DNA of 64,000 nucleotides from Chloroflexota bacterium (lineage in GTDB: Bacteria > Chloroflexota > UBA6077 > SHYK01), in contig DASRDP010000004.1 of assembly GCA_035652535.1 (NCBI GenBank), positions 1 through 64,000 of the forward strand. The letters run 5' to 3'. Numbering within the stretch: position 1 is the stretch's first letter; each line of letters starts with the position of its first letter. Position numbers and translations under genes: made by a program. Below the pieces are notes generated by a model. The model saw only the letters and a program-made list of their open reading frames with translations. It was not told where the DNA came from and searched no databases. Positions 1-64,000 of this stretch are shown here, piece by piece.

Positions 1-3000
1 GAGGTGTCCTCGGCCGCGAAGTCCCCGGCCGTGTTCAGATACGCGACGTTGTTCCAGAAGGCGATGCTGTCCGCGATGCCGTCGGTTCCAACGGTGTCGG
101 CGTTTTTATGTTGGACGAGCACACCACCGCCCTGCGTCGGCGCCGACCCGAAGGTGAACGTGTTGTTATAGACCTGCATGTCGCTCGTGCCCGTGCAGAC
201 GCTGCACAGCGCGGCGAAGTTGCCCCCGCCCTGTAGCGACGTGTTGCGGGTCAGCACGTTGTCGTACACCCGAAGCCCCGGCACCTCGCCCAGAACCTTC
301 AGGCCGCCGCCCGCGCCAATCGTGTCGCCGCAGCAGCCAGTATTGCTGGCGGAATTGGACTCGAACCAATTGTGGTGAATCGTCGCGTTGGGATCCTGAG
401 TGGTGAGAATGTCGCCATTGCCCAGCTGGAAGGCGCCGCCGGCTCCTTGCGCGCTGTTGCGCGTGAACCGGTTCTCCCGCACCTCCAGACCGGTGCTGCC
501 GCTGCTGCCGCCGAAATACACGGCGCCCCCACTGCCATCGGTCTTGTTACCGTCGAAGGTATTCCCCTTGATGAGCGCATTGGTGGTGGTGCGGGTTGCG
601 TCCCAATAGATGGCGCCGCCATCGACGTCCGCGTTGTTGCCGCTGAAGGTATTGCCGATGACCTGGAATCCGTCCGAGGGAGCCGCGAAGGAGAGCGCGC
701 CACCATCTTCGTACGCGTTGTTGCCCGAGAACGTGCTGTTGGTGATGGCGGCCGGCGTGCCCGCATTGTTGATCGTCGTGTCGTCGTAGAACGAGATGGC
801 GCCGCCCCGGTCGTCGGTCGCCTTGTTCCCTCGGAACGTCGACCCGGTGACGAGCAAGCTGTTCACCAGAGCGTCGAAGAGGATCGCCCCGCCCTGGTCG
901 TAGGATGAGTTGCCGATGAAGCTCGTATTCTGGATCGTCATATTCGGCGATTGCGCTTCGATCTCGATGGCGCCGCCGGAGCTGTTTGTCGAGCTATTGC
1001 CCTGGAAGGTGGCGTTCTTGATGGTGAAGTGGTCCATGACATACGACGACGAGGTGAAGATGGCCCCGCCGTCGCTTTGCGACGAGTTATTGGTGAAGCT
1101 GGCGCCGTCGATGGTCACCCGCGGCGAGGCGAAGTCAGGGCTGTTGCAGCTGCTGCACAGGAACGACACTGCCCCGCCCTGATAGTAGGACGCGTTGCCG
1201 CTGAAGCTCCCCCCCAGGATCTGGAGGTTCGGCATGCCGACGTCGAAGTGCACCGCGCCGCCGCCACCCAACTCGCCCGACCCGGCCGAGTTGCCCGTGA
1301 AGGTCTCGTTCTGCATCAGCACCTGGGCGTTCGGCTGGCCAAACGTCTCGGCGGTCGGCGGGGCCGGGGAGTACTCGCCGTAGCTGATAGCGCCGCCGCC
1401 ATATTCTGCGGCGTTCTCCGTCCACGTGTTCCCGACGAACTGCAGACACGAGTTCGTCGCGCCGATCCACATCGCCCCAGCCGCACTGACGGCCGAGTTG
1501 TGGATGAAGGTATTTCCAGTGAAGGTCGTCGGCGCGCCGCAGGTCGAGTTGATGCCGCCCAGATGGATGGCGCCGGCGCGATCGTCGGCGAAGTTGCTGT
1601 CGAAGGTGTTGCCCGTGAAGGTGTGGTGGTACCCCTGGTCGCCGATCCGCAGCGCGCCGCCCTCGTAATCGCCGAAGTTGCCCTGGAACGTGTTGCCCGT
1701 GAACGTCGTGTTCCCGTTTCCGGAGCCGATGCTCACCGCGCCCCCGGCTGCATCGGACCCCGCAGCGTTGTTATTGAGAAACTGGTTCGAGGTGAAGGTC
1801 GGGCTGCTGTTGTTGCCCAGCGCGTTGCTGAAGTCGGGTCCGTTGCCCGACACCTTGACACAGCCGCCCCGACCGCCCTCGCTCTGGCCGTTGATGGATA
1901 CGTTGGACTGGCAGGTATTCCCGGACATGGTCAGATTCTTGTTGGTCCAGCCAATGGCGATCGCCCCGCCCGAGCTGTTCGAGCTGTTGCTGGTGAAGGT
2001 GTTGCCGCTGATGAGCAGGTTGTCCACGTCGGTCAGCACCCAGAGGGCGCCGCCCTCCTGAGCCATGCTCCCCGACGTGGGAATGCAGCAGCTGCCGGTG
2101 TACATCGCGACGTTGTTCTCGAAGGTGTTGTTCGCGATCTGGCTGCCGTCGTTGTCCTCCAGGAGCGCGATCCCGCCCCCGCGGCTCGCCGAGTTCAGGC
2201 GGATCGCGTTGTTCCGAATCACGACCGGCGTGCCGATCCCGACGAAGATGGCGCCGCCAGCGTCGTCGACGCCGGTGTTGTTGAAGCCGGTGATCGTGAA
2301 GTTCTGGATCGTCACCGTTCCCAGGTTGTCCAGCACGCCGATGCCGGGCCCGGTGCTCGTATTCACGGTCGCCAGGGCGTTGGCCCTCGCATTGCTCTTG
2401 GGCGCCCCGACCCACTGGCTCACAAAGGCGTTGTAGATCCGCTGCGCGGTCGCCTTCGGATCGTTCTTCCCGCCGGACCGGGCGTTGCCCTGGCTGTTTG
2501 CGCGATGGGCTTGCTTCGCCGCGGCCCGTGCAGCGTGCCCCTTGCCGCTCCCGCCCTGGGCGTTGGCTCGCGCGCCTGCGTTCCGCCCGGCGCCGGTCCC
2601 GGAGCCCGGACCGGTGCCCGGCTTCGCCTGCTTGGTCGCGGGCCCGCTCGCTCCGCTGGTGTTGGCCCGCGCCCGCAGGGTCGCGGTCGCCGTGGCCAGC
2701 TTCGTCTTCGCCGCCGCCTTCGCCGTTGCCGCTTTCGCCTGGGCCGCCGCCACCTCCGCGGCGACGTTCTCGACGCCCGGCCCCTTCAGGTACGTGACGT
2801 CCTTCCCCTGACCCTGCAAGGTCAGCGTTTTGTCGATCACGATGGGCACGTCGATCTGGCAGTAGCTCACCCCGGGCCCCTGACTGACCGTCAGGGTATC
2901 GCCCGGGCTCGAGGCCGCGATCACGGCGTTAATGCCCGTGCCATCGGCGGAGCCCGTGCAGACGTAGCTCTGCGGGCTGCCCAGCGCGATCTGCGCCGGC

Positions 3001-3071
3001 ACAAAGGGTAGGAGTGGCACGAGGGAAAAAACCACGGCGATTGTCGCGAGAATCGCAACGGATCGGTGCAT
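1..3071 (-). CDS. Secreted beta-helix (PMP-like repeat) surface protein, 3' end outside window
   Basis: The reading frame is open from an ATG at 3071 to the left edge (about 1,023 codons), so the C-terminus is missing. A purine-rich GGGGGGA ribosome-binding site lies just upstream. Residues 1-25 form a signal peptide (MHRSVAIL then a hydrophobic run ending near FVPAQIA). From about residue 215 onward I count some 23 repeats of roughly 40 residues combining an FxxN element (for example FTGNTF) with a GGAI, GGAL or GGAV element. This is the pattern of right-handed parallel beta-helices and of chlamydial-type polymorphic membrane protein repeats. Residues about 95-205 are an unusual Ala/Gly/Lys/Arg-rich low-complexity insert. 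An adhesin or other cell-surface role is inferred from fold and secretion; no catalytic residues are recognisable. The long plus-strand frame over the same DNA is a shadow. Confidence 0.85.
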   Translation of the reverse strand, partial: MHRSVAILATIAVVFSLVPLLPFVPAQIALGSPQSYVCTGSADGTGINAVIAASSPGDTLTVSQGPGVSYCQIDVPIVIDKTLTLQGQGKDVTYLKGPGVENVAAEVAAAQAKAATAKAAAKTKLATATATLRARANTSGASGPATKQAKPGTGPGSGTGAGRNAGARANAQGGSGKGHAARAAAKQAHRANSQGNARSGGKNDPKATAQRIYNAFVSQWVGAPKSNARANALATVNTSTGPGIGVLDNLGTVTIQNFTITGFNNTGVDDAGGAIFVGIGTPVVIRNNAIRLNSASRGGGIALLEDNDGSQIANNTFENNVAMYTGSCCIPTSGSMAQEGGALWVLTDVDNLLISGNTFTSNSSNSSGGAIAIGWTNKNLTMSGNTCQSNVSINGQSEGGRGGCVKVSGNGPDFSNALGNNSSPTFTSNQFLNNNAAGSDAAGGAVSIGSGNGNTTFTGNTFQGNFGDYEGGALRIGDQGYHHTFTGNTFDSNFADDRAGAIHLGGINSTCGAPTTFTGNTFIHNSAVSAAGAMWIGATNSCLQFVGNTWTENAAEYGGGAISYGEYSPAPPTAETFGQPNAQVLMQNETFTGNSAGSGELGGGGAVHFDVGMPNLQILGGSFSGNASYYQGGAVSFLCSSCNSPDFASPRVTIDGASFTNNSSQSDGGAIFTSSSYVMDHFTIKNATFQGNSSTNSSGGAIEIEAQSPNMTIQNTSFIGNSSYDQGGAILFDALVNSLLVTGSTFRGNKATDDRGGAISFYDDTTINNAGTPAAITNSTFSGNNAYEDGGALSFAAPSDGFQVIGNTFSGNNADVDGGAIYWDATRTTTNALIKGNTFDGNKTDGSGGAVYFGGSSGSTGLEVRENRFTRNSAQGAGGAFQLGNGDILTTQDPNATIHHNWFESNSASNTGCCGDTIGAGGGLKVLGEVPGLRVYDNVLTRNTSLQGGGNFAALCSVCTGTSDMQVYNNTFTFGSAPTQGGGVLVQHKNADTVGTDGIADSIAFWNNVAYLNTAGDFAAEDT

Positions 3072-3159
3072 CAACGTCCCCCCTGAATGTCGTCGTTTCG
3101 TGACACCGGTATCGCGGGAGCCGCCCTCCGAGGAGCGCGGCGGAGGAGATCCAGCGCCT

Positions 3160-3190
3160 AGTATAGTGCAAATCGAACATCTTGTGTTCG
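3160..3190 (-). promoter_or_regulatory. Candidate promoter with inverted repeat for the beta-helix gene
   Basis: On the minus strand a TATACT -10-like hexamer lies at 3165-3160, about 90 bases upstream of the beta-helix start codon. Immediately upstream, at 3174-3190, is a perfect inverted repeat, CGAACA-TCTTG-TGTTCG, which covers the place where a -35 box would sit. The area is AT-rich compared with its surroundings. A regulator bound there would overlap RNA polymerase. No good -35 hexamer is visible, so the call is tentative. Confidence 0.4.
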
Positions 3191-3219
3191 CAATTCGAAA
3201 CGATTCGGAGACGTCGGCT

Positions 3220-3234
3220 CGTCACATTGTGACG
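3220..3234. promoter_or_regulatory. 15-bp perfect palindrome, possible operator
   Basis: CGTCACA-T-TGTGACG is a perfect inverted repeat with a single central base, 30 bp further from the beta-helix gene than the CGAACA repeat and directly abutting repeat array A. The short symmetric form resembles a dimeric regulator site. It is not a CRP consensus, because the half-sites face the other way and the spacing is wrong. Confidence 0.35.
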
Positions 3235-3236
3235 GA

Positions 3237-3411
3237 GGAGCCCCGGCCCGCCGTTCACGGCGGCGGCTCTCGCCCAAGGGAGGGATGCCGCCCTAAAGGG
3301 CGGGCCTTCGTTCCCGGAGCCCCGGCCCGCCGTTCACGGCGGCGGCCCTCAGCCGCCCGGAAGGGCGGGCCTTCGTTCCCGGAGCCCCGGCCGGCCGTTC
3401 ACGGCGGCGGC
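3237..3411 (-). repeat. GC-rich double-hairpin repeat array A (two full units and one partial)
   Basis: Read on the minus strand, units at 3411-3352 and 3347-3287 and a truncated unit at 3268-3237 share the same order of elements: a CCGCCG-TGAA-CGGCGG hairpin, a GGGGCTCC linker, then a second hairpin CCGCCC-loop-GGGCGG. In unit 3411-3352 the first right arm reads CGGCCG, so its stem is imperfect. Units are joined either by a TGAG-type short linker or by a longer linker containing ATCCCTCCCTTGGG. The same unit occurs nine times in array B in the opposite orientation. Open frames across the array are compositional artefacts. Confidence 0.85.
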
Positions 3412-3475
3412 TCAATCCGCCCGCCCTTCCATGGGTTCAGGTTCTTCGCCAGGCTCAGGACGAGCGGGGGGCGGA

Positions 3476-3985
3476 TCAGCCCTGGCGCCAGGCGCCCGAG
3501 ACGCGCATCGTCAGGGAGCCGCCCGCGTCGTTGATCAGCGTCAGGGTCTCGTTGTCGCCGGACCCGGCGTGGCGAACGCCGACCGCGGCGGCCGACTTGT
3601 TCATGTCGGTCCACTTGTCGAGCGCCCGCTGGCAGTCCCAGTCGCCCGCCCGGACGACGCCGGCCAGGAACGTCCCATCGGACGTCTTGACGTGCATGAA
3701 GCCCGCCGTATCGCATTCGACGGTGGCGCCGGTCAGCTTCCCCTGGACAGTGCCGCCCGGGCCGTCGCCGAGCCCGAAATCCCCTTCGCCGAGGGGCTGC
3801 GCGTCGGCGGGAAGGGCCGCGGAATCGGGCGTCGAGAGCGGAAACGGCGTCCCAGCGGGGGCTCCCGGCTGAGACGAGCGCGCATCGTCGGCCCCACCGG
3901 AGCACGCGGCCAGCAGGCCAAGGCCGAGGATGAGGAGGCCGGTCCACCGGACCGGCCCGGCGAAGAATCGAGATCGACGAACCAC
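3476..3985 (-). CDS. Small predicted lipoprotein, function unknown
   Basis: I place the start at GTG 3985, preceded by GGGGAGA about 9 bases upstream, because it gives a textbook lipoprotein signal: VVRRSRFF, a hydrophobic stretch, then a LLAAC lipobox with the lipidated Cys near residue 28. The frame extends in Arg-rich form to a GTG at 4057, which has a weaker ribosome-binding site. The mature part (about 140 residues) starts with a Ser/Pro/Ala-rich linker and then a compact domain with two Cys residues (VECDTAGF and DWDCQRA) that could pair. I do not recognise the family. It lies downstream of the DUF11 gene, separated from it by a strong hairpin. Confidence 0.7.
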   Translation of the reverse strand: MVRRSRFFAGPVRWTGLLILGLGLLAACSGGADDARSSQPGAPAGTPFPLSTPDSAALPADAQPLGEGDFGLGDGPGGTVQGKLTGATVECDTAGFMHVKTSDGTFLAGVVRAGDWDCQRALDKWTDMNKSAAAVGVRHAGSGDNETLTLINDAGGSLTMRVSGAWRQG

Positions 3986-4076
3986 GGCTGTATGTCTCCC
4001 CTTCGGCGCCCGAGCTGCGCGCCGGTCTCGCCTGATGGTACCCCGATTGGCCGCCACGAAGCGACCCCGATACAGA

Positions 4077-4108
4077 GCGAGGGGGCCCCCTTTCGGGAGC
4101 CCCCTCGC
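4077..4108 (-). terminator. Strong hairpin downstream of the DUF11 gene
   Basis: A perfect 10-bp stem, GCGAGGGGGC at 4077-4086 and GCCCCCTCGC at 4099-4108, encloses a 12-base loop with three further inner pairs. It sits 87 bases past the stop of the DUF11 gene and before the lipoprotein gene. The minus-strand sequence after it is not U-rich, so it is either a non-canonical terminator or a 3'-end stabiliser. Confidence 0.6.
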
Positions 4109-4194
4109 CTCGTCGGCTCATCCCTCGTTGGAGGGCGGCTCGCCCGTTGACACGCTGGGGGCGAGCGGTCCTCCGCGGAGGTTGGCGCCGACGG

Positions 4195-7100
4195 CTACGT
4201 CACCGACGTGAACTCCACGTCGCGATCATCGCTGCGGATGCTCGACGGCGGGTTGTTCGTGTAGGTGATCATGCCGCCGTTGGTGTTCTTCTCGCCCGCC
4301 AGGGCGCCGTTGCTGGCCGGGCCGAAGCCGTCGCCGCCGGTTGGGATCGAGTTCCTCGCCTCGGCGTCGGCGGAGAAGGAGCTGGCGGTCTGGGCCGCGG
4401 GCGCGTTCACCTGGACCACGATGGTTACGGTGTCACCCGCGTTGAGGCCCGCCATGGCGCACTGGTAGAAGCGCGTCGCCGCGCCGGAGCACGAGTCCGC
4501 AATCCGGCTCGACGTCACGGAGAAGACCGTCGCCCCGCCCGCTGGCGCGCCGCCAGATCCCGGGTCGCCGTTCGAGTTCCGGTCCGCGAGGCCGCCGCTC
4601 ACGACCCAGCCCGGCGGCGATGGGTGCCCGCCCGCGCTGTTGTTCGTCACGGTGACGACGTACGCGAAGTCGGGCGCCGGGCTCGCCGAGTTGACCGGGT
4701 CGAGGTTGTCGTTGATCGAGACGACGAGGTTGTAGCTGTAGATCGTCGACACGGTGCCGTTCACCGTGTTGTTGGCGGGGGTGCCGTCGCCGAACTGCAC
4801 CGCGCGGACGGCCGTCCACCCATGGTCACCCTGCGACGTGTTCGCCGCCGAGATCGCCACGTTGATGGTCGCGGTCGCCGTCGTCGCGCTCGGGTTCGAC
4901 ACCGTGCACGTCAGGACGTTGCTGGTGCCGATGCCCGTGCAGTTCTGCCACAGAGCGGTCCCGCTCGGGACGACGCTGGTCACCGTGTAGCCGGTGTCGA
5001 ACGTCACCGTCACGGTGCCCTTGCCGACCGCCGTGCCCGCGCCGGTGGTTACGGTGACCGCCACGAAGTCGGTGCTATCGCCGCCGGAGGTATCGCGGGT
5101 CTGGAATAGCTGGGTCCCGATAGCGATCGACTCGTCGCCGCAGCTGATGGCCAGCGACGGCGTCGTCGAGCTGTTGTCGCCCGGCGTCGTGTCGGCCGGC
5201 GCCACGATGGTCGCCGTGTTGGTCACGCCGCTGGTGCAGGCGTTGGCCACCGTCGGGATCGAGATGATCGCGTTGGTGCCCGCCGCGATGGAGCCGCCCG
5301 TGCAGTGCACCGTGTTCGGCGATGGTGTGCTGTTCACGATGCAGGAGAACGAGTTGCTCGCCACGATGGAGCCGATGGTGAGCTGGCTCGGGACCGTGTC
5401 GTCAACGGAGACGCCCGTGGCCGTGCCGGTGCCCGTCGCGCTGATGGTCAGCGTGTAGGTCACGGCGCCGCCGGGGTTCGTCGCATTGGTCGACTGGGTC
5501 TTCACGATGCCGAGCTGGACCGTCGGCGTGCCCGTGGCCGTCGCGGTTGGCGTCAGCGTGTTGGTCACCGTCGGGGTCGGTGTCTGCGTGTTGCAGCCGG
5601 ACACCGTGGTCACCTGGGTCGCCGTGTTGTTCGCCGCGGACGGCGACGTCAGCTTCGCGGTGTTGGTGATCGGTCCGCAGAACTGCGCGAGGCCGACGAT
5701 GTGGATCGTGGCCGTCTCGCCGCTGGGGATCGAGCCGTCGCCGCAGCTCACCGTCTGCGTGCCGGGGAAGGTCGCGCCCACCTCGCCGCACACGATGCCG
5801 TGGTCGGCGTCGGTGCTCACGAACTGGACCTGACCGGGCAGCGTGTCCGTCAGGCCGATGCCGTTGATGGTCACGCCGCTGGTGTTCGCCAGCTGCAGGG
5901 TGTAGGTGAGGGTCTGGCCGAGGGCCACCGGGTCCGGATTGTCGGTCTTCACGAAGGAGAGGCCGCTCGCCGGAATCGCGGTCGCCGTCGACGTCGGCGT
6001 CTGGGTCACCGTCGGGGTTCGCGTCTGGGTGCTCGTGCCGGTCAGCGACGGAACGGTCGTCGGCGTGTTGGCGCCGGCGCCGCAGGCCGTCTGCGACACG
6101 GCCGTGTTGTTGTTGAAGTCGCTCTCGTTGACGTTGTGCGTCGGGTTCACGATGGCCACGTTCATGATGGCCGAGCAGGCCGCGTTCGTGCCGACGACGA
6201 TGGTGATCGTCGCGCCGCCGTTCGGGCCGATCTGCCCGCCCGTGCACGTGACCGTGGGCGGAACGACGTTGCCGGGCGGGTTGACGCCCGCGTTGAAGTT
6301 GCAGACGAAGTTGCTGTCGCCTGCCGCGCTGAGGAAGGTGACCGCGTTACCCGGGTCGTTGGGATCCGACGAGTTGCAGAAGCCTGTCGTATTGTTCCCG
6401 TTCGCGCAGTCGAAGAAGATCCCGTTGTCCAGGATGTCCGTGACCGTCACGTTGTTGGCGCCGGCCGTGCCGGAGTTCTGGACGACCAGGGTGTAGGTGA
6501 TCTCGCCGTTGTTGGGCCCGCCGCCCGGGTTGGTCACCGGGTCGGGCTGGTCCGTCTTCGCGATGTGCAGGTCCACCGCCGGGGTCGCGGTCGCGGTCGC
6601 CGTGTTGGTCGGCGTTCGCGTCACGGTCGGCGTGTTGGTCACCGTGCTCGTCGCGGTCGGCGCCGTCGCCGTGTTCGTCGCCGTCGCCTGGACGCATCCG
6701 TTGATGACCAAGTCGTTGGTCGCGGAGGGTCCGGGCGGCGTGTCAGACGGGTTCAGGGTCACGGTGTTGTGCACGGGGGACACGACCACGCAGGGGTTGT
6801 CCACCGTGACGAGGATGTTGATGCGGCTGATCGATGGAGTGGAGATGGTCCCACCCGGGATCGTGCCGCCGGTGCATCCCACCGTGTTGCCGAAGTTGCC
6901 GCAGTTGAAGCCGCGGCCGTCGATGTCGGCCGCGGCGAGGAAGTGCACGCCCGCGGGCAGCGCGTCCTCGACGGCCGTGCCCGGCGCCGCGGTCTGGCCG
7001 GAGTTCGTGATCGTGATGGTGTAGGTCGCCGTCCCGCCGGCGTTCACCGGGTTCGGGTTGGCGATCTTCGAGATGGAGAGGTTCGCCGGCGTAAAGGTCG

Positions 7101-7956
7101 CCGTCGAGGTCGGCGTCGACGTATTCGTCGGCGTGCTCGTCGGCGGAGGCGTCCCCGTCGCCGTCGAGGTGCTCGTCGACGTGTTCGTTGGCGCGAGCGT
7201 GTTCGTTCGTGTCGGCGTCGACGTGGGCGGCGTGCCCGTGTTGGTCGCCGTTCGCGTCGCCGTCGGCGGTACGACGATGGAAGAAAGCCCCGGAACGCCG
7301 CACAGGAGGTTTGAGACCCCCAACACAGCGCCGGTCGCTGTCCCCGTGATGACGACCACGCAGGTGAGCTGGCCGTTCGTGTTCACGTTCACCGTGGTCC
7401 CGGTCGTCACCTGGACGCCGTCGGTTCCAACGGCCCACACGATGTAGCCGGCTGCCCCGGGCGTCGAATCCCAGGTCACCTTCATCGTCGTCGTGGACTG
7501 GTCCAGCTCAACGCGCGCGTTGATTGGGACGAGCCCGTTTGCGATGCCAAACACGGTGCACAGCACGTCCGATCGGCTCGTCGTGCTGCCCGTCACGCCG
7601 ACGAGCTGGTAGCAGGCCGCGCTCCCCGCCGAGGCGGGGACCGTGTCCTGGAAGAAGTCCAGCGTCGGCCCGAAGGGCTGGGTGGGGGTGACCGAGATCA
7701 CCGCGTTGCCGCTGGCATTGCTCGTCATGCGCACCAGCGTGTACGTCGTCGCGCCGGGCGTCCACAGGAAGGCGACGTCCCGACTCCCGGGGCTCGCCTG
7801 GCTCGCAAGGCTCACGAGCGTGAAGTTCTCCACGCCCGCGGCTGCGGACACCTGGCCGGCCGGTTGGATGAGGCCAATGAGCCCAGCGGCGACGAGTGCA
7901 CACAGCGCCGCTGCCCACAGGCCCATCCTCGGCCCGGACCGGTTACCGTCTATCAT
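4195..7956 (-). CDS. Secreted DUF11-repeat protein with Thr/Pro-rich linkers
   Basis: This 1,253-residue protein starts at ATG 7956 with GGAGGAA 8-9 bases upstream. Residues 12-38 are a signal peptide ending near VSAAAG. Residues 40-225 look like two fibronectin-III-type beta domains. Four DUF11-like domains follow, starting near residues 292, 462, 666 and 814 (each with a KTDxPDPV- or KIANPNPV-type opening and YTLxxxN strands). They are separated by Thr/Pro/Ala/Ser linkers such as [13 protein letters not shown] (about 230-290, 422-460, 632-664 and 790-812). Two more beta-rich domains lacking linkers finish the protein. There is no LPXTG motif or C-terminal membrane helix. DUF11 domains are typical of large bacterial and archaeal surface proteins; a stalk or adhesin role is inferred. 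Several paired Cys residues suggest disulfides. Confidence 0.85.
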
Positions 7957-8536
7957 CGCTTGCGTTCCTCCGATGGATAAGTGTGTGAGAAACGAGAGCG
8001 GGAATAACGCCGTTGGAGCACCTCCGTGGGCTCCGGATTGGGGGGGATCGACGCGGGGGTCTGGGTTGCATGCAGTTCGCGCTCCTTCCTCCTAGCTTCC
8101 TCCGTCTTGGTTTGCGCGCTTCCTCGCGTCGCGCTTCTCAGCCGTCGCCCCCTTGACCGACGGCAACGCCTGATAGGCCCACCCAATACGCGCACGGCAG
8201 GCCTGCGCTGCGACGCAGACAATCACTCTACTGAAACGTTTTGCAAACCGAAATGTGACAGGGCACAGCGGACCACGTAACGAGTCCTCGACCGGTCACA
8301 TCCATTCCAGCCTACCGTTGTACTCCTCAGACCGTCAAGCATTCGTTCCAATGCTGATACAGAACTGTGACTGCGCGGCCACACGGCCCGCATGCAATGG
8401 TCACGCGATCGAAACTGCGCCGCGCGACGGACCGGAACCGCGGGAAGGGCAGCCGTATGCCGGCTTAGCGTACCGGATCGTAACAAGCGAAAACAGTGAA
8501 CGCACGCACACGGTGCGGGCGGGCCGGGTTGGTGAG
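7957..8536. other. Intergenic region with no convincing gene
   Basis: About 580 bases upstream of the DUF11 gene carry only short frames without ribosome-binding sites or recognisable sequence. One AT-rich island at about 8221-8262 stands out. On the minus strand it holds a TAGAGT hexamer (-10-like) 17 bases after TTTCGG and the palindrome AAACGTTT, and may include the DUF11 promoter. If so, the transcript would have a 5' leader of about 260 bases. I could not match it to a riboswitch family. Confidence 0.35.
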
Positions 8537-9181
8537 GGCCGCCGCCGTGAACGGCGGGCCGCGGCTCCGAGAACGAGGGCCCGCCCTTCCGGGCGGCTGA
8601 GGGCCGCCGCCGTGAACCGCGCGCCGCGGCTCCGAGAACGAAGGCCCGCCCTTCCGGGCGGCATCCCTCTGTGTCCCGCCGCCGTGAACCGCCGGCCGGG
8701 GCTCCGCGAGCGAAGGCCCGCCCTTCCGGGCGGCATCCCTCCCTTGGGCGAGAGCCGCCGCCGTGAACGGCGGGCCGGGGCTCCGAGAACGAGGGCCCGC
8801 CCTTTAGGGCGGCATCCCTCCCTTGGGCGAGAGCCGCCGCCGTGAACCGCCGGCCGGGGCTCCGCGAGCGAAGGCCCGCCCTTTAGGGCGGCATCCCTCC
8901 CTTGGCTGAGGGCCGCTGCCGTGAACGGCGGGCCGGGGCTCCGAGAACGAAGGGCCCACCCTTCCGGGCGGCTGAGTGCCGCCGCCGTGAACGGCGGGCC
9001 GGGGCTCCGAGAACGAAGGGCCACCCTTCCGGGCGGCATCCCTCCGCTTGGTGAGTGCCGCCGCCGTGAACGGCGGGCCGGGGCTCCGAGAAGGAAGGGC
9101 CACCCTTCCGGGCGGCTGAGGGCCGCCGCCGTGAACCGCGCGCCGCGGCTCCGAGAACGAAGGCCCGCCCTTCCGGGCGGC
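8537..9181 (+). repeat. GC-rich double-hairpin repeat array B (nine units)
   Basis: Nine units of about 59-62 bases begin at approximately 8537, 8602, 8676, 8754, 8833, 8911, 8977, 9056 and 9121. Each contains GCCGCCGCCGTGAAC, then a GGGGCTCCGAGAACGA-type middle, then a hairpin CCGCCC-TTCC-GGGCGG. In the fourth and fifth units the loop is TTTA with the same stem. Three units carry a stem mismatch (CCACCC). Linkers are either TGAG or a 15-19-base ATCCCTC-type sequence. In units 2, 3, 5 and 9 the first hairpin has a changed right arm. The array lies between the GT75 gene and the DUF11 gene and is inverted relative to array A. Confidence 0.9.
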
Positions 9182-9232
9182 ATCCCTCAACCCATGGTGA
9201 ACCGAAAACCCGTACCCTTGCGCCTGGCTGTA

Positions 9233-10318
9233 CTACCGGAACGCGTCGACCCAGCGCTGCATCCAATCGCCCAGCTCAACGAACCCGCGCCGATAGTGCG
9301 CCGGGGCCCGCGAGCTCTGCGCGGCGCGCCGATACTCCTCGGTGAAGTGGGCGAACATCGTCCGATAGCTCGCGGGCGCAACGTTCTCGACGGCCCGGTC
9401 GACCAGCTCGTAGAACTCCCTGGCCATCAGATGCATGTACTGCTCGAGGCTGATGACCCGCTCCAGGTTGGTCTGCTTCGTGTGCTCGACCACGGGACGC
9501 CCGTAGGCGAAGAGGTCGCCCCGTCGGTCCATGAGCTTCTTGAGGATGTAGCCCCCCCAGATGTCGTCGTGGCGGGAGAGCTGCCAGCCCTCGATCCAGA
9601 TGTCCGGCAGGAAGAAGTACGCGGGCGTGAGCTCGGCGATGAAGGCGGTGTTCATGCCGCACACGGGGATGTTCCCCAGGGCGACGCGGGTGCGCTCGCC
9701 GCTGGGGCCTGGATCGGCCGGCACCTCGCGCTGGAGCTTGTCCACACCGTTCATGTCGAGGATGTTGTCCCACAGCCCCATGTTGACGACCACGTTGCCG
9801 GTGGTCCGCCTGGGGGTTGGGGCCGCTTCGGCGTTGCGGTATTCGTACGGGTACCCGCGCGCGTAGATCCCCGGCTGCTCGATGGGGTTGATCCACTGCG
9901 CTTGGAGCGCTTCCGCGTCCCGGACCGGCCCGAGGGCATCGAGATGCTCGCGCATCCACGATGGGCGCGGGCGGCAGTCGTAGTCGAGGGCGATGATGAC
10001 GTCGAAGCCTTCGCGATAGGCCACCACGTGCCCGAAATTGCGCGTCGCCGCGCTCTTGTGGGGGATCGCGTCGTAGTGGCTGCCCATGAACCGCCGCTGC
10101 GCGGCGTAGTCGAAGAAGCGCACATTGGGGCGTGGCGCGGGCGACAGGCGACCGTCACTGTCGTCCACGACGATGATCGGGATCTCCTCGGGGATGTACT
10201 CGAAGATGCGCCAGTCCGGATCGTTCGGGATCGGGATGACGACCGCCACTCGAGCGGTCGCCACGTCGATCGGCGGCACCGATGGGCTCGCCTGAGTCGC
10301 GCTTCGCGTCGAGTCCAT
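9233..10318 (-). CDS. GT75 / reversibly glycosylated polypeptide family protein (UDP-arabinopyranose mutase-like)
   Basis: The start is ATG 10318, whose A is shared with the TGA stop of the rmlD-like gene (TGATG), giving 361 residues. The protein matches hallmarks of the plant RGP/UAM family that I recall: IPIPND near the N-terminus (plant IPTIRN), a DYD at 112-114 in place of DDD, RGYPYEYR at 154-161 (plant RGYPFSLR, whose Arg is the self-glycosylated residue), GLWDNILD at 182-189, PVCGMN at 218-223 (plant PMCGMN), HDDIWGG at 250-256 (plant YDDMWAG) and a C-terminal MQRWVDAF. UAM interconverts UDP-arabinopyranose and UDP-arabinofuranose in the cytosol. As the last gene of the Wzx/Wzy operon it probably supplies or transfers a pentose for the glycan. 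A glycosyltransferase rather than mutase activity cannot be excluded. Confidence 0.8.
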   Translation of the reverse strand: MDSTRSATQASPSVPPIDVATARVAVVIPIPNDPDWRIFEYIPEEIPIIVVDDSDGRLSPAPRPNVRFFDYAAQRRFMGSHYDAIPHKSAATRNFGHVVAYREGFDVIIALDYDCRPRPSWMREHLDALGPVRDAEALQAQWINPIEQPGIYARGYPYEYRNAEAAPTPRRTTGNVVVNMGLWDNILDMNGVDKLQREVPADPGPSGERTRVALGNIPVCGMNTAFIAELTPAYFFLPDIWIEGWQLSRHDDIWGGYILKKLMDRRGDLFAYGRPVVEHTKQTNLERVISLEQYMHLMAREFYELVDRAVENVAPASYRTMFAHFTEEYRRAAQSSRAPAHYRRGFVELGDWMQRWVDAFR

Positions 10319-11337
10319 CAGACACGCCGCCCGAGAGTCCCGGCGTGCGGTTCGCCGTCTGGCGACCGCTCGCCGGGGCAGGCAAATTGGGGAAATGCCG
10401 TGCGCAGATACTCCTCCAGCGACGACTCCCACGGCCGCATGGTGTTCAGACCCAGGCGATCGAGGTGCGCGTTGCGCATCATCTCCGATCGCGGGCGCGG
10501 GGCCGGATACTCTTCCCTGAAGAACTCGGACGGCACCGAGCGCAGCTCGACGTCGCTGCGGAGAACTTTGAGGATGGCTCGCGCGACATCGAACCGCGTG
10601 CCGCTGCCGAGACACGCCATGTGATACAGCCCGTACTCCTCCGTCTCCAGCAGCGCGGCGAAGCAGCGCGCGAAATCCGGCGCGTACGTTGGCGTTCCCC
10701 ACTTGTCGTCCACGGCGTGCAACACCCTGGCCCCGGCGCGGATCTGGTGCAGGATCTTCGCGACGAACTTGTGGTCTCGATCGCCGCCGCCGACCATCCA
10801 GCCAGCGCGGACGATGAACGACCGGTCCACAAGCTCCCGCGTCCAGCACTCTCCCTGGAGCTTTGAGCGCCCGTACTCGTTGATCGGGATCGCCGGGTCA
10901 TCCTCGGTGTACGGCTCGGTCTTTTCGCCATCGAAGACGCCGGCCGTGCTGACGTACGCGAGCGGGATGCCGTCCCTCCGGCACGCGCGAGCGACGTATT
11001 CCGTTCCGGCCGCGTTGGTGGCGAAGGCGTGCGCGGGCTGCGCTTCACAGAGGTCGACGTCCGTTTCCGCCGCCAGATGCACGACGAAGTCCGGGCGGGT
11101 CCACGCGAGCCAGGCGTCGATGGCCGTCGGCTCGCGCACGTCGAGGTGACCGAGCGGCGTCCCGGTCCGCGGGGCGCCCCGACCGTTTCGGGACAGCGTG
11201 CGATCGATGGGCGCACAGTCCTCCATCGCGGTGGACGCCCGAAGATCGGTGGGGAAGACGACATGGCCGGCGTCGGCGAGGGCCGGCGCCATTGCGCTGC
11301 CCAGCATTCCTCCCGCGCCGGTGATAAGGATACGCAC
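10318..11337 (-). CDS. rfbD: RmlD-like NAD(P)-dependent sugar-nucleotide reductase
   Basis: Start GTG 11337 has a near-perfect AAGGAGGT ribosome-binding site eight bases upstream. The 339-residue protein is an extended short-chain dehydrogenase: GAGGMLG nucleotide-binding loop at 7-13, HLAAETDVDLCE at about 87-98 (typical of RmlD), the catalytic STAGVF region near 130 and YGRSK (Tyr155, Lys159). Known RmlD enzymes reduce dTDP-4-dehydrorhamnose to dTDP-L-rhamnose. No rmlA, rmlB or rmlC is in the window, so the exact substrate is not proven and another 4-keto-sugar reductase is possible. It is translationally coupled to the GT75 gene and lies 14 bases after the GT87 gene. Confidence 0.8.
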   Translation of the reverse strand: MRILITGAGGMLGSAMAPALADAGHVVFPTDLRASTAMEDCAPIDRTLSRNGRGAPRTGTPLGHLDVREPTAIDAWLAWTRPDFVVHLAAETDVDLCEAQPAHAFATNAAGTEYVARACRRDGIPLAYVSTAGVFDGEKTEPYTEDDPAIPINEYGRSKLQGECWTRELVDRSFIVRAGWMVGGGDRDHKFVAKILHQIRAGARVLHAVDDKWGTPTYAPDFARCFAALLETEEYGLYHMACLGSGTRFDVARAILKVLRSDVELRSVPSEFFREEYPAPRPRSEMMRNAHLDRLGLNTMRPWESSLEEYLRTAFPQFACPGERSPDGEPHAGTLGRRV

Positions 11338-11351
11338 GCGATAGGACCTCC

Positions 11352-12665
11352 TTAATGATCTGTCGAGGGCGCGGGAAGCCCGATGGCCCCCTCATGCTGC
11401 CCTGTCCCCCGAAGGGGGCGAGGGATTTCCGCGCGCCCGCCGGCGGGCAGCGTTGCGATGACCCACGCGAGCAGCGCGATGGCGCCGACGGTCCCCCAAA
11501 CGGGCGCATCCAGCGCGGCGGGCCCGATGGCCAGCCAGGCGATCGACGGCGCGCCAAACACCACCGCCGCCGACGCGACGGCGACGCCCGGCCAGCGCCA
11601 GCGCGAAATGGGGGCGAAGCGGCCGCCCCGGGCCCGTCGGCGCGCCGAACGGGCGGCGAGGCGGACCTCGTGGACGAGAGTCGCGAGCGCTGCGCGGTCC
11701 AGCCAGAGCGCCGCGACGGAACAGGGAAGCAGAATGGCCACGTCCTGGTACACCAGACCCGGGAAGGCCAGCAGGCCGGCAGCCGTGAAACCGACGTACG
11801 CCCGGACGAAGGCCCGTCCAGATGGCGCTCGCCGCCGCCAGCGGTACGCCACCGTGAGCAGGGCGCCCGCTCCGATCGCCGCGGCGAGGGCGGCCGCGGC
11901 AGCCGCGTCCACCAAGGGCAGCCGCCCGATCCAGGGCATCCCGCCGGCCACCGGCCACGACACCCCCTCCATCGTCGGATCCCCGATGAACCCCCGGGTG
12001 CGCACCAACAACCCACCGTACGCCGCGACGCCGACCAGCCCGACGGTCCAGACGCCCAGGCAAATGAACGATGCGATCCCGACGAAGAACGCGAGCACCG
12101 CGCGGACCCGGCGCTGAACGATGATGAAGAGGAAGGGACCGAGGAGAATCCTCGGCTCGACGACCGCGAGGAGCGCCAGGCTGACGCCGCCGAGGTCCTC
12201 CCGACCCTGCGTGAGGGAGAGAAACGCGAGCACGAACAGCGCCAGGGTCACGCCGGCGGCCTGTCCGGAGAGCAGCGCCGACATGAGGGGCGCGCACGCG
12301 ACGGTGAGGGCAATCGAGACGAGCACGACGGCGGCGTACGAGGGAGCGGGTCGCGTCAGCCCGAGCCCGATGGCGCCGGGGGTTGCGACCGTGCGCGCGA
12401 GGATCGCGATGCTCCCAGCGGCGACCACGACGTTCAGCATGACCCAGCCGACGGCCGCGAGAAAGGGTGTGACGGCGAGGCCGGGAAGAAACATCGATGC
12501 GGTGCGTTCCATCGTGCCAATGCGGGTCGAGAAGCCCTCCACCTGGCGGGCGAGCAGGGCGACGACGAAGATCCCCGCGACGAGGCGGGCCTGTCGCCGC
12601 AGGACGCCGCTCGTCCACGAGGAGAAATGGGTGGTCGACCGCGCGCGGGCCCTATCGATCGACAC
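11352..12665 (-). CDS. GT87 (DUF2029)-like polytopic glycosyltransferase
   Basis: The 437-residue protein begins at GTG 12665 inside the end of the acyltransferase gene (14-bp overlap), with GAGGTGA upstream. It has about ten hydrophobic segments, starting with residues 28-40, then 59-95 and 108-160. An extracytoplasmic loop near 215-245 contains GDPTMEGVSWPVAGGMPWIG. This arrangement fits GT-C enzymes of the GT87/DUF2029 group, which use polyprenyl-phosphate sugars. The family assignment rests on topology and context, not on a diagnostic motif. The Pro/Gly-rich tail after residue 405 is cytoplasmic and unconserved-looking. Confidence 0.65.
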   Translation of the reverse strand: MSIDRARARSTTHFSSWTSGVLRRQARLVAGIFVVALLARQVEGFSTRIGTMERTASMFLPGLAVTPFLAAVGWVMLNVVVAAGSIAILARTVATPGAIGLGLTRPAPSYAAVVLVSIALTVACAPLMSALLSGQAAGVTLALFVLAFLSLTQGREDLGGVSLALLAVVEPRILLGPFLFIIVQRRVRAVLAFFVGIASFICLGVWTVGLVGVAAYGGLLVRTRGFIGDPTMEGVSWPVAGGMPWIGRLPLVDAAAAAALAAAIGAGALLTVAYRWRRRAPSGRAFVRAYVGFTAAGLLAFPGLVYQDVAILLPCSVAALWLDRAALATLVHEVRLAARSARRRARGGRFAPISRWRWPGVAVASAAVVFGAPSIAWLAIGPAALDAPVWGTVGAIALLAWVIATLPAGGRAEIPRPLRGTGQHEGAIGLPAPSTDH

Positions 12666-13293
12666 CGTTCATCACCTCTTCCTCCGCGGCGTCACCTGGC
12701 TCATCGATCCGGACGATGCGGGCTGGGGGACTCACGACGACGGCGCCGGCGGGGATCGAGCGCATGACCAGGGCATTGGCGCCGATCACGGCTCCGGCTC
12801 CGATCTCCACCGGGCCGAGGATCTTCGCCCCGTCCATGATCTTGCAGCCGTCGCCGATGGTCGGAAATCCATCCTTCTTGGGATCGTCGAACCCGCCCGA
12901 CCCGATGTGCGCTCCGGCCAGCAGCGTGACGTTCCGGCCGATCCGCGTGCCGCCGCTGAAACCCGTGAAGATGGGGTGTGGCACGACGAGGCCCGGGCCG
13001 ACCCGGGCGCGCGGCGCCATCTCGGTGCCAAAGATCAGGAGGTTGAGCAGAAAGAGGATCCGGGCGATGGGAAGCAGCCGGGCCCGATGGCAGGCGACGG
13101 CCAGACGAAAAATGACCACCGCCCAGAGGCCCGGTTGAGCGAGCACGTCGAGATGGCGGCGCAGCGAGGGCGGCCGCGCGCGCTCCAGGGCGACGAGGGC
13201 CTGGTAGTCCGCGCGGATCAGGTCCCAGAGCGAGAGGCCCTCGCCCAGGTCCAGCGCCACCGCGCCCGGCGCTTCGGTCCCTTTCCTAGCCAC
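12652..13293 (-). CDS. Serine acetyltransferase-like hexapeptide acyltransferase
   Basis: I choose GTG 13293 (213 residues, AGGAG eight bases upstream), which overlaps the preceding GT2 stop by eight bases. The longer frame to 13500 has an implausible Arg/Ser-rich N-terminus that is a shadow of the GT2 gene. The first 80 residues are helical, including a hydrophobic stretch RILFLLNLLIFG. A left-handed beta-helix follows: GPGLVVPHPIFTGFSGG, IGRNVTLLAGAHIGS and IGDGCKIMDGAKILGPVEIG. CysE-type members of this fold transfer acetyl groups from acetyl-CoA. Inside a polysaccharide operon it more likely acetylates a sugar than serine. Confidence 0.75.
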   Translation of the reverse strand: MARKGTEAPGAVALDLGEGLSLWDLIRADYQALVALERARPPSLRRHLDVLAQPGLWAVVIFRLAVACHRARLLPIARILFLLNLLIFGTEMAPRARVGPGLVVPHPIFTGFSGGTRIGRNVTLLAGAHIGSGGFDDPKKDGFPTIGDGCKIMDGAKILGPVEIGAGAVIGANALVMRSIPAGAVVVSPPARIVRIDEPGDAAEEEVMNGVDR

Positions 13294-14329
13294 GGCCGTG
13301 CTCCTCGTGGGACGGCACCGGTTCGAGGCCCGCCCGGCAAAACGCCCACTGCGCGCGCGCCCGGGCCACCAGGTCGATGCGCGTCGGGCGGAGCGCTGCG
13401 GCGATGGAGAGCGCGACCCCACGGATGCCGAACCCCGCCACCTCGGCTGCGCGGAGGGCGGCGCAGCGCCGGGCTCCATAGCGGCGCGCGAAGTACGCAT
13501 TGAAGGCGCGCACCGCCGCGGGCGGGGCTATGCCACCTGCCTCGGAAGAGCTGCGGCTCATGTAGTGGATGACCCGAGCATCGGGGCAGTACCAAACGTT
13601 CCAGCCCCGATCGCGGACACGCTGACAGAGGTCGACGTCGTCCATATAAATGAAGAAACGCTCATCCAGCAGGCCGACCTCCTCGAGCGCGGCCCGCCGG
13701 ACCAGCATGCACGCGCTGGACACCCAATCCGGTCGAAACGCGCGGCGGACGTCCCGCGAAAGATACAGCCCCGCGAACCATGGGTGCGGAATCCCGAGGC
13801 GATCGACGAAGAGATAGTGGTTGATGGCCGTCCGGAGGGAGGGCGCCCGCCCGGCCGTTGTGCGCTGCCAGCGTCCATCCCCGAACTCCAAACGCGGCCC
13901 CACGACGGCCGCGCGCTCATCGGACCGCATGACACGCAGCATCTCGTCGAGCGCGCCCGGCCGGAGCCGCGCGTCGCTGTTGATGAGCAGGAGGAATTCT
14001 CCGGTGCTCGCTCGGATCCCGCGGTTGTTGGCGCGCGAGAATCCTTCGTTCTCCGCGTTCTCCAGCAGGCGGATCGTTGGCCATTCGTCGCGGACCATCT
14101 CGCGCGATCCGTCCGACGAGCCATTGTCTACCACGACGATCTCCATAGAGGCTTGACGCAATCCGTGGTCGACCACGCTCTGGAGACAGCCCTGCAGATG
14201 CGCGCGCGTGTTCCAGTTCACGATGATGACGCTCACACCCACCGTGGAACCCGTCCGCGCCGTGACCTCCGTCGTCTCGCCTGGCACGGTCAACGATCGA
14301 GGACTCAACATCTGTCCGACCACACCCAT
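13286..14329 (-). CDS. GT2 glycosyltransferase (rhamnosyltransferase-like)
   Basis: This 347-residue inverting glycosyltransferase of the GT-A fold starts at ATG 14329, directly abutting the stop of the propeller gene. After a 30-residue N-terminal extension comes VSVIIVNWN (33-41), VVVDNGSSDGS (65-75), ENEGFSRANNRGI (93-105) and the DxD-like NSD at 117-119. An acceptor-side MDDVDLCQR follows near residue 240. This layout is typical of WbbL-like rhamnosyltransferases. It adds a sugar to the lipid-linked repeat unit at the cytoplasmic face; donor and acceptor are unknown. The operon also encodes an RmlD-like protein, which fits rhamnose but does not prove it. Confidence 0.8.
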   Translation of the reverse strand: MGVVGQMLSPRSLTVPGETTEVTARTGSTVGVSVIIVNWNTRAHLQGCLQSVVDHGLRQASMEIVVVDNGSSDGSREMVRDEWPTIRLLENAENEGFSRANNRGIRASTGEFLLLINSDARLRPGALDEMLRVMRSDERAAVVGPRLEFGDGRWQRTTAGRAPSLRTAINHYLFVDRLGIPHPWFAGLYLSRDVRRAFRPDWVSSACMLVRRAALEEVGLLDERFFIYMDDVDLCQRVRDRGWNVWYCPDARVIHYMSRSSSEAGGIAPPAAVRAFNAYFARRYGARRCAALRAAEVAGFGIRGVALSIAAALRPTRIDLVARARAQWAFCRAGLEPVPSHEEHGRG

Positions 14330-16576
14330 TCAGCGCCAGTCAAAAAACAACTCCCAGGACGTGGTCGAAACGAGAAGCGGCTTCGGATCGCCACCGGTCG
14401 CGGGGACCGTGTAGACGTCCGGCTGACCGTGCGCGTCTTCCAAAAAGGCGATCGTCGCTCCGTCCGGTCCCCACAGCGGGGCGGGACGGATTCCCCCGAC
14501 GCCGCTGGCGATGGTACGCTCGTCGCCAGTCGCGAGATTCACCACGACGACCGACCACGGTCCGATATCGGAGACAGCGTCGCCAATCGAATCCGCCCCC
14601 GAAAGTCTCGTGTAGGCCAGCGAACCACCATCCGGCGACCACGAGGGATCGACCGCATCCGCGTCGTCATCCGTGACCTGGCGGTCACCCGACCCGTCCG
14701 CCAGCATCGTGTGAATCTGCATCCGCCCGCCCGCATACGAAGCAAACGCGATGGCAGACCCGTCCGGAGAGAAGCGAGGCGTTCGGTCGTAACAGAGGGC
14801 AAAGCCACACGTGACGCTGGTCAAGTTGATGACGTCTCCCGTTGCCAAATCGGCTCGCAGGATCCACGACTCCTGCCGGACGGACGACACGTTGGCGAAC
14901 ACGAGGGAGCGGCCGTCGGGCGACACGTCGGGCTCGACGTTGGAGCGAGGATCATTCGCGGGAGGGGCGTCGAGGGCGTCGTACGACCAGGGCGAGGTGA
15001 TCTGGCGCAAACCCGACCCATCGGCGGACACGACGAAGACCTGGTCCAGGGCCTGAGTCGGCACATCATTCGCGGCCGCTCGCCCCGCCGCCCCTTCGTC
15101 CCCCGCGATGACAGGGTCGCCGAAGGAGGGCGCTCCCCCCGGAGCGGCGCGCGGAACGACCGTGGCGCCCGGTCGCGGCGGCGCCTGAGACGCGTCCACG
15201 GGCACGCTCGCGGTAAACACGATGCTGGAGCGGTCTTTCGTCCATCGGGCGAAGTCTGGCGCAAGGTCCGAACGGGGCCACGGCAGCGGCGCGACGTCGG
15301 ATGGGCCTGCGGACATCGTGAAGAGCTGCGCTGTGGGGGACAACGACTGCCCGGCCTCGGTGTCTGCCCAGAAGTTTCCCGCTGGATCGCGACGCGTGGG
15401 GTAGGTCAACGCCCCGAAGAGCAGGCGAGGACCCGGCGCCGTTGCCGCGTGGAGGGAAACGGCTCGCTGCCGATCCGCGCCGGATTCCGGCGCCACCCAG
15501 TCGTGCCAGATGATAACCTGGCCGGGCAGCTCGACCACGATCCTGGCGTCGCCACCGTTTGCGTCGACCGAATAGATGCCGGCCAGGTCTTGACGCCGAA
15601 GCGAAAGAAATGCGATGCGGTCTTCGCCGGGAATCCAGACCGGTATCCAGCTCGGTCCCTCGTCTGGCGCGCACGGCTCGTCGGACGGCCGCCGCGGCGC
15701 GCAGTTCTTGCCCTGGGTGATCAGCGTCTGCGAGCCCGTGTCGACGTCCTGCACAACGATGTGCCAGTCAACCGGCAGGGGGAACTTGCCGCGCTGATCC
15801 GAGGGGAACGGCCACTCGTGGCCGCGAAAGACGGACGCGGCCATTCTGCGCCCGCCCGGCGCGAAGGCCGGGTCGGTGTACCAGAACTCATCGTTCGTGA
15901 GCGCCTGCCGGTGGCTCCCGTCGGCGGCGATGGTGTAGACCTGCGGGCTGCTCAGCGCGCCGTCCTGCGCGGACCCCGACGTGAAGATGATCTCCCCGCC
16001 GTCCGGCGACCAGCGCGGGTCGCTGTCGAAACCCTGCGCGGGCGACGTCACCGCGGTGAGATTCTGGACGCGCCCGGTTGCGAGATCGAGCTTGTAGAGG
16101 GCGACGACCGGGAACGTCTCCCAGGAGGCCGTGAAGAGCACGCTCGATCCGTCCGGCGCGAGCTTGGGCTGAACGACACGGTGGTGGGTCGCGAGGAGAC
16201 GCTCGGCGCCCGTCCCGTCCGCGTTCATCAGATAGATTCCGCTCTCGTCCTCCCGCTCGCCCGTCGATTCGATCGTATAGAGAATCTTCCGACCACCCAT
16301 GACCCAGACGGGCCAGTCGGCGGACGCGCTCTCGTCGAATGTGAGCTGGCGGAGATCCGTACCGTCTTCGTTGACGGTGTAGATCTGCGGATTGCCGGAC
16401 GGGCCCGTGGGCTCCGGACGCGGAACCGCGGCGAAGACCACCTTTCGCGGAGCTGGGGCCGGCGGCTGATCGGCGCGAACGTCGGCCGCCAAGCGAGCAG
16501 GCGTGGTCAGCAGGCCTCCTGTCACGACGAGGGAAATCGCAGCCCACCGGACCTTGAGCCAGCCGTCAGAGAACAT
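14330..16576 (-). CDS. Secreted TolB/PD40-type beta-propeller protein
   Basis: The start ATG 16576 shares its A with the stop of the upstream wzy-like gene (TGATG). A signal peptide spans about residues 9-32. The 748-residue protein has repeated PD40 motifs: IYTVNEDGTDLRQLT near 65, YLMNADGTGAERLL near 115, DPRWSPDGGEIIF near 185, QVYTIAADGSHRQALT, then near the C-terminus PRFSPDGSAIAFAS and DPSWSPDGGSLAYTR. Such repeats form TolB-like six- or seven-bladed propellers; the length allows two propellers. No catalytic site is visible. Its position between polymerase and GT2 genes suggests a periplasmic or surface partner of the glycan. A second, shorter member diverges from the operon at 23152. 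Confidence 0.8.
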   Translation of the reverse strand: MFSDGWLKVRWAAISLVVTGGLLTTPARLAADVRADQPPAPAPRKVVFAAVPRPEPTGPSGNPQIYTVNEDGTDLRQLTFDESASADWPVWVMGGRKILYTIESTGEREDESGIYLMNADGTGAERLLATHHRVVQPKLAPDGSSVLFTASWETFPVVALYKLDLATGRVQNLTAVTSPAQGFDSDPRWSPDGGEIIFTSGSAQDGALSSPQVYTIAADGSHRQALTNDEFWYTDPAFAPGGRRMAASVFRGHEWPFPSDQRGKFPLPVDWHIVVQDVDTGSQTLITQGKNCAPRRPSDEPCAPDEGPSWIPVWIPGEDRIAFLSLRRQDLAGIYSVDANGGDARIVVELPGQVIIWHDWVAPESGADRQRAVSLHAATAPGPRLLFGALTYPTRRDPAGNFWADTEAGQSLSPTAQLFTMSAGPSDVAPLPWPRSDLAPDFARWTKDRSSIVFTASVPVDASQAPPRPGATVVPRAAPGGAPSFGDPVIAGDEGAAGRAAANDVPTQALDQVFVVSADGSGLRQITSPWSYDALDAPPANDPRSNVEPDVSPDGRSLVFANVSSVRQESWILRADLATGDVINLTSVTCGFALCYDRTPRFSPDGSAIAFASYAGGRMQIHTMLADGSGDRQVTDDDADAVDPSWSPDGGSLAYTRLSGADSIGDAVSDIGPWSVVVVNLATGDERTIASGVGGIRPAPLWGPDGATIAFLEDAHGQPDVYTVPATGGDPKPLLVSTTSWELFFDWR

Positions 16577-18117
16577 CAGCGGGCCCCTGTCGACATAGTT
16601 GCCGGGCCCTCGCGCTCGGCGATCCGCAGGCCCGCCGCCACGAGGCCGGCCAGGAGCCAGAAGCCGAGCAAGGGCACGTCGTGGCGAAGCGTGAAGGACG
16701 TCGTCTCTTCAAGGGCATAGAAGGCGTACATCGCCAGCGCCCCCACCCCGATCCCGGCGAGCGTTCGGTCCCTGGATCGCGCCAGGCGAAAGGCCCCGAC
16801 CACCAGCGCGCAAAACGTGAGGAGCATCCCGGCGAGCCCCACCACCCCCGTGTCCGCAAGCACGAGGATGTAGAGGTTGTGCGGCGGCAGCCCCGTTAAT
16901 CCGATTCCGTAGCGGTCGTACCGCGGCAGCACCTGTTCGTAGTTGTCAAGGCCAACGCCGACGAGGGGCGCATCCCGCGCCACGCTCAGCCCCACCTCGT
17001 TCACTTGCTGTCGCGCTTCCACCTCGACTCCAACGTGTTCGCTCAGGAAGTTGCGCGCAATGCCCTCCGCAATGTTGCCGTGGGTCACGAGCGCGTTGGC
17101 GACAACGGACACGATCCCGACCATCGCGACCACGCCAACCACCGTCCGGAGCCTGACGTACCCGCGGCTGATCGCCCAGACGCAGACGGCGCCGGCGACC
17201 GGGATGATCGTGAGGAACGCCACGCGCGTCTGGGACAGGACCATGCCCAGGAGCCCGGCTCCCGCGGAGAGCAAGCACAGCAGCCGCCAGCGCTTGCTCT
17301 CGGTGCTCAGCCCGACGCTCAGGGCCACCAGCCCGATCTCGGCGAGAATCGCGGCGAGGAAGACCGGATGCAGAATCGTTCCGCTCGGCCGAACGATCTC
17401 CGCGTCATCGGCGACTCGGGTCACGAGCTGGGACTCATCCCCGACGCGCACCAGGCCCAGCGAGCTCTGCGTCGCCCACTGGGCGGTGGCCAGCAGCGTT
17501 TGGATGAAGGTGATGGCAAGGAGCGCGCCGAGGACCGCGAGGAGGTCGCGCCGGTCGCGCACGCGGGCCGCGACGTAGACGTAGAGCGCGAGCATCCATG
17601 CCATGCGGACGAACTCGGCGAGCGAAAAGTAGGGCGCGGTGGCGGCCAGGAAGCTGGGAAGTACCGACATGGCGCACAGCAGGGGGATGAAGACCACGGG
17701 CCGCATCAACGCCTGCTTCAAATCGGTGAGCGCGGTGCCGCTCGCAGCCCAGAAGCACGCGAGCACCACCAGCAGGATGTCTGGAGTCTGGACGTAGAGA
17801 CCGGCGACCCCACCCGCGATGTCCGTGTCCGTGGGCCCGAGGAGCTTATAGAAGAGGCGCTGGGTACTGAGGACCAGGACGATCAGGATGAATCGCTCGC
17901 GTTTCCGAGCCCCCAGGGTGACGAGCGCGAACAGCACGGCGCTGACGACGACCAGCTGCGCGTAGAACTGGCGCTCGGCGAGCAGGACGCCGCCCATCGC
18001 CGACGCGGCGGCCATGCCAACGGCGGCGACCAGTACGGCTCGCCGGCTGATTCCCGCCGACCATGGCCCGGCGCCTGCCGCGCGGCCATCCGCCGCCGGC
18101 CAGGAGATGCCCGTCAC
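16576..18117 (-). CDS. O-antigen ligase/polymerase-like membrane protein (Wzy/WaaL family)
   Basis: A 513-residue protein with about 11-12 predicted helices starts at GTG 18117, one base after the GT2 stop. A large extracytoplasmic loop at about 340-425 ends with PPHNLYILVLADTGVVGL, the conserved HNxxL region of the O-antigen ligase/Wzy_C superfamily. These enzymes join undecaprenyl-diphosphate-linked oligosaccharides in the periplasm (Wzy) or move them to an acceptor (WaaL). With Wzx and Wzz homologues in the same operon I favour a polymerase. Sequence alone does not separate the two roles. Confidence 0.78.
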   Translation of the reverse strand: MTGISWPAADGRAAGAGPWSAGISRRAVLVAAVGMAAASAMGGVLLAERQFYAQLVVVSAVLFALVTLGARKRERFILIVLVLSTQRLFYKLLGPTDTDIAGGVAGLYVQTPDILLVVLACFWAASGTALTDLKQALMRPVVFIPLLCAMSVLPSFLAATAPYFSLAEFVRMAWMLALYVYVAARVRDRRDLLAVLGALLAITFIQTLLATAQWATQSSLGLVRVGDESQLVTRVADDAEIVRPSGTILHPVFLAAILAEIGLVALSVGLSTESKRWRLLCLLSAGAGLLGMVLSQTRVAFLTIIPVAGAVCVWAISRGYVRLRTVVGVVAMVGIVSVVANALVTHGNIAEGIARNFLSEHVGVEVEARQQVNEVGLSVARDAPLVGVGLDNYEQVLPRYDRYGIGLTGLPPHNLYILVLADTGVVGLAGMLLTFCALVVGAFRLARSRDRTLAGIGVGALAMYAFYALEETTSFTLRHDVPLLGFWLLAGLVAAGLRIAEREGPATMSTGAR

Positions 18118-18118
18118 C

Positions 18119-19129
18119 TTAGGCGCCCATCATCTGGTCGCCGAGCGGCCTTGTAGGCACCGGCGTCGGGTGGCGCTGGGGGGCGCGCCGAAAGCCCCGG
18201 TTGCAGTAGAAGAGCATGACTTTCCAGCCGAGCCACTTCGCGAGCCAGCTGTACGACGTCTTCCTTCGGGAGAGCCACCGCTGGACGAAGGGCACGGTCC
18301 ACGGATTGAAGAGCACTTCACGAATGAGGCCGCGCACGAACTTGCGGGGCCGATTGCGACGCGAGAACACGCCGTAGTAGCCCAGGAGATCGGGGTCCGG
18401 CACGAGGACGTGGAGATCGCGAAGCCCGCGGCCGATGCTCTCCGCGAAGGCGCAGCCGCTCTCGAAGGTCATGGGGTGGAAGTGCTCGCCGCGGGCGCGA
18501 GGGTTGTAGACGATCTCGTACCCCGCTCGCGTCCATCGATAGCCCAGCTCGACGTCCTCGTGGCCGATCTCCGCCCAGTCCTCGTGGAACACCAGGTTTC
18601 GATCGATCATGACCCGCCGTGGAAGGGAGAGGTTCATCGACCAGAAATACCGGTATGGGACGGTCTTGTGGGCCCGGTCGGCGATGTCGTCGTAGGCGAA
18701 GGGCCGCCAGACCTCCTGGAACGGCGACCAGGGCATCTCGGTGGACTGCTCCACGAGCCCGAGCACCGCGATCGGCGCGTCGTGCTCGGCGTGCGTCTGC
18801 GCGTGCTCGCGAAGGAGATTGGGCTCCACCCAAACGTCGTCGTTGAAGAAGAGCGCGTAGTCGAACTGGGCCTGGGCGAGCCCGAGGTTCCGTTTCCGCG
18901 CCGGCAATCGAATGTGGGTCGCGATCACGCGGACCGAGCACCGGGACTCCGCGGCCAGCTCCTCGACGAGCTGGGGAGTCCGGTCCGTGGAATTGTCGAC
19001 GAGCAAGACCTCGAATCGGTCCGGCGGGTAGTCCTGCGCCATGAAATGCCGAACGGTCCGCGCCACGATCTCGGCGCGATTGTAGGTGGGTATGATGACG
19101 GAGAAGGTTGGGAGGCTGAGCGCCGTCAC
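18119..19129 (-). CDS. GT2 glycosyltransferase
   Basis: The start is GTG 19129, overlapping the flippase stop by four bases (GTGA) and preceded by GGAGGGGGT; the product is 336 residues. The longer frame extending to 20218 is antisense-like coding noise over the flippase. Motifs are FSVIIPTYNRAEIV at 9-22, LLVDNSTDRTP at 42-52, a metal-binding FNDDVW at 95-100 and a GHEDVELGYR acceptor or catalytic segment near 195. The C-terminus has amphipathic, aromatic-rich segments that may dock on the membrane. It would add a sugar to the lipid-linked intermediate; donor unknown. Confidence 0.8.
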   Translation of the reverse strand: MTALSLPTFSVIIPTYNRAEIVARTVRHFMAQDYPPDRFEVLLVDNSTDRTPQLVEELAAESRCSVRVIATHIRLPARKRNLGLAQAQFDYALFFNDDVWVEPNLLREHAQTHAEHDAPIAVLGLVEQSTEMPWSPFQEVWRPFAYDDIADRAHKTVPYRYFWSMNLSLPRRVMIDRNLVFHEDWAEIGHEDVELGYRWTRAGYEIVYNPRARGEHFHPMTFESGCAFAESIGRGLRDLHVLVPDPDLLGYYGVFSRRNRPRKFVRGLIREVLFNPWTVPFVQRWLSRRKTSYSWLAKWLGWKVMLFYCNRGFRRAPQRHPTPVPTRPLGDQMMGA

Positions 19130-20592
19130 ACCCCCTCCAGCACGGGCAATGCCGGTCGGCCGGCCCTCGCGCCCGGCGCCAGCTCCGCGATCTCGCGCCA
19201 TCGGACGATCCGCAATGCGAGGACCGCCAGGACGTACGCCGCGAGCGCGGCGCCCGCGGCAACGAGCGCCGGAAGTCCTGCGGCCTGGGAAACGCCGAGC
19301 GCCGCGCCGAACGCTCCAGCCGCGACGCACGCTCGTACCAGCTCGCCGGCCGCGATGCTGACGCCGATTCGGCGCGCCATGACCGTCGACCAGACGACCG
19401 CCAGGGCGCTCGTCCCGAGCGCCGCCCAGGCTGCACCCATAAAGCCCATGCGTGGAACGAGCACGAGGTTCAGACCGACGTTGGCGACGAGCGCGGCGCC
19501 GTCGTACACCACGGTGTCCCGCTGGCGACCAGCAGCGAGCAGGGTGAAGCCGTGCCAGGCGGTGAGGAACGTGAACGCCATGGCGGCGCCGAGCAGCTGG
19601 AGGGCCGAGGCGCTGCCCGCGAATTCGGGCGGAAAGAGCGCGGCGACGATGGGCCCCGCGAGGAAGAACAGCGCGACGGGAATCGGGAGCGCCACCACGG
19701 CAAGCACGGTAACCATTCGTCGATACACGAATGCGAAGCGATCCAGATCCCGGTGGAACCAGCGCGCCAGCAGCGGATACGCGGGGTTCATGAGGGCCGT
19801 CGAGAGCAGGAAGACGTACTCGATGGGCTTGGACGCCGCTCCGTACAGACCGACGTCCGTCGGGGTTGCCAGGACTCCCAGCAGCACACCGTCGAGGCGA
19901 AGATTCACCATCGTAAACGCCACGGTGGTCCAGACCGGCAAGCCGGCCGCAGCCAGGGGAGGAATGAGCCGGAGGTCGAACCGGGCGGGTAACCGGTAAC
20001 GAACAGCCGCGAGATACATGCCGACCATGGCGGCGCCAAATCCACCGATGGCCGGCAGCAGCACCAGCTCCTCGAGCCCGCCGCCGCGACCGATGAGCCA
20101 GATGGCGGCCAGTCCCTGAAGCGCGCAGCCAGCCAATCCCATCAGCGCTTCGACGTGCATCGCGATTCGCACCTGGAAGAGGATGGCGATGGCAAGGAGC
20201 GCGTCCGAGATGAACCACACAGACGCGACGAGGACCAAGCCCCGAAGCTCATCCCGCGAATGGATCAGTACGAGAATGACCTGCGCAGCCAGGGCGAGAG
20301 CCAGACCGATCCCGCAACGCAGACCGATCACCGTGCCGACGACCGCCGATTCGATGGAGGGATCACGCGCGATCTCACGTACCGCCACTTTGATGAGGCC
20401 GAAGTCGCTGAGAACGACGAGCGTCCCGGTGAATCCGAGCACGAACACGTAGTCCCCGTAGGAGCCGGCGCCCAGGTGACGCGTCAGCGCCAGGGTGATG
20501 AACAGATTGACGGCGAACTGGACCGCGCGGAATCCCAGCAGCGCAATGGCGTTCCAGGCGGCACGGCGGCCTGTCGGTGCCCCGGGCGCCAT
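19126..20592 (-). CDS. Wzx-like polysaccharide flippase
   Basis: I start at ATG 20592 (488 residues), four bases past the Wzz-like stop; a longer frame to 20772 only reads back through that gene. The protein begins WNAIALLGFRAVQFAVNL and has about 12-14 helices in the MOP (multidrug/oligosaccharidyl-lipid/polysaccharide) superfamily pattern, with the characteristic RHLGAGSYGDYVF loop and the mid-protein GLYGAASKPIEYV region. Members flip undecaprenyl-linked repeat units across the inner membrane. Its neighbours (Wzz-like, Wzy-like and initiating transferase) support this role. A second flippase in the window (44829) is a separate paralogue. Confidence 0.82.
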   Translation of the reverse strand: MAPGAPTGRRAAWNAIALLGFRAVQFAVNLFITLALTRHLGAGSYGDYVFVLGFTGTLVVLSDFGLIKVAVREIARDPSIESAVVGTVIGLRCGIGLALALAAQVILVLIHSRDELRGLVLVASVWFISDALLAIAILFQVRIAMHVEALMGLAGCALQGLAAIWLIGRGGGLEELVLLPAIGGFGAAMVGMYLAAVRYRLPARFDLRLIPPLAAAGLPVWTTVAFTMVNLRLDGVLLGVLATPTDVGLYGAASKPIEYVFLLSTALMNPAYPLLARWFHRDLDRFAFVYRRMVTVLAVVALPIPVALFFLAGPIVAALFPPEFAGSASALQLLGAAMAFTFLTAWHGFTLLAAGRQRDTVVYDGAALVANVGLNLVLVPRMGFMGAAWAALGTSALAVVWSTVMARRIGVSIAAGELVRACVAAGAFGAALGVSQAAGLPALVAAGAALAAYVLAVLALRIVRWREIAELAPGARAGRPALPVLEGV

Positions 20593-20596
20593 GGTG

Positions 20597-22087
20597 TCAG
20601 ATCTCGAAGGTGGCGGGCGTTGCCACACCTGGTCGACTCGTCGACGGTGGAGGCGCGGCGCCAGCCTCGACGGTGGACGCCGCGGCGAGGCCAGAAGGCT
20701 GCGGGTTAAACACGGGCCGCATCTCCACGCCGCGCTGCCAACGATCGAGACCGAAGGCGAGCCCGGCGCCACCGGCGAGCCCGAACATCAGGCCGAACAG
20801 GACGAAGAGATACCGCAACGGCTTATCTGGATAGACGGGCTGCGTCGCGGCATCGACCTGCGCCACTTCCTGCGCTCCCCGGGCGTCATTAACCACGGCC
20901 GCCTCATAGCTGGCGCGGATGGAGGAGTAGGCCGAATGCGCGCTCGATCGCTGGAGATCGAGCGCGTCGATCCGCGCGGCGTCCGCGGCGAGCTGCGCAG
21001 CGGCCTGGGTTCGCGTCTGCAGCGCTGCGTCCAGTCGGTCTCGCTTGGCCTCGAGGGCGGCGATCTCCGCGGCGAGCGAGAGCGAGTCCTTTTGCAGGTC
21101 CTGATAGACGCGGCTCGGCGACACGGTCTCGCGATTCTCCGTCAGGTTCGTCGCAGAGTCGTTGGAGGTGGTCGTCGCCGCGCGGCCCGCCTCGGCCGTC
21201 GTCGACGTCGAGACCGAATTCTGGCCGGAGGCCTGAGACGTTGTGCGCTCCGTTGGACTGAGCGTTGCGATCGTCGACCTTAGCGCTTCCTGGCGGGCCC
21301 GCTGGGACCCCAGGTTAACCTCGACGTCGCGCAATTGTTGGCGAAGCGTCTGCTCATCGGCGGCGCTCAGCTTTTGCGCCTCTGCGATGTCGCTGATGCC
21401 GTGCTCAGACTTGTATTGCTCGAGGGCGGATTCGGCCCTGTCCACCTCAGCGCGCGCGCGATCCACCTCGCCGGCCAGCACCGACTGGAATTTCGACGCG
21501 TGTCGCTGAAATTCGTCGCCCGACTGCTGGATGAACGCGCGCGTGGCGGATTCGGCGATGGCCTTTGCCAGACCGGGGTCATCGGCCCGCGCCTTGATCT
21601 CGATCAGGTAGGAATCTTTGATCGGCGTGGCGTCGATCGAGCGGCGAATGCGATCCACCGCTGCCTCGTGGGGGGTAGGCTCCGCGTAGTAGCCGTACTG
21701 GAGCATGGCCCCCCCGACACGGACCCAGCCTTTCACGGTTGCCTTGATGCGCCCAAAGAAGGACCCATCTTCCGCCGGCGGCCCGTCGAGCTTGAGGTCG
21801 TTGACGACCTGCTCGGCGACCGCGCGGCTGGTCGCCAGGCCGGCGAGCGTTTGATTGAGCGACTTGGGTTGTGTCACGTCGATGGTCCCGGGTCGGGCCG
21901 CCACGTCCTCTCCCGTGGAGCTGAGGAGTCGAGCGTCATAGGCGCGCACGAGCACGCGAGTCGTAGACGAATAGGTGGGCGAGATCAAGAACGAGGCGGC
22001 ATAGGCGAGAAGTCCAGCGAGAAGAGTGACAAAGGCCCCAAGGGGCCACCACCGGCGCGCCAAGTCCCATCCAGGTGTGAAGTCCAT
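20597..22087 (-). CDS. Wzz/GumC-like polysaccharide co-polymerase
   Basis: ATG 22087 is preferred over the in-frame TTG at 22099 because GAGGAC lies at proper spacing. The 496-residue protein has a helix near residues 16-36, a Wzz-type periplasmic start (SPTYSSTTRVLV), a long coiled-coil region (about 185-400, including EVDRARAEVDRAESALEQY) and a second helix near 425-445 followed by a Pro-rich cytoplasmic tail. This is the two-helix topology of chain-length regulators. There is no C-terminal Walker-type tyrosine kinase domain, and no separate kinase gene is in the window. A Ser/Thr-rich insert (about 285-320) interrupts the coiled coil. Confidence 0.82.
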   Translation of the reverse strand: MDFTPGWDLARRWWPLGAFVTLLAGLLAYAASFLISPTYSSTTRVLVRAYDARLLSSTGEDVAARPGTIDVTQPKSLNQTLAGLATSRAVAEQVVNDLKLDGPPAEDGSFFGRIKATVKGWVRVGGAMLQYGYYAEPTPHEAAVDRIRRSIDATPIKDSYLIEIKARADDPGLAKAIAESATRAFIQQSGDEFQRHASKFQSVLAGEVDRARAEVDRAESALEQYKSEHGISDIAEAQKLSAADEQTLRQQLRDVEVNLGSQRARQEALRSTIATLSPTERTTSQASGQNSVSTSTTAEAGRAATTTSNDSATNLTENRETVSPSRVYQDLQKDSLSLAAEIAALEAKRDRLDAALQTRTQAAAQLAADAARIDALDLQRSSAHSAYSSIRASYEAAVVNDARGAQEVAQVDAATQPVYPDKPLRYLFVLFGLMFGLAGGAGLAFGLDRWQRGVEMRPVFNPQPSGLAAASTVEAGAAPPPSTSRPGVATPATFEI

Positions 22088-22177
22088 GGGCGTCCTCAAT
22101 CTCTGCGGTCGCGCCTACGCGCTCCGCGATGGAAGCTCAGAGTGGTGGCGGGGGAAGTCCGGGCCATCGTGTGCGCC

Positions 22178-23038
22178 TCAAAATGCGCCGTCGCGCATGA
22201 ATACGCATTTCACCGTGCGCGCAAGGATGACGAGATCCAGCCACATACTCTGTCGTGCGGCGTACTCGAGGTCGGCGGCGATTTGTTCCGGGACGGAGAG
22301 CGCCCCGCGACCGCTCGTCTGCGCGAGGCCGGTCAGACCAGACCGCACGCTGAACTTCGCCAACTCCCGCGGCGCGTAGAAGCGCATGAACTCGAGGAGC
22401 TCCGGCCTGGGACCAACGAGACTCATCTCGCCGCGGAGCACATTCCACAGATTTGGGAGCTCGTCGAGCGATGTTGTGCGCAAGACGCGACCCACGCGCG
22501 TGACCCGCGGATCATCTTTCCTCTTGTACACGACGGAGCCCCGGTCATCGAGGCACGGCGTCGTGAAGAGGTCGGGGAATCGATCGCGGGAGTCAACGTA
22601 CATTGAACGGAACTTGTAGAGCATGAAGGTGCGCCCGCCAAGGCCCACGCGGCGCTGTCGGAACAGCACAGGCCCGGCCGAATCCAGGCGAATCAAGATC
22701 GCAATTGCCGCCATCAACGGAGCGAGGAGGATGAGCGCCAACAAGGCGACGACGATATCGAGGGCGCGCTTGGCCGCGTCGTATGCGGGGCGACCACGCC
22801 GAGCATCGACGGGGGCACTGAGCCCGGGGGCGAGCTCGCGCGCCGAGCGACGGATGGATGGGAACGCGCAGCGGCTCGCCGCCAATGGCTCCTGCGCCCG
22901 TGGTGCGTTGCTGAAGGTACCAGCCAAAGAGCGTTGCCTACCGATCAGCGAATTTGCGTGCACGCGCCGCACCCGATCAAGAGCGACGGGTCCTTTGCTC
23001 CTGCGGCTACTTTCAGAGTCCGGGAGCTCCTCGCTCAA
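22178..23038 (-). CDS. Initiating sugar-phosphate transferase (short bacterial sugar transferase)
   Basis: This transfers a sugar-1-phosphate to undecaprenyl phosphate, the first committed step of the glycan. The core (residues about 86-286) has the re-entrant hydrophobic segment [28 protein letters not shown] at 142-150, [21 protein letters not shown] at 189-208 (catalytic Asp-Glu pair) and the following PRP. It lacks the multi-helix and CoA-binding domains of WbaP-like enzymes, so it is a monotopic short form with an Arg-rich 85-residue N-terminal extension. The assigned start, TTG 23038, has no good ribosome-binding site and may be wrong. The gene heads the long minus-strand operon reaching 9233. 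Confidence 0.85.
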
Positions 23039-23117
23039 TGACGCGTTCGCGTTGAGTCAGAAGCAAACTCGCCAGTCGCCAAGCATGGGAATCGTTGTGT
23101 TTCGTGAACCAGAATCA

Positions 23118-23147
23118 TTCCGTCAAGAACTGATTCCGTTGACGGAA
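23118..23147. promoter_or_regulatory. Palindrome with outward-facing TTGACG boxes between divergent genes
   Basis: TTCCGTCAA at 23118-23126 and TTGACGGAA at 23139-23147 form a perfect 9-bp inverted repeat separated by 12 bases. Each arm contains TTGACG (a good -35 hexamer) pointing outward, one toward the polysaccharide operon and one toward the propeller gene at 23152. No convincing -10 box lies at 17 bases on either side. The same element could instead be an operator, or an RNA hairpin next to the GGAAGGGG ribosome-binding site of the plus-strand gene. Confidence 0.45.
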
Positions 23148-23151
23148 GGGG

Positions 23152-24258
23152 ATGGTAACATTGCGTACTATCCCCCTTCAATGTGAACGTCGTCACGGAG
23201 CGCCACTCATCCTGCGCCGGTTCCTCGCGCGACTGATCGTGCTCTCGGCTGTGCTCATCGCGGGGATCGTGGTCGGCCGGCGCAGCCAGATCGGGACCGA
23301 GTCGCCCGGCCCAGTCACGCCGCCCGAGCTATCGGCCGTCGGCCTCGAGGAGGCCCGCGCTCGCACGGCCGAAGTCGAGCCGCTGACGGCCGATCGCATC
23401 GTATTCTGCTCGGACCGGACCGGTAACCACGAAATCTACGTCATGGGCGCGGACGGGTCCAACGTCAAGCGGCTCACGCTCGATCTCTCGTTCGAGAGCT
23501 GGTGGCCGAGGATCTCGCCCGATCGGCGCAGGATTCTCTTCTACCGAGTCCCGGCGGGCGCGAAGCCGGAGGAGATCAAGGTTGCGAGTCTCTGGGTCAT
23601 GAATGCGGACGGGTCGGATCAGCGACTGCTCCGTCCCGTCGGGATGGACGGATGGGTCGTTCAGGGACATGCCGAGTGGTCGCCATCGGGGGATCAATTG
23701 GTCATGGTAGGAGGATCGTTCCCCAACACGCAGATCTTCCTCACCGATGACGAAGGGCGGCACCCCCGCCAGATCACCCATCGAGACGGGGTGAATACCG
23801 ATCCGAGCTGGTCACCGGACGGAAAGACGATCGCGTTCGTGAGCTGCGCCGTGTCCCCTTGCGTCGAGCAGAATTTCGAGATCTTCACAATGCCCGCCGC
23901 CGGCGGTGACGTCACCCAGCTTACGCACAACACGATGCGGGACCACGACCCCTACTTCTCGCCAGATGGCGCGTCCATCGCGTGGCTAGCCGAGACGGAG
24001 CCAAACGCATTCAAACCCGGCATCGGCGTGTGGAGCATCTTCATGATGCGCTCAGATGGGAGCGACCAGCACCCGGTGATCAAGGACCGCGCGATCAACA
24101 GCGTCCCGCGATGGACCAGCGGCGGCGCCACCCTCATCTTTCATCGCTATGACGTATCGCTCGCGCGCTGGGGCGTCTACCGAATCAACCTCGATGGCAC
24201 GGGGCTGCACGAGATCACGGACGCGAGACTCGGAAACTCGGAATACCCGTCGCTGTAG
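23152..24258 (+). CDS. Membrane-anchored TolB/PD40-type beta-propeller protein
   Basis: The 368-residue protein has one N-terminal hydrophobic segment (about residues 24-42, ARLIVLSAVLIAGIVVG) with basic residues before it, so it is probably anchored or exported. PD40 repeats follow: NHEIYVMGADGSNVKRLT near 92, SLWVMNADGSDQRLL near 146, DPSWSPDGKTIAFVS near 218, DPYFSPDGASIAWLA near 263 and YRINLDGTGLHEIT near the end. No active-site residues are evident. It is a shorter relative of the propeller inside the operon (14330-16576). ATG 23152 almost touches the GGAAGGGG site, so an in-frame TTG at 23161 may be the real start. Confidence 0.75.
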   Translation: MVTLRTIPLQCERRHGAPLILRRFLARLIVLSAVLIAGIVVGRRSQIGTESPGPVTPPELSAVGLEEARARTAEVEPLTADRIVFCSDRTGNHEIYVMGADGSNVKRLTLDLSFESWWPRISPDRRRILFYRVPAGAKPEEIKVASLWVMNADGSDQRLLRPVGMDGWVVQGHAEWSPSGDQLVMVGGSFPNTQIFLTDDEGRHPRQITHRDGVNTDPSWSPDGKTIAFVSCAVSPCVEQNFEIFTMPAAGGDVTQLTHNTMRDHDPYFSPDGASIAWLAETEPNAFKPGIGVWSIFMMRSDGSDQHPVIKDRAINSVPRWTSGGATLIFHRYDVSLARWGVYRINLDGTGLHEITDARLGNSEYPSL

Positions 24259-24263
24259 AAATT

Positions 24264-24282
24264 CCCCGGATCGCGCGCGGGG
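24264..24282. terminator. Small hairpin between convergent genes
   Basis: CCCCG and CGGGG pair around a nine-base loop in the 36-base gap between two convergent genes. There is no T-tract on either side. The placement suggests a bidirectional terminator, but the short stem makes this weak. Confidence 0.25.
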
Positions 24283-24294
24283 CCACCACCCACG

Positions 24295-25284
24295 CTAGGG
24301 CAGCTCGGGCTCCTGAAGGACGCGGCCAATCTCTGCATCGTCGCGTCGCGCGTGCCGCGAACGCGAGCGTCTGAGCCGCTCCACTTCCAGGGCCCCTTGA
24401 ATGGCGTAGGAAACGAGGCAGCGCGCGGCGAGGAGGCCCGCCACGATCGGGGCCAGAGGGTCCAGAAGACCGCGCGAATGGTGCTTGCGATAGTACCGCC
24501 ACACGTCCTGATGGAATCGCCACACGCGCCAGCAACGCTGGCGAAAATTGTGCCCGGATCCACCTGAGTGCTCGTAGTGAACGACCCGAGACGCCGGCAC
24601 GCAGTACACATGTCCCTGCCCCTGCAGCCGTCTGCAGAGATCGGCGTCGCCAAAATTGAATAGCCGCTCGTCGAAGCCGCCCGCGGCGAAAAAGGCGTCC
24701 CGGCGGATCATCACCGACGTCCCATGCACGAACTCGACGCGAAACGGCTCGCCCGATGTCGCACGCCAATCGAGTATCTCGCCGCGAGAGAACCGGTTCC
24801 CCGGGAACCACTTGGTGATGTAGGAGCGCCGGCCGAACAGCGCCGTTCGAGCGGAAGGGAGCGGCTTCGCTCCACCCTGGAAGCTTCCGTCCGGATTCAG
24901 CAGCAAGCTCCCCGCCGCGGCCGATTCGGGGTGGTCGTCGAGGAAGGAGGCGAGGGCGTCGACGGTCTGAGGAAACAGCTCGACGTCGTTGTTTGCAAAG
25001 TACAGGTACGCTCCGCGCGCTTCGCGCGCGGCCCGGTTGCTCGAGTAGGATTGTCCAAAGTTCTGTGAATTGGCTAGCAGCAGGACATCGGGGAACGACG
25101 AGCGGACCATCCTGTCGCTCCCATCCGTCGAGCCGTCATCGACGACCAACACTTCAAACGAACGCTCTGGTGCGTGGCGCTGAAGGGATGCGAGACAACG
25201 AGCCAGCATCTCCCGGGCGTTGTAGTTCGCAATGATGACGGAGACGACCGGACGATCCGCCGGCTCGGCTTCAGTGCGCGACAT
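24295..25284 (-). CDS. GT2 glycosyltransferase
   Basis: A 329-residue GT-A-fold enzyme starting at ATG 25284. It has VVSVIIANYNAREML at 13-27, VVDDGSTDGSDR at 48-59, FANNDVEL (metal-binding NND) at about 97-104, a VEFVHGTSVMIRRDAF segment and FNFGDADLCRRLQ near 220. These are typical of rhamnosyl- and other O-antigen glycosyltransferases. A Cys- and Ala-rich hydrophobic stretch near 285-305 could be a membrane contact. The gene lies 83 bases downstream of a GT4 gene on the same strand, so the two probably form a short operon. Donor and acceptor cannot be told from sequence. Confidence 0.8.
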   Translation of the reverse strand: MSRTEAEPADRPVVSVIIANYNAREMLARCLASLQRHAPERSFEVLVVDDGSTDGSDRMVRSSFPDVLLLANSQNFGQSYSSNRAAREARGAYLYFANNDVELFPQTVDALASFLDDHPESAAAGSLLLNPDGSFQGGAKPLPSARTALFGRRSYITKWFPGNRFSRGEILDWRATSGEPFRVEFVHGTSVMIRRDAFFAAGGFDERLFNFGDADLCRRLQGQGHVYCVPASRVVHYEHSGGSGHNFRQRCWRVWRFHQDVWRYYRKHHSRGLLDPLAPIVAGLLAARCLVSYAIQGALEVERLRRSRSRHARRDDAEIGRVLQEPELP

Positions 25285-25367
25285 TTCCGCTCCGGGCCTC
25301 CTCAGCTCTCAGAACAACTTCCCCCGTCACGCTCGATCCGGTGTTTTGCGCGATTGGCCCGCTACCA

Positions 25368-26513
25368 TCACGCGGCGCGGTCCATCGCCCAGTGAAACGC
25401 ATCGAGCGCCCGTTCGGCCATCGCGCGCGGGGTAAAGGTCGCGGCGCGGCGCCGTCCCCGCTCGATGAGCGTGGCTCGCAGAGCTTGGCTTGTGGCGAGT
25501 TCGACGATCCCGCGCGCGATGGCATCCGTGTCGAACGGATCCACCAGGAGCGCGGCATCGGACAGGACCTCCGGGAAGGCAGACGTGTTCGACGCCAGCA
25601 CCGGCGTCCCGACAGCCATGGCCTCCACTGGGGGGAGCCCAAATCCTTCCCAGAGCGAGGGATACAGCAGCGCGGTCGCCCGCTGCAGCAGGGCGTCCCG
25701 GACGGCGTCTGGGACGCGACCGAGGAACACAACCGAGCCCGGACGCGCCTGCCGAGCTGCGCGCTGCTCCTCTCCACCACCCCACCACCGACCGCCGGCG
25801 ATGACAAGCTTGAAGTTGTCGATACCAGCCGCGGCGCGCTGCGCCCGGGCAAATGCGTCGATCAAACGTGGGACATTCTTCCTCGGATGCAGGTTCCCAA
25901 GGTATAGGAGATACGGCGGGTCGACCCCCAACGCCCCCAGCGGGTCGGGCGCCTCCTCATCCGATCTCGGCGCTGTCTCCAATGTTCCGGCAGTGGCCGC
26001 GCGGCCGCCAACAGTGACCGCGTTGGGCACGACGAACACCGAGTCGGGCGAAACGTCGTACGTCCCGATGATCTCGCACCGGGAAAATTCGCTGACCGTG
26101 ATGATTGCGCGCGCCTGTCGGATGTGAAGCGGAATCAGCGCCCGGAACCGCACGCGGACGGCCAGCGGATGAAGAGCCGGATACCTCAGGAATGCCAGGT
26201 CGGGCACATAGAGGGCGACCGGGCGTGGGGGCCAAGGGGGGGCGTGTATCAGGGAATGCAACAGCGAGATTCGCGGCTCAAACCGCGAAACGGCCCGGCG
26301 CACCGTCAGCGCGTGGCGAACAGCGGAGATGCGCCCGCCCACAGACACGAGCGGAAAAGCCGCGCGAGATCGCACGATGTTGGGCAGCTCGACACCGGGA
26401 CGGACGAGAAGTGGGAAGAGCCGATCGCCGTCGTCGTCCACGATCTCCGCGAGCCCTGTGAGGAGTCCCTTCGTATAGGTCTCGTCTCCGCCCCGCGCGG
26501 AGCCCAGCGCCAT
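25368..26513 (-). CDS. GT4 glycosyltransferase, start codon uncertain
   Basis: A GT-B-fold retaining glycosyltransferase (381 residues from ATG 26513). Evidence is the N-terminal MALGSARGGDETYTKGLL, LLYLGNLHPRKNVPRLIDAF in the second Rossmann domain and the EX7E-type YPSLWEGFGLPPVEAMAVG followed by TPVLAS. The conserved first strand, RVVAIDA, is encoded in frame directly upstream of ATG 26513. However, the frame back to a stop at 26610-26612 contains no ATG, GTG or TTG, so the real N-terminus probably starts at a rare codon (ATT 26606 or ATC 26579) or the sequence has an error. GT4 enzymes use nucleotide sugars at the cytoplasmic face; substrate unknown. Confidence 0.78.
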   Translation of the reverse strand: MALGSARGGDETYTKGLLTGLAEIVDDDGDRLFPLLVRPGVELPNIVRSRAAFPLVSVGGRISAVRHALTVRRAVSRFEPRISLLHSLIHAPPWPPRPVALYVPDLAFLRYPALHPLAVRVRFRALIPLHIRQARAIITVSEFSRCEIIGTYDVSPDSVFVVPNAVTVGGRAATAGTLETAPRSDEEAPDPLGALGVDPPYLLYLGNLHPRKNVPRLIDAFARAQRAAAGIDNFKLVIAGGRWWGGGEEQRAARQARPGSVVFLGRVPDAVRDALLQRATALLYPSLWEGFGLPPVEAMAVGTPVLASNTSAFPEVLSDAALLVDPFDTDAIARGIVELATSQALRATLIERGRRRAATFTPRAMAERALDAFHWAMDRAA

Positions 26514-26704
26514 TGCGTCGATGGCAACGACGCGCTGGGCACGGGTTTCAGTGGCCTGGACTCGTTGAGAGGGGGCGATCTCACTACGCCAAGACGTGAA
26601 TGGAATTCGTCATCATCCCTGATATAGTGCCTCTCGGTTGCGAAGGGCACGAGGCCGATCATACGTGAGGGTGCTTCTTATGGTCAACGTGAACAGGATC
26701 ACGC

Positions 26705-27943
26705 ATGCCGCCGCCTCTCCTGCCGAGCGTCGCAATTAGGGCTGGGACGACCCCAGCAATGTCGCCGGCGGCGCCGCGAGCCGCCTCTCCTGCACGCGTC
26801 GTCACTCTCGCTGGTACCCACGACCCGCGAAGCGGCCGAGTGCCAATCCTCGCCCAGGGGCTGGCGGAGCGAGGCCTGACCGTTCGCCGGATCGTGGAGC
26901 CGTCCTGGGGTTCAACCACCGAACGCGTTGAGTTAGCGCGGAGAGGGCTGGGCAACCCCCGCCTCCTGGGACGGCTCGTCCGCGCGTATGCACGCCTGGG
27001 GCGTCGAGTAGCGGAGGCCGCGCGCCACGGGGTCATCCTCGTCGGCTACCCGGGCCAGCTGGACATGGTGGCGCTTCGGCTGCTCTTCCCTCACGCGCTG
27101 TTGGTGCTGGACGCGTTTGTGGGACTGGACGAGACCCTGGCCGATCGGCGCATCGGCGCCAGAAACGATGCGACCCGCCGCGCGGCACGGCTCATCGACC
27201 GCCTCGCGTTTCGGTTCGCGGACCTCGTCGTCGTCGATACCGCTGCGCACGGGCGCCGCTTCTCCGTCGAGTGCGGCCTCGACCCGGGACGAGTCGTGGT
27301 CGCGCCGGTCGGCGCTCGAGACCCGGGCACCGTGCCGAGGGCCCCCGCTTCGCCGCCCCTCCGCGTCCTCTATTTCGGCGGGTTCGTGCCGCTCCACGGC
27401 CTGGACACGATCCTGGCGGCGGCCCGGTGCATCCCGCGCGGCGCGGGGGTGTGTTTCGACCTCGTGGGAGACGGCCAGGAGGCCGATGCCGTCGCGTCTT
27501 CCCTCGCGGCCGATCCTGTCCCCAACGTGCGATTCACCCGGACGTGGCTCTCCGAGGACGACTTGATCCGCGAGTACATCTCCCAGGCGCACGTATGCCT
27601 GGGCATCTTCGGGGCGGGAACGAAGGCTATGGACGTGGTCCCCGCGAAGCTCTACCTCGCCCTCGCCTGTGGGCGCACCGTCGCCACCGCCGAGTCGCCT
27701 GCGCTCCGCGAGGAGGTGCTCGCCCGGTCCAGCGCCACCCCTCCGGTCCTCGTCTGTCCGCCGTCCGATCCGCCGGCGCTGGCATCGACCCTGCTTCGTC
27801 TGCGTGACGATCCCAACGTTCGCGAGGAGGTCGCGGCCGAGGGGCGACGGCTCTACTCGGCGGCGTTCACCCCCGCGGCCGTCGTCACGCCCCTCGTCGA
27901 TGCCATCGAAGCCGCTTGCGCGCGTCGCGCACGGCGCGGATAG
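26705..27943 (+). CDS. GT4-like glycosyltransferase
   Basis: The 412-residue product has a weakly conserved N-terminal Rossmann domain (PARVVTLAGTHDPRSGRVPIL near 29-49, then GVILVGYPGQLDMV near 109). Its C-terminal domain is recognisable: VLYFGGFVPLHGLDTILAAA near 222, then LGIFGAGTKAMDVVPAKLYLALACGRTVAT around 300-330, the donor-binding half of GT4 enzymes. It lies divergent from the GT4 gene at 25368-26513. A TATAGT hexamer at 26631-26636 may be the -10 box. The Ala/Pro-rich first 28 residues suggest the real start could be ATG 26759. Confidence 0.72.
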   Translation: MPPPLLPSVAIRAGTTPAMSPAAPRAASPARVVTLAGTHDPRSGRVPILAQGLAERGLTVRRIVEPSWGSTTERVELARRGLGNPRLLGRLVRAYARLGRRVAEAARHGVILVGYPGQLDMVALRLLFPHALLVLDAFVGLDETLADRRIGARNDATRRAARLIDRLAFRFADLVVVDTAAHGRRFSVECGLDPGRVVVAPVGARDPGTVPRAPASPPLRVLYFGGFVPLHGLDTILAAARCIPRGAGVCFDLVGDGQEADAVASSLAADPVPNVRFTRTWLSEDDLIREYISQAHVCLGIFGAGTKAMDVVPAKLYLALACGRTVATAESPALREEVLARSSATPPVLVCPPSDPPALASTLLRLRDDPNVREEVAAEGRRLYSAAFTPAAVVTPLVDAIEAACARRARRG

Positions 27944-27966
27944 CGTGACCACGCCCGAAGCTCCGC

Positions 27967-30927
27967 TCAGCGAACGTCGTTCACGACGGCTGACAGCGCG
28001 GATCCGGGGGCCGCGCTGATGGTCAGCGAACCGCCGAATCCGGCCGGCAGCCCGGTCAAGGCTGCAGAGTAGAAGGTCCGGGCGCCCGAGCCGGGAATGA
28101 CGTCGTCCGTCTGGTACACGAGCCCGCCACGGGGATCGGTGAAGCGAAGGCTGATCGGGGATGCTCGCGGCAGAAGGTTCACGACTTGCACGCCCGAACG
28201 CCAGCCATCGCGGTCGTTCGTGAACCAGGGGACGAACAGGGTCGACGCGCTGTCTGGCGAGCTGCCCACCGCGGTGCCCGTCTTCTTCACCGCGTTGACG
28301 GTCTGCGCCAGTGTGAGAAGCGGCTGGCCCTCCAGCGCGCGAACGATAGCCGAAGCAACGAGGTTGTCGGGAAGATCGAGCGCCGCCGGCAGATAAAACG
28401 TTGCGCTGATGCCGAACCCGACGAAGCCGCGCTGCTCCCACGGTCCGCCGGATCCGTCGGTCTGCATATACGTCGCTAATACGTCGGCCGGTCCAGCGCC
28501 GAGATTTTGTACTTGCAGCCCGGAATTCCATCCGTTGCGGCGGCGGTACAGGAGCGGCGCAACCGCGGCCTGGCTCCCGCCGGCTCGAGCCGCGTAGCTC
28601 ATCGCGACGCCGTCAGATCGAATCTCGTTGACGTATGCCGCCATTGGCTGGCCATCTGTGCTCTCGATCACCGCCGAACCGACAAAGCCGTCCGGCAGGC
28701 TGTCGTTCGCGGGAGTGTAGAACGTCGCCGCCGCGAGCGGTGCGACGACGGCCGTCTCCGACCAGGTCGCCCCGTTGTCCTGAATCAAGGTGACCGAAAC
28801 TGAGCCGGGCTCGCTCCCCAGGTTTTGGACCTGGATGCCGGTCGAAAGCCCGTGGTAGTTCTTGGCAATGAGCGGCGCGTAGAGCGTCGTCCAGCCGTGG
28901 GACACGCCCTCCACAGCCATTCGATCGGTGTTTGCGCGCTCCTGAAACGCCACCCCCGCGACAGGCCCATCGGCCTGGACCACGGCGGACCCGACGAAGC
29001 CATCCGGAAGCCCGGTGAGCGTGGCCAGGTCGAATTGGGCGGCGGCGCGGCCCTGAAGGGCGAATGGGACCGCAGCGGCCGTCGCGCCATCTGGAGCGAT
29101 CAGGGCGAGGGATCCTTGCAGGGGCGCATCGGCGGCACTCGCCACGACCAGACGTGTGCTCCACCCGCCAGCGCCGCGCATCGCCAGGGGGAAATACACC
29201 GTGGACGACGGGGCAGCGATCGCGGCGTAACTACTGGCGCCCGGCGTCCAAACCGTCACCGACGTCGGAGCCACGCGGTCCTGAAGCCAGGCGACCCCTT
29301 CGTCGACAATGCCGGCCCACAGCGTGTGCGCGCCAGGTTCGTCGAAGCGGATGAACCCGGTTACGGTCCGCGTCTGGCCGGGCCCCAGGTCCTGTCCGAG
29401 GCCCCAACGGAATCGCCGATCGATTACGCCGCCGCCATCCAGCTCGACGCCGACGCGAATTCGGCCCGGCTGCTCCGGCTGGCCCACGGAGAGGTAGCTG
29501 TCCTTTTCATCATAGACCGCCCCCGGGTCCGGCCCCTGCGTGGTGACCGGCGACGCCCCCGTATTAGCTACCGTTATGTCGACCCTCACCACATCCATCG
29601 CGCTCAGCGAGGTCGGACTGAACCGCGCGCCGACCACCGAGACAGACGGCCGCGGCTGCGGAACGGATGGGCTCGGGCTGGGTGTCGTAATCGGTCCAAT
29701 TGGACCCGTCGGAAGGACGCCGGTGGCGAGATAGGTGGCCACACGCTGGCGGATTGTCGGCAACAGCGCGTAGGCCGCGTCGCCCGGACAATCCGTCGAC
29801 ATGACGTCCCGGTGGCCGAAGATGTTGGGGACCTGCTTATCGACGAAGAAGCTCGAGCCGAGCGGGTCCACGCCCTGGGCGCGGGCTCGCCACGCGATCA
29901 GCGACACCAACGCCGCGAGCATCGCATCCGTCGGTCGATCGTCCTGGTAGGTGCCGAGTAGCGCGATGCCGTCCGCGCCGCTGCTGTACTGAGCCGCATG
30001 ACCGGCGACGACGTTCGGCCCACCGGCCCGCCCCTCATAGATGTTCCCCGATCGGTCGATCAGGTAGTTGTAGCCAATGTCTCCCCAGCCGAGGGTGACG
30101 GCATGGTAGTAGTAGATCGCGCGAATCGCCGCCGCCGGGTCATTGCCGCCGTCACTCGTAACCGTATGGTGGATGGCGAACTTACGAGCTGGCGCAAATT
30201 CCGGCGTCCACGTCAGGTACTGGGGATCAGCGCCCCAATCGGAGCGGGCGATGATCCGAGGCGCCGCGATCGGCGGACCGGACGGAGCGGATGGCGCTGA
30301 TGGGGCCACTCCTGGCGGGAGTGGCGTCACGGCCGGCGTGACAGATGGAGCAGGGGTCGGCCGCGGGGTCCCGATGGGCGCAAAGGGAGAGAAGGGTGTC
30401 GCAGGGGGCGGCGTCGGCACGGGGACCTGCAGCGGATTCCCAGGCGCAATCGCGGGATCGATCGCTCTTCCCAGGCGCGCCGCGGCGACAGGAGGATCGG
30501 GCTGGCCACCGGATGGGTCAATCGCGACGATTCGCAGGTCCGCCGGAAGACGCCCCGCTGCCCCAGCAGAGACACGTACTTGAGCCTCGATCGCCGGCGC
30601 CCCGATGATGAGCTTGCTGGCATTCCCACCGGAGACGGGCGGGAAATCGTCCTCGATTTCAACCTCGTGCCAGCCGCCCATGGTTCCATCCACCGTCACC
30701 ACGCGCTCTTCCAACGTCGGGGCGTCGCCGGTCCACAGAATGCCGAATGCCTGAAAAGCGAAGGCGCTCTCAAACGTGGCGATGGCAAGGCTGTCGGCTG
30801 CAACGTCGCTTCGCGTCGCCGCGAGCTCAGCCGCGCGGACAGTGGGCGCTCGCGCGCGCGCCGATGACGGGAGGGTGGGCGCCTGGCATGCAGCGACGAC
30901 GAGGATCCAACGGATCGCGACTGCCAA
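27967..30927 (-). CDS. Exported PGRP/amidase_2-type peptidoglycan amidase with four C-terminal repeats
   Basis: A 986-residue multidomain protein. The N-terminus (TTG 30927) contains LVVAAC at 9-14, a possible lipobox, but the signal is short, so the true start may be a CTG further upstream. Residues 35-150 are a beta domain; 160-220 are a Pro/Thr linker. Residues 224-400 are an amidase_2/PGRP domain with zinc ligands His253 (AIHHTV), His372 (FGHRDV) and Cys380 (TDCPGD), plus the YNYLIDRSGNIYEGR strand. Known members cut the MurNAc-L-Ala bond of peptidoglycan. Residues 428-565 resemble a CARDB-like beta domain. Four repeats of about 105 residues start near 578, 682, 789 and 897 (each opening FVPWF- or YAPLI-like and containing GxQVxN). 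Confidence 0.85.
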   Translation of the reverse strand: MAVAIRWILVVAACQAPTLPSSARARAPTVRAAELAATRSDVAADSLAIATFESAFAFQAFGILWTGDAPTLEERVVTVDGTMGGWHEVEIEDDFPPVSGGNASKLIIGAPAIEAQVRVSAGAAGRLPADLRIVAIDPSGGQPDPPVAAARLGRAIDPAIAPGNPLQVPVPTPPPATPFSPFAPIGTPRPTPAPSVTPAVTPLPPGVAPSAPSAPSGPPIAAPRIIARSDWGADPQYLTWTPEFAPARKFAIHHTVTSDGGNDPAAAIRAIYYYHAVTLGWGDIGYNYLIDRSGNIYEGRAGGPNVVAGHAAQYSSGADGIALLGTYQDDRPTDAMLAALVSLIAWRARAQGVDPLGSSFFVDKQVPNIFGHRDVMSTDCPGDAAYALLPTIRQRVATYLATGVLPTGPIGPITTPSPSPSVPQPRPSVSVVGARFSPTSLSAMDVVRVDITVANTGASPVTTQGPDPGAVYDEKDSYLSVGQPEQPGRIRVGVELDGGGVIDRRFRWGLGQDLGPGQTRTVTGFIRFDEPGAHTLWAGIVDEGVAWLQDRVAPTSVTVWTPGASSYAAIAAPSSTVYFPLAMRGAGGWSTRLVVASAADAPLQGSLALIAPDGATAAAVPFALQGRAAAQFDLATLTGLPDGFVGSAVVQADGPVAGVAFQERANTDRMAVEGVSHGWTTLYAPLIAKNYHGLSTGIQVQNLGSEPGSVSVTLIQDNGATWSETAVVAPLAAATFYTPANDSLPDGFVGSAVIESTDGQPMAAYVNEIRSDGVAMSYAARAGGSQAAVAPLLYRRRNGWNSGLQVQNLGAGPADVLATYMQTDGSGGPWEQRGFVGFGISATFYLPAALDLPDNLVASAIVRALEGQPLLTLAQTVNAVKKTGTAVGSSPDSASTLFVPWFTNDRDGWRSGVQVVNLLPRASPISLRFTDPRGGLVYQTDDVIPGSGARTFYSAALTGLPAGFGGSLTISAAPGSALSAVVNDVR

Positions 30928-31088
30928 TCTGCGCGCAGCGCGACCATCGGCCAGCAGGCGCTTCAGTAACCCAGCTCCGGTCCGGAATCAGAACAATTCT
31001 ACCGACCAGGGATTCCATGGACGCGCGGTGTGATGCGACTGTGTCCGCACAGCCTGCTATCATCCCGATACGTTCGCGCGAGGCGCAT

Positions 31089-31850
31089 GTGGCTCTTACC
31101 CAGCAACCCCCACCCATGACCTGGGGCACCGCTCCAGAGCTCGTTGGGCCGCGACACGCCTACCGGATCAGGCGGCTCGCGCGCTGCCTGCGCTCCGCCA
31201 TGCCCGCGGGCACCATCCTCGACGCGGGCTGCGGTGCGGGCGGCCTCACCGAGCTCCTCGCGCGCATGGGCTATTCGGTCACCGCTATCGACGAATCGCC
31301 GGAATTCGTGGCGTACACGCGCGCGCGAATGGATTATCTTGGCCTGGCCCATCGGGTCCACGTCTTCCAGGCGGATCTGCCACGCGCCTCCCTCCGCCCC
31401 CATTGGTTCGACGGGGCCGTTTGCGGAGAGGTCCTCGAGCATCTCGATGACGACGACGCGGCGGTGCGCGCCATCGCCGCCGCGTTGAGGCCAGGTGGGA
31501 TCCTGGCCCTCACGGTACCCGCGGGGAGCGATCGATTTGGCTGGCTGGACACGTGGGCTGGGCACCGGCGCCGCTATGAAGCGGCCGACCTGCGTCGTCT
31601 CATCGAGGGGAACGGCCTTCGCATCGACCTTATGGTGCGATGGGGATTTCCCTTCATGATGCTCTACGAACGGTTCCTCCAGGGGCCCGGGCTCGCTCGG
31701 GCCGGTTCGCCGGGGGGCGAGCGGTCGCTCCTGGCAAAGATCGCGCGGGGTCGCGCAACGACGGCCCTCGCCGGCCTCTTCCACCTCGACGAGCCGTTCG
31801 ACCGTCTCAGTCGGGGCACTGGGTTTCTCGTCCGGGCCCGCAAGACGTGA
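31089..31850 (+). CDS. Class I SAM-dependent methyltransferase
   Basis: The fold is shown by motif I ILDAGCGAGGLTELLARMG, motif II VTAIDESPEF, VFQADLP and the post-I/III stretch VCGEVLEHLDDDDAAVRAI, as in UbiE/UbiG- and Methyltransf_11-type enzymes. I take GTG 31089 with GAGGCG upstream; an ATG at 31116 (MTWGTAPEL) and a longer frame from ATG 31016 are alternatives. The C-terminal third, including LMVRWGFPFMMLYERFLQG, may bind lipid or glycan substrates. The stop overlaps the start of the next methyltransferase by four bases (GTGA), so the two are co-translated. Substrate unknown; the surroundings suggest glycan or polyprenyl-linked sugar. Confidence 0.75.
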   Translation: MALTQQPPPMTWGTAPELVGPRHAYRIRRLARCLRSAMPAGTILDAGCGAGGLTELLARMGYSVTAIDESPEFVAYTRARMDYLGLAHRVHVFQADLPRASLRPHWFDGAVCGEVLEHLDDDDAAVRAIAAALRPGGILALTVPAGSDRFGWLDTWAGHRRRYEAADLRRLIEGNGLRIDLMVRWGFPFMMLYERFLQGPGLARAGSPGGERSLLAKIARGRATTALAGLFHLDEPFDRLSRGTGFLVRARKT

Positions 31851-32701
31851 CCGATCAACCCGTCCCCGCCTCGCAATACTCTGAAGAGGTCGTGGTGGGA
31901 TTCGCCGGGCCGGATTATCGCGATTTCGTCACGAGCGGGGGCGAACGGCTGCGGCCGCGGCTGGCTCGCTCACTCGATCTCGCGAAGATCCGGCCCGGGG
32001 TTCGCCTGCTCGATCTCGGATGCGGCCGTGGCGAGGTGGCTGTGCACGCTGCGCGGCGCGGCGCCGAGGTCATCGCGGCCGACTATTCGCCCGACTGCGC
32101 CCGCCTCACGGAGGAGGCCGTCCGGATGGTCGGGTGGGTCACCCCGGAGGCTGCCCGCGTCGGATCCGCGGGAAGCGTGCGCGTCCTGCTCGCCGACGCG
32201 ACTGCCCTGCCGTTTCCGCCTGGGAGCTTCGACCGCGTAACGCTTCTCGACGTGGTCGAGCACCTCGTTCCCTGGCAGCTCGATGGCGCGATGCGCGAGG
32301 TGCGGCGGATTCTCAAACCGAGCGGCTACGCCGTCATCCACACCGTTCCGAATCGATGGGCGCTCGGCATCGGCTATCCGCTCCTGCGCCTCATCCGACC
32401 GGGGCTCCCTCGAGACCCACGAACGGACTACGAGCACCAAGTTCACGTGAATGAGCAGGACATCGTCGGGCTGCGGCGCACGCTCGAGCGGGCTGGCCTC
32501 GCGAGTCGCGTCTGGCTGGAAAACCTCACGCTCGAACAGGCTCGCTGGCAGCAAAACTCGGATCAGTTCGCTGACCTGCGGGGCGCATCGTATGGATTCT
32601 TTCGCACGCCGGCGGTCCGAGCGCTGGCTCGCCTCGCGCTGAGGACGCCGCTCCGCCTCGTCGCGTGCAACGACATCTACGCCCTCGCATGGCCCAAGTG
32701 A
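31847..32701 (+). CDS. Class I SAM-dependent methyltransferase
   Basis: The start is GTG 31847 within the GTGA overlap with the preceding methyltransferase, giving 284 residues. Motif I LLDLGCGRGEVAVHAARRGA, acidic motif II IAADYSPD, VLLADATALPFPPGSFDRV and LLDVVEHL mark a Methyltransf_11-type fold. Residues after about 180 carry YEHQVHVNEQDIVGLRRTLE, a typical helix-rich cap. The longer frame to 31640 is a shadow of the upstream gene. The pair may modify the same glycan or lipid intermediate; nothing in sequence fixes the substrate. Confidence 0.78.
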   Translation: MTDQPVPASQYSEEVVVGFAGPDYRDFVTSGGERLRPRLARSLDLAKIRPGVRLLDLGCGRGEVAVHAARRGAEVIAADYSPDCARLTEEAVRMVGWVTPEAARVGSAGSVRVLLADATALPFPPGSFDRVTLLDVVEHLVPWQLDGAMREVRRILKPSGYAVIHTVPNRWALGIGYPLLRLIRPGLPRDPRTDYEHQVHVNEQDIVGLRRTLERAGLASRVWLENLTLEQARWQQNSDQFADLRGASYGFFRTPAVRALARLALRTPLRLVACNDIYALAWPK

Positions 32702-32772
32702 CCGGGTCCACCGCGCCGACGCAGGACCGGAGCGCCCCAGCGACTCGCAACGATCGATTCTTCGGGCCGCCG

Positions 32773-33642
32773 CTACCGGGGCTTCCAGGGGATGAGCACG
32801 CGATCGAGCGTATTGAGGAGGATGGCGCTCGCAAAGCCGATGAGCGCGCTGACCAGTAAGCCGACGTACATCTTTTCGACCTGGAACACCTGCCACGAGC
32901 TCCAGATCATGTAGCCGATGCCGCTCTTGGCGCCGACGAACTCGGCTGACACGATCACGAGCAGCGCGACTCCCATCCCGAGGCGAAGGCCGGTCAGGAC
33001 CATGGGCAGCGCGCCCGGGAGCGCGATGTCGCTGAACATCATGCGCCGGCTCGCGTGGAAGTTCTTGCCCACGTCCAGATAGACTCGCTCGATATTGCGT
33101 ACCCCCGCGACCGTGTTGATGAGCACCAGATAGGTCACCGCCACCGCGATGATCGCGTACTTGCTCGCCTCGCCGATCCCAAAGATCATGATGAAGAGCG
33201 GCAGCACGGCGATCTTGGGGATGGGGAACGTCCCGTCGATGAGCGGCTGAATCACGGCCCGCACCGGGCTGAACAGGCCCATCGCGAGGCCGACGATCAC
33301 CGCCGGGACCGCGCCGATCGTGAAGCCCACGGCGATTCGGACGAGGCTCACCGACACGTTGCTCCACAGCTCACCGGATTGGACCAGCGCACCGGCGGTC
33401 TTGAAGATCGACGACGGGGCTGGAAAGAATCGCGTGTCGATCCCTCCCGTTCGCGCAGCAGCCTCCCAGAGCAGAAGGAGGATGACCGGCGAGAGGAACG
33501 AGAGGGCGCGCTCGACGTTCCATCGGCCGATTCCGCCCCGGGCGGGCTTACCCACCAGCGCGGCATTCGCCGGCGCGCCCGCATGGGCGCTGCCGGACGC
33601 GGCCCGCACGTCGACGGCCCCGGTTTTCGTGGAGACGTTCAT
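32773..33642 (-). CDS. NitT/TauT (SsuC-like) ABC transporter permease
   Basis: ATG 33642 overlaps the stop of the ATPase gene by four bases (ATGA); an upstream extension to 33714 is only a reading into that gene. The 289-residue protein has about six helices and the BPD_transp_1 EAA-like loop NIERVYLDVGKNFHASRRMM, followed by PGALPMVLTGLRLGMGVALL. This is the pattern of SsuC/TauC/NrtB permeases. With the ATPase it forms an importer for small organic anions, sulfonates, nitrate or pyrimidine precursors. No periplasmic binding protein gene lies next to it. Confidence 0.85.
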   Translation of the reverse strand: MNVSTKTGAVDVRAASGSAHAGAPANAALVGKPARGGIGRWNVERALSFLSPVILLLLWEAAARTGGIDTRFFPAPSSIFKTAGALVQSGELWSNVSVSLVRIAVGFTIGAVPAVIVGLAMGLFSPVRAVIQPLIDGTFPIPKIAVLPLFIMIFGIGEASKYAIIAVAVTYLVLINTVAGVRNIERVYLDVGKNFHASRRMMFSDIALPGALPMVLTGLRLGMGVALLVIVSAEFVGAKSGIGYMIWSSWQVFQVEKMYVGLLVSALIGFASAILLNTLDRVLIPWKPR

Positions 33643-34460
33643 GCGCCCATGCCCTCCTGCGTGGCGTCCCCGATCAGCTGGGAACCTAGCACTTCCGCGC
33701 GAAGCAGCCCCCAAACGCGACCGAAGACTTCCCCGTACTGCGCGCTGCTCTTAACCAACTCCACCTGCCGCGGCCGGCCGAACACCGACGCCACGTCGAT
33801 GATCTCCTTCACCCGCCCCGGACGTGCGCTCATAACCATGATACGGTCCGCGAGAAGGATCGCCTCGTCGATGCTATGGGTCACGTACACGACCGTTTTT
33901 CGACTCTCGTCCCAGATCCGCAGTAGCTCGCCCTGGAGGACCAGCTTCGTCTGCTCGTCCAGCGCGGCGAACGGCTCGTCCATAAGCAGGATCTCCGGAT
34001 CGTTGGCGAAGGCCCGAGCGATCGACACGCGCTGCTTCATTCCGCCGGAGAGCTGGTGGGGCAGAGCGTCTTCGAACCCGGTAAGCCCAACCTTGTGGAT
34101 GAAGGGCTCCGCCACGGCATAGCGAGCCCGCCGCGAAAAGCCCCGAGCTTTTAACCCGAACGCGATGTTGTCGCGCACGGTCATCCAGGGAAACACGCTC
34201 TGCTCTTGAAACACCATTGAATTGAGAGGTCGCTCGGTCGCGGGATCTCGGACCACCTCGATGGTGCCGCTCGACTCCGTCTCGAGCCCCGCGAGGATGC
34301 GCAAGAGGGTCGTTTTTCCGCACCCCGAGGGACCGACGATGCAGAAGAACTCGCCACCGCGAATGTCGACCTCGATGCCGTCGAGGGCGAGTATCTCTCG
34401 GCGGCGCACCGTGAAGCGTTTCGTCACGCCCCGCACGCTTACCTTCGCTGGAGCGGTCAC
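33639..34460 (-). CDS. NitT/TauT (SsuB-like) ABC transporter ATPase
   Basis: The 273-residue protein has all the ATPase motifs: Walker A GPSGCGKT near 44-51, Q-loop FQEQSVFPW, signature LSGGMKQR, Walker B ILLMDEP and the switch THSIDEA. FPWMTVRDNIAFGL is characteristic of the nitrate/sulfonate/taurine subgroup (SsuB/TauB). It starts at GTG 34460 and is coupled to the permease gene by an ATGA overlap. The unit lies downstream of the glycan-export operon but belongs to a different functional class, and a 153-base gap separates them. Confidence 0.88.
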   Translation of the reverse strand: MTAPAKVSVRGVTKRFTVRRREILALDGIEVDIRGGEFFCIVGPSGCGKTTLLRILAGLETESSGTIEVVRDPATERPLNSMVFQEQSVFPWMTVRDNIAFGLKARGFSRRARYAVAEPFIHKVGLTGFEDALPHQLSGGMKQRVSIARAFANDPEILLMDEPFAALDEQTKLVLQGELLRIWDESRKTVVYVTHSIDEAILLADRIMVMSARPGRVKEIIDVASVFGRPRQVELVKSSAQYGEVFGRVWGLLRAEVLGSQLIGDATQEGMGA

Positions 34461-34613
34461 CTGCGCCCTACCCCCAGGAGTCGCGCGCGCCGTCGATGGG
34501 GATCGACGGCGCGGTTCTCGGCCTGCTCCCGATCATCGTCGGGATCCATGAGCCGGGCACTATGTCCCGACCATTTAATCCGCGCGCGACGCACCCTGCA
34601 ACGAGCTGATCCG

Positions 34614-36167
34614 TCAGGCGCCTCGTGCGCGGTACCGCACGACGCGCACAGCGTGAAAGTCGCGATCCTCCACCGGCGTTCCCCATCGGTCCAGCGCTGC
34701 CAGAAGCGTCGCGCTTCCGCGGCCCTCGTCGTGCGAAAGGACCGCCCATGCCTGGCGCGTGTGCTCGAGGGCGGGGACGACGCGCGCCTCGATGTCGGCC
34801 GTCGTGGCCACATACCGTGCCGCGTAGCCACGAGTCCAGTCGAAGTTTGCGGGCAGCCCGATCCGCGGCTGGCTTCCCGAAAAATACCGGTCGAAGGGAA
34901 TCTGGGCGCCGTAGTGGATCAGAAAGATCGGATCGTTGATCCCTGCCCCTCCGGCGACCATCCCCGCCGCACCACGCCAGTCCTCCTTGTGCTCGGTCGC
35001 ATCGAAGACGATTCCGCTGATCGCCATGGCGGCGGCCGCGACAGCGACGAAGGCCCGACCGGCTCGATCGAATCGGGGGAGATCGCGAACGCCGCCGATT
35101 GCCGCGGCCAGGAGGACCCAGGTTGCGCCGACTGCCACCATGAACCCGCGGTCCCGAAAGGAGTGAAGGCCAAGGGACACCAGGCCGGCCGCGATCGCGG
35201 GCCCCACAGCGATGACTCCCATCAGCCAGATCGACGGGGTATTGCGTCCGATCCGCATGACGCCCGCCGCCGCCAGCCACACAAGCACGAGCACGCTGAG
35301 CAGCGACTGGGACCATGGAGCGCCGTCAGCAAGCGCGGTCGCACACCAATGGGTCAACGCGCCAGCCAGGGTCACTCCGTCCCAGTCCGTCACGGATGCG
35401 GCAAGGCGCGCCTGCTGCGCCATGGCCGGGAGCCACGGGACGAATGCGAGCGCGATGACCCCGTGGGCCGCCGACCAGAGCACGAGCCCGTGCCTGCTCC
35501 GTTGCTGGGCGGATCGAGCGACGCCCACCAGGGCCACCGAGGCCAGGAGATACACCGCGTAGTAGTGCGTATAGAGCGATAGGGCGCCGAACACAACGTA
35601 CGCCGCGAGCCCGCGCGCGCGCCGCTTGCGCAGAGCCCGAGCCGACTCGCCCGTATCCGCCCCCGTGGCGAGCGCGTCCACAGCGGCGCGGGTGGTTGCG
35701 AGGGAAAGGCACAGGAGCAACGCGTACATCCCGGCTTCCTGGCCGTAACGGATGGCGAAAGGATGCAGGGCAGCGAGCACCGCCGTCAGCAGCCCGGATC
35801 GCGGGCCAGCCACCGCGGTGCCGAGCGACCACGCGACGGCGACGGTGGGGACCACCAGCACGGCGGAAAATAGCCGAAGCGCCGCGTCGGTGTCCCCGAA
35901 CGCCAGCATCCAGACGTGGAGCAGAAGGTGATACAGGGGTGGCGAGAGCTCCACGACGCTGACCGCGCCCGGTATCTGACTCAGCGGGAGATGGGCAATC
36001 GCCGCCCGCCCCGCTTCGTCGAGCCAGAAGCTTTCGCGGGCGATGTCGTGAAGGCGCACCGCGAGTCCGACCCCAGCGACACAGAGAACCGCGATCGCCG
36101 TCGCTGCTGGTGTCTCACGCCCTCGTATGGCCGGGGCCGCTCGTGCCTCCTGCCGTGCAACGATCAG
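34614..36167 (-). CDS. GT39-like (ArnT/PMT type) membrane glycosyltransferase; CTG start proposed
   Basis: A GT-C enzyme with about 11 helices. The family's diagnostic first loop, RLHDIARESFWLDEA, follows a helix (AIAVLCVAGVGLAV) that is encoded upstream of the first conventional start, GTG 36059. No ATG, GTG or TTG exists in frame before it. A CTG at 36167 overlaps the stop of the Wzm gene as CTGA and has GGAGAAGAG directly upstream, so I propose it as the start (517 residues). GT39/ArnT-type enzymes transfer sugars from polyprenyl phosphate on the outer membrane face. It probably modifies the polymer exported by the Wzm/Wzt system. Confidence 0.72.
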   Translation of the reverse strand: MIVARQEARAAPAIRGRETPAATAIAVLCVAGVGLAVRLHDIARESFWLDEAGRAAIAHLPLSQIPGAVSVVELSPPLYHLLLHVWMLAFGDTDAALRLFSAVLVVPTVAVAWSLGTAVAGPRSGLLTAVLAALHPFAIRYGQEAGMYALLLCLSLATTRAAVDALATGADTGESARALRKRRARGLAAYVVFGALSLYTHYYAVYLLASVALVGVARSAQQRSRHGLVLWSAAHGVIALAFVPWLPAMAQQARLAASVTDWDGVTLAGALTHWCATALADGAPWSQSLLSVLVLVWLAAAGVMRIGRNTPSIWLMGVIAVGPAIAAGLVSLGLHSFRDRGFMVAVGATWVLLAAAIGGVRDLPRFDRAGRAFVAVAAAAMAISGIVFDATEHKEDWRGAAGMVAGGAGINDPIFLIHYGAQIPFDRYFSGSQPRIGLPANFDWTRGYAARYVATTADIEARVVPALEHTRQAWAVLSHDEGRGSATLLAALDRWGTPVEDRDFHAVRVVRYRARGA

Positions 36168-36967
36168 AGCTCTTCTCCAAAACTGGGCTCCGAGCGCTTG
36201 AAAACCGCGTACCCGACGATCAGGACCATGATCGAGACCGCGAAGGTCCGCGCAAGGAACGCCGGATCGGGAGGGGCAGCGTCGATGAGCACGAGGCGGT
36301 ACGTGGAGATAAAGGATGCCATCGGATTCAGCACGTGCATGAGCCAGCGAACGTTCATGGCGCCGATCTCTTTATCCGCCAGCACGTCCAGCGGATAAAA
36401 GATCGGCGTGAGAAAGAACCAGGCCAGCATGGCAACGTCCATGATCGATTCGGTGTCGCGAAAGAAAACGTTCACCGCGGACAGGAAGAGCCCGACGCCC
36501 GCCAGGAACGCGGTCTGAAACACGATGGTGATCGGAAGCCAGAGAATGAGCGGCGTGATGGTCAGTCCGGTCAGTGGAAGCATCACGAACACCAGGGAGA
36601 GGGCGAGAACGAAGTGCACCAGGCATGACAAGACCGCGGAAAGCGGCAACATCTCGCGCGGGAAGTACACCTTGCGGACGAGGTCGCCGTTTCCTGCCAC
36701 GCTGTGGATCGACGCCATGACGGAGCCAACGCAGAAGTTCCAGGCAAGGATCCCGATGAGCACGAAAACCGAAAAGTGCGGGATGTTCGTGGGCAGCAGG
36801 ACCTGAAACACGATGGTGAAGACGATCATCAGAAGGAGCGGATTGAGAAGGGTCCACAGAAACCCCAGAACGGAGTTCTTGTACCGAACGGATAAGTCGC
36901 GAGCGAGCAGATTCCGAAGCAGTCCGCGATAGCGATACGAGTCGACGATGGACGAGAGGGCCGTCAC
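36164..36967 (-). CDS. wzm: ABC-2 type polysaccharide export permease (Wzm)
   Basis: A 267-residue permease with six helices starts at GTG 36967 and overlaps the preceding stop by four bases. It begins LLARDLSVRYKNSVLGFLW, the amphipathic opening typical of TagG/KpsM/Wzm. Later it has VYFPREMLPLSAVLS and LFLSAVNVFFRDTESIMDV, the signature loop of polysaccharide-exporting ABC-2 permeases. With Wzt (43270-44592) it would move completed undecaprenyl-linked glycan across the inner membrane. The two subunit genes are separated by three other genes rather than adjacent as usual. Confidence 0.88.
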   Translation of the reverse strand: MTALSSIVDSYRYRGLLRNLLARDLSVRYKNSVLGFLWTLLNPLLLMIVFTIVFQVLLPTNIPHFSVFVLIGILAWNFCVGSVMASIHSVAGNGDLVRKVYFPREMLPLSAVLSCLVHFVLALSLVFVMLPLTGLTITPLILWLPITIVFQTAFLAGVGLFLSAVNVFFRDTESIMDVAMLAWFFLTPIFYPLDVLADKEIGAMNVRWLMHVLNPMASFISTYRLVLIDAAPPDPAFLARTFAVSIMVLIVGYAVFKRSEPSFGEEL

Positions 36968-39522
36968 GGGCCAGCGACCTCGCGACCATCCGATGGCGCT
37001 CGAGCCAGAGAGCCGGACAGCTCGTAGATGCTGACCCCCTCCCGCTGGTAGATCCGCCGAAACGCCGGGCTCTCCTTGAGCGCTTGGTCGGACAGCGGGC
37101 CACCGCGCGAGCCGAGGTACACGTGGGTCACTCCGGCCTTCCGCAGCAGGGCGAGCGTGTCGGTGTCCCCCAGGCGCGCCGCGGACGCGCGGCTGATTCG
37201 CTCCATCAGCTCGACCTGGGCCCTGGTCACGCCCCGCTCGCCAGGATACACGAGCGGGAGGAGCGTCGTCGCTCGATGGGCCAGAAGCGGCATCCAGTAA
37301 CCGGCGTCGGTGGGAACGACGTAATCGGGAGACCAGCGCCGGATCGCGCTATTGACGAGCAGCATCGCGTCGGGCGGCAGGGACCGCTCGATCCACCGCG
37401 CCGCGTCGAGGTCGCCGGAATCCGCGATTCGGCCGTCAGGGCTCACGCTCGCCGCCATAGTCGCGACGCCCCAGAGACTCAGGCCGACCAGTGCACTGGC
37501 CGCGGTCGCCACGGCCAGTGGACGGATGAGTCGTGCGTGTGCGCGAGGGAGCCGCGCCCACATTCGTTCCGCGCCGAAGCCGATTCCAATGGAGACCGGA
37601 AGGAACAGCGAGCTGAAGAGGGTCACACTGTCGAGAGCCCCCGCGCGCGGTATGGGGAGCCAATACGGGTTTGAGAGCGCGGTCGTCAGGCCGGCCCAAG
37701 CGCCGACGAGCGTGATGGCCCCCCGTCGCCCATGGACGGACGCGACGAATCCCCCGACTGCGAGGGCCATGAGAGGCCAGAACAGGGGGTGTTCGAGCGC
37801 GGTCCCCAGGCGCTCCAGGCTGAAGTACTCCGGCCCGTACCGTCCCTGGCCATCGCCGAGACCCAGTCGGAACGTCGTCGCCAATCGGACCAGCCACGGC
37901 GCGACGAGGACCAGCCCCACCGAGGCGGCGATGATCGAGCCCAAGAATCGCGCGCGCGCGCTGCGCCACGCGATTTCGCTGGCCCTGCTCCGCACAGCCG
38001 CTCCAACCACGGAGCCCAGCGCGAGAATCCCAAGCATCACCAGGGCGATCGCGAGACGGTAGTGCGTCAGAAACACGCCGGCGGCCAGCACGCCAAGGCC
38101 GACCGCGGGCCGAACCTCGCTGAGCGACCACCGGTGCCCAGTGCCCGATACGCGGTCCGACGGCAAGCCAGCCCCCTGCGTGATGGCCAGAGCGCCAGCC
38201 ACCGGGAGGATCACCAGCCCAGCCGTTTGCGGGTAGCGGGCCAGGTCCAGCAGGTCCGCGGGAAACGGACTCAGCAGTGCCACGACGAGCACCGCCGTGA
38301 TCCGTCCCATCGGACCAAGCCCCAGCCACTCGGCGCAAAATGCGACGGATAGAGCGATGAGGACATTGAGGATGAAGGCCGTTGCGGTCATCGACGCTAG
38401 GACCGGGAGCCCCGTTAGCCAGGAGTCCCACGCCACGAGCGCGTGAAACCCGAAATGGTAGGCGAATGAATCGATCGCGGCGTATGGCCGGTACGACGTT
38501 GGCAGGGCTCCGACGTCGTGGATGAGCTGCGCGATGATCGCGTGGTGGTACGCGTCGGCGCCCGGGGGCAGAACGAAGCCGTCGAAGGCGATCGCCCGCG
38601 CCAGAGCACCCAGCAAGACGATGCCGGCCACCGAAATGTCCCCGATACTGGCGAGGCGAGCCAGCGACCTCCCACCTCGGTTGCGCAGTAAAGGCCGAGC
38701 CACCATCAGCGCGAGCCCGACGCAGGACAGGATCGCCACGAGGATGGCGGTGGGTGCGCCGAGGCGAAGGCCAAGCGTACTGCACCAAAGCGTGACAATG
38801 GCGACTCCCGCCACGCTCAAGGCTGGCGCCGCGCACAGCAATGCGAACGGGCGAGCGCGCGAGCCGAGAACGGCGCGGGCCATGAGCAGCCCGGGGACGA
38901 CCAGTACAAGCGCCACGACGAGGACCTGCACCCCCGAGGCCACGAGCGCGCCGATCTCCATCGCTGCGAGCCCAAGAATCGGGTCCGCGTAAACCGGGGC
39001 AAACGCGAGGTCTACGTCCAGGGGGACGCCGTCGTATGACGTCGTGGCTGGCCCATCCGGGGAACGGCCCCATACGGCCACCGCGTCTTTGTCGTCTGGC
39101 GCGTCGCTCGTGATCTCGAGGACCAGCTTGCCTGGCGTCGACTGGCCATCTCCAGAGTTGGCGAGATCGAGGGCATCGAAGGCGAAGCGAAACACTTGGC
39201 TGTCCGCGAAATCCACGGCGGGGATCCGGACCGTGCGCAGGGCTTGGCGCGCATCGGCAGCCGACTTTAGCTGCAGCGTCACCACGCCGCCGTTGTGCCG
39301 AGCGTACGTCGCGACGCGGAGGTCGATGCCGACGAGGGTCGCCGGGCGGGGCGTGAAGGCGACGGTGACGCGGTGTCCCGCGAAGAGCGGGCCAATCGGC
39401 TCGGAGCCCTGCGGTACGCTCCCGGCGCGCGCAATGCATCCCCCCGCGCCGGCAACGCACGTGAGAAGCCCAAGGAGCAGGACGACTGCCCGGGGGAAGG
39501 CGCCCAGTTGTCGTGGTCGCAT
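36964..39522 (-). CDS. Large polytopic membrane protein, probable GT-C-like glycan enzyme
   Basis: This 852-residue protein starts at ATG 39522, directly after the upstream TAG. A signal or first helix covers about residues 10-29. Residues 40-185 are a beta-rich extracytoplasmic domain (LVGIDLRVATY, KLVLEITSDAP). About 13 further helices follow from residue 190, with loops such as PPGADAYHHAIIAQLIHD and AYHFGFHALVAW near 335-375, reminiscent of the Asp/His-bearing first loop of GT-C enzymes. The last 170 residues form another extracytoplasmic domain ending in a YELSG segment. It resembles uncharacterised DUF6541-type proteins as I recall them. A role in polymer modification is inferred from the operon only. 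Confidence 0.65.
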   Translation of the reverse strand: MRPRQLGAFPRAVVLLLGLLTCVAGAGGCIARAGSVPQGSEPIGPLFAGHRVTVAFTPRPATLVGIDLRVATYARHNGGVVTLQLKSAADARQALRTVRIPAVDFADSQVFRFAFDALDLANSGDGQSTPGKLVLEITSDAPDDKDAVAVWGRSPDGPATTSYDGVPLDVDLAFAPVYADPILGLAAMEIGALVASGVQVLVVALVLVVPGLLMARAVLGSRARPFALLCAAPALSVAGVAIVTLWCSTLGLRLGAPTAILVAILSCVGLALMVARPLLRNRGGRSLARLASIGDISVAGIVLLGALARAIAFDGFVLPPGADAYHHAIIAQLIHDVGALPTSYRPYAAIDSFAYHFGFHALVAWDSWLTGLPVLASMTATAFILNVLIALSVAFCAEWLGLGPMGRITAVLVVALLSPFPADLLDLARYPQTAGLVILPVAGALAITQGAGLPSDRVSGTGHRWSLSEVRPAVGLGVLAAGVFLTHYRLAIALVMLGILALGSVVGAAVRSRASEIAWRSARARFLGSIIAASVGLVLVAPWLVRLATTFRLGLGDGQGRYGPEYFSLERLGTALEHPLFWPLMALAVGGFVASVHGRRGAITLVGAWAGLTTALSNPYWLPIPRAGALDSVTLFSSLFLPVSIGIGFGAERMWARLPRAHARLIRPLAVATAASALVGLSLWGVATMAASVSPDGRIADSGDLDAARWIERSLPPDAMLLVNSAIRRWSPDYVVPTDAGYWMPLLAHRATTLLPLVYPGERGVTRAQVELMERISRASAARLGDTDTLALLRKAGVTHVYLGSRGGPLSDQALKESPAFRRIYQREGVSIYELSGSLARAPSDGREVAGP

Positions 39523-42066
39523 CTACCCTTCGGCTCTCAGTCCTCGAATCCGCAGCCACCTGAGGTAGGACCTGACCTCCTGCCACAAGCGAGGAGGCCC
39601 CCCCATGCGCAGGTAGAGCAGCGCGCGCAGCGGCAGCCGGTGAAGGGGGGTAGGCGGCCGGCGCAGGGGCGCGAGCGGCCAGGGGCTCGGCCCACGCAGC
39701 CGTCGCTCGTCGGGTTCGATCGAGAGCCTCAGGGGCTGAGTCGGAAGATGGTCCGCGGCAAATCGCGGTTCAGCGCAGTAGTCGATGAGCGAAGCCATCG
39801 CGCGCTCCCACGTCAGCTCCTCTGCCACGGCTGCAAGCTGTTCCGCGTACGCGGCGCGGCCCTTCGGATGGTCGAGAACCGAAAGCAGCGCTTCGGAGAG
39901 CCCATGTTCATCCAGGTATCTGACGACCCGGCCGAGGCCACGCTCATCCACCAGATCCCCGACCGCGTCGCCACCGGTGCAGACGACGGGCAGCCCAGCC
40001 CAGATGTAGTCGAGCACACGGGTTCGATACGAGTAGCGGGTCTCGAGGTGGTCGAAATGCAGGCTGACCCCCACGTCGGCCTCGAGGAGATAGTTCGCAC
40101 GCTCCTCGTACGGCACCCACTCGTTGAAGAATATTCCGCGCCCCTCTTCACCCAGCTCACGAGCGAGAGCGATCGCTCGGTTGGTCATATCCATCTCGGG
40201 GACGAGCGGATTCGGGTGTTTGATCCCCATGAAAAAGAGCTTGACCTCTGGGCGCGTCGATCTGACCCGGTGCACCGCGCGGATGAGGGTGAGCGGGTCG
40301 AACCACTCCCAGATTCCGCCCCCCCAGAGAATGACGCGATCGTGCTCCTCGATGCCCGGAAACACGCCCTTCAGCACCCGGCGGGTCGAGACCGGCGGGT
40401 CGGATGGAATCCCGAACGGGACCACGTCGATCAGGCTCCGAAGGGTTGGGTCGGCGTCGTATTGCTGGGGATTGACGCGATTGTTCGCGGCCAACATGCC
40501 GAGCCAGTAGTCTCGCTGCTTGTCGCTGGCGCACAGGAAGAAGTCGCCCGCACGGATCTGCGCGTTCAGGACGTCGAGGTGCGACTGGTGGACGGCCGCC
40601 CGCTCTTCCATGGGATCGTGAGAAAAGACGTGGAGGTTCTCGAGCGTGAAGGGATCATACAGGTCCACGACCAGACGCTTTCCCATTTGCGCGAGAAAGG
40701 GGAACAGGTGAAGCACAAAACCCTGGACGATCAGTACGTCGTGCGCTGAGGCCAGCTCGCGAAGACCGACCCCTGTCTTCGACCGATACGTGCGGACGCA
40801 GAACCCATCCGCTGCCGGCGGGCGCTCGTTCGGCACGGCGAGGGTCACGTCATGCGCGCGCGCGAGGACTTTCGCCATCTCCCACGCGCGGATTCCGGGC
40901 CCGGCCATGCGCGCATCGACGATGTCGTTGGCGATGATGAGCACCCGCCCGGCGCCCTGGGCGTCCGCGAAGATCTCATCGATGCCGAATACGGCCTGCG
41001 CCTGTTGCTGCGTTCGCATGTACCCTTCATCGAGACAGTTCGTCTCAAATGGGGACTCCAGAAGGCGAAGGATCTCACGATCCGATCTGCGCCGCGCCCG
41101 CTGCACGATCGCGCGCTTGGTCCACAGCTCCGCGGCGCCGTCGGCAAGGTCGGCCATCGCCACCAGGTGGCTCATTCCCACGCGCCGCACCTCTTCGCGA
41201 TCCTCCGTTCGGTCCGCCCAAGGTCGGTACGGGCGATCGTCTACGCGCCCGTAGACCATCGCCCGCTTGCCCATGAGCAGCAAGGCGGCGGGCAGCACGC
41301 GCGCGAGATTGGCGTCGTCGTAGTTCTTGATGATGGTGGCGAGGGCGTTTCGTTCGTAGAGGACGCGCAGCTGATGGGCCGGAATCTTGCTCCCGGTCGC
41401 GTGGCCCTTGTGATACGCCTCAGCGGTGGGCACATAGAGCACCCGATGGCCGAGGATCCAGAGCCGCCAGCCCAGGTCGATGTCCTCAAAGAAGGCGAAG
41501 TAGTCCTCGTCGAATCCGCCGGCGCTCAGAAAGAGCTCCCGACGGATCGCCATGGAGCCCCCGCACGCGAACAGCACGGGCTTGATCCCTGCGTCGTCTG
41601 CTTCGGACGTCGGCCGCCCCCGCAGCGGCTGAAAGCCGTGGCCGTAAAAGTTGACCGCCCCGCCGACGAAGTCGATGGCCGCCCCATCCCAGCTCAGGAT
41701 CCGGGAACTCGTCGCCGCCACGTCCGGGTGCCGCGTGAGGGGGGAGACCAACTCCCTCAGCCACCCCTCCCCGACGCGCATATCGTTGTTGAGAAAGGCG
41801 ACGACTTCGCCGCGCCCCTCATGTGCGCCGCGATTGCACGCGGCCGCGAACCCGCGATTTTCCCGGAGCTCGAGCAATCGGACGGAGGGAAAGCGCTTCC
41901 GAATGAACGCGGCGGAGCCGTCTGTGCTCGCATTGTCCACGACGATCACTTCAAGGCGGTCGAGTGGATAGTCCATCCGCGCGAGGCTGGTCAGGCAGTC
42001 CTCGAGATGCTCCATCCCGTTGAAATTCGGGATGACGATACTTGCCTTTGGGCACTCCTCAGCCAT
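39523..42066 (-). CDS. Fused GT2-GT4 bifunctional glycosyltransferase
   Basis: ATG 42066 (AGGAAG just upstream) gives 847 residues and overlaps the preceding gene by eight bases. Residues 8-300 are a GT2 domain: KASIVIPNFNGMEHLEDC, VVDNASTDGSAA, metal-binding FLNNDMR near 93-99 and FFEDIDLGWRLW near 192. A linker of about 70 residues leads to a GT4-type domain (about 375-740) with LIIANDIVDARMAGPGIRAW, ILWGGGIWEWFDPLTLI and TRYSYRTRVLDYIWAGLPVV. The C-terminal 90 residues are Pro/Arg-rich. Fused transferases of this type make alternating linkages of polymers exported by Wzm/Wzt, which suits the neighbours. Confidence 0.82.
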   Translation of the reverse strand: MAEECPKASIVIPNFNGMEHLEDCLTSLARMDYPLDRLEVIVVDNASTDGSAAFIRKRFPSVRLLELRENRGFAAACNRGAHEGRGEVVAFLNNDMRVGEGWLRELVSPLTRHPDVAATSSRILSWDGAAIDFVGGAVNFYGHGFQPLRGRPTSEADDAGIKPVLFACGGSMAIRRELFLSAGGFDEDYFAFFEDIDLGWRLWILGHRVLYVPTAEAYHKGHATGSKIPAHQLRVLYERNALATIIKNYDDANLARVLPAALLLMGKRAMVYGRVDDRPYRPWADRTEDREEVRRVGMSHLVAMADLADGAAELWTKRAIVQRARRRSDREILRLLESPFETNCLDEGYMRTQQQAQAVFGIDEIFADAQGAGRVLIIANDIVDARMAGPGIRAWEMAKVLARAHDVTLAVPNERPPAADGFCVRTYRSKTGVGLRELASAHDVLIVQGFVLHLFPFLAQMGKRLVVDLYDPFTLENLHVFSHDPMEERAAVHQSHLDVLNAQIRAGDFFLCASDKQRDYWLGMLAANNRVNPQQYDADPTLRSLIDVVPFGIPSDPPVSTRRVLKGVFPGIEEHDRVILWGGGIWEWFDPLTLIRAVHRVRSTRPEVKLFFMGIKHPNPLVPEMDMTNRAIALARELGEEGRGIFFNEWVPYEERANYLLEADVGVSLHFDHLETRYSYRTRVLDYIWAGLPVVCTGGDAVGDLVDERGLGRVVRYLDEHGLSEALLSVLDHPKGRAAYAEQLAAVAEELTWERAMASLIDYCAEPRFAADHLPTQPLRLSIEPDERRLRGPSPWPLAPLRRPPTPLHRLPLRALLYLRMGGPPRLWQEVRSYLRWLRIRGLRAEG

Positions 42067-43273
42067 CGGGCTTCCTGTCGGAGTGCCCGCCTTTCGGTGG
42101 TGGGATCGATCTCCCCGAGAGCAGCGCCGATACACCTTGACGAATCTTGGCGAGAGATTCGAGCGCGTGCACGGCGCGCCCTGCTCGGATCAGGGCGATC
42201 TCGTGTTCCAGGGCCTTGACCTGTTGCTCGAGGGCCGCGCCGCGGGCCTGGGATTCGCGTAACGCGTGTTCAACGTTCAGAATGTGTCGGTCTTTTGCCA
42301 GCAGATCATCCCGCAGCCGATCGTCGCGACGAGACGACACGTGAAGGTCGGCGAGCTTCAGGAGCAGTCCGATCTGCTCCATCCGCTCGATCACCTCATC
42401 CCGGTCGGCCTCTATCCCGGGGGCCAGGCGGCTCGTGGCTTCTTGAAGCACACTCTGGGCGCCGCCGGCCGCGATCAACAAACCCTGTCGATAGCCGGGC
42501 GCCTTGGCGTCTGAGTGCTGGAGGGTGACGTTATAGAACCGATCGATCGCCCGATGGAGGGCCTCGGAGTCTGGCAGCGACGACACGTAGTGCTTGAGCA
42601 GCATCATGGGCAGCCAGTTGTACACGAACCCGCTGCAGAAGGTGACGTAAGGGAGACCGTGATCCTCCGCGAAACGCGTCCAGTCGTCCAGTCGCGGCAA
42701 GCCGAACGCGCGATGTTCCCGAAGCTGCGGCTGCTCCTCTCGATTCACGACGCGAACGAACTCCGCGAGCAACCGCTCGGCTAGCTCAGTCTCGTCCTGG
42801 GCGAACGGAGCGAGGATGAGCACGAACCCACGGCTCACCCGCGCCAGCTCGGCTACGTACGCAGGGCGCCGATCCGGGGGCACGTGCTCCAGCGAGTCCA
42901 GGGACACGACGAGATCGAACGCGCGAGGCTTGAAGGGAAGGCAGGACCCATCGGCGCGGATGTATGCGGCTGATGCGCCGGCGGCTCCATTCCCGGGATT
43001 CTCCGTGCCACAGGAGTCTCCTTCAACCCAGGCCAGATGGTCGGAGCGGGGATTCACCACGTCGACGACCCGGACTCGATCAGCCGGCAGAAACCGTGGG
43101 GTGAGGCACGGATATCCACCGACGTCGAGAACGTGGAGCGCATGCGCTCCCTGGGCGCCCCGAACGCATTCGGCGACGACGCGCACGATTCGGTGCCGCG
43201 TGTACTGGTCGAACGGGAGGTCCAGCAGATCATCCGGTGCGGCGTCGAACAGGGAGAAAGGCTGCGGCTTCAC
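42059..43273 (-). CDS. SAM methyltransferase with C-terminal coiled coil, possible chain terminator
   Basis: A 404-residue protein starting at GTG 43273, overlapping the Wzt stop by four bases. Residues 45-160 form a class I methyltransferase core: ALHVLDVGGYPCLTPRFL, VRVVDVVN, AFDLVVSLDSLEHVPPDRR. A helical middle contains FVYNWLPMMLLKHY near 217-230. Residues about 285-365 are predicted coiled coil (heptads in EQQVKALEHEIALIR), followed by a Pro/Gly tail. In E. coli O9a, WbdD methylates the finished chain end and its coiled coil measures length, and the Wzt C-domain reads the cap. A similar arrangement sits here, but without WbdD's kinase domain. Confidence 0.75.
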   Translation of the reverse strand: MKPQPFSLFDAAPDDLLDLPFDQYTRHRIVRVVAECVRGAQGAHALHVLDVGGYPCLTPRFLPADRVRVVDVVNPRSDHLAWVEGDSCGTENPGNGAAGASAAYIRADGSCLPFKPRAFDLVVSLDSLEHVPPDRRPAYVAELARVSRGFVLILAPFAQDETELAERLLAEFVRVVNREEQPQLREHRAFGLPRLDDWTRFAEDHGLPYVTFCSGFVYNWLPMMLLKHYVSSLPDSEALHRAIDRFYNVTLQHSDAKAPGYRQGLLIAAGGAQSVLQEATSRLAPGIEADRDEVIERMEQIGLLLKLADLHVSSRRDDRLRDDLLAKDRHILNVEHALRESQARGAALEQQVKALEHEIALIRAGRAVHALESLAKIRQGVSALLSGRSIPPPKGGHSDRKPDG

Positions 43274-44592
43274 GCGCGGCGTACCCCACGAAACGTCTCG
43301 GCGTTCAGCCGCTCCGCGCGCTCGGCCCCGGCGACATGGGACCAGCGCGCCGGAATCCTGACGAGACCGTATCGGACCCCCGATTCATCGGCGAGAACAC
43401 GCAGCGCGTACCGTCGGTCGTGGAAGTCGTACGCGTGGGTGCACGTTTCGTCGTAGACCGACGCCGATACGGCGTAGACGCCGGGCAAGAGCGGAAGCTC
43501 ATCCGTCGCGTAAAACACGCGTCCATCGCCATAGATTGAGTCGATGCGGGCGCCATCCACTCGCGTGTTCGGGCCCGCGATGTGCACCCCATCGACGCTG
43601 GTCAGGCCGATGCCGAAGACCGGCGCCTCGATCCGCTCCTTTGCGCGATACCGCAACGCGATGACCAAAGGCTGGCCCATCCGAAAGGCCGAACGCGGTT
43701 GGCCGTCGCCGTCGAGAAACTCCACGTCAAGGATCTCAACTTCGCCGCTTCCCCACCGGTCGGGGACCGGCTCACTCGGGGGCGGTGCGTCATCGAGCGC
43801 ACCGGCCGCGGGTGCGACCTTGAGATCCGGCGCGGCAGTGCCATGCGCGGCAGCCTGGTAGTCGCTGACCACGACCCGCGGGGGCCCGTGGGCGCGAATC
43901 CGCCCGGACTCGAGCCAGATCGCCTCCGTGCAGATGTTGCAGATCGACGCGACGTCGTGGCTCACGAGGATCAGCGTCTTCCCGGCGCGATGAAACGTCC
44001 GAATGGCGTCGAGGCAGCGCTCCTGGAACCCCTCATCCCCTACCGACAGCACCTCATCGATTAGCAAGATGTCTGGATCGACGTGCATCGCGACGGCGAA
44101 GCCCAGTCGCGCATACATGCCCGATGAGTAGTGCTTGACAGGGATATCGATAAACCGCTCCAGCCCCGCGAATCGCACGATGTCATCGAATCGATTTGCC
44201 ACCTCACGACGCGGCAGACCCAGGATCGAGGCGTTCAGGAAGACGTTGTCCCGACCTGATAGCTCGGGGTGAAATCCCGCCCCGAGCTCCAGGAGCGCCG
44301 AGACTCGGCCGTTCACGACGATGCGCCCGGACGTCGGCGTGAGAATGCGCGTCAGAAGCTTCAGCATGGTGCTCTTGCCGGAGCCGTTCGCGCCGATGAC
44401 GCCGAGCGACACGCCGGGCTCCGCCTCGAACGATACGTCCCGCAACGCCCAGAACTCCTCGGACTCGCGGCGGCGCATGCCGCTGACCAGGAGGTCCTGG
44501 AACGAGCGCGGACGCTCGTGCTGGATTCGAAACCGCTTCGACACGTGCTCGAAACGAACGACGTGGCGCGGGAGATTCGTCGCCCTATCCAT
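43270..44592 (-). CDS. wzt: Polysaccharide ABC exporter ATPase with Wzt-type carbohydrate-binding domain
   Basis: ATG 44592 (GAGATG just upstream) gives 440 residues; a longer frame to 44631 is less likely. Walker A GANGSGKS is at 68-75, the signature YSSGMYARLGFA at 155-166 and Walker B DPDILLIDE near 173-181, followed by the switch SHDVASICN. The ATPase half has the H-loop and long signature of KpsT/TagH/Wzt proteins. Residues about 285-425 form a beta-rich C-terminal domain (EVEILDVEFLDGDGQ, VFGIGLTSVDGVHIAGPN) matching Wzt_C. In known systems this domain binds the modified non-reducing end of the polymer before export. Confidence 0.88.
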   Translation of the reverse strand: MDRATNLPRHVVRFEHVSKRFRIQHERPRSFQDLLVSGMRRRESEEFWALRDVSFEAEPGVSLGVIGANGSGKSTMLKLLTRILTPTSGRIVVNGRVSALLELGAGFHPELSGRDNVFLNASILGLPRREVANRFDDIVRFAGLERFIDIPVKHYSSGMYARLGFAVAMHVDPDILLIDEVLSVGDEGFQERCLDAIRTFHRAGKTLILVSHDVASICNICTEAIWLESGRIRAHGPPRVVVSDYQAAAHGTAAPDLKVAPAAGALDDAPPPSEPVPDRWGSGEVEILDVEFLDGDGQPRSAFRMGQPLVIALRYRAKERIEAPVFGIGLTSVDGVHIAGPNTRVDGARIDSIYGDGRVFYATDELPLLPGVYAVSASVYDETCTHAYDFHDRRYALRVLADESGVRYGLVRIPARWSHVAGAERAERLNAETFRGVRRA

Positions 44593-44655
44593 CACATCTC
44601 TATTGCACGCCTGGTGGACACGATCGGGCAAACGTCACGCGTCGACCTGCCTGGG

Positions 44656-44757
44656 ATTATCACCGTCTCAACTGCGCTCGACCAGGTCAATCTCACCCCA
44701 ACAGCGTCACATCGGGCCGCATTGCCGGCCGTTCCCGTTGATTGAGCCTGCTATACT
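44656..44757. promoter_or_regulatory. Divergent promoter region between wzt and the second flippase
   Basis: On the plus strand an extended -10 element, TG-C-TATACT, lies at 44749-44757, about 72 bases before the flippase ATG; no strong -35 is visible, which is tolerated by extended -10 promoters. On the minus strand a GATAAT hexamer at 44661-44656 lies about 64 bases before the wzt ATG and is a plausible -10 box. Both calls are by eye. Confidence 0.4.
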
Positions 44758-44828
44758 CGGTTCCATCCGCCACATTGCGGCGGGCCTGCGCCGTCCGAGG
44801 AGGCCGGACGATCCTTCCCATCGCCGGA

Positions 44829-46418
44829 ATGATCCTCGCCGATTCCGCGTCCCCCGACCACGGACACGTCGAAAATGGTCCCTCTGCGCCCGGGCACGGT
44901 CAAATCCCGCCGACCCGCCTAACCGCGGCTCAGCGAATCGCCAAGAACGCGGCGGTCCCCACCGTCGCGAACCTCATCAACCGTGGCCTCGACTTCGGTT
45001 TCGCCATTGTTATGCTGCGCGTCCTCGGACCAACCGAGGTGGGGCGGTACACCTGGGCCGTCCTGGTCGTGGGCTATTTTGACATTCTCATCAACTTCGG
45101 TCTGGCCGTACTGATCACCCGAGATGTTGCGCGCGATCCGGGAGCCGCCGGACGCTACCTCGGGGGCGCGCTGGTCGTTCGGGGCGCCATGTGGGCTGGA
45201 GCCATGGCAATATCAGCCCTCATTGCTGGGCCACTGGCATCCACCATTGGGATCGCGGACGAGGTGCGCCTCACGCTGCTTCTCCTGACCCTCGGGATCG
45301 GGGTCTCCAACGCGTCCGGGATTGCAGGCGCGCTCTTTAACGCCGCCGAGCGCATGGAGGTCCCCGCACTGGTGACGATCTTCACGAGCGCCATGAAGGT
45401 CGTGTCCGGCGTCGTCGTCCTCGCCGCTGGGCTGGGAATCGTGGGGATTGGCGCCGTATCGGTTGGCGTCAACCTGGCCACGGCCGCTGTCCTGGCCGCG
45501 CTCTTCGTTCGGCTTGTCGGCACACCTCACCCCACTGTTTCGTTTTCCAGCGCGCGCGCCATGGTCCAGGATTCATACCCGTTGATGATCAACAATCTCC
45601 TCGCTACGCTTTTCTTTCGCGTCGACGGGTTGATCTTGCGGGCGATGGCCGGAGACGCCGCGCTTGGGTGGTATGGATCCGCATACAAATTCATCGACGG
45701 AATCGGGACGATCCCGGCCAACGTCACGCTGGCCCTCTTCCCGATTCTCTCCCGTATCTCCGACGGCTCCACCGGGCCGACAGCGCATCCTTCGGCTGAG
45801 ATGTCCCGCATCGTCGAGATCGCCCTGAAGGCGCTTTTGAGCATCGCCTTTCCAATCTCCGTCGGCGCCACGCTGCTCGCCGAGCCGCTGATCCGCGGGT
45901 TTGCCGGCGAGCAGTATCTGCCTCACGCTGCCATCGCGCTGCGGATCCTGGTCTGGTACGCACCGTTCGGGTTCGTAAACAGCCTGCTGCAGTATGTGCT
46001 CATCGCAGCCAACCGACAGCGCTTCATCACCGTCGCCTTTTTCGGCGCGGCGTTGTTCAATGCCGTGGTGAACCTTTTCGCCGTCTCGCGCTGGAGCTAC
46101 GTCGGCGCCGCCATCGTTACCGTGGCCTCGGAGGTCCTCCTGCTGACCCTGTTTCTCGTCGCCCTGCGGACCCGCATTCGAGTCCAAGGCGCACTGCGGC
46201 AGGGATGGCGACCCCTCGTCGCGGCGGGCATCATGGCGCCGGTGGTATGGCTCGTCGGGAATGGGTCAATCGGGTTCGCGGTGCTGTCTGGAGCGGTGAT
46301 GTACAGCCTCGCGCTCGTCGCCCTAGGCGGCGTTCGAAAGGACGAGCTGGAGCTGATTCGCCAGGCTATTCCGCTGGGAGCACTTCCCGCGCGGCAGGGC
46401 ACCGGCGCCCGAGATTGA
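44829..46418 (+). CDS. Second Wzx-like polysaccharide flippase
   Basis: ATG 44829 (MILADSASPDHG) gives 529 residues; a longer frame from 44742 would start upstream of the candidate promoter. The first 45 residues are hydrophilic, then NAAVPTVANLINRGLDFGFAIVMLRVLGP opens a MOP-superfamily core with about 12-14 helices, including VGRYTWAVLVVGYFDILINFG and GWYGSAYKFIDGIGTIP. This is the RfbX/Wzx pattern. It is divergent from the ABC-export operon, which should not need a flippase, so it may serve a different lipid-linked glycan. It is only distantly similar by eye to the flippase at 19126-20592. Confidence 0.8.
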   Translation: MILADSASPDHGHVENGPSAPGHGQIPPTRLTAAQRIAKNAAVPTVANLINRGLDFGFAIVMLRVLGPTEVGRYTWAVLVVGYFDILINFGLAVLITRDVARDPGAAGRYLGGALVVRGAMWAGAMAISALIAGPLASTIGIADEVRLTLLLLTLGIGVSNASGIAGALFNAAERMEVPALVTIFTSAMKVVSGVVVLAAGLGIVGIGAVSVGVNLATAAVLAALFVRLVGTPHPTVSFSSARAMVQDSYPLMINNLLATLFFRVDGLILRAMAGDAALGWYGSAYKFIDGIGTIPANVTLALFPILSRISDGSTGPTAHPSAEMSRIVEIALKALLSIAFPISVGATLLAEPLIRGFAGEQYLPHAAIALRILVWYAPFGFVNSLLQYVLIAANRQRFITVAFFGAALFNAVVNLFAVSRWSYVGAAIVTVASEVLLLTLFLVALRTRIRVQGALRQGWRPLVAAGIMAPVVWLVGNGSIGFAVLSGAVMYSLALVALGGVRKDELELIRQAIPLGALPARQGTGARD

Positions 46419-46531
46419 CGCACCCCTCTCCCAGACGATATTACTAGCACGAGCGACAGCGCTTGACCCCGGACCGATCCGCTCACGCCGCCACGGGAGA
46501 CCCGGCACATCAACCGCCAGGGAGCTTGCTC

Positions 46532-46735
46532 ATGGAGCACGTGTTCGCCCCCGCTCACCGCCCGCACGCAGCTCTGATCCCGGCCGCCTTGCTTGGAATC
46601 TTTGCCCTGTACGTGCTTGCCCTCGATCAGGGTTTGCTCCTGAGTCTTGTGCAGGGGAATGTCGCCTTCGACACGAACCTGATCCACGAGTTCGTCCACG
46701 ACGCGCGGCACGCGGCCGGCTTCCCCTGCCATTAG
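46532..46735 (+). CDS. cbtB: CbtB, small subunit of predicted cobalt transporter
   Basis: ATG 46532, with AGGGAG eight bases upstream, gives 67 residues; a longer frame from 46463 has no support. One transmembrane helix (ALIPAALLGIFALYVLALDQG) is followed by a conserved metal-site-like C-terminus, IHEFVHDARHAAGFPCH, with four His and one Cys. This His-rich tail is the hallmark of CbtB, a small membrane protein found with CbtA in B12-related loci. It lies 31 bases before cbtA. Transport of cobalt is a family-level prediction. Confidence 0.88.
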   Translation: MEHVFAPAHRPHAALIPAALLGIFALYVLALDQGLLLSLVQGNVAFDTNLIHEFVHDARHAAGFPCH

Positions 46736-46766
46736 CCCTGCGTACGCCGGTTCGCGGGTAGGCGGC

Positions 46767-47495
46767 TTGGCTGAGATCTCGTTTGGAAAACTTCTCATTC
46801 GGGCGATTGTCGCTGGGCTGATCGCTGGAGCCGCGGTCGCAACCTATCATTTCTTCGCAACCGAGCCGCTCATCGAACACGCGATCGCCATCGAGGAGGG
46901 CATCGCCCCCACGCCGCACGTCGAGGTTGTGAGCCGCGACGTTCAACGGATCGGTCTCTTTGTTGGGTTCCTCATTTACGGCGCAACCTGGTCCGCGTTG
47001 TACGCCGTCGCCATCCAGCTTCTGGGGAGACTCATCTGGACAACGAGCGCGACGCGACGTGCCCTCGTCATCGCGCTCGCCGGCTACTGGGCAGTCGCCC
47101 TCTTCCCATTCTTGAAGTTCCCCGCCAACCCGCCGGGCGTCGGCGAGGATGCCACAATCGGTTACCGCCAGTTGCTGTACGTCGCGACGCTCGCCGTGTC
47201 AGTGACGGGAACCGTCGCGACGATCGTGATGGGCTCGTACGCATCGAAGCGGTGGAACGGTTGGATCGCCTCGGGCGCAGCCGTCCTGCTCCTCGCCGCG
47301 TACAGCGGCATCGCATTTCTGGTGATTCCCGCCAGCCCGGACCCGATTCGGCTCCCAACGTTGCTCGTTTCCGACTTTCGTCTGCGATCATTCGTGGGGC
47401 TCACGCTGTTTTGGGGTGTAATGGCCGCGGTGTTTTGCGTGCTGGGCATGCGCGCTACGACACGGCGCGCCGCATCCATTCCCCAGGCGACATAG
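46767..47495 (+). CDS. cbtA: CbtA, predicted cobalt transporter
   Basis: The start is TTG 46767 with a GTAGGCGG-like site upstream (242 residues). It has about five helices and family features: LIRAIVAGLIAGAAVATYHFF at the N-terminus, then a PFLKFPANPPGVGEDATIGYRQLLY stretch (here about 112-136), the conserved CbtA PxNPPxVGxxxTIxxR motif. CbtA with CbtB is predicted to import cobalt for cobalamin synthesis. Co-directional with, and just upstream of, the RraA-like gene; no B12 biosynthesis gene is in the window. Confidence 0.88.
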   Translation: MAEISFGKLLIRAIVAGLIAGAAVATYHFFATEPLIEHAIAIEEGIAPTPHVEVVSRDVQRIGLFVGFLIYGATWSALYAVAIQLLGRLIWTTSATRRALVIALAGYWAVALFPFLKFPANPPGVGEDATIGYRQLLYVATLAVSVTGTVATIVMGSYASKRWNGWIASGAAVLLLAAYSGIAFLVIPASPDPIRLPTLLVSDFRLRSFVGLTLFWGVMAAVFCVLGMRATTRRAASIPQAT

Positions 47496-47518
47496 AGCCG
47501 ACGACGGAGGGCTGGCGC

Positions 47519-48184
47519 ATGGATACGGTCACTCAGCAGCGATTGCTCAAGTTGGACACCGGAGCGGTGTCAGACGCGCTCGACCAGCTTCACATGAAAG
47601 GCGCCACGTACGGAATTCGGCCCGTGTGGCAAGCGCCCCGTGTCGCGGGCCCGGCGGTGACGGTCAAAGCGATAGCGGCCGGCCCCACACCGCCAGCCCA
47701 GCACATCAACATCCACGCGATCTCCACCGCAGATCCCGGTTCAGTCCTGGTCATCGACAACTCCGGGCGTCCGGACGTTTCCTGTCTGGGCGATCTGCAA
47801 TCGCTGGCGGCCAAGATCCGCGGCCTGAGCGGCGCGGTGATCGACGGCGCGTGCCGGGACGTCGATTCGATTCGGGAGATGGGATTCCCAGTCTTCACCC
47901 GCGCCGTGGTTCCGATTACCGCGCGGGGCCGCATCCAGCAGGAAGCGTGGAACGTCATGGTCCAGATTGGCGGCGTCCAGGTCAGACCGGGCGACTGGAT
48001 CATCGCCGACGGAAGCGGTGTCGTGGTGATCGCGCAGGACAACCTCGAGGCGGTCCTATCCGCGGCGGAAGACATCGTCGCACGCGAAGAGGCGATGGCC
48101 GAAGCCGTCCGCCAGGGGCAATCGATACTCGACGTGATGACCAACTTCAATTACGAGCGCATGCTCCAAGAAAAGCGCGCCTGA
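47519..48184 (+). CDS. RraA-like aldolase/demethylmenaquinone methyltransferase-family protein
   Basis: ATG 47519 with GGAGG upstream gives 221 residues. The RraA fold is indicated by LDTGAVSDALDQL near 11-23, VAGPAVTVKA near 42-51, GSVLVIDNSGRPDVSCLGDLQS near 74-95, the metal/substrate motif GAVIDGACRDVDSIREMGFPVF and DWIIADGSGVVVI. Characterised homologues are Mg- or Mn-dependent 4-hydroxy-4-methyl-2-oxoglutarate/4-carboxy-4-hydroxy-2-oxoadipate aldolases; others inhibit RNase E. The catabolic neighbours below favour an aldolase, but the substrate is not known. Confidence 0.82.
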   Translation: MDTVTQQRLLKLDTGAVSDALDQLHMKGATYGIRPVWQAPRVAGPAVTVKAIAAGPTPPAQHINIHAISTADPGSVLVIDNSGRPDVSCLGDLQSLAAKIRGLSGAVIDGACRDVDSIREMGFPVFTRAVVPITARGRIQQEAWNVMVQIGGVQVRPGDWIIADGSGVVVIAQDNLEAVLSAAEDIVAREEAMAEAVRQGQSILDVMTNFNYERMLQEKRA

Positions 48185-48296
48185 GCGTTGGATTGAGGCC
48201 GAATTCCCGCCGACTGCCGCCTAACTCGGTCCCGGGCGAACCAGAACCCCGTGTCACCGGCTTTCGGAATCGCGTTGTTGGTGGAGAGGAGTGATC

Positions 48297-50618
48297 ATGC
48301 GCGAAGCCCTGTCTCAAGGGGATGGTGACCACAGACCTCGCACGGCTGTCCCAGCCGACATCGCGGCCGCGCTTGCGGAGCCCGAGTATCGCGTGGAAGG
48401 ACCGCTCAAGGTCGCCGGCCGGGCGCGCTACGCTGCTGATATTCAGCTCCCCGGGATGTTGTGGGCGAAATTCCTGCGAAGCCCCCACGCCCATGCGCTC
48501 ATCCGATCCATCGATACCTCAGCCGCGCGTGCACTGCCGGGCGTACACGCGGTCATTACCGGCGCGGACGTCGGACCAAAGCGCGTGGGCAAAGTGCTCT
48601 GGGACTGGCCAATCCTGGCCTACGAGAAGGTCCGCTACATCGGCGAGCGGGTTGCGGCGGTGGCGGCGGAATCGCCTCAGATCGCGGAAGAGGCCGTGAG
48701 GCTCATCCAGGTCGAATATGAGGAGATTCCCGCGGTCTTCGACGCGGAGGAGGCGCTCGCCGAGGGCGCCCCAATCATCCATCCGGCTGCCGCCGAGTAC
48801 CGGTACGAGCCTGGCAAACGGCCGCCCGTGCCGCATCCCAATCTCCAGGGGTACCGCCTCATTACCAAGGACGATTCCGACCTCGATCGGATCTTTGCGG
48901 AAGCCGATGTCGTGGTGGAAGACACGTTCCTCGCCGCTCGGCAACACCAGGGCTACATCGAGCCGCGCGCGTGCGTCGTCTGGATCGACCCGGCCGGAAT
49001 CGTTCACATCCATTCGACCAACAAGGCCCCATTCGTGATCCAGCACCAGATGGCAATCGTGACCGGATTGCCGGCGGAGCGCATCGTTGTGGACTCGATG
49101 TTCATCGGCGGTGACTTCGGCGGAAAGGGGCATTCGATCGAAGAGTTCCCCTGCTACTTCCTGGCCGCGGCGACCGGGCGACCGATCAAGTCGGTCATGA
49201 GTTACGCCGAAGAGCTGGAGTCCGCCGCTCCGCGACACGGCGCAAAATTCCATCTGCGCACGGCGGTCGGCAAGGACGGCCGAATCCTGGCGCACGAGTC
49301 GCGCGTCTACTACGACGACGGCGCGTATGCGGGGGCACGGCCCCTTCCCGGCCCCATCCTCGATGGCTGGAGCGCCCTCGAGGTCTATGCCGTGCCTCAC
49401 GCACGGCTAGAGACCTTCATGGTCTACACCAACAAGGTCCCGGGCGGTCAAATGCGCGCCCCCGGCGCGGCGCACACCGGGTTCGTCGGCGAGTCCCACA
49501 TCGATCACATCGCCCGCGAGCTGGGGATGGACCCGCTGGATTTTCGAATCCTGAACGCTGTGCGCGAAGGCAGGACCGGACCGACCGGCGAGCGGGTCCA
49601 AAACCCGCAGGCCGTAGAGGTCTTGGAGGCGCTGAAGCGCGAGTCGGGCTGGAAGACACACCCGCTTCCCGCCAACCACGGCAGAGGAATCTCGCTGCGC
49701 TCCCGGGACGTCGGCGCGGGACGCGCGGAAATCTTGATCCGCCTCCGTCCCGACGGAATGATCGAGGCGATCCACGGCGCCCCGGATCAGGGCGGTGGCT
49801 CCGCCACGCTGGTGCGCAGGGTCAGCGCCGCGGTCCTGTCGGTCTCGCCTGATCGCGTGATCGCGCGCTACGGTACGACCGCGGAAGCGCCGCTCAACCC
49901 GGGGCCCGGCGGAAGCCGGCTGACGCGCGTTCTGGGGCAGGCAACGATTGCCGGCGCGACGGACCTCAAGAATAAGCTGGAGGAGCTGGCCGCGGAGGTC
50001 ATGGGCTGGCCTGCTGCCGCGGTCCAGCTGCGCGACGACCGCTTCATCACCACCGATGGCTCCGGCGAGTCTGCCGCGTACGAGGAGGTCGTGGCACGAA
50101 TCCTTCGCGGCGGCACCGTCGAGGGTTTCGGCGCGTATGACAGCGCAGAGCACGTCGAGGAAGACGAGGGCATCGCCAACTATTGCGCCTACATGATCGA
50201 GGTCGAAGTCGACCCCGACACGGGCCAGGTGCGCCCGGTCGAAGCGCTCGAAGTGGTCGACGTCGGAACGGTCATCAACCCCATCGCGCACTCGGGGCAG
50301 CTCGAAGGCGGATTCGTCTTCGGGCTCGGCAACGCCGTCATGGAAGAGCTGGAGTTCGCGGACGGCCGCGTGAGCACCCTGACCCTCGGTGACTACAAGC
50401 TGCCCACGCACATGGATGTTCCACCGCTCCGCGTCGTGATGCTGCCGAGCGCATCAGGCCCCGGTCCCTTTGGCGCCAAGGCCGCAGGCGAGCTGACCAA
50501 TAACGCTGTTGCCCCAGCCATCGCCAACGCCGTCGAGGACGCGGTGGGTGTACGCGTTCGCACCATGCCCATCACCGCGGAGCGCGTCTACGCGGCGCTC
50601 CATGGGAATAAGCCGTAA
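48297..50618 (+). CDS. Molybdenum hydroxylase large subunit (xanthine dehydrogenase/CoxL family)
   Basis: ATG 48297 has GAGAGGAG five to six bases upstream (773 residues). The N-terminal Ald_Xan_dh_C domain (GRARYAADIQLPGMLWAKFLRSPHAHALI) is followed by the molybdopterin-binding half. Visible motifs are GGDFGGKGH near 283, the GGQMRAPGAAH loop near 395 that lines the Mo site, and a C-terminal KAAGELTNNAVAPAIANAV with the catalytic Glu. The CoxL CO-oxidation signature AYxCSFR is absent, so it is not a true CO dehydrogenase. These enzymes normally partner with a [2Fe-2S] small and an FAD medium subunit; neither gene is adjacent. Substrate unknown, likely an N-heterocycle or aldehyde. Confidence 0.88.
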   Translation: MREALSQGDGDHRPRTAVPADIAAALAEPEYRVEGPLKVAGRARYAADIQLPGMLWAKFLRSPHAHALIRSIDTSAARALPGVHAVITGADVGPKRVGKVLWDWPILAYEKVRYIGERVAAVAAESPQIAEEAVRLIQVEYEEIPAVFDAEEALAEGAPIIHPAAAEYRYEPGKRPPVPHPNLQGYRLITKDDSDLDRIFAEADVVVEDTFLAARQHQGYIEPRACVVWIDPAGIVHIHSTNKAPFVIQHQMAIVTGLPAERIVVDSMFIGGDFGGKGHSIEEFPCYFLAAATGRPIKSVMSYAEELESAAPRHGAKFHLRTAVGKDGRILAHESRVYYDDGAYAGARPLPGPILDGWSALEVYAVPHARLETFMVYTNKVPGGQMRAPGAAHTGFVGESHIDHIARELGMDPLDFRILNAVREGRTGPTGERVQNPQAVEVLEALKRESGWKTHPLPANHGRGISLRSRDVGAGRAEILIRLRPDGMIEAIHGAPDQGGGSATLVRRVSAAVLSVSPDRVIARYGTTAEAPLNPGPGGSRLTRVLGQATIAGATDLKNKLEELAAEVMGWPAAAVQLRDDRFITTDGSGESAAYEEVVARILRGGTVEGFGAYDSAEHVEEDEGIANYCAYMIEVEVDPDTGQVRPVEALEVVDVGTVINPIAHSGQLEGGFVFGLGNAVMEELEFADGRVSTLTLGDYKLPTHMDVPPLRVVMLPSASGPGPFGAKAAGELTNNAVAPAIANAVEDAVGVRVRTMPITAERVYAALHGNKP

Positions 50619-50629
50619 AGGAACTGAAT

Positions 50630-51124
50630 GTGTCGCCAACAAAGGATGAGTTTCGCCGCGTTATGGGAACGTTTGCCACGGGGGTCACGATCGTGACGAC
50701 GGCTCACGCGGGAGAGGTGCGGGGGATGACGGCGAATTCGGTCGCCTCGGTGTCCCTCGATCCCCTTTCCGTCCTCGTTTGCGTCAATCGCGAGGCGATC
50801 ACCTTCGGCCTTCTCGACGCCGGGCAGGTCTTCTGCGTCAACATTCTGGCGGAGCACCAGGAAGCCCTTTCCCGGGGCTGCGCGAAGCCGGACACGCCCG
50901 AGGCCGCCTTGATCGGGGTTCCGCATCGAATCGGAAAGACCGGGGCGCCGATTCTCGACGGCGCCCTCGCCTACCTGGACTGCCGCGTCGTCGACTCGAT
51001 GGACTTTGGGACTCATCGGATCTTCATCGGCGAAGCCGTCGATCTCGATGCGACGGATGCGCAGCCGTTGCTATTCTTCCGCGGCAAGTATTTCCGGGCG
51101 ATCGAGCCGCTGACCACCTCGTAG
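50630..51124 (+). CDS. Flavin reductase domain protein (FMN-binding split barrel)
   Basis: GTG 50630, with AAAGGA upstream, gives 164 residues, 11 bases after the molybdenum-enzyme stop. It has the HpaC/DIM6-like order RRVMGTFATGVTIVTT, GMTANSVASVSLDPLSVLVCV and FCVNILAEHQEALSRG, and the C-terminal PLLFFRGKYFR. Such proteins use NAD(P)H to reduce FMN or FAD for two-component monooxygenases. No oxygenase partner is encoded nearby, so the acceptor may be elsewhere. Confidence 0.85.
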   Translation: MSPTKDEFRRVMGTFATGVTIVTTAHAGEVRGMTANSVASVSLDPLSVLVCVNREAITFGLLDAGQVFCVNILAEHQEALSRGCAKPDTPEAALIGVPHRIGKTGAPILDGALAYLDCRVVDSMDFGTHRIFIGEAVDLDATDAQPLLFFRGKYFRAIEPLTTS

Positions 51125-51211
51125 AAGGCCGGATGGAAACTGACGTTCTGTGCCCGCCGGCGAAGACTCCGCGGATGGATCACGGCGACGAACGGGATGC
51201 TTCGCTTGACT

Positions 51212-51691
51212 TCAGGATGACCGACAAACTTCCGGCCGCGCCTCTGATGTCGGTTCGCTAAACGACTGGCCGACAAGCGGCAAATTTTGCGAAGGCTGGG
51301 ACGAAGCCACGGAATCCGAATGGCTCGCACCTGATGAGGCGATCGTGCGGGATAGGGGTTCGGAGAAGCGTCCGGATGGCGAGGAGCGTTTTGTGACGCT
51401 GTCCTCAATCAGGCTCGCTGCCAGTTGCCCGGGGCACACCCGCCGCCGGGGCGTGCTTAGCCTGGCGGCCATCTCGGCCAAGGCATGCCACGTCTGTGGC
51501 CGGAATCCCACCAATCGACGAAATGTCCACGCTGGGTCCGATGGTCGTCCTGGCGTGGCGCTCGTTTGGAGGCATTCGGCGATTTCTCCCTGGAGTTGAA
51601 GCACGCCAAAAGGCCCGTGGGGTTGGGTCCGGACAGGCACCGGCGGATTGGCACCGAGAACCTTCCGCATTTCTTCTGAACCTCGAGACAT
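51212..51691 (-). CDS. Hypothetical protein with ribbon-helix-helix-like segment
   Basis: ATG 51691 is preceded by GGGAG at eight bases and shares its A with the TGA of a small upstream frame (TGATG); the product is 159 residues. Residues about 60-100 read RRLVGFRPQTWHALAEMAARLS then VCPGQLAASLIEDSV, similar to the beta-strand plus two-helix shape of ribbon-helix-helix DNA-binding proteins; that reading is tentative. The rest is Ser/Pro-rich and not recognised. Third-position GC is clearly lower than in neighbouring genes, which hints at recent arrival or relaxed selection. It could also be a non-functional frame. Confidence 0.4.
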   Translation of the reverse strand: MSRGSEEMRKVLGANPPVPVRTQPHGPFGVLQLQGEIAECLQTSATPGRPSDPAWTFRRLVGFRPQTWHALAEMAARLSTPRRRVCPGQLAASLIEDSVTKRSSPSGRFSEPLSRTIASSGASHSDSVASSQPSQNLPLVGQSFSEPTSEARPEVCRSS

Positions 51692-51768
51692 CACGTCAAC
51701 TCCCGCCGCTGCTTCTCCACAAGGTGCGCGATGCGCTCGACGCCGCCGCTCCGCACGGCCGTCGTCAC
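51691..51768 (-). CDS. Very short coupled open frame (25 codons)
   Basis: A GTG-started frame (VTTAVRSGGVERIAHLVEK...) ends at the TGA that overlaps the next ATG as TGATG. Its last codons contain the GGGAG ribosome-binding site of that gene. Nearly every codon ends in G or C (24 of 25), more like the host than the gene below. It may be a leader peptide, or the tail of a decayed longer protein, since the frame stays open for at least another 40 codons upstream without a usual start codon. Confidence 0.35.
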   Translation of the reverse strand: MTTAVRSGGVERIAHLVEKQRRELT

Positions 51769-51901
51769 GAAGCGCCGCTCGCAGCCCTCGCCTGATCTCG
51801 CAAGACGGGTAGCACCGCCCGTGGTAGGATCATCCCGTTCGGTCTCGTGAGAGCCCCATTGCGGCGTTCCGCCATCGGACAGCGCGGGGCTCCGCGAGCG
51901 C

Positions 51902-53395
51902 GTGGGGCTGCCGCGGATGGACGAAGAAGGATCCGCTCAACGACGGGCGCCGCTCGTCCTCGTCGTGGACGACGACCCGAGCAATGTCAAGCTGATCCGC
52001 CTCGAGCTGGAGCTCGCCGGTTACCGCATCGCGGCGGCCTCGGATGGGGTCGAGGGGATTCAGACCGCGGTGTCCCTCCAGCCTGACCTGATCTTCCTCG
52101 ACCTTTCCATGCCGATCATGGACGGGTTCCAGACGGTCGGCGCCCTCAAGAGCCAGGATTCAACCCGCGCGATACCGGTGGTCATTCTGACGGCATCGAC
52201 CGAGCGCGCCGACCGGCTCCGTGCGCTGGAGCTTGGAGCCGACGACTTCCTGACCAAGCCGTTCGACCCCGCCGAGCTGCTGGGTCGCGCGCAGACGCTG
52301 ACCAGACTCACCGCGCTCCATCGCGAGCTCGAAGACACGCGTGCCCGGGCCGCGCGCCTCCAGGAGCGTGAGGCGGGCGAAGCGCGACTCGGCCTCATCC
52401 TGGATACGGCGCCCGAGGCGATCATCCTGGTCGCCGCAGACGGGATAATCGCCCGCTTCAATCGCGGCGCCGAGCGCATATTTGGCTACGCGCCCGACGA
52501 GGTCGCGGGCAAGCCGCTCGGGCTCCTCCTGGCAACCCCGCTGGCGGTGCCGCCCCCGGGAAGCGACGGCCGCGCCGGCTCCGAAGGCGGCGCCTCCCTC
52601 CATCGGGAGTTGCTCGCCCATCGCCGCGACGGGGCTGCGTTTCCCGCCGAGCTGTCCGTCGCGTACGGCGAGGACGGCACGTACGCGGTGATCCTGCGCG
52701 ACGTCTCCCTCCGCAGGAAGGCCGAGGCGGAGCGCCAGCAACTGCTGGAGCGGCTGCTGGTCGCCCAGGAAGAGGAGCGCAGGCGCGTCGCGTATGAGAT
52801 CCACGATGGGTTCGCCCAGGTCGCCGCGGCCGCCCAGCAGCACCTGGAGGCGTTCGCCTCACGCTATCGCGGCCGCTCGCCGGCTGCGCGCCAGGAGCTG
52901 GACCAGGCGGCGGCGCTGGCCCGGCGGACCGTCAGCGAGGCGCGCGGGCTGATCGCCGGCCTGCGGCCCACCGCCCTGGACGATTTCGGGCTCGTCGCGG
53001 CCGTGCGGCTGGAGGTCGACGCCCTGCGCAACAACGGCTGGTCGGTCGAGCTCGTCGACCAGACAGGCGGCGGCCGCCTTCCCGCCACGGTCGAGACCTC
53101 GCTCTTCCGCGTCGCGCAGGAGGCGCTCTCCAACGCGCGCCGCCACGCCAATACGCGAAAGGTCCGCGTCTCGCTGCGGCGCGCGGAGAGCGCGGTGGAG
53201 CTCGACGTGCGCGATTGGGGCGATGGCTTCGCGGTGTCCGCGGTACGCGAGGCGGCAGGGCCAGGCGAGCGCGTCGGCCTGGCCGGAATGCGGGAACGCG
53301 TCGCGATGCTGCGGGGCGAGCTGTCGATCACCAGCAGCCGCGGCCGCGGCACCCGGGTGATCGCCAGCATTCCGCTGCCGCCGGAGGTGACATGA
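51902..53395 (+). CDS. NarL-type sensor kinase with N-terminal receiver (REC-PAS-HisKA_3-HATPase)
   Basis: 497 residues from GTG 51902 (ATG 51917 is the alternative). Residues 18-130 are a receiver with Asp67 (IFLDLSMP) and Lys119 (FLTKPF). A PAS domain (about 160-272) contains LILDTAPEAIILVAADG. Then comes the HisKA_3 phospho-acceptor segment EEERRRVAYEIHDGFAQ (His301) and a HATPase_c domain with FRVAQEALSNARRHAN and DWGDGFAV. No transmembrane helix is seen, so it is cytoplasmic. It overlaps the cognate response regulator gene by four bases (ATGA). An upstream receiver suggests that the kinase is itself controlled by another kinase. Confidence 0.88.
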   Translation: MGLPRMDEEGSAQRRAPLVLVVDDDPSNVKLIRLELELAGYRIAAASDGVEGIQTAVSLQPDLIFLDLSMPIMDGFQTVGALKSQDSTRAIPVVILTASTERADRLRALELGADDFLTKPFDPAELLGRAQTLTRLTALHRELEDTRARAARLQEREAGEARLGLILDTAPEAIILVAADGIIARFNRGAERIFGYAPDEVAGKPLGLLLATPLAVPPPGSDGRAGSEGGASLHRELLAHRRDGAAFPAELSVAYGEDGTYAVILRDVSLRRKAEAERQQLLERLLVAQEEERRRVAYEIHDGFAQVAAAAQQHLEAFASRYRGRSPAARQELDQAAALARRTVSEARGLIAGLRPTALDDFGLVAAVRLEVDALRNNGWSVELVDQTGGGRLPATVETSLFRVAQEALSNARRHANTRKVRVSLRRAESAVELDVRDWGDGFAVSAVREAAGPGERVGLAGMRERVAMLRGELSITSSRGRGTRVIASIPLPPEVT

Positions 53396-54099
53396 CAGGA
53401 CTGCCGACCTCAGGCGCCGACTCGCGGGGCTCCGGGCGCTCATGGAAGATCATGGTGGTCGACGATCACGAGCTTGCGCGCGCCGGGGTGATCAGCCTGC
53501 TCGCGGGTCAGCGCGATCTAGAGATCGCAGCGGAGGCGGCGACCGGGCGAGAGGCGATCACGCGGGCCGCACTCGTGAAGCCGGACCTCGTGTTGATGGA
53601 CATCCGAATGCCGGAGATGGATGGGCTCGAAGCCACACGCCGCATCAAAGAGGCGCAGCCGGCGACGAGCGTGGTGATCCTCACCATGCACGAGGACCCG
53701 GACTATCTGCTGGCGGCGGTCCAGGCCGGGGCGGCAGGTTACCTGCTGAAGGGCAGCTCGAAGAGCGAGATCGTCGGGGGGATTCGTCGGGTGCTGGGGG
53801 GCGAGTCGCTGCTGGATCCGGGCTTGATGGCCCGCCTGGTCCAGCGGATCGCCGGAGAACCAAAGGCTGCCGGGCCGATAGCCGGCTCGCTCAGCGCTCG
53901 TGAGCTGGAGGTGCTGGGCTGTATCGTAGAGGGGAAGACCAACGGGGAGATCGCCGGGGCGCTCGCGATAACCCGCGCCACCGTGAAGAGCCACGTGGAG
54001 CGGATCATCTCGAAGCTCGGGGTCTCGGATCGCACGCAGGCGGCGGTGCGCGCCGTCCAACTCGGCCTCAACGCGGCGGAGCCGGGCCCTGCTTCCTGA
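53392..54099 (+). CDS. NarL/FixJ-family response regulator
   Basis: ATG 53392 within the ATGA overlap gives 235 residues. The receiver domain has KIMVVDDHELARAG, phospho-acceptor Asp70 (LVLMDIRMPEMDG) and the Lys in AAGYLLKGSS. The C-terminal LuxR-type helix-turn-helix spans about 168-228: LSARELEVLGCIVEGKTNGEIA then TRATVKSHVERIISKLGV. Phosphorylated by the adjacent kinase, it should bind DNA as a dimer. Targets are unknown, and no inverted repeats near neighbouring genes can be tied to it. Confidence 0.9.
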   Translation: MTGLPTSGADSRGSGRSWKIMVVDDHELARAGVISLLAGQRDLEIAAEAATGREAITRAALVKPDLVLMDIRMPEMDGLEATRRIKEAQPATSVVILTMHEDPDYLLAAVQAGAAGYLLKGSSKSEIVGGIRRVLGGESLLDPGLMARLVQRIAGEPKAAGPIAGSLSARELEVLGCIVEGKTNGEIAGALAITRATVKSHVERIISKLGVSDRTQAAVRAVQLGLNAAEPGPAS

Positions 54100-54128
54100 T
54101 GCTCAGACGGGCCTCCCATCCCTGATGC

Positions 54129-54386
54129 TCAAAATGGAAGCGCGCTCGCCACGAGCTGGATCACGCGCGTCACGGTGAGCGTGACTGCCGTCAGCATCGC
54201 GAGCTCGAAGACGACGAGCCGCTGGAAACGGGCAGACTCGCGCTTGGCCCGTAGCTGCCGCGCCCGGAGCACGAGCTCGGCGGGCGGCTCCGATGGGAGC
54301 CCCTCGAAGTGGCGCACCCGCTCGCGCTCGACCGAGCGCGCCCACGCGGCGCTGAACGTCCTTGAAGTGGACTGCTGGCTGATCAT
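54129..54386 (-). CDS. Small single-pass membrane protein, unknown
   Basis: ATG 54386 has a good GGGAGGT site seven bases upstream (85 residues). The N-terminal 55 residues are charged (SVERERVRHFEGLPSEPPAEL) and the C-terminal 30 form one helix (LVVFELAMLTAVTLTVTRVIQLV). It is convergent with the response regulator gene. I do not recognise a family. Its position between two signalling units and its topology leave a small regulatory membrane protein possible. Confidence 0.55.
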   Translation of the reverse strand: MISQQSTSRTFSAAWARSVERERVRHFEGLPSEPPAELVLRARQLRAKRESARFQRLVVFELAMLTAVTLTVTRVIQLVASALPF

Positions 54387-54462
54387 GAATGCACCTCCCG
54401 ATGCTACGTGACCGCTCGCTCGGCTGTCACGTACATGGTGCGGTCGGGAGGGCTCTCGGGGA

Positions 54463-54480
54463 ATCGGCCAGGTGGCCGAT
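54463..54480. terminator. Short perfect hairpin after the hybrid kinase gene
   Basis: ATCGGCCA and TGGCCGAT form an 8-bp palindrome around two bases, followed on the plus strand by CTTTTCT. It lies 15 bases past the stop of the minus-strand kinase gene. The T-rich side faces the plus strand, so it could stop readthrough in that direction, or act on both strands. Confidence 0.45.
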
Positions 54481-54495
54481 CTTTTCTGGCCGCCG

Positions 54496-57726
<3,231 letters not shown>

Positions 57727-57792
57727 GGTGAAGTCCCCCCTCAGGATGCGCGGCGCAGGGAGTCTGGGCTTCGTGGGAAGGATGCGGGCGGG

Positions 57793-58662
57793 CTATCCGG
57801 CATTGCGTCCGCCAGCTGACCGATCGCCGCTCATGCTGCTCGATGTCCGACCGGTCGCATCACCCGCGGGAGCGTCGCGTAAAAGACGCTGCCGACGCCG
57901 GACGTGCCGGTGACGCCGACTTCGCCGCCCTGGGCCTCGACCATCCGCTTGGTGAACGCGAGCCCCACCCCCGGTGCCCAGGTATTGCTTGCCTGTCCCG
58001 GAGTCGCGCTGCTGATGCCCGACGAACAGGCGTCCGCGCTCCCCCGTCTGGATGCGGATACCGGTGTCTTCCACCTCGATGCGGTACCAGTCGGCGTCCT
58101 GTGACCCCGCCCGGACGATGACCTGCCCGTTGTCGGGCGTGAACTTGATCGCGTTGGAGAGGTAGTTGTAGAGAATCTGCTTGAGCCTGGACGCGTTGGT
58201 GACCACGGACCGGACGGACGGGTCGACCTGCGCATCGATCTGCAGCGGCTTCTCCGGCGCGATCGTTCGCACGATGTCGCGGATGGCGCCCATGGCCAGC
58301 ACGCCGTCGGGCGTTTGAACGGGGCTGAGGCTGATCTCGACCGGAAACTCGGTGCCGTCTCGTCGCCGACCAGAGAGCCCCCGGCCGGCGCCCATCGGCC
58401 TCACGGCGGAATTGGCGAGGAAGCCGTCACGGTAGCCTGCGTGCGTGGCCCGGCGCCGCTCCGGCGCGAGGGTCTCGACCGCCTGACCCAGAAGCTGGCC
58501 CGGCTCGTAGCCGAAGAGGGTCTCGGTCTGCTTGTTGACGTACACGATCCACCCCCGCTGATCGACGATCACCAGCCCGTCCGGCGCCGACTCCAGCAGT
58601 TGGTGGCTTACCTCTGGATCGAATTCTGGAGACATCTCCCGCTGGCCGGCCGATCGGTCCAT
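57793..58662 (-). pseudogene. Decayed PAS histidine kinase lacking HisKA, with frameshift in the ATPase domain
   Basis: The frame starts at ATG 58662, overlapping the receiver gene downstream of the giant kinase. It has a PAS domain (SAPDGLVIVDQRGWIVYVNK, then MGAIRDI) that runs straight into the end of a HATPase region (VRTIAPEKPLQIDAQVDPSV, LKQILYNYLSNAIKFTP). The phospho-acceptor HisKA domain is missing. The DTGIGI box reads DTGIRI. A five-base C run at 57968-57972 shifts the frame: removing one base restores VGLAFTKRMVEAQGGEVGV, as in the giant kinase, ending at 57831. As read, translation ends at 57793 in an Arg-rich tail. Residues shared with the giant kinase indicate a partial duplicate of it. 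Confidence 0.8.
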
Positions 58663-58664
58663 CG

Positions 58665-59045
58665 TCAGCTCCTCGAGCCGTTGAGGTATCCGGCCACGAT
58701 GGCCGGGAGCGTCTGCGTGTCGATCGGCTTGGGGATGTAACCGTCGCAGCCGGCCGCCAGCATCCGCTCCTCGTCGCCCTTCATGGCGTACGCGGTGAGA
58801 GCGAGGATGATGATGTCATGCGTGACCTGGTCGGCTTTGAGACGGCGGGTGAGCTCGAGGCCATCGATGCCGGGGAGCTGGATGTCCATGAGGATCAGCT
58901 GGGGACTGAAGCTGCCGATCGTCGCGAGAGCCTCGACCGCGTCGGCGGCGACGCGTACGTCGTAGCCCTCGACCCGGAGCGTGACCTGCGCGAGCTTGAG
59001 GTTCACGGCGTTGTCGTCGACGATGAGAACGCGCCCGCCCGTCAT
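58665..59045 (-). CDS. Single-domain response regulator (CheY/DivK-like)
   Basis: ATG 59045 overlaps the TAA stop of the giant kinase by one base (TAATG), giving 126 residues. The receiver has VLIVDDNAVNLKLAQ, the phospho-acceptor in LILMDIQLPGIDG and the Lys in GYIPKPIDTQTL. No output domain is attached. It is likely an intermediate phospho-carrier between the giant kinase and other proteins. The longer frame to 59414 is antisense of frame and unlikely. Confidence 0.87.
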   Translation of the reverse strand: MTGGRVLIVDDNAVNLKLAQVTLRVEGYDVRVAADAVEALATIGSFSPQLILMDIQLPGIDGLELTRRLKADQVTHDIIILALTAYAMKGDEERMLAAGCDGYIPKPIDTQTLPAIVAGYLNGSRS

Positions 59046-62000
59046 TATGATCCGTTCTCCTTCAGCGCCGCGTCCGCGGCGCGTCGCCGAGGAGCGGCGG
59101 TCTTCGGCGCAGAGCCGGCCGCGCGCGTCGAACGCTGCGGAACCCAGTTTTTGATCTCGGCGAGCAGCCGCTCGGTGGCCTCTTCGCCTTTCAGGACAAT
59201 CCCCTGCGCGGACATCTGGAGCTGGCGGCGGTCCGCGGTGGTCAGGTCCTTGCTGGTCAGGATGATGACCGGCACCCGGCGGCCGGCCGGGCTCCGGCGC
59301 AGGGCATACAGAAACTCGAAGCCATCCATGTTGGGCATGAGCAGGTCGAGGACGATGGCCGCGGGCGCTTTTCCCTTGATCGCTTCCAGGCCGGCCTTCC
59401 CATCGGCGACGCACACCGGATCGAACCCGTGGTCGGCCAGCACCTCCCGAAGCACATCCCGCACCGACTGGTCGTCGTCGATCACCAGGATCGAGGCTGA
59501 TCCGTTCGGCTGGGCGCCGCTGCGGCCGATGGCCGCCAGCAGCTCTTCGCTCTTCACGGGCTTGAGCAGATAGTCGTGGATCGCGAAGCCCAGCCCGAGA
59601 TCAGCCTGGGCGATGACGGTCACGACGACGACCGGCGTCTCCGCGTTGTTGGTCCGGGTGCGGATCTCCTGCAACACCCGGGATCCGGGCAGGTCGGGCA
59701 GGAGCAGATCGAGGGTGATGGCGTCGAACACGCGCCGCTGGCAGTGGGAGATCGCCTCCGCGGCGGTCGCGGCGTAGGTGACGGCGTATCCTGCCTCGCC
59801 CAGGATGCGGCCCAGCCACTCCCGGTCGGTCGGGTTGTCATCGATGACCAGGATATTGGGGCCCGCCACTGCGGAGGTAGGGGTCGGCGGGCGGGCCAGA
59901 TTCTCCTCATCCAGCCGCCGCATCACGCGCGGTAGCACGGCAGAGAAGGTGCTGCCGTTGCCCGGGGCGCTGACCACGCCAACCTCACCGCCCTGCGCCT
60001 CGACCATGCGCTTGGTGAGCGCCAGGCCCAGGCCGGTGCCCTGGTACTTCTTGGCGATGCTGGCATCGAGCTGCTGGAACTCCACGAAGAGGCGGTTCAT
60101 CTCCTCGGCGGCGATCCCGATGCCGCTGTCCTGCACCTCGATCCGATACCAGTCGGGGCCCTGCGGGACGACGCGCACGGCGACGCTGCCCTCATTGGGG
60201 GTGAACTTGAGCGCATTGGAGAGGTAGTTGTAGAGGATCTGCTTGAGCCGAGCCGGATCGGCGACGACGGACAGCACGCTCGGGTCGACCTCGACCGCGA
60301 TCTGGATTAGCTTACTGGCGGCCAGCGTGCGCAGGACGTCGCGCACCTCGGCGACGATCTGATCGACCTGGACCGGCTCGGGGTTGAAGTCCATGCGCCC
60401 CGATTCCACTTTGGCCAGATCGAGCACGTCGTTGATGAGCTGGAGCAGGTGGCGCGAGCTCGTCAGGATGTCGCCCAGGTACTCCTTGTGCTCGTCTGAG
60501 ACCGGGCCCACCCTTCCGTCGTGCATGAGCTGCGCGAATCCGATGATCCCGTTGAGCGGTGTCCTGAGCTCGTGGCTCATGTTCGCGAGGAACTCGCTCT
60601 TGAGGCGGTTGGCTTCCTGCACGCGTCGGTACTGCTCCTCGAGCTCCTCATTCTTCCGCTGGAGCTGCTCCTCGAGCTGCTTCTGCTCAGTAATGTCCTT
60701 GGAGATGAGGACGTACCCGATGGGCACGCCCGTCGAGTCGCGCCGCAGCGTGATCGCGACCGAGGCGGTGAACCGGTCGCCACTCTTGCGCACCCGCTCG
60801 AAGACGCCCTCGGCCTTACCGGTGCTCATAGCGGTCTGCAGGATCGCGGCAACGCGGCCGGACTCCACATCCTCGGGCACGTGCAGGAGCTGCGCCTTCC
60901 GGCGACCCACCATCTCCTCGGCCGTATAGCCGTAGTTCCGGCGGGCCCCCTCGTTCCAGGCCAGAATCTGGCCCTCGAGGTCCATCGCGACGATGGAGTA
61001 CTCCGTCGAGCTCTCTAGCACGTTGTTCATGAACGACGTGGTCTCCATCAGCTCGCGGTTCTGCTCGCGGATCTGCTCTTCCAGCCGCTTTTGGTCCGTG
61101 ATATCGCGGGCGGCCGCGAACACCCCCCGCAGCCGCCCGTCGGCGCCGGTAAAGGTTGTGGCGTTGTAGGAGACGACGGTCTCCTTGCCGTCGGCGGCGC
61201 GAATCGTGAGCTCGTAGTTGGTGACCCGCTCCTCGGTGAGCACCCGGCGAATGCCGTCCTCGGCCCGCCTGGGATCGGTGAAGTAGTTCTTGAAGGGCGT
61301 TCCGATCAGATCCTCGCGCTCGCGGCCGGTCACCGCGCACATCTGGCGGTTGACGTCCGTGATGATGCCGAGCGTATCGGTGGTCATCAGCGCGTCGATG
61401 TTCGACTCGATGAGGCCGCGGGTGTAGGTTTGCTGCTCGCGCAGCTCCTCCTCGATCCGCTTCTGGAGGGTGCTGTCGCGGGCGGCGGCGAGGATCCCGG
61501 CCACGGTGCCGACGGTGTCGCGGAACACCGCCGCGTTGAACGAGACGGGAATCTTGCGGCCCGACTTGGTGCGGACGACAAGCTCGTAGTTAGTCACGAC
61601 CCCCTGCGCGAACGTGAGCGAGACGCCCGCCTGGGCGAGATCCGGCTCCGCGAAATAGCTGAAGAAGCGGCTGCCGATCAACTGCTTCCGAGTGAACCCC
61701 ATCAGCCGAACCGTCTGCTCGTTGACGTCGGTGATGACGCCGTCCGGATCGACGGTCATGAGCGCGTCCACGCTCGACTCGATGAGGCTCCGGTTGTACG
61801 CCTGCTGCTCGCGCAGCTCCTGCTCGAGCCGCTTCTGTTCGGTGATGTCGCGGGCGGCGGCCAGGATGCCGGCGATCTGGCCCTCCGTGTCCTGGAATGT
61901 GCCCGCGTTGAACGAGACCACCGTTCGGCGGCCGCTGCGGGACTGGAGCACGAGCTCGTAGTTGGTGACCGACCCTTCGGCCAGCGTCTGACGGACGCCG

Positions 62001-64000
62001 GCGATGGCGCGGTCGGGCTCCGTGAAGTACTCCTTGAACGAGCTGCCGATCAGATCCTCGCGCGTGTACCCGGTGAGATTGACCATCTGCTCGTTGACGT
62101 CGGTCACGACGCCATCGGGATCGACCGTGACCAGCGCGTCCACGCTGGACTCGATGAGGCCGCGGTTGTAGTTCTCCGACTCACGGAGCTGCTCCTCCAG
62201 CCGCCGCTGCTCGGTGACGTCGCGGGCGACGGCGAAGATGCCGCGGATGTCGCCCTCGGGGTCGCGGAAGATCGAGGCGTTGAACGAGACCAGGATCTCG
62301 CGCCGGTGGCGCGACCGCAGGAGCAGCTCGTAGTTGGTGACGAACCCCTCGTCCAGGGTGCGCCGGACGCCGGCGCGGGCGTTGGCCGCGTCGGTGAAGT
62401 AGTCCGGGAAGGGGCTGCCGACGAGCTGCTCGCGGGCGTATCCGGTCAGGCGGACCATCTGCTCGTTGACGTCGGTGATGGTCAGGTCGGGGTCGACCGT
62501 GAGCATGGCGTCGACGGACGACTCGATGAGGCCGCGGTTGTAGGCCTGCTGCTCCCGCAGCTGCTGCTCCAGCCGCTTCTGGTCCGTAATGTCGCGGGCG
62601 GCGGCGAACACGCCACGCAGCCGGCCATCCTCGCCGGTGAAGGTCGTCGCGTTGTAGGAGACGACGGTCTGCTTGCCATCCGCCGCGGCGATCGTGAGCT
62701 CGTAGTTCGTGACCCGGCCCTCGGTCAGCACGCGGCGAATGCCGTCCTCGGCTCGCTGGGGGTCGGTGAAGTACTCTTTGAACGGGGTGCCGACCAGCTC
62801 CTCGCGCTCACGCCCGGTGACCGCGCACATCTGGCGGTTGACGTCGGTGATGATGCCGAGCGTGTCCGTCGTCATCAGGGCGTCGATGTTCGACTCGATG
62901 AGACCGCGGTTGTAGGCCTGCTGCTCGCGCAGCTCCTGCTCCAGGCGCTTCTGGTCGGTGATGTCGCGGGCGGCCGCGAAGATGCCGGCGACGGCGCCGC
63001 TGATGTCGCGGAAAACCGAGGCGTTGAACGAGACGGCCAGCTCCGCGCCGGCCCGGGAGCGCAGCACGAGCTCGTAGTTGGTGACCACGCCGTTCTCGAA
63101 CGTCTCCCGCACCCCGGCCTCGGCTCGTACGGGATCGGTGAAGTAGCCGGCGAACGGGCTGCCGATCAGCTGCTGGCGGTTGTAGCCCGTCAATCGCACC
63201 ATCTGCTCGTTCACGTCGGTGATGATCCGCTCCGGGTTGACGGTGACGAGCGCATCCACGGACGCTTCGATCAAGCCGCGGCTGTAGTTCTCCGACTCGC
63301 GGAGCTGCTCCTCGAGGCCGCGCTGGTCGGTGACGTCGCGCGCCACGGCGAAGATGCCGCGGACGTTCCCCTCTGGATCGCGGAAGATCGAGGCGTTGAA
63401 CGACACCAGGACCTCCCGCCCGCCGTGGGTGCGGAGGGTCAGCTCGTAGTTGGTGACGAAGCCCTGATTCAAGGTCTGGCGGACGCCGGCGGCGGCATAC
63501 GCCGGCTCCGTAAAGTAGGAGTCGAACCGGCTGCCGATGAGGTTCTGTTTGGGCACCTCCGTCAGCTTGACCATCTGCTCGTTGACGTCGGTGATCATGA
63601 GGTCCTGGTCGACGGTGATCATCGGGTCGACCGAGGACTCGATCAGCCCGCGCGTGTAGTTCTGGGCCTGGCGCAGCTCCTCCTCGAGGCGCATCTGCTG
63701 GGTGATGTCGCGGGCGGACGCGAAGATGCCGCGGACGGCGCCGTCCGGGTCCTTAAACACCGAGGCGTTGAACGAAACCGCGCTCTCCGCGCCGGACTTG
63801 GCCCGCAGCACCAGCACGTAGTTGGTGACGAACCCCTCTTCGAGGGTCTGGCGGACGCCAGCCGTCGCAGCCTCGGCATCGGTGAAGAAGTCCGGGAAGT
63901 AGCTGCCGATGAGCTCGTCGCGGCTGTAGCCCGTGATGCGCACGGTTTGCTCGTTGACGTCCGTGATCTGAAACTGGGGATCCACCGTGAGGAGCGCGTC
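59045..64000 (-). CDS. Giant multi-PAS hybrid histidine kinase, 5' end outside window
   Basis: The frame is open to the right edge; 1,651 residues are visible and the gene begins beyond 64000. Counting from the GTG codon at 63985 as residue 1, eight near-identical PAS modules occupy 1-992, each with ITDVNEQMVRLTG, YFTDP and an AARDITDQKRLEEQLRE end. A ninth, divergent PAS (about 993-1100) is followed by a short coiled coil, HisKA with FLANMSHELRTPLNGI (His about 1138), HATPase_c (NYLSNALKF, DSGIGI, GTGLGL) and two receivers with Asp1426 and Asp1547. No membrane helix is visible. The C-terminal receiver has LKG instead of the usual KP after its Lys. It ends in a basic tail and is coupled to a single-domain receiver. 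Confidence 0.9.
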   Translation of the reverse strand, partial: DALLTVDPQFQITDVNEQTVRITGYSRDELIGSYFPDFFTDAEAATAGVRQTLEEGFVTNYVLVLRAKSGAESAVSFNASVFKDPDGAVRGIFASARDITQQMRLEEELRQAQNYTRGLIESSVDPMITVDQDLMITDVNEQMVKLTEVPKQNLIGSRFDSYFTEPAYAAAGVRQTLNQGFVTNYELTLRTHGGREVLVSFNASIFRDPEGNVRGIFAVARDVTDQRGLEEQLRESENYSRGLIEASVDALVTVNPERIITDVNEQMVRLTGYNRQQLIGSPFAGYFTDPVRAEAGVRETFENGVVTNYELVLRSRAGAELAVSFNASVFRDISGAVAGIFAAARDITDQKRLEQELREQQAYNRGLIESNIDALMTTDTLGIITDVNRQMCAVTGREREELVGTPFKEYFTDPQRAEDGIRRVLTEGRVTNYELTIAAADGKQTVVSYNATTFTGEDGRLRGVFAAARDITDQKRLEQQLREQQAYNRGLIESSVDAMLTVDPDLTITDVNEQMVRLTGYAREQLVGSPFPDYFTDAANARAGVRRTLDEGFVTNYELLLRSRHRREILVSFNASIFRDPEGDIRGIFAVARDVTEQRRLEEQLRESENYNRGLIESSVDALVTVDPDGVVTDVNEQMVNLTGYTREDLIGSSFKEYFTEPDRAIAGVRQTLAEGSVTNYELVLQSRSGRRTVVSFNAGTFQDTEGQIAGILAAARDITEQKRLEQELREQQAYNRSLIESSVDALMTVDPDGVITDVNEQTVRLMGFTRKQLIGSRFFSYFAEPDLAQAGVSLTFAQGVVTNYELVVRTKSGRKIPVSFNAAVFRDTVGTVAGILAAARDSTLQKRIEEELREQQTYTRGLIESNIDALMTTDTLGIITDVNRQMCAVTGREREDLIGTPFKNYFTDPRRAEDGIRRVLTEERVTNYELTIRAADGKETVVSYNATTFTGADGRLRGVFAAARDITDQKRLEEQIREQNRELMETTSFMNNVLESSTEYSIVAMDLEGQILAWNEGARRNYGYTAEEMVGRRKAQLLHVPEDVESGRVAAILQTAMSTGKAEGVFERVRKSGDRFTASVAITLRRDSTGVPIGYVLISKDITEQKQLEEQLQRKNEELEEQYRRVQEANRLKSEFLANMSHELRTPLNGIIGFAQLMHDGRVGPVSDEHKEYLGDILTSSRHLLQLINDVLDLAKVESGRMDFNPEPVQVDQIVAEVRDVLRTLAASKLIQIAVEVDPSVLSVVADPARLKQILYNYLSNALKFTPNEGSVAVRVVPQGPDWYRIEVQDSGIGIAAEEMNRLFVEFQQLDASIAKKYQGTGLGLALTKRMVEAQGGEVGVVSAPGNGSTFSAVLPRVMRRLDEENLARPPTPTSAVAGPNILVIDDNPTDREWLGRILGEAGYAVTYAATAAEAISHCQRRVFDAITLDLLLPDLPGSRVLQEIRTRTNNAETPVVVVTVIAQADLGLGFAIHDYLLKPVKSEELLAAIGRSGAQPNGSASILVIDDDQSVRDVLREVLADHGFDPVCVADGKAGLEAIKGKAPAAIVLDLLMPNMDGFEFLYALRRSPAGRRVPVIILTSKDLTTADRRQLQMSAQGIVLKGEEATERLLAEIKNWVPQRSTRAAGSAPKTAAPRRRAADAALKENGS
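61010..64000 (-). repeat. Tandem in-gene repeat, exact 372-bp period (eight PAS modules)
   Basis: Aligning the TVD-xxxx-ITDVNEQ site of each module gives starts at residues 1, 125, 249, 373, 497, 621, 745 and 869 of the visible protein, always 124 apart. In DNA the modules begin near 63985, 63613, 63241, 62869, 62497, 62125, 61753 and 61381 (minus strand). No module has an insertion or deletion. Modules 4 and 8 are most alike (DTLGIITDVNRQMCAVTGRE), differing mainly at synonymous sites. The array continues past the edge. Confidence 0.92.

Follow-up and report, generated by a model that had tools for sequence, protein, structure and literature searches.

REPs are short (20-40 nt) stem-loop palindromes present in many copies, mainly between genes, and two inverted REPs at a set distance form a REPIN or BIME. 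Among the described systems of this kind are the REPINs of Pseudomonas fluorescens SBW25 and the BIMEs of Escherichia coli. A Y1 transposase gene placed between inverted REPs is the arrangement that defines the REP-associated tyrosine transposases, or RAYTs (PMC2817692) and the REPtrons (PMC6006769). REPtrons whose REPs carry feet other than GTAG or CGTC have also been described, namely class 2.6, and class 3 with CnGA (PMC6006769).

Here we analyse two arrays of a roughly 61-nt unit in a window of 64,000 nt, i.e. the whole stretch of DNA considered (G000:C4:1-64000), from a draft genome of 4.45 Mb (G000; 98.3% complete, 4.6% contamination). The initial annotation did not recognise the unit as REP or BIME, which proved wrong, as the unit has the anatomy of a REP, a BIME and a REPIN, and the genome holds a cognate RAYT. 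We consider it highly probable that the unit is a REPIN, a non-autonomous element dispersed by the sole RAYT/TnpAREP of the genome (Table 1), and among the options previously listed it is the non-autonomous mobile repeat that the evidence supports. The shared palindrome, the doublet geometry, the extragenic copies, the RAYT with its inverted REPs, the parallel arrangement in a relative, the covarying stems and a site occupied in one genome and REP-free in others together argue for a REP/RAYT system. This is a known kind of element, found here in a little-studied lineage and with unusual details: an NGGC foot rather than GTAG or CGTC, doublet arms that are usually unlike, and nine tandem REPINs in array B. 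An uncultured Chloroflexota-related lineage, in which few such systems are described, gains a REP/RAYT system whose guide foot is unusual.

Anatomy of the unit and organisation of the arrays

The unit reads GCCGCCGCCGTGAACGGCGGGCC, followed by a spacer GGGGCTCCGAGAACGAA and then GGCCCGCCCTTCCGGGCGGC, subject to minor variation. On the opposite strand the second hairpin reads GCCGCCCGGAAGGGCGGGCC, i.e. the palindrome of the first with its closing pair reversed. The two hairpins attributed to each unit by the initial annotation are present, but as one palindrome in inverted orientation. Hairpin 2 repeats hairpin 1 in inverted orientation, with the common core GCCGCC-S-NNNN-S-GGCGG-GCC, which makes each 61-nt unit an inverted REP doublet (REPIN/BIME). 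The palindrome itself spans about 20 nt, with a six-pair stem and a four-base loop, as expected of a REP. In the example REPIN of Table 1, arm 2 is the core of arm 1 inverted and closed by C-G, and the whole element also folds into a single long hairpin (-37.9 kcal/mol). The foot on the guide side is conserved and reads NGGC; neither a GTAG nor a CGTC tetranucleotide was found at this position. Judged from its sequence, this foot bars membership in the GTAG and CGTC super-families, not in REP as a kind.

Table 1. Coordinates of the arrays, their REPINs, the neighbouring genes and the transposase gene (window positions unless a contig is named)
Feature	Position	Strand	Description
Beta-helix/PMP-repeat protein gene	3..3074	-	PF13229 2.3e-17, PF02415 9.2e-15; not part of the element
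Array A	3237..3413	-	Five model matches, inverted doublets: two REPINs and one single REP
Array A single REP	3237-3269		
Array A REPINs	3352-3411 and 3287-3346	-	Read on the minus strand
Putative lipoprotein gene (small)	3476..3985	-	LLAAC lipobox read from sequence; not part of the element
DUF11-repeat protein gene	4195..7956	-	Between the arrays; PF01345 8.2e-37; not part of the element
Array B	8538..9188	+	Tandem cluster, nine REPINs
Example REPIN	8754..8813	+	Arm 1 GCCGCC-GTGAAC-GGCGGGCC (+, 8757-8776), spacer, arm 2 (-, 8794-8813)
RGP-like (reversibly glycosylated polypeptide) protein gene	9233..10849	-	PF03214 1.4e-8; not part of the element
RAYT (Y1_Tnp) gene	G000:C36:29238-29699	-	153 aa; HVH motif, tyrosine before NP

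The presence of two arrays of a roughly 61-nt unit at these places, A with about 2.5 units and B with nine in the opposite orientation, was confirmed. On the minus strand, array A consists of two full units followed by a single hairpin. The two arrays are inverted copies with 91-96% identity across 114-135 nt. With up to three mismatches allowed, 12 of the 13 occurrences of the pattern GCCGCCGCCGTGAACCGC in the window fall within the arrays, and the total expected from shuffles is 0.7. The units of array B start at 8538, 8603, 8675, 8754, 8833, 8912, 8978, 9057 and 9122; the cores measure 60-61 nt and the periods 65, 66, 72 or 79 nt. Its linkers are of the two types previously distinguished, but their order (S,L,L,L,L,S,L,S,end) departs from the strict alternation that had been proposed. 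These short, repeated linkers of two types differ from those of a CRISPR array, in which unique spacers of near-constant length separate identical repeats.

Within array B, the 3' arm is altered in four of the nine first hairpins, and three of the second hairpins carry a G-to-A change in the stem. The cores of units B2 and B9 are identical, and a 141-nt segment (8529-8669) has a 96% identical counterpart at 9048-9188, a sign of tandem and segmental duplication in this array. Both arrays would have grown after insertion by tandem duplication of whole REPINs with their flanks, and a block was probably copied in inverted orientation between the places of arrays A and B, 5 kb apart.

Both large genes next to the arrays are on the minus strand, and by position the arrays do lie upstream of them, as the initial annotation held. 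Each array is nevertheless nearer to the 3' end of the preceding gene: array A lies about 63-69 nt from the putative lipoprotein gene versus about 170 nt from the large gene, and array B about 43 nt from the stop of the RGP-like gene versus about 580 nt. The beta-helix gene (window 1-3074) is truncated by the start of contig C4 and is seen incomplete, and a Pfam search of the putative lipoprotein gave no match. Elsewhere in the window, a minus-strand open frame of 1646 codons contains a 372-nt tandem repeat (61349-63731) with about 6.4 copies and 69% matches.

The transposase gene and the genomic distribution of the REP

The RAYT gene on contig C36 is the only Y1_Tnp gene in G000. In the NCBIfam scoring, which covers this RAYT alone, the best match was REP_Tyr_transpos (NF047646; 5.6e-22, 78.2 bits, cut-off 80), and the IS200 model gave 2.3e-13 (50.5 bits, cut-off 55). 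On its downstream side the gene is followed by 11 REPs on the plus strand with a 28-nt period, and on its upstream side by four REPs on the minus strand with a 62-nt period, opposite in orientation to the downstream set. This Y1 HUH gene is flanked by inverted copies of the same REP, as in a REPtron. By analogy with E. coli and other RAYTs, and notably with the biochemistry of TnpAREP binding, cutting and rejoining (PMC8266576), the HUH nuclease would recognise the single-stranded REP hairpin and the guide at its foot, and would cut and rejoin the REP, thereby copying REPINs into intergenic DNA.

The 62-nt repeats upstream of the gene (L031:5700-5960, G000:C36) also contain a copy of its start region, GGATGGCGAAATGTGG, so that the 5' end of the RAYT gene was duplicated along with the REP.

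Across G000, the core pattern GCCGCCSNNNNSGGCGGGCC has 44 exact matches versus one for the reversed control. A covariance model of the REP, built from 35 rows with G002 and G004 left out of training, returned 62 matches at about 20 loci; the resulting copy number of about 60 falls short of the more than 100 that are usual. Facing doublets, i.e. two inverted REPs at a set distance of 33-38 nt, number 11 in G000, 11 in G004 and two in G002, and single REPs and tandem single REPs are also present. Wherever examined in these three genomes, the clusters are extragenic, lying between predicted genes and, in G000, often 12-90 nt past a stop, gene boundaries having been drawn with a codon-usage script whose individual calls are approximate. 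Matches within genes are few, depart from the consensus and appear to be chance occurrences.

A match to a known repeat family, which the initial annotation had named as what would overturn its reading, exists at the level of kind (REP/REPIN), and the Rfam search of the window matched no family at gathering score. The checks that it had proposed gave positive results for genome-wide copies (62 matches), a RAYT and stem covariation.

A second abundant palindromic repeat family was observed in G000, GATGCTTCGCTNCGCTCAGCATGAC, with 24 exact copies against none for the reversed control; it is frequently arranged as tandem units of about 97 nt. It often adjoins REP loci (e.g. C5:9183-9498, C9:3637-3893, C48:8162-8494 and C104:55671-55915). 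In the window, a copy of another repeat, of the TTCGACAGGCTCAGGRCGAAC type with two mismatches (3445-3465), directly adjoins array A.

Relatives, stem covariation and the smpB-tmRNA site

Within the same family, the REP was found in G004 (32 matches) and G002 (8 matches), and the model gave only chance-level scores in G001 and G003. Three genera of the family have in common the REP, the doublet spacing (33-38 nt) and the extragenic location. No RAYT close to that of C36 was found in G002 or G004, two incomplete genomes (80-83%). At the level of the order, G012 yielded 129 matches at E 0.01 or better and G014 yielded 12. In 12 of the 14 clear doublets of G000, G002 and G004, and also in the window, the arms are unlike: the closing pair is C-G in one arm and G-C in the other, a pattern that recalls the unlike arms of E. 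coli BIMEs. Several G004 copies have common spacers, so that they are not independent for this count. By contrast, the G012 doublets have like arms, and those sampled (e.g. L159-L176) lie 24-41 nt apart with two main spacings, 31 and 41 nt. G012 is an incomplete genome of another family, in which a single RAYT was found, with GTAG-type hairpins around it.

The nearest named RAYT, 40% identical to the C36 protein, is that of Chloroflexi bacterium UBA6077, placed in Chloroflexota by NCBI, and of the matching genome G015; this is the basis for calling G000 Chloroflexota-related. The UBA6077 RAYT lies between inverted TCGGCC-STGAAS-GGCCGGGCTAA palindromes, of which G015 has 17 copies and five other genomes have none. 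The RAYT tree contains no resolved clade of the C36 and UBA6077 proteins (AU p = 0.145). A different RAYT, flanked by inverted GTAG-type palindromes (GTAGGGCGGGGGCTTGTCCCC...), was seen in relatives (L096 and L121; G004:C293 and G015:C89), so several REP/RAYT systems coexist in the order.

We tentatively suggest, as a possibility that we hold to be on the unlikely side, that the REP/RAYT pairs of the order form a lineage with a non-GTAG guide (NGGC, grading into TTAGC in one relative), in one family of which the REPIN arms were specialised as unlike ends. Such a lineage would imply a recognition of guide and ends differing from that of the characterised GTAG RAYTs.

Selection on structure had initially been proposed from a second stem kept while its loop changed from TTCC to TTTA. 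Judged from the window alone this is too weak, as the loop change says little, three second hairpins carry the stem G-to-A change and several units have broken stems, and cross-genome covariation was used instead, which does support the proposal. Within G000, the innermost stem pair alone changes on both sides; with the relatives included, three of the six stem pairs have changed on both sides and pairing holds in 96.7% of cells. Covariation scores 0.343, compared with 0.102 in shuffles, a control that is not a probability since the alignment rows are related, and at most 0.033 for slid structures. In this REP family, loop and foot are retained across genera as the stem covaries.

The family also offers, between smpB and the tmRNA gene, an occupied site to set against REP-free ones. 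In G000 and in seven relatives, smpB precedes a tmRNA gene; the gap measures 232 nt with three REPs in G000, and 111 nt or less, REP-free, in all seven relatives. This pattern of sequences fits a REP insertion in the G000 lineage, with loss elsewhere as the alternative.

Alternative readings and comparison with described systems

It is improbable that the hairpins are mainly RNA 3'-end elements of the upstream genes, intrinsic terminators or mRNA stabilisers retained for that role. Many clusters do lie 12-90 nt past gene 3' ends, and terminator-like matches are enriched on the minus strand of array B, in the direction of transcription (5 of the 13 of the region, with 3.3 expected over the whole region). 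Against this, the T tracts (CTTCGTTCTC) are of poor quality, array A is oriented the other way with respect to transcription, and some clusters sit between divergent genes; furthermore, the fixed-spacing inverted doublets, the flanking of the RAYT and the cluster of nine would be left unexplained. An effect of the arrays on transcript ends is possible as a secondary one, and should the arrays influence neighbouring genes (through 3'-end mRNA protection, attenuation, or gyrase or IHF binding), this would likewise be secondary.

It is still less probable that the arrays are substrates for recombination or inversion by which the DUF11 and beta-helix surface genes are diversified, an idea to which the inverted repeats of A and B (91-96%, 114-135 nt), flanking the lipoprotein and DUF11 genes, lend some substance. 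Other clusters of G000 adjoin unrelated housekeeping genes, the neighbours including smpB/tmRNA, an ABC transporter, an amidohydrolase, DHBP synthase, a rhomboid protease, a Rieske protein and a CoxE-like protein. Because these neighbours are so diverse, the link to surface genes drawn by the initial annotation is unsupported. More generally, hairpin arrays beside large genes need not regulate those genes.

That the repeats are the termini of a different kind of transposon (a MITE of a DDE element), with the RAYT nearby by accident, is barely credible: the doublets resemble short inverted-repeat MITEs in sequence shape, but the palindrome is also found singly and as tandem single copies, exactly this REP flanks the only Y1 gene in inverted orientation, and a relative has the same RAYT association with a different REP sequence.

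The REP/RAYT reading itself has points against it, namely the NGGC foot in place of the GT(A/G)G or CGTC tag that most described REPs carry, a RAYT scoring just under cut-off, about 60 copies, no close RAYT found in G002 and G004, the damaged stems of array B and a RAYT tree without a resolved clade. Three described systems come closest. The REP family of the UBA6077 RAYT (L045; G015:C25) has, as here, a TGAA or TAAA loop, an exchangeable closing pair and a 3' GGGC, and forms inverted doublets 36-39 nt apart adjoining the 40% identical RAYT; it differs in its stem, CGGCC instead of CCGCC, and in its foot, TTAGC, nearer to GTAG. The E. coli BIMEs and the TnpAREP REPtron (PMC8266576, PMC6006769) likewise combine inverted REPs of two arm types in mosaics with one transposase gene flanked by REPs, but E. 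coli REPs have a GTAG foot and a bulged stem, whereas the REP described here has a regular six-pair stem and an NGGC foot. The REPINs of P. fluorescens SBW25 (PMC3116915) are also extragenic inverted REP doublets of set spacing that form long hairpins, and they occur in ordered tandem clusters that include their flanks, as well as in clusters beside the RAYT gene. They have another sequence and foot, and are more numerous than the copies reported here, whose arms are usually unlike in the closing pair. The largest ordered cluster in SBW25 comprises four REPINs plus one REP, compared with the nine REPINs of array B.
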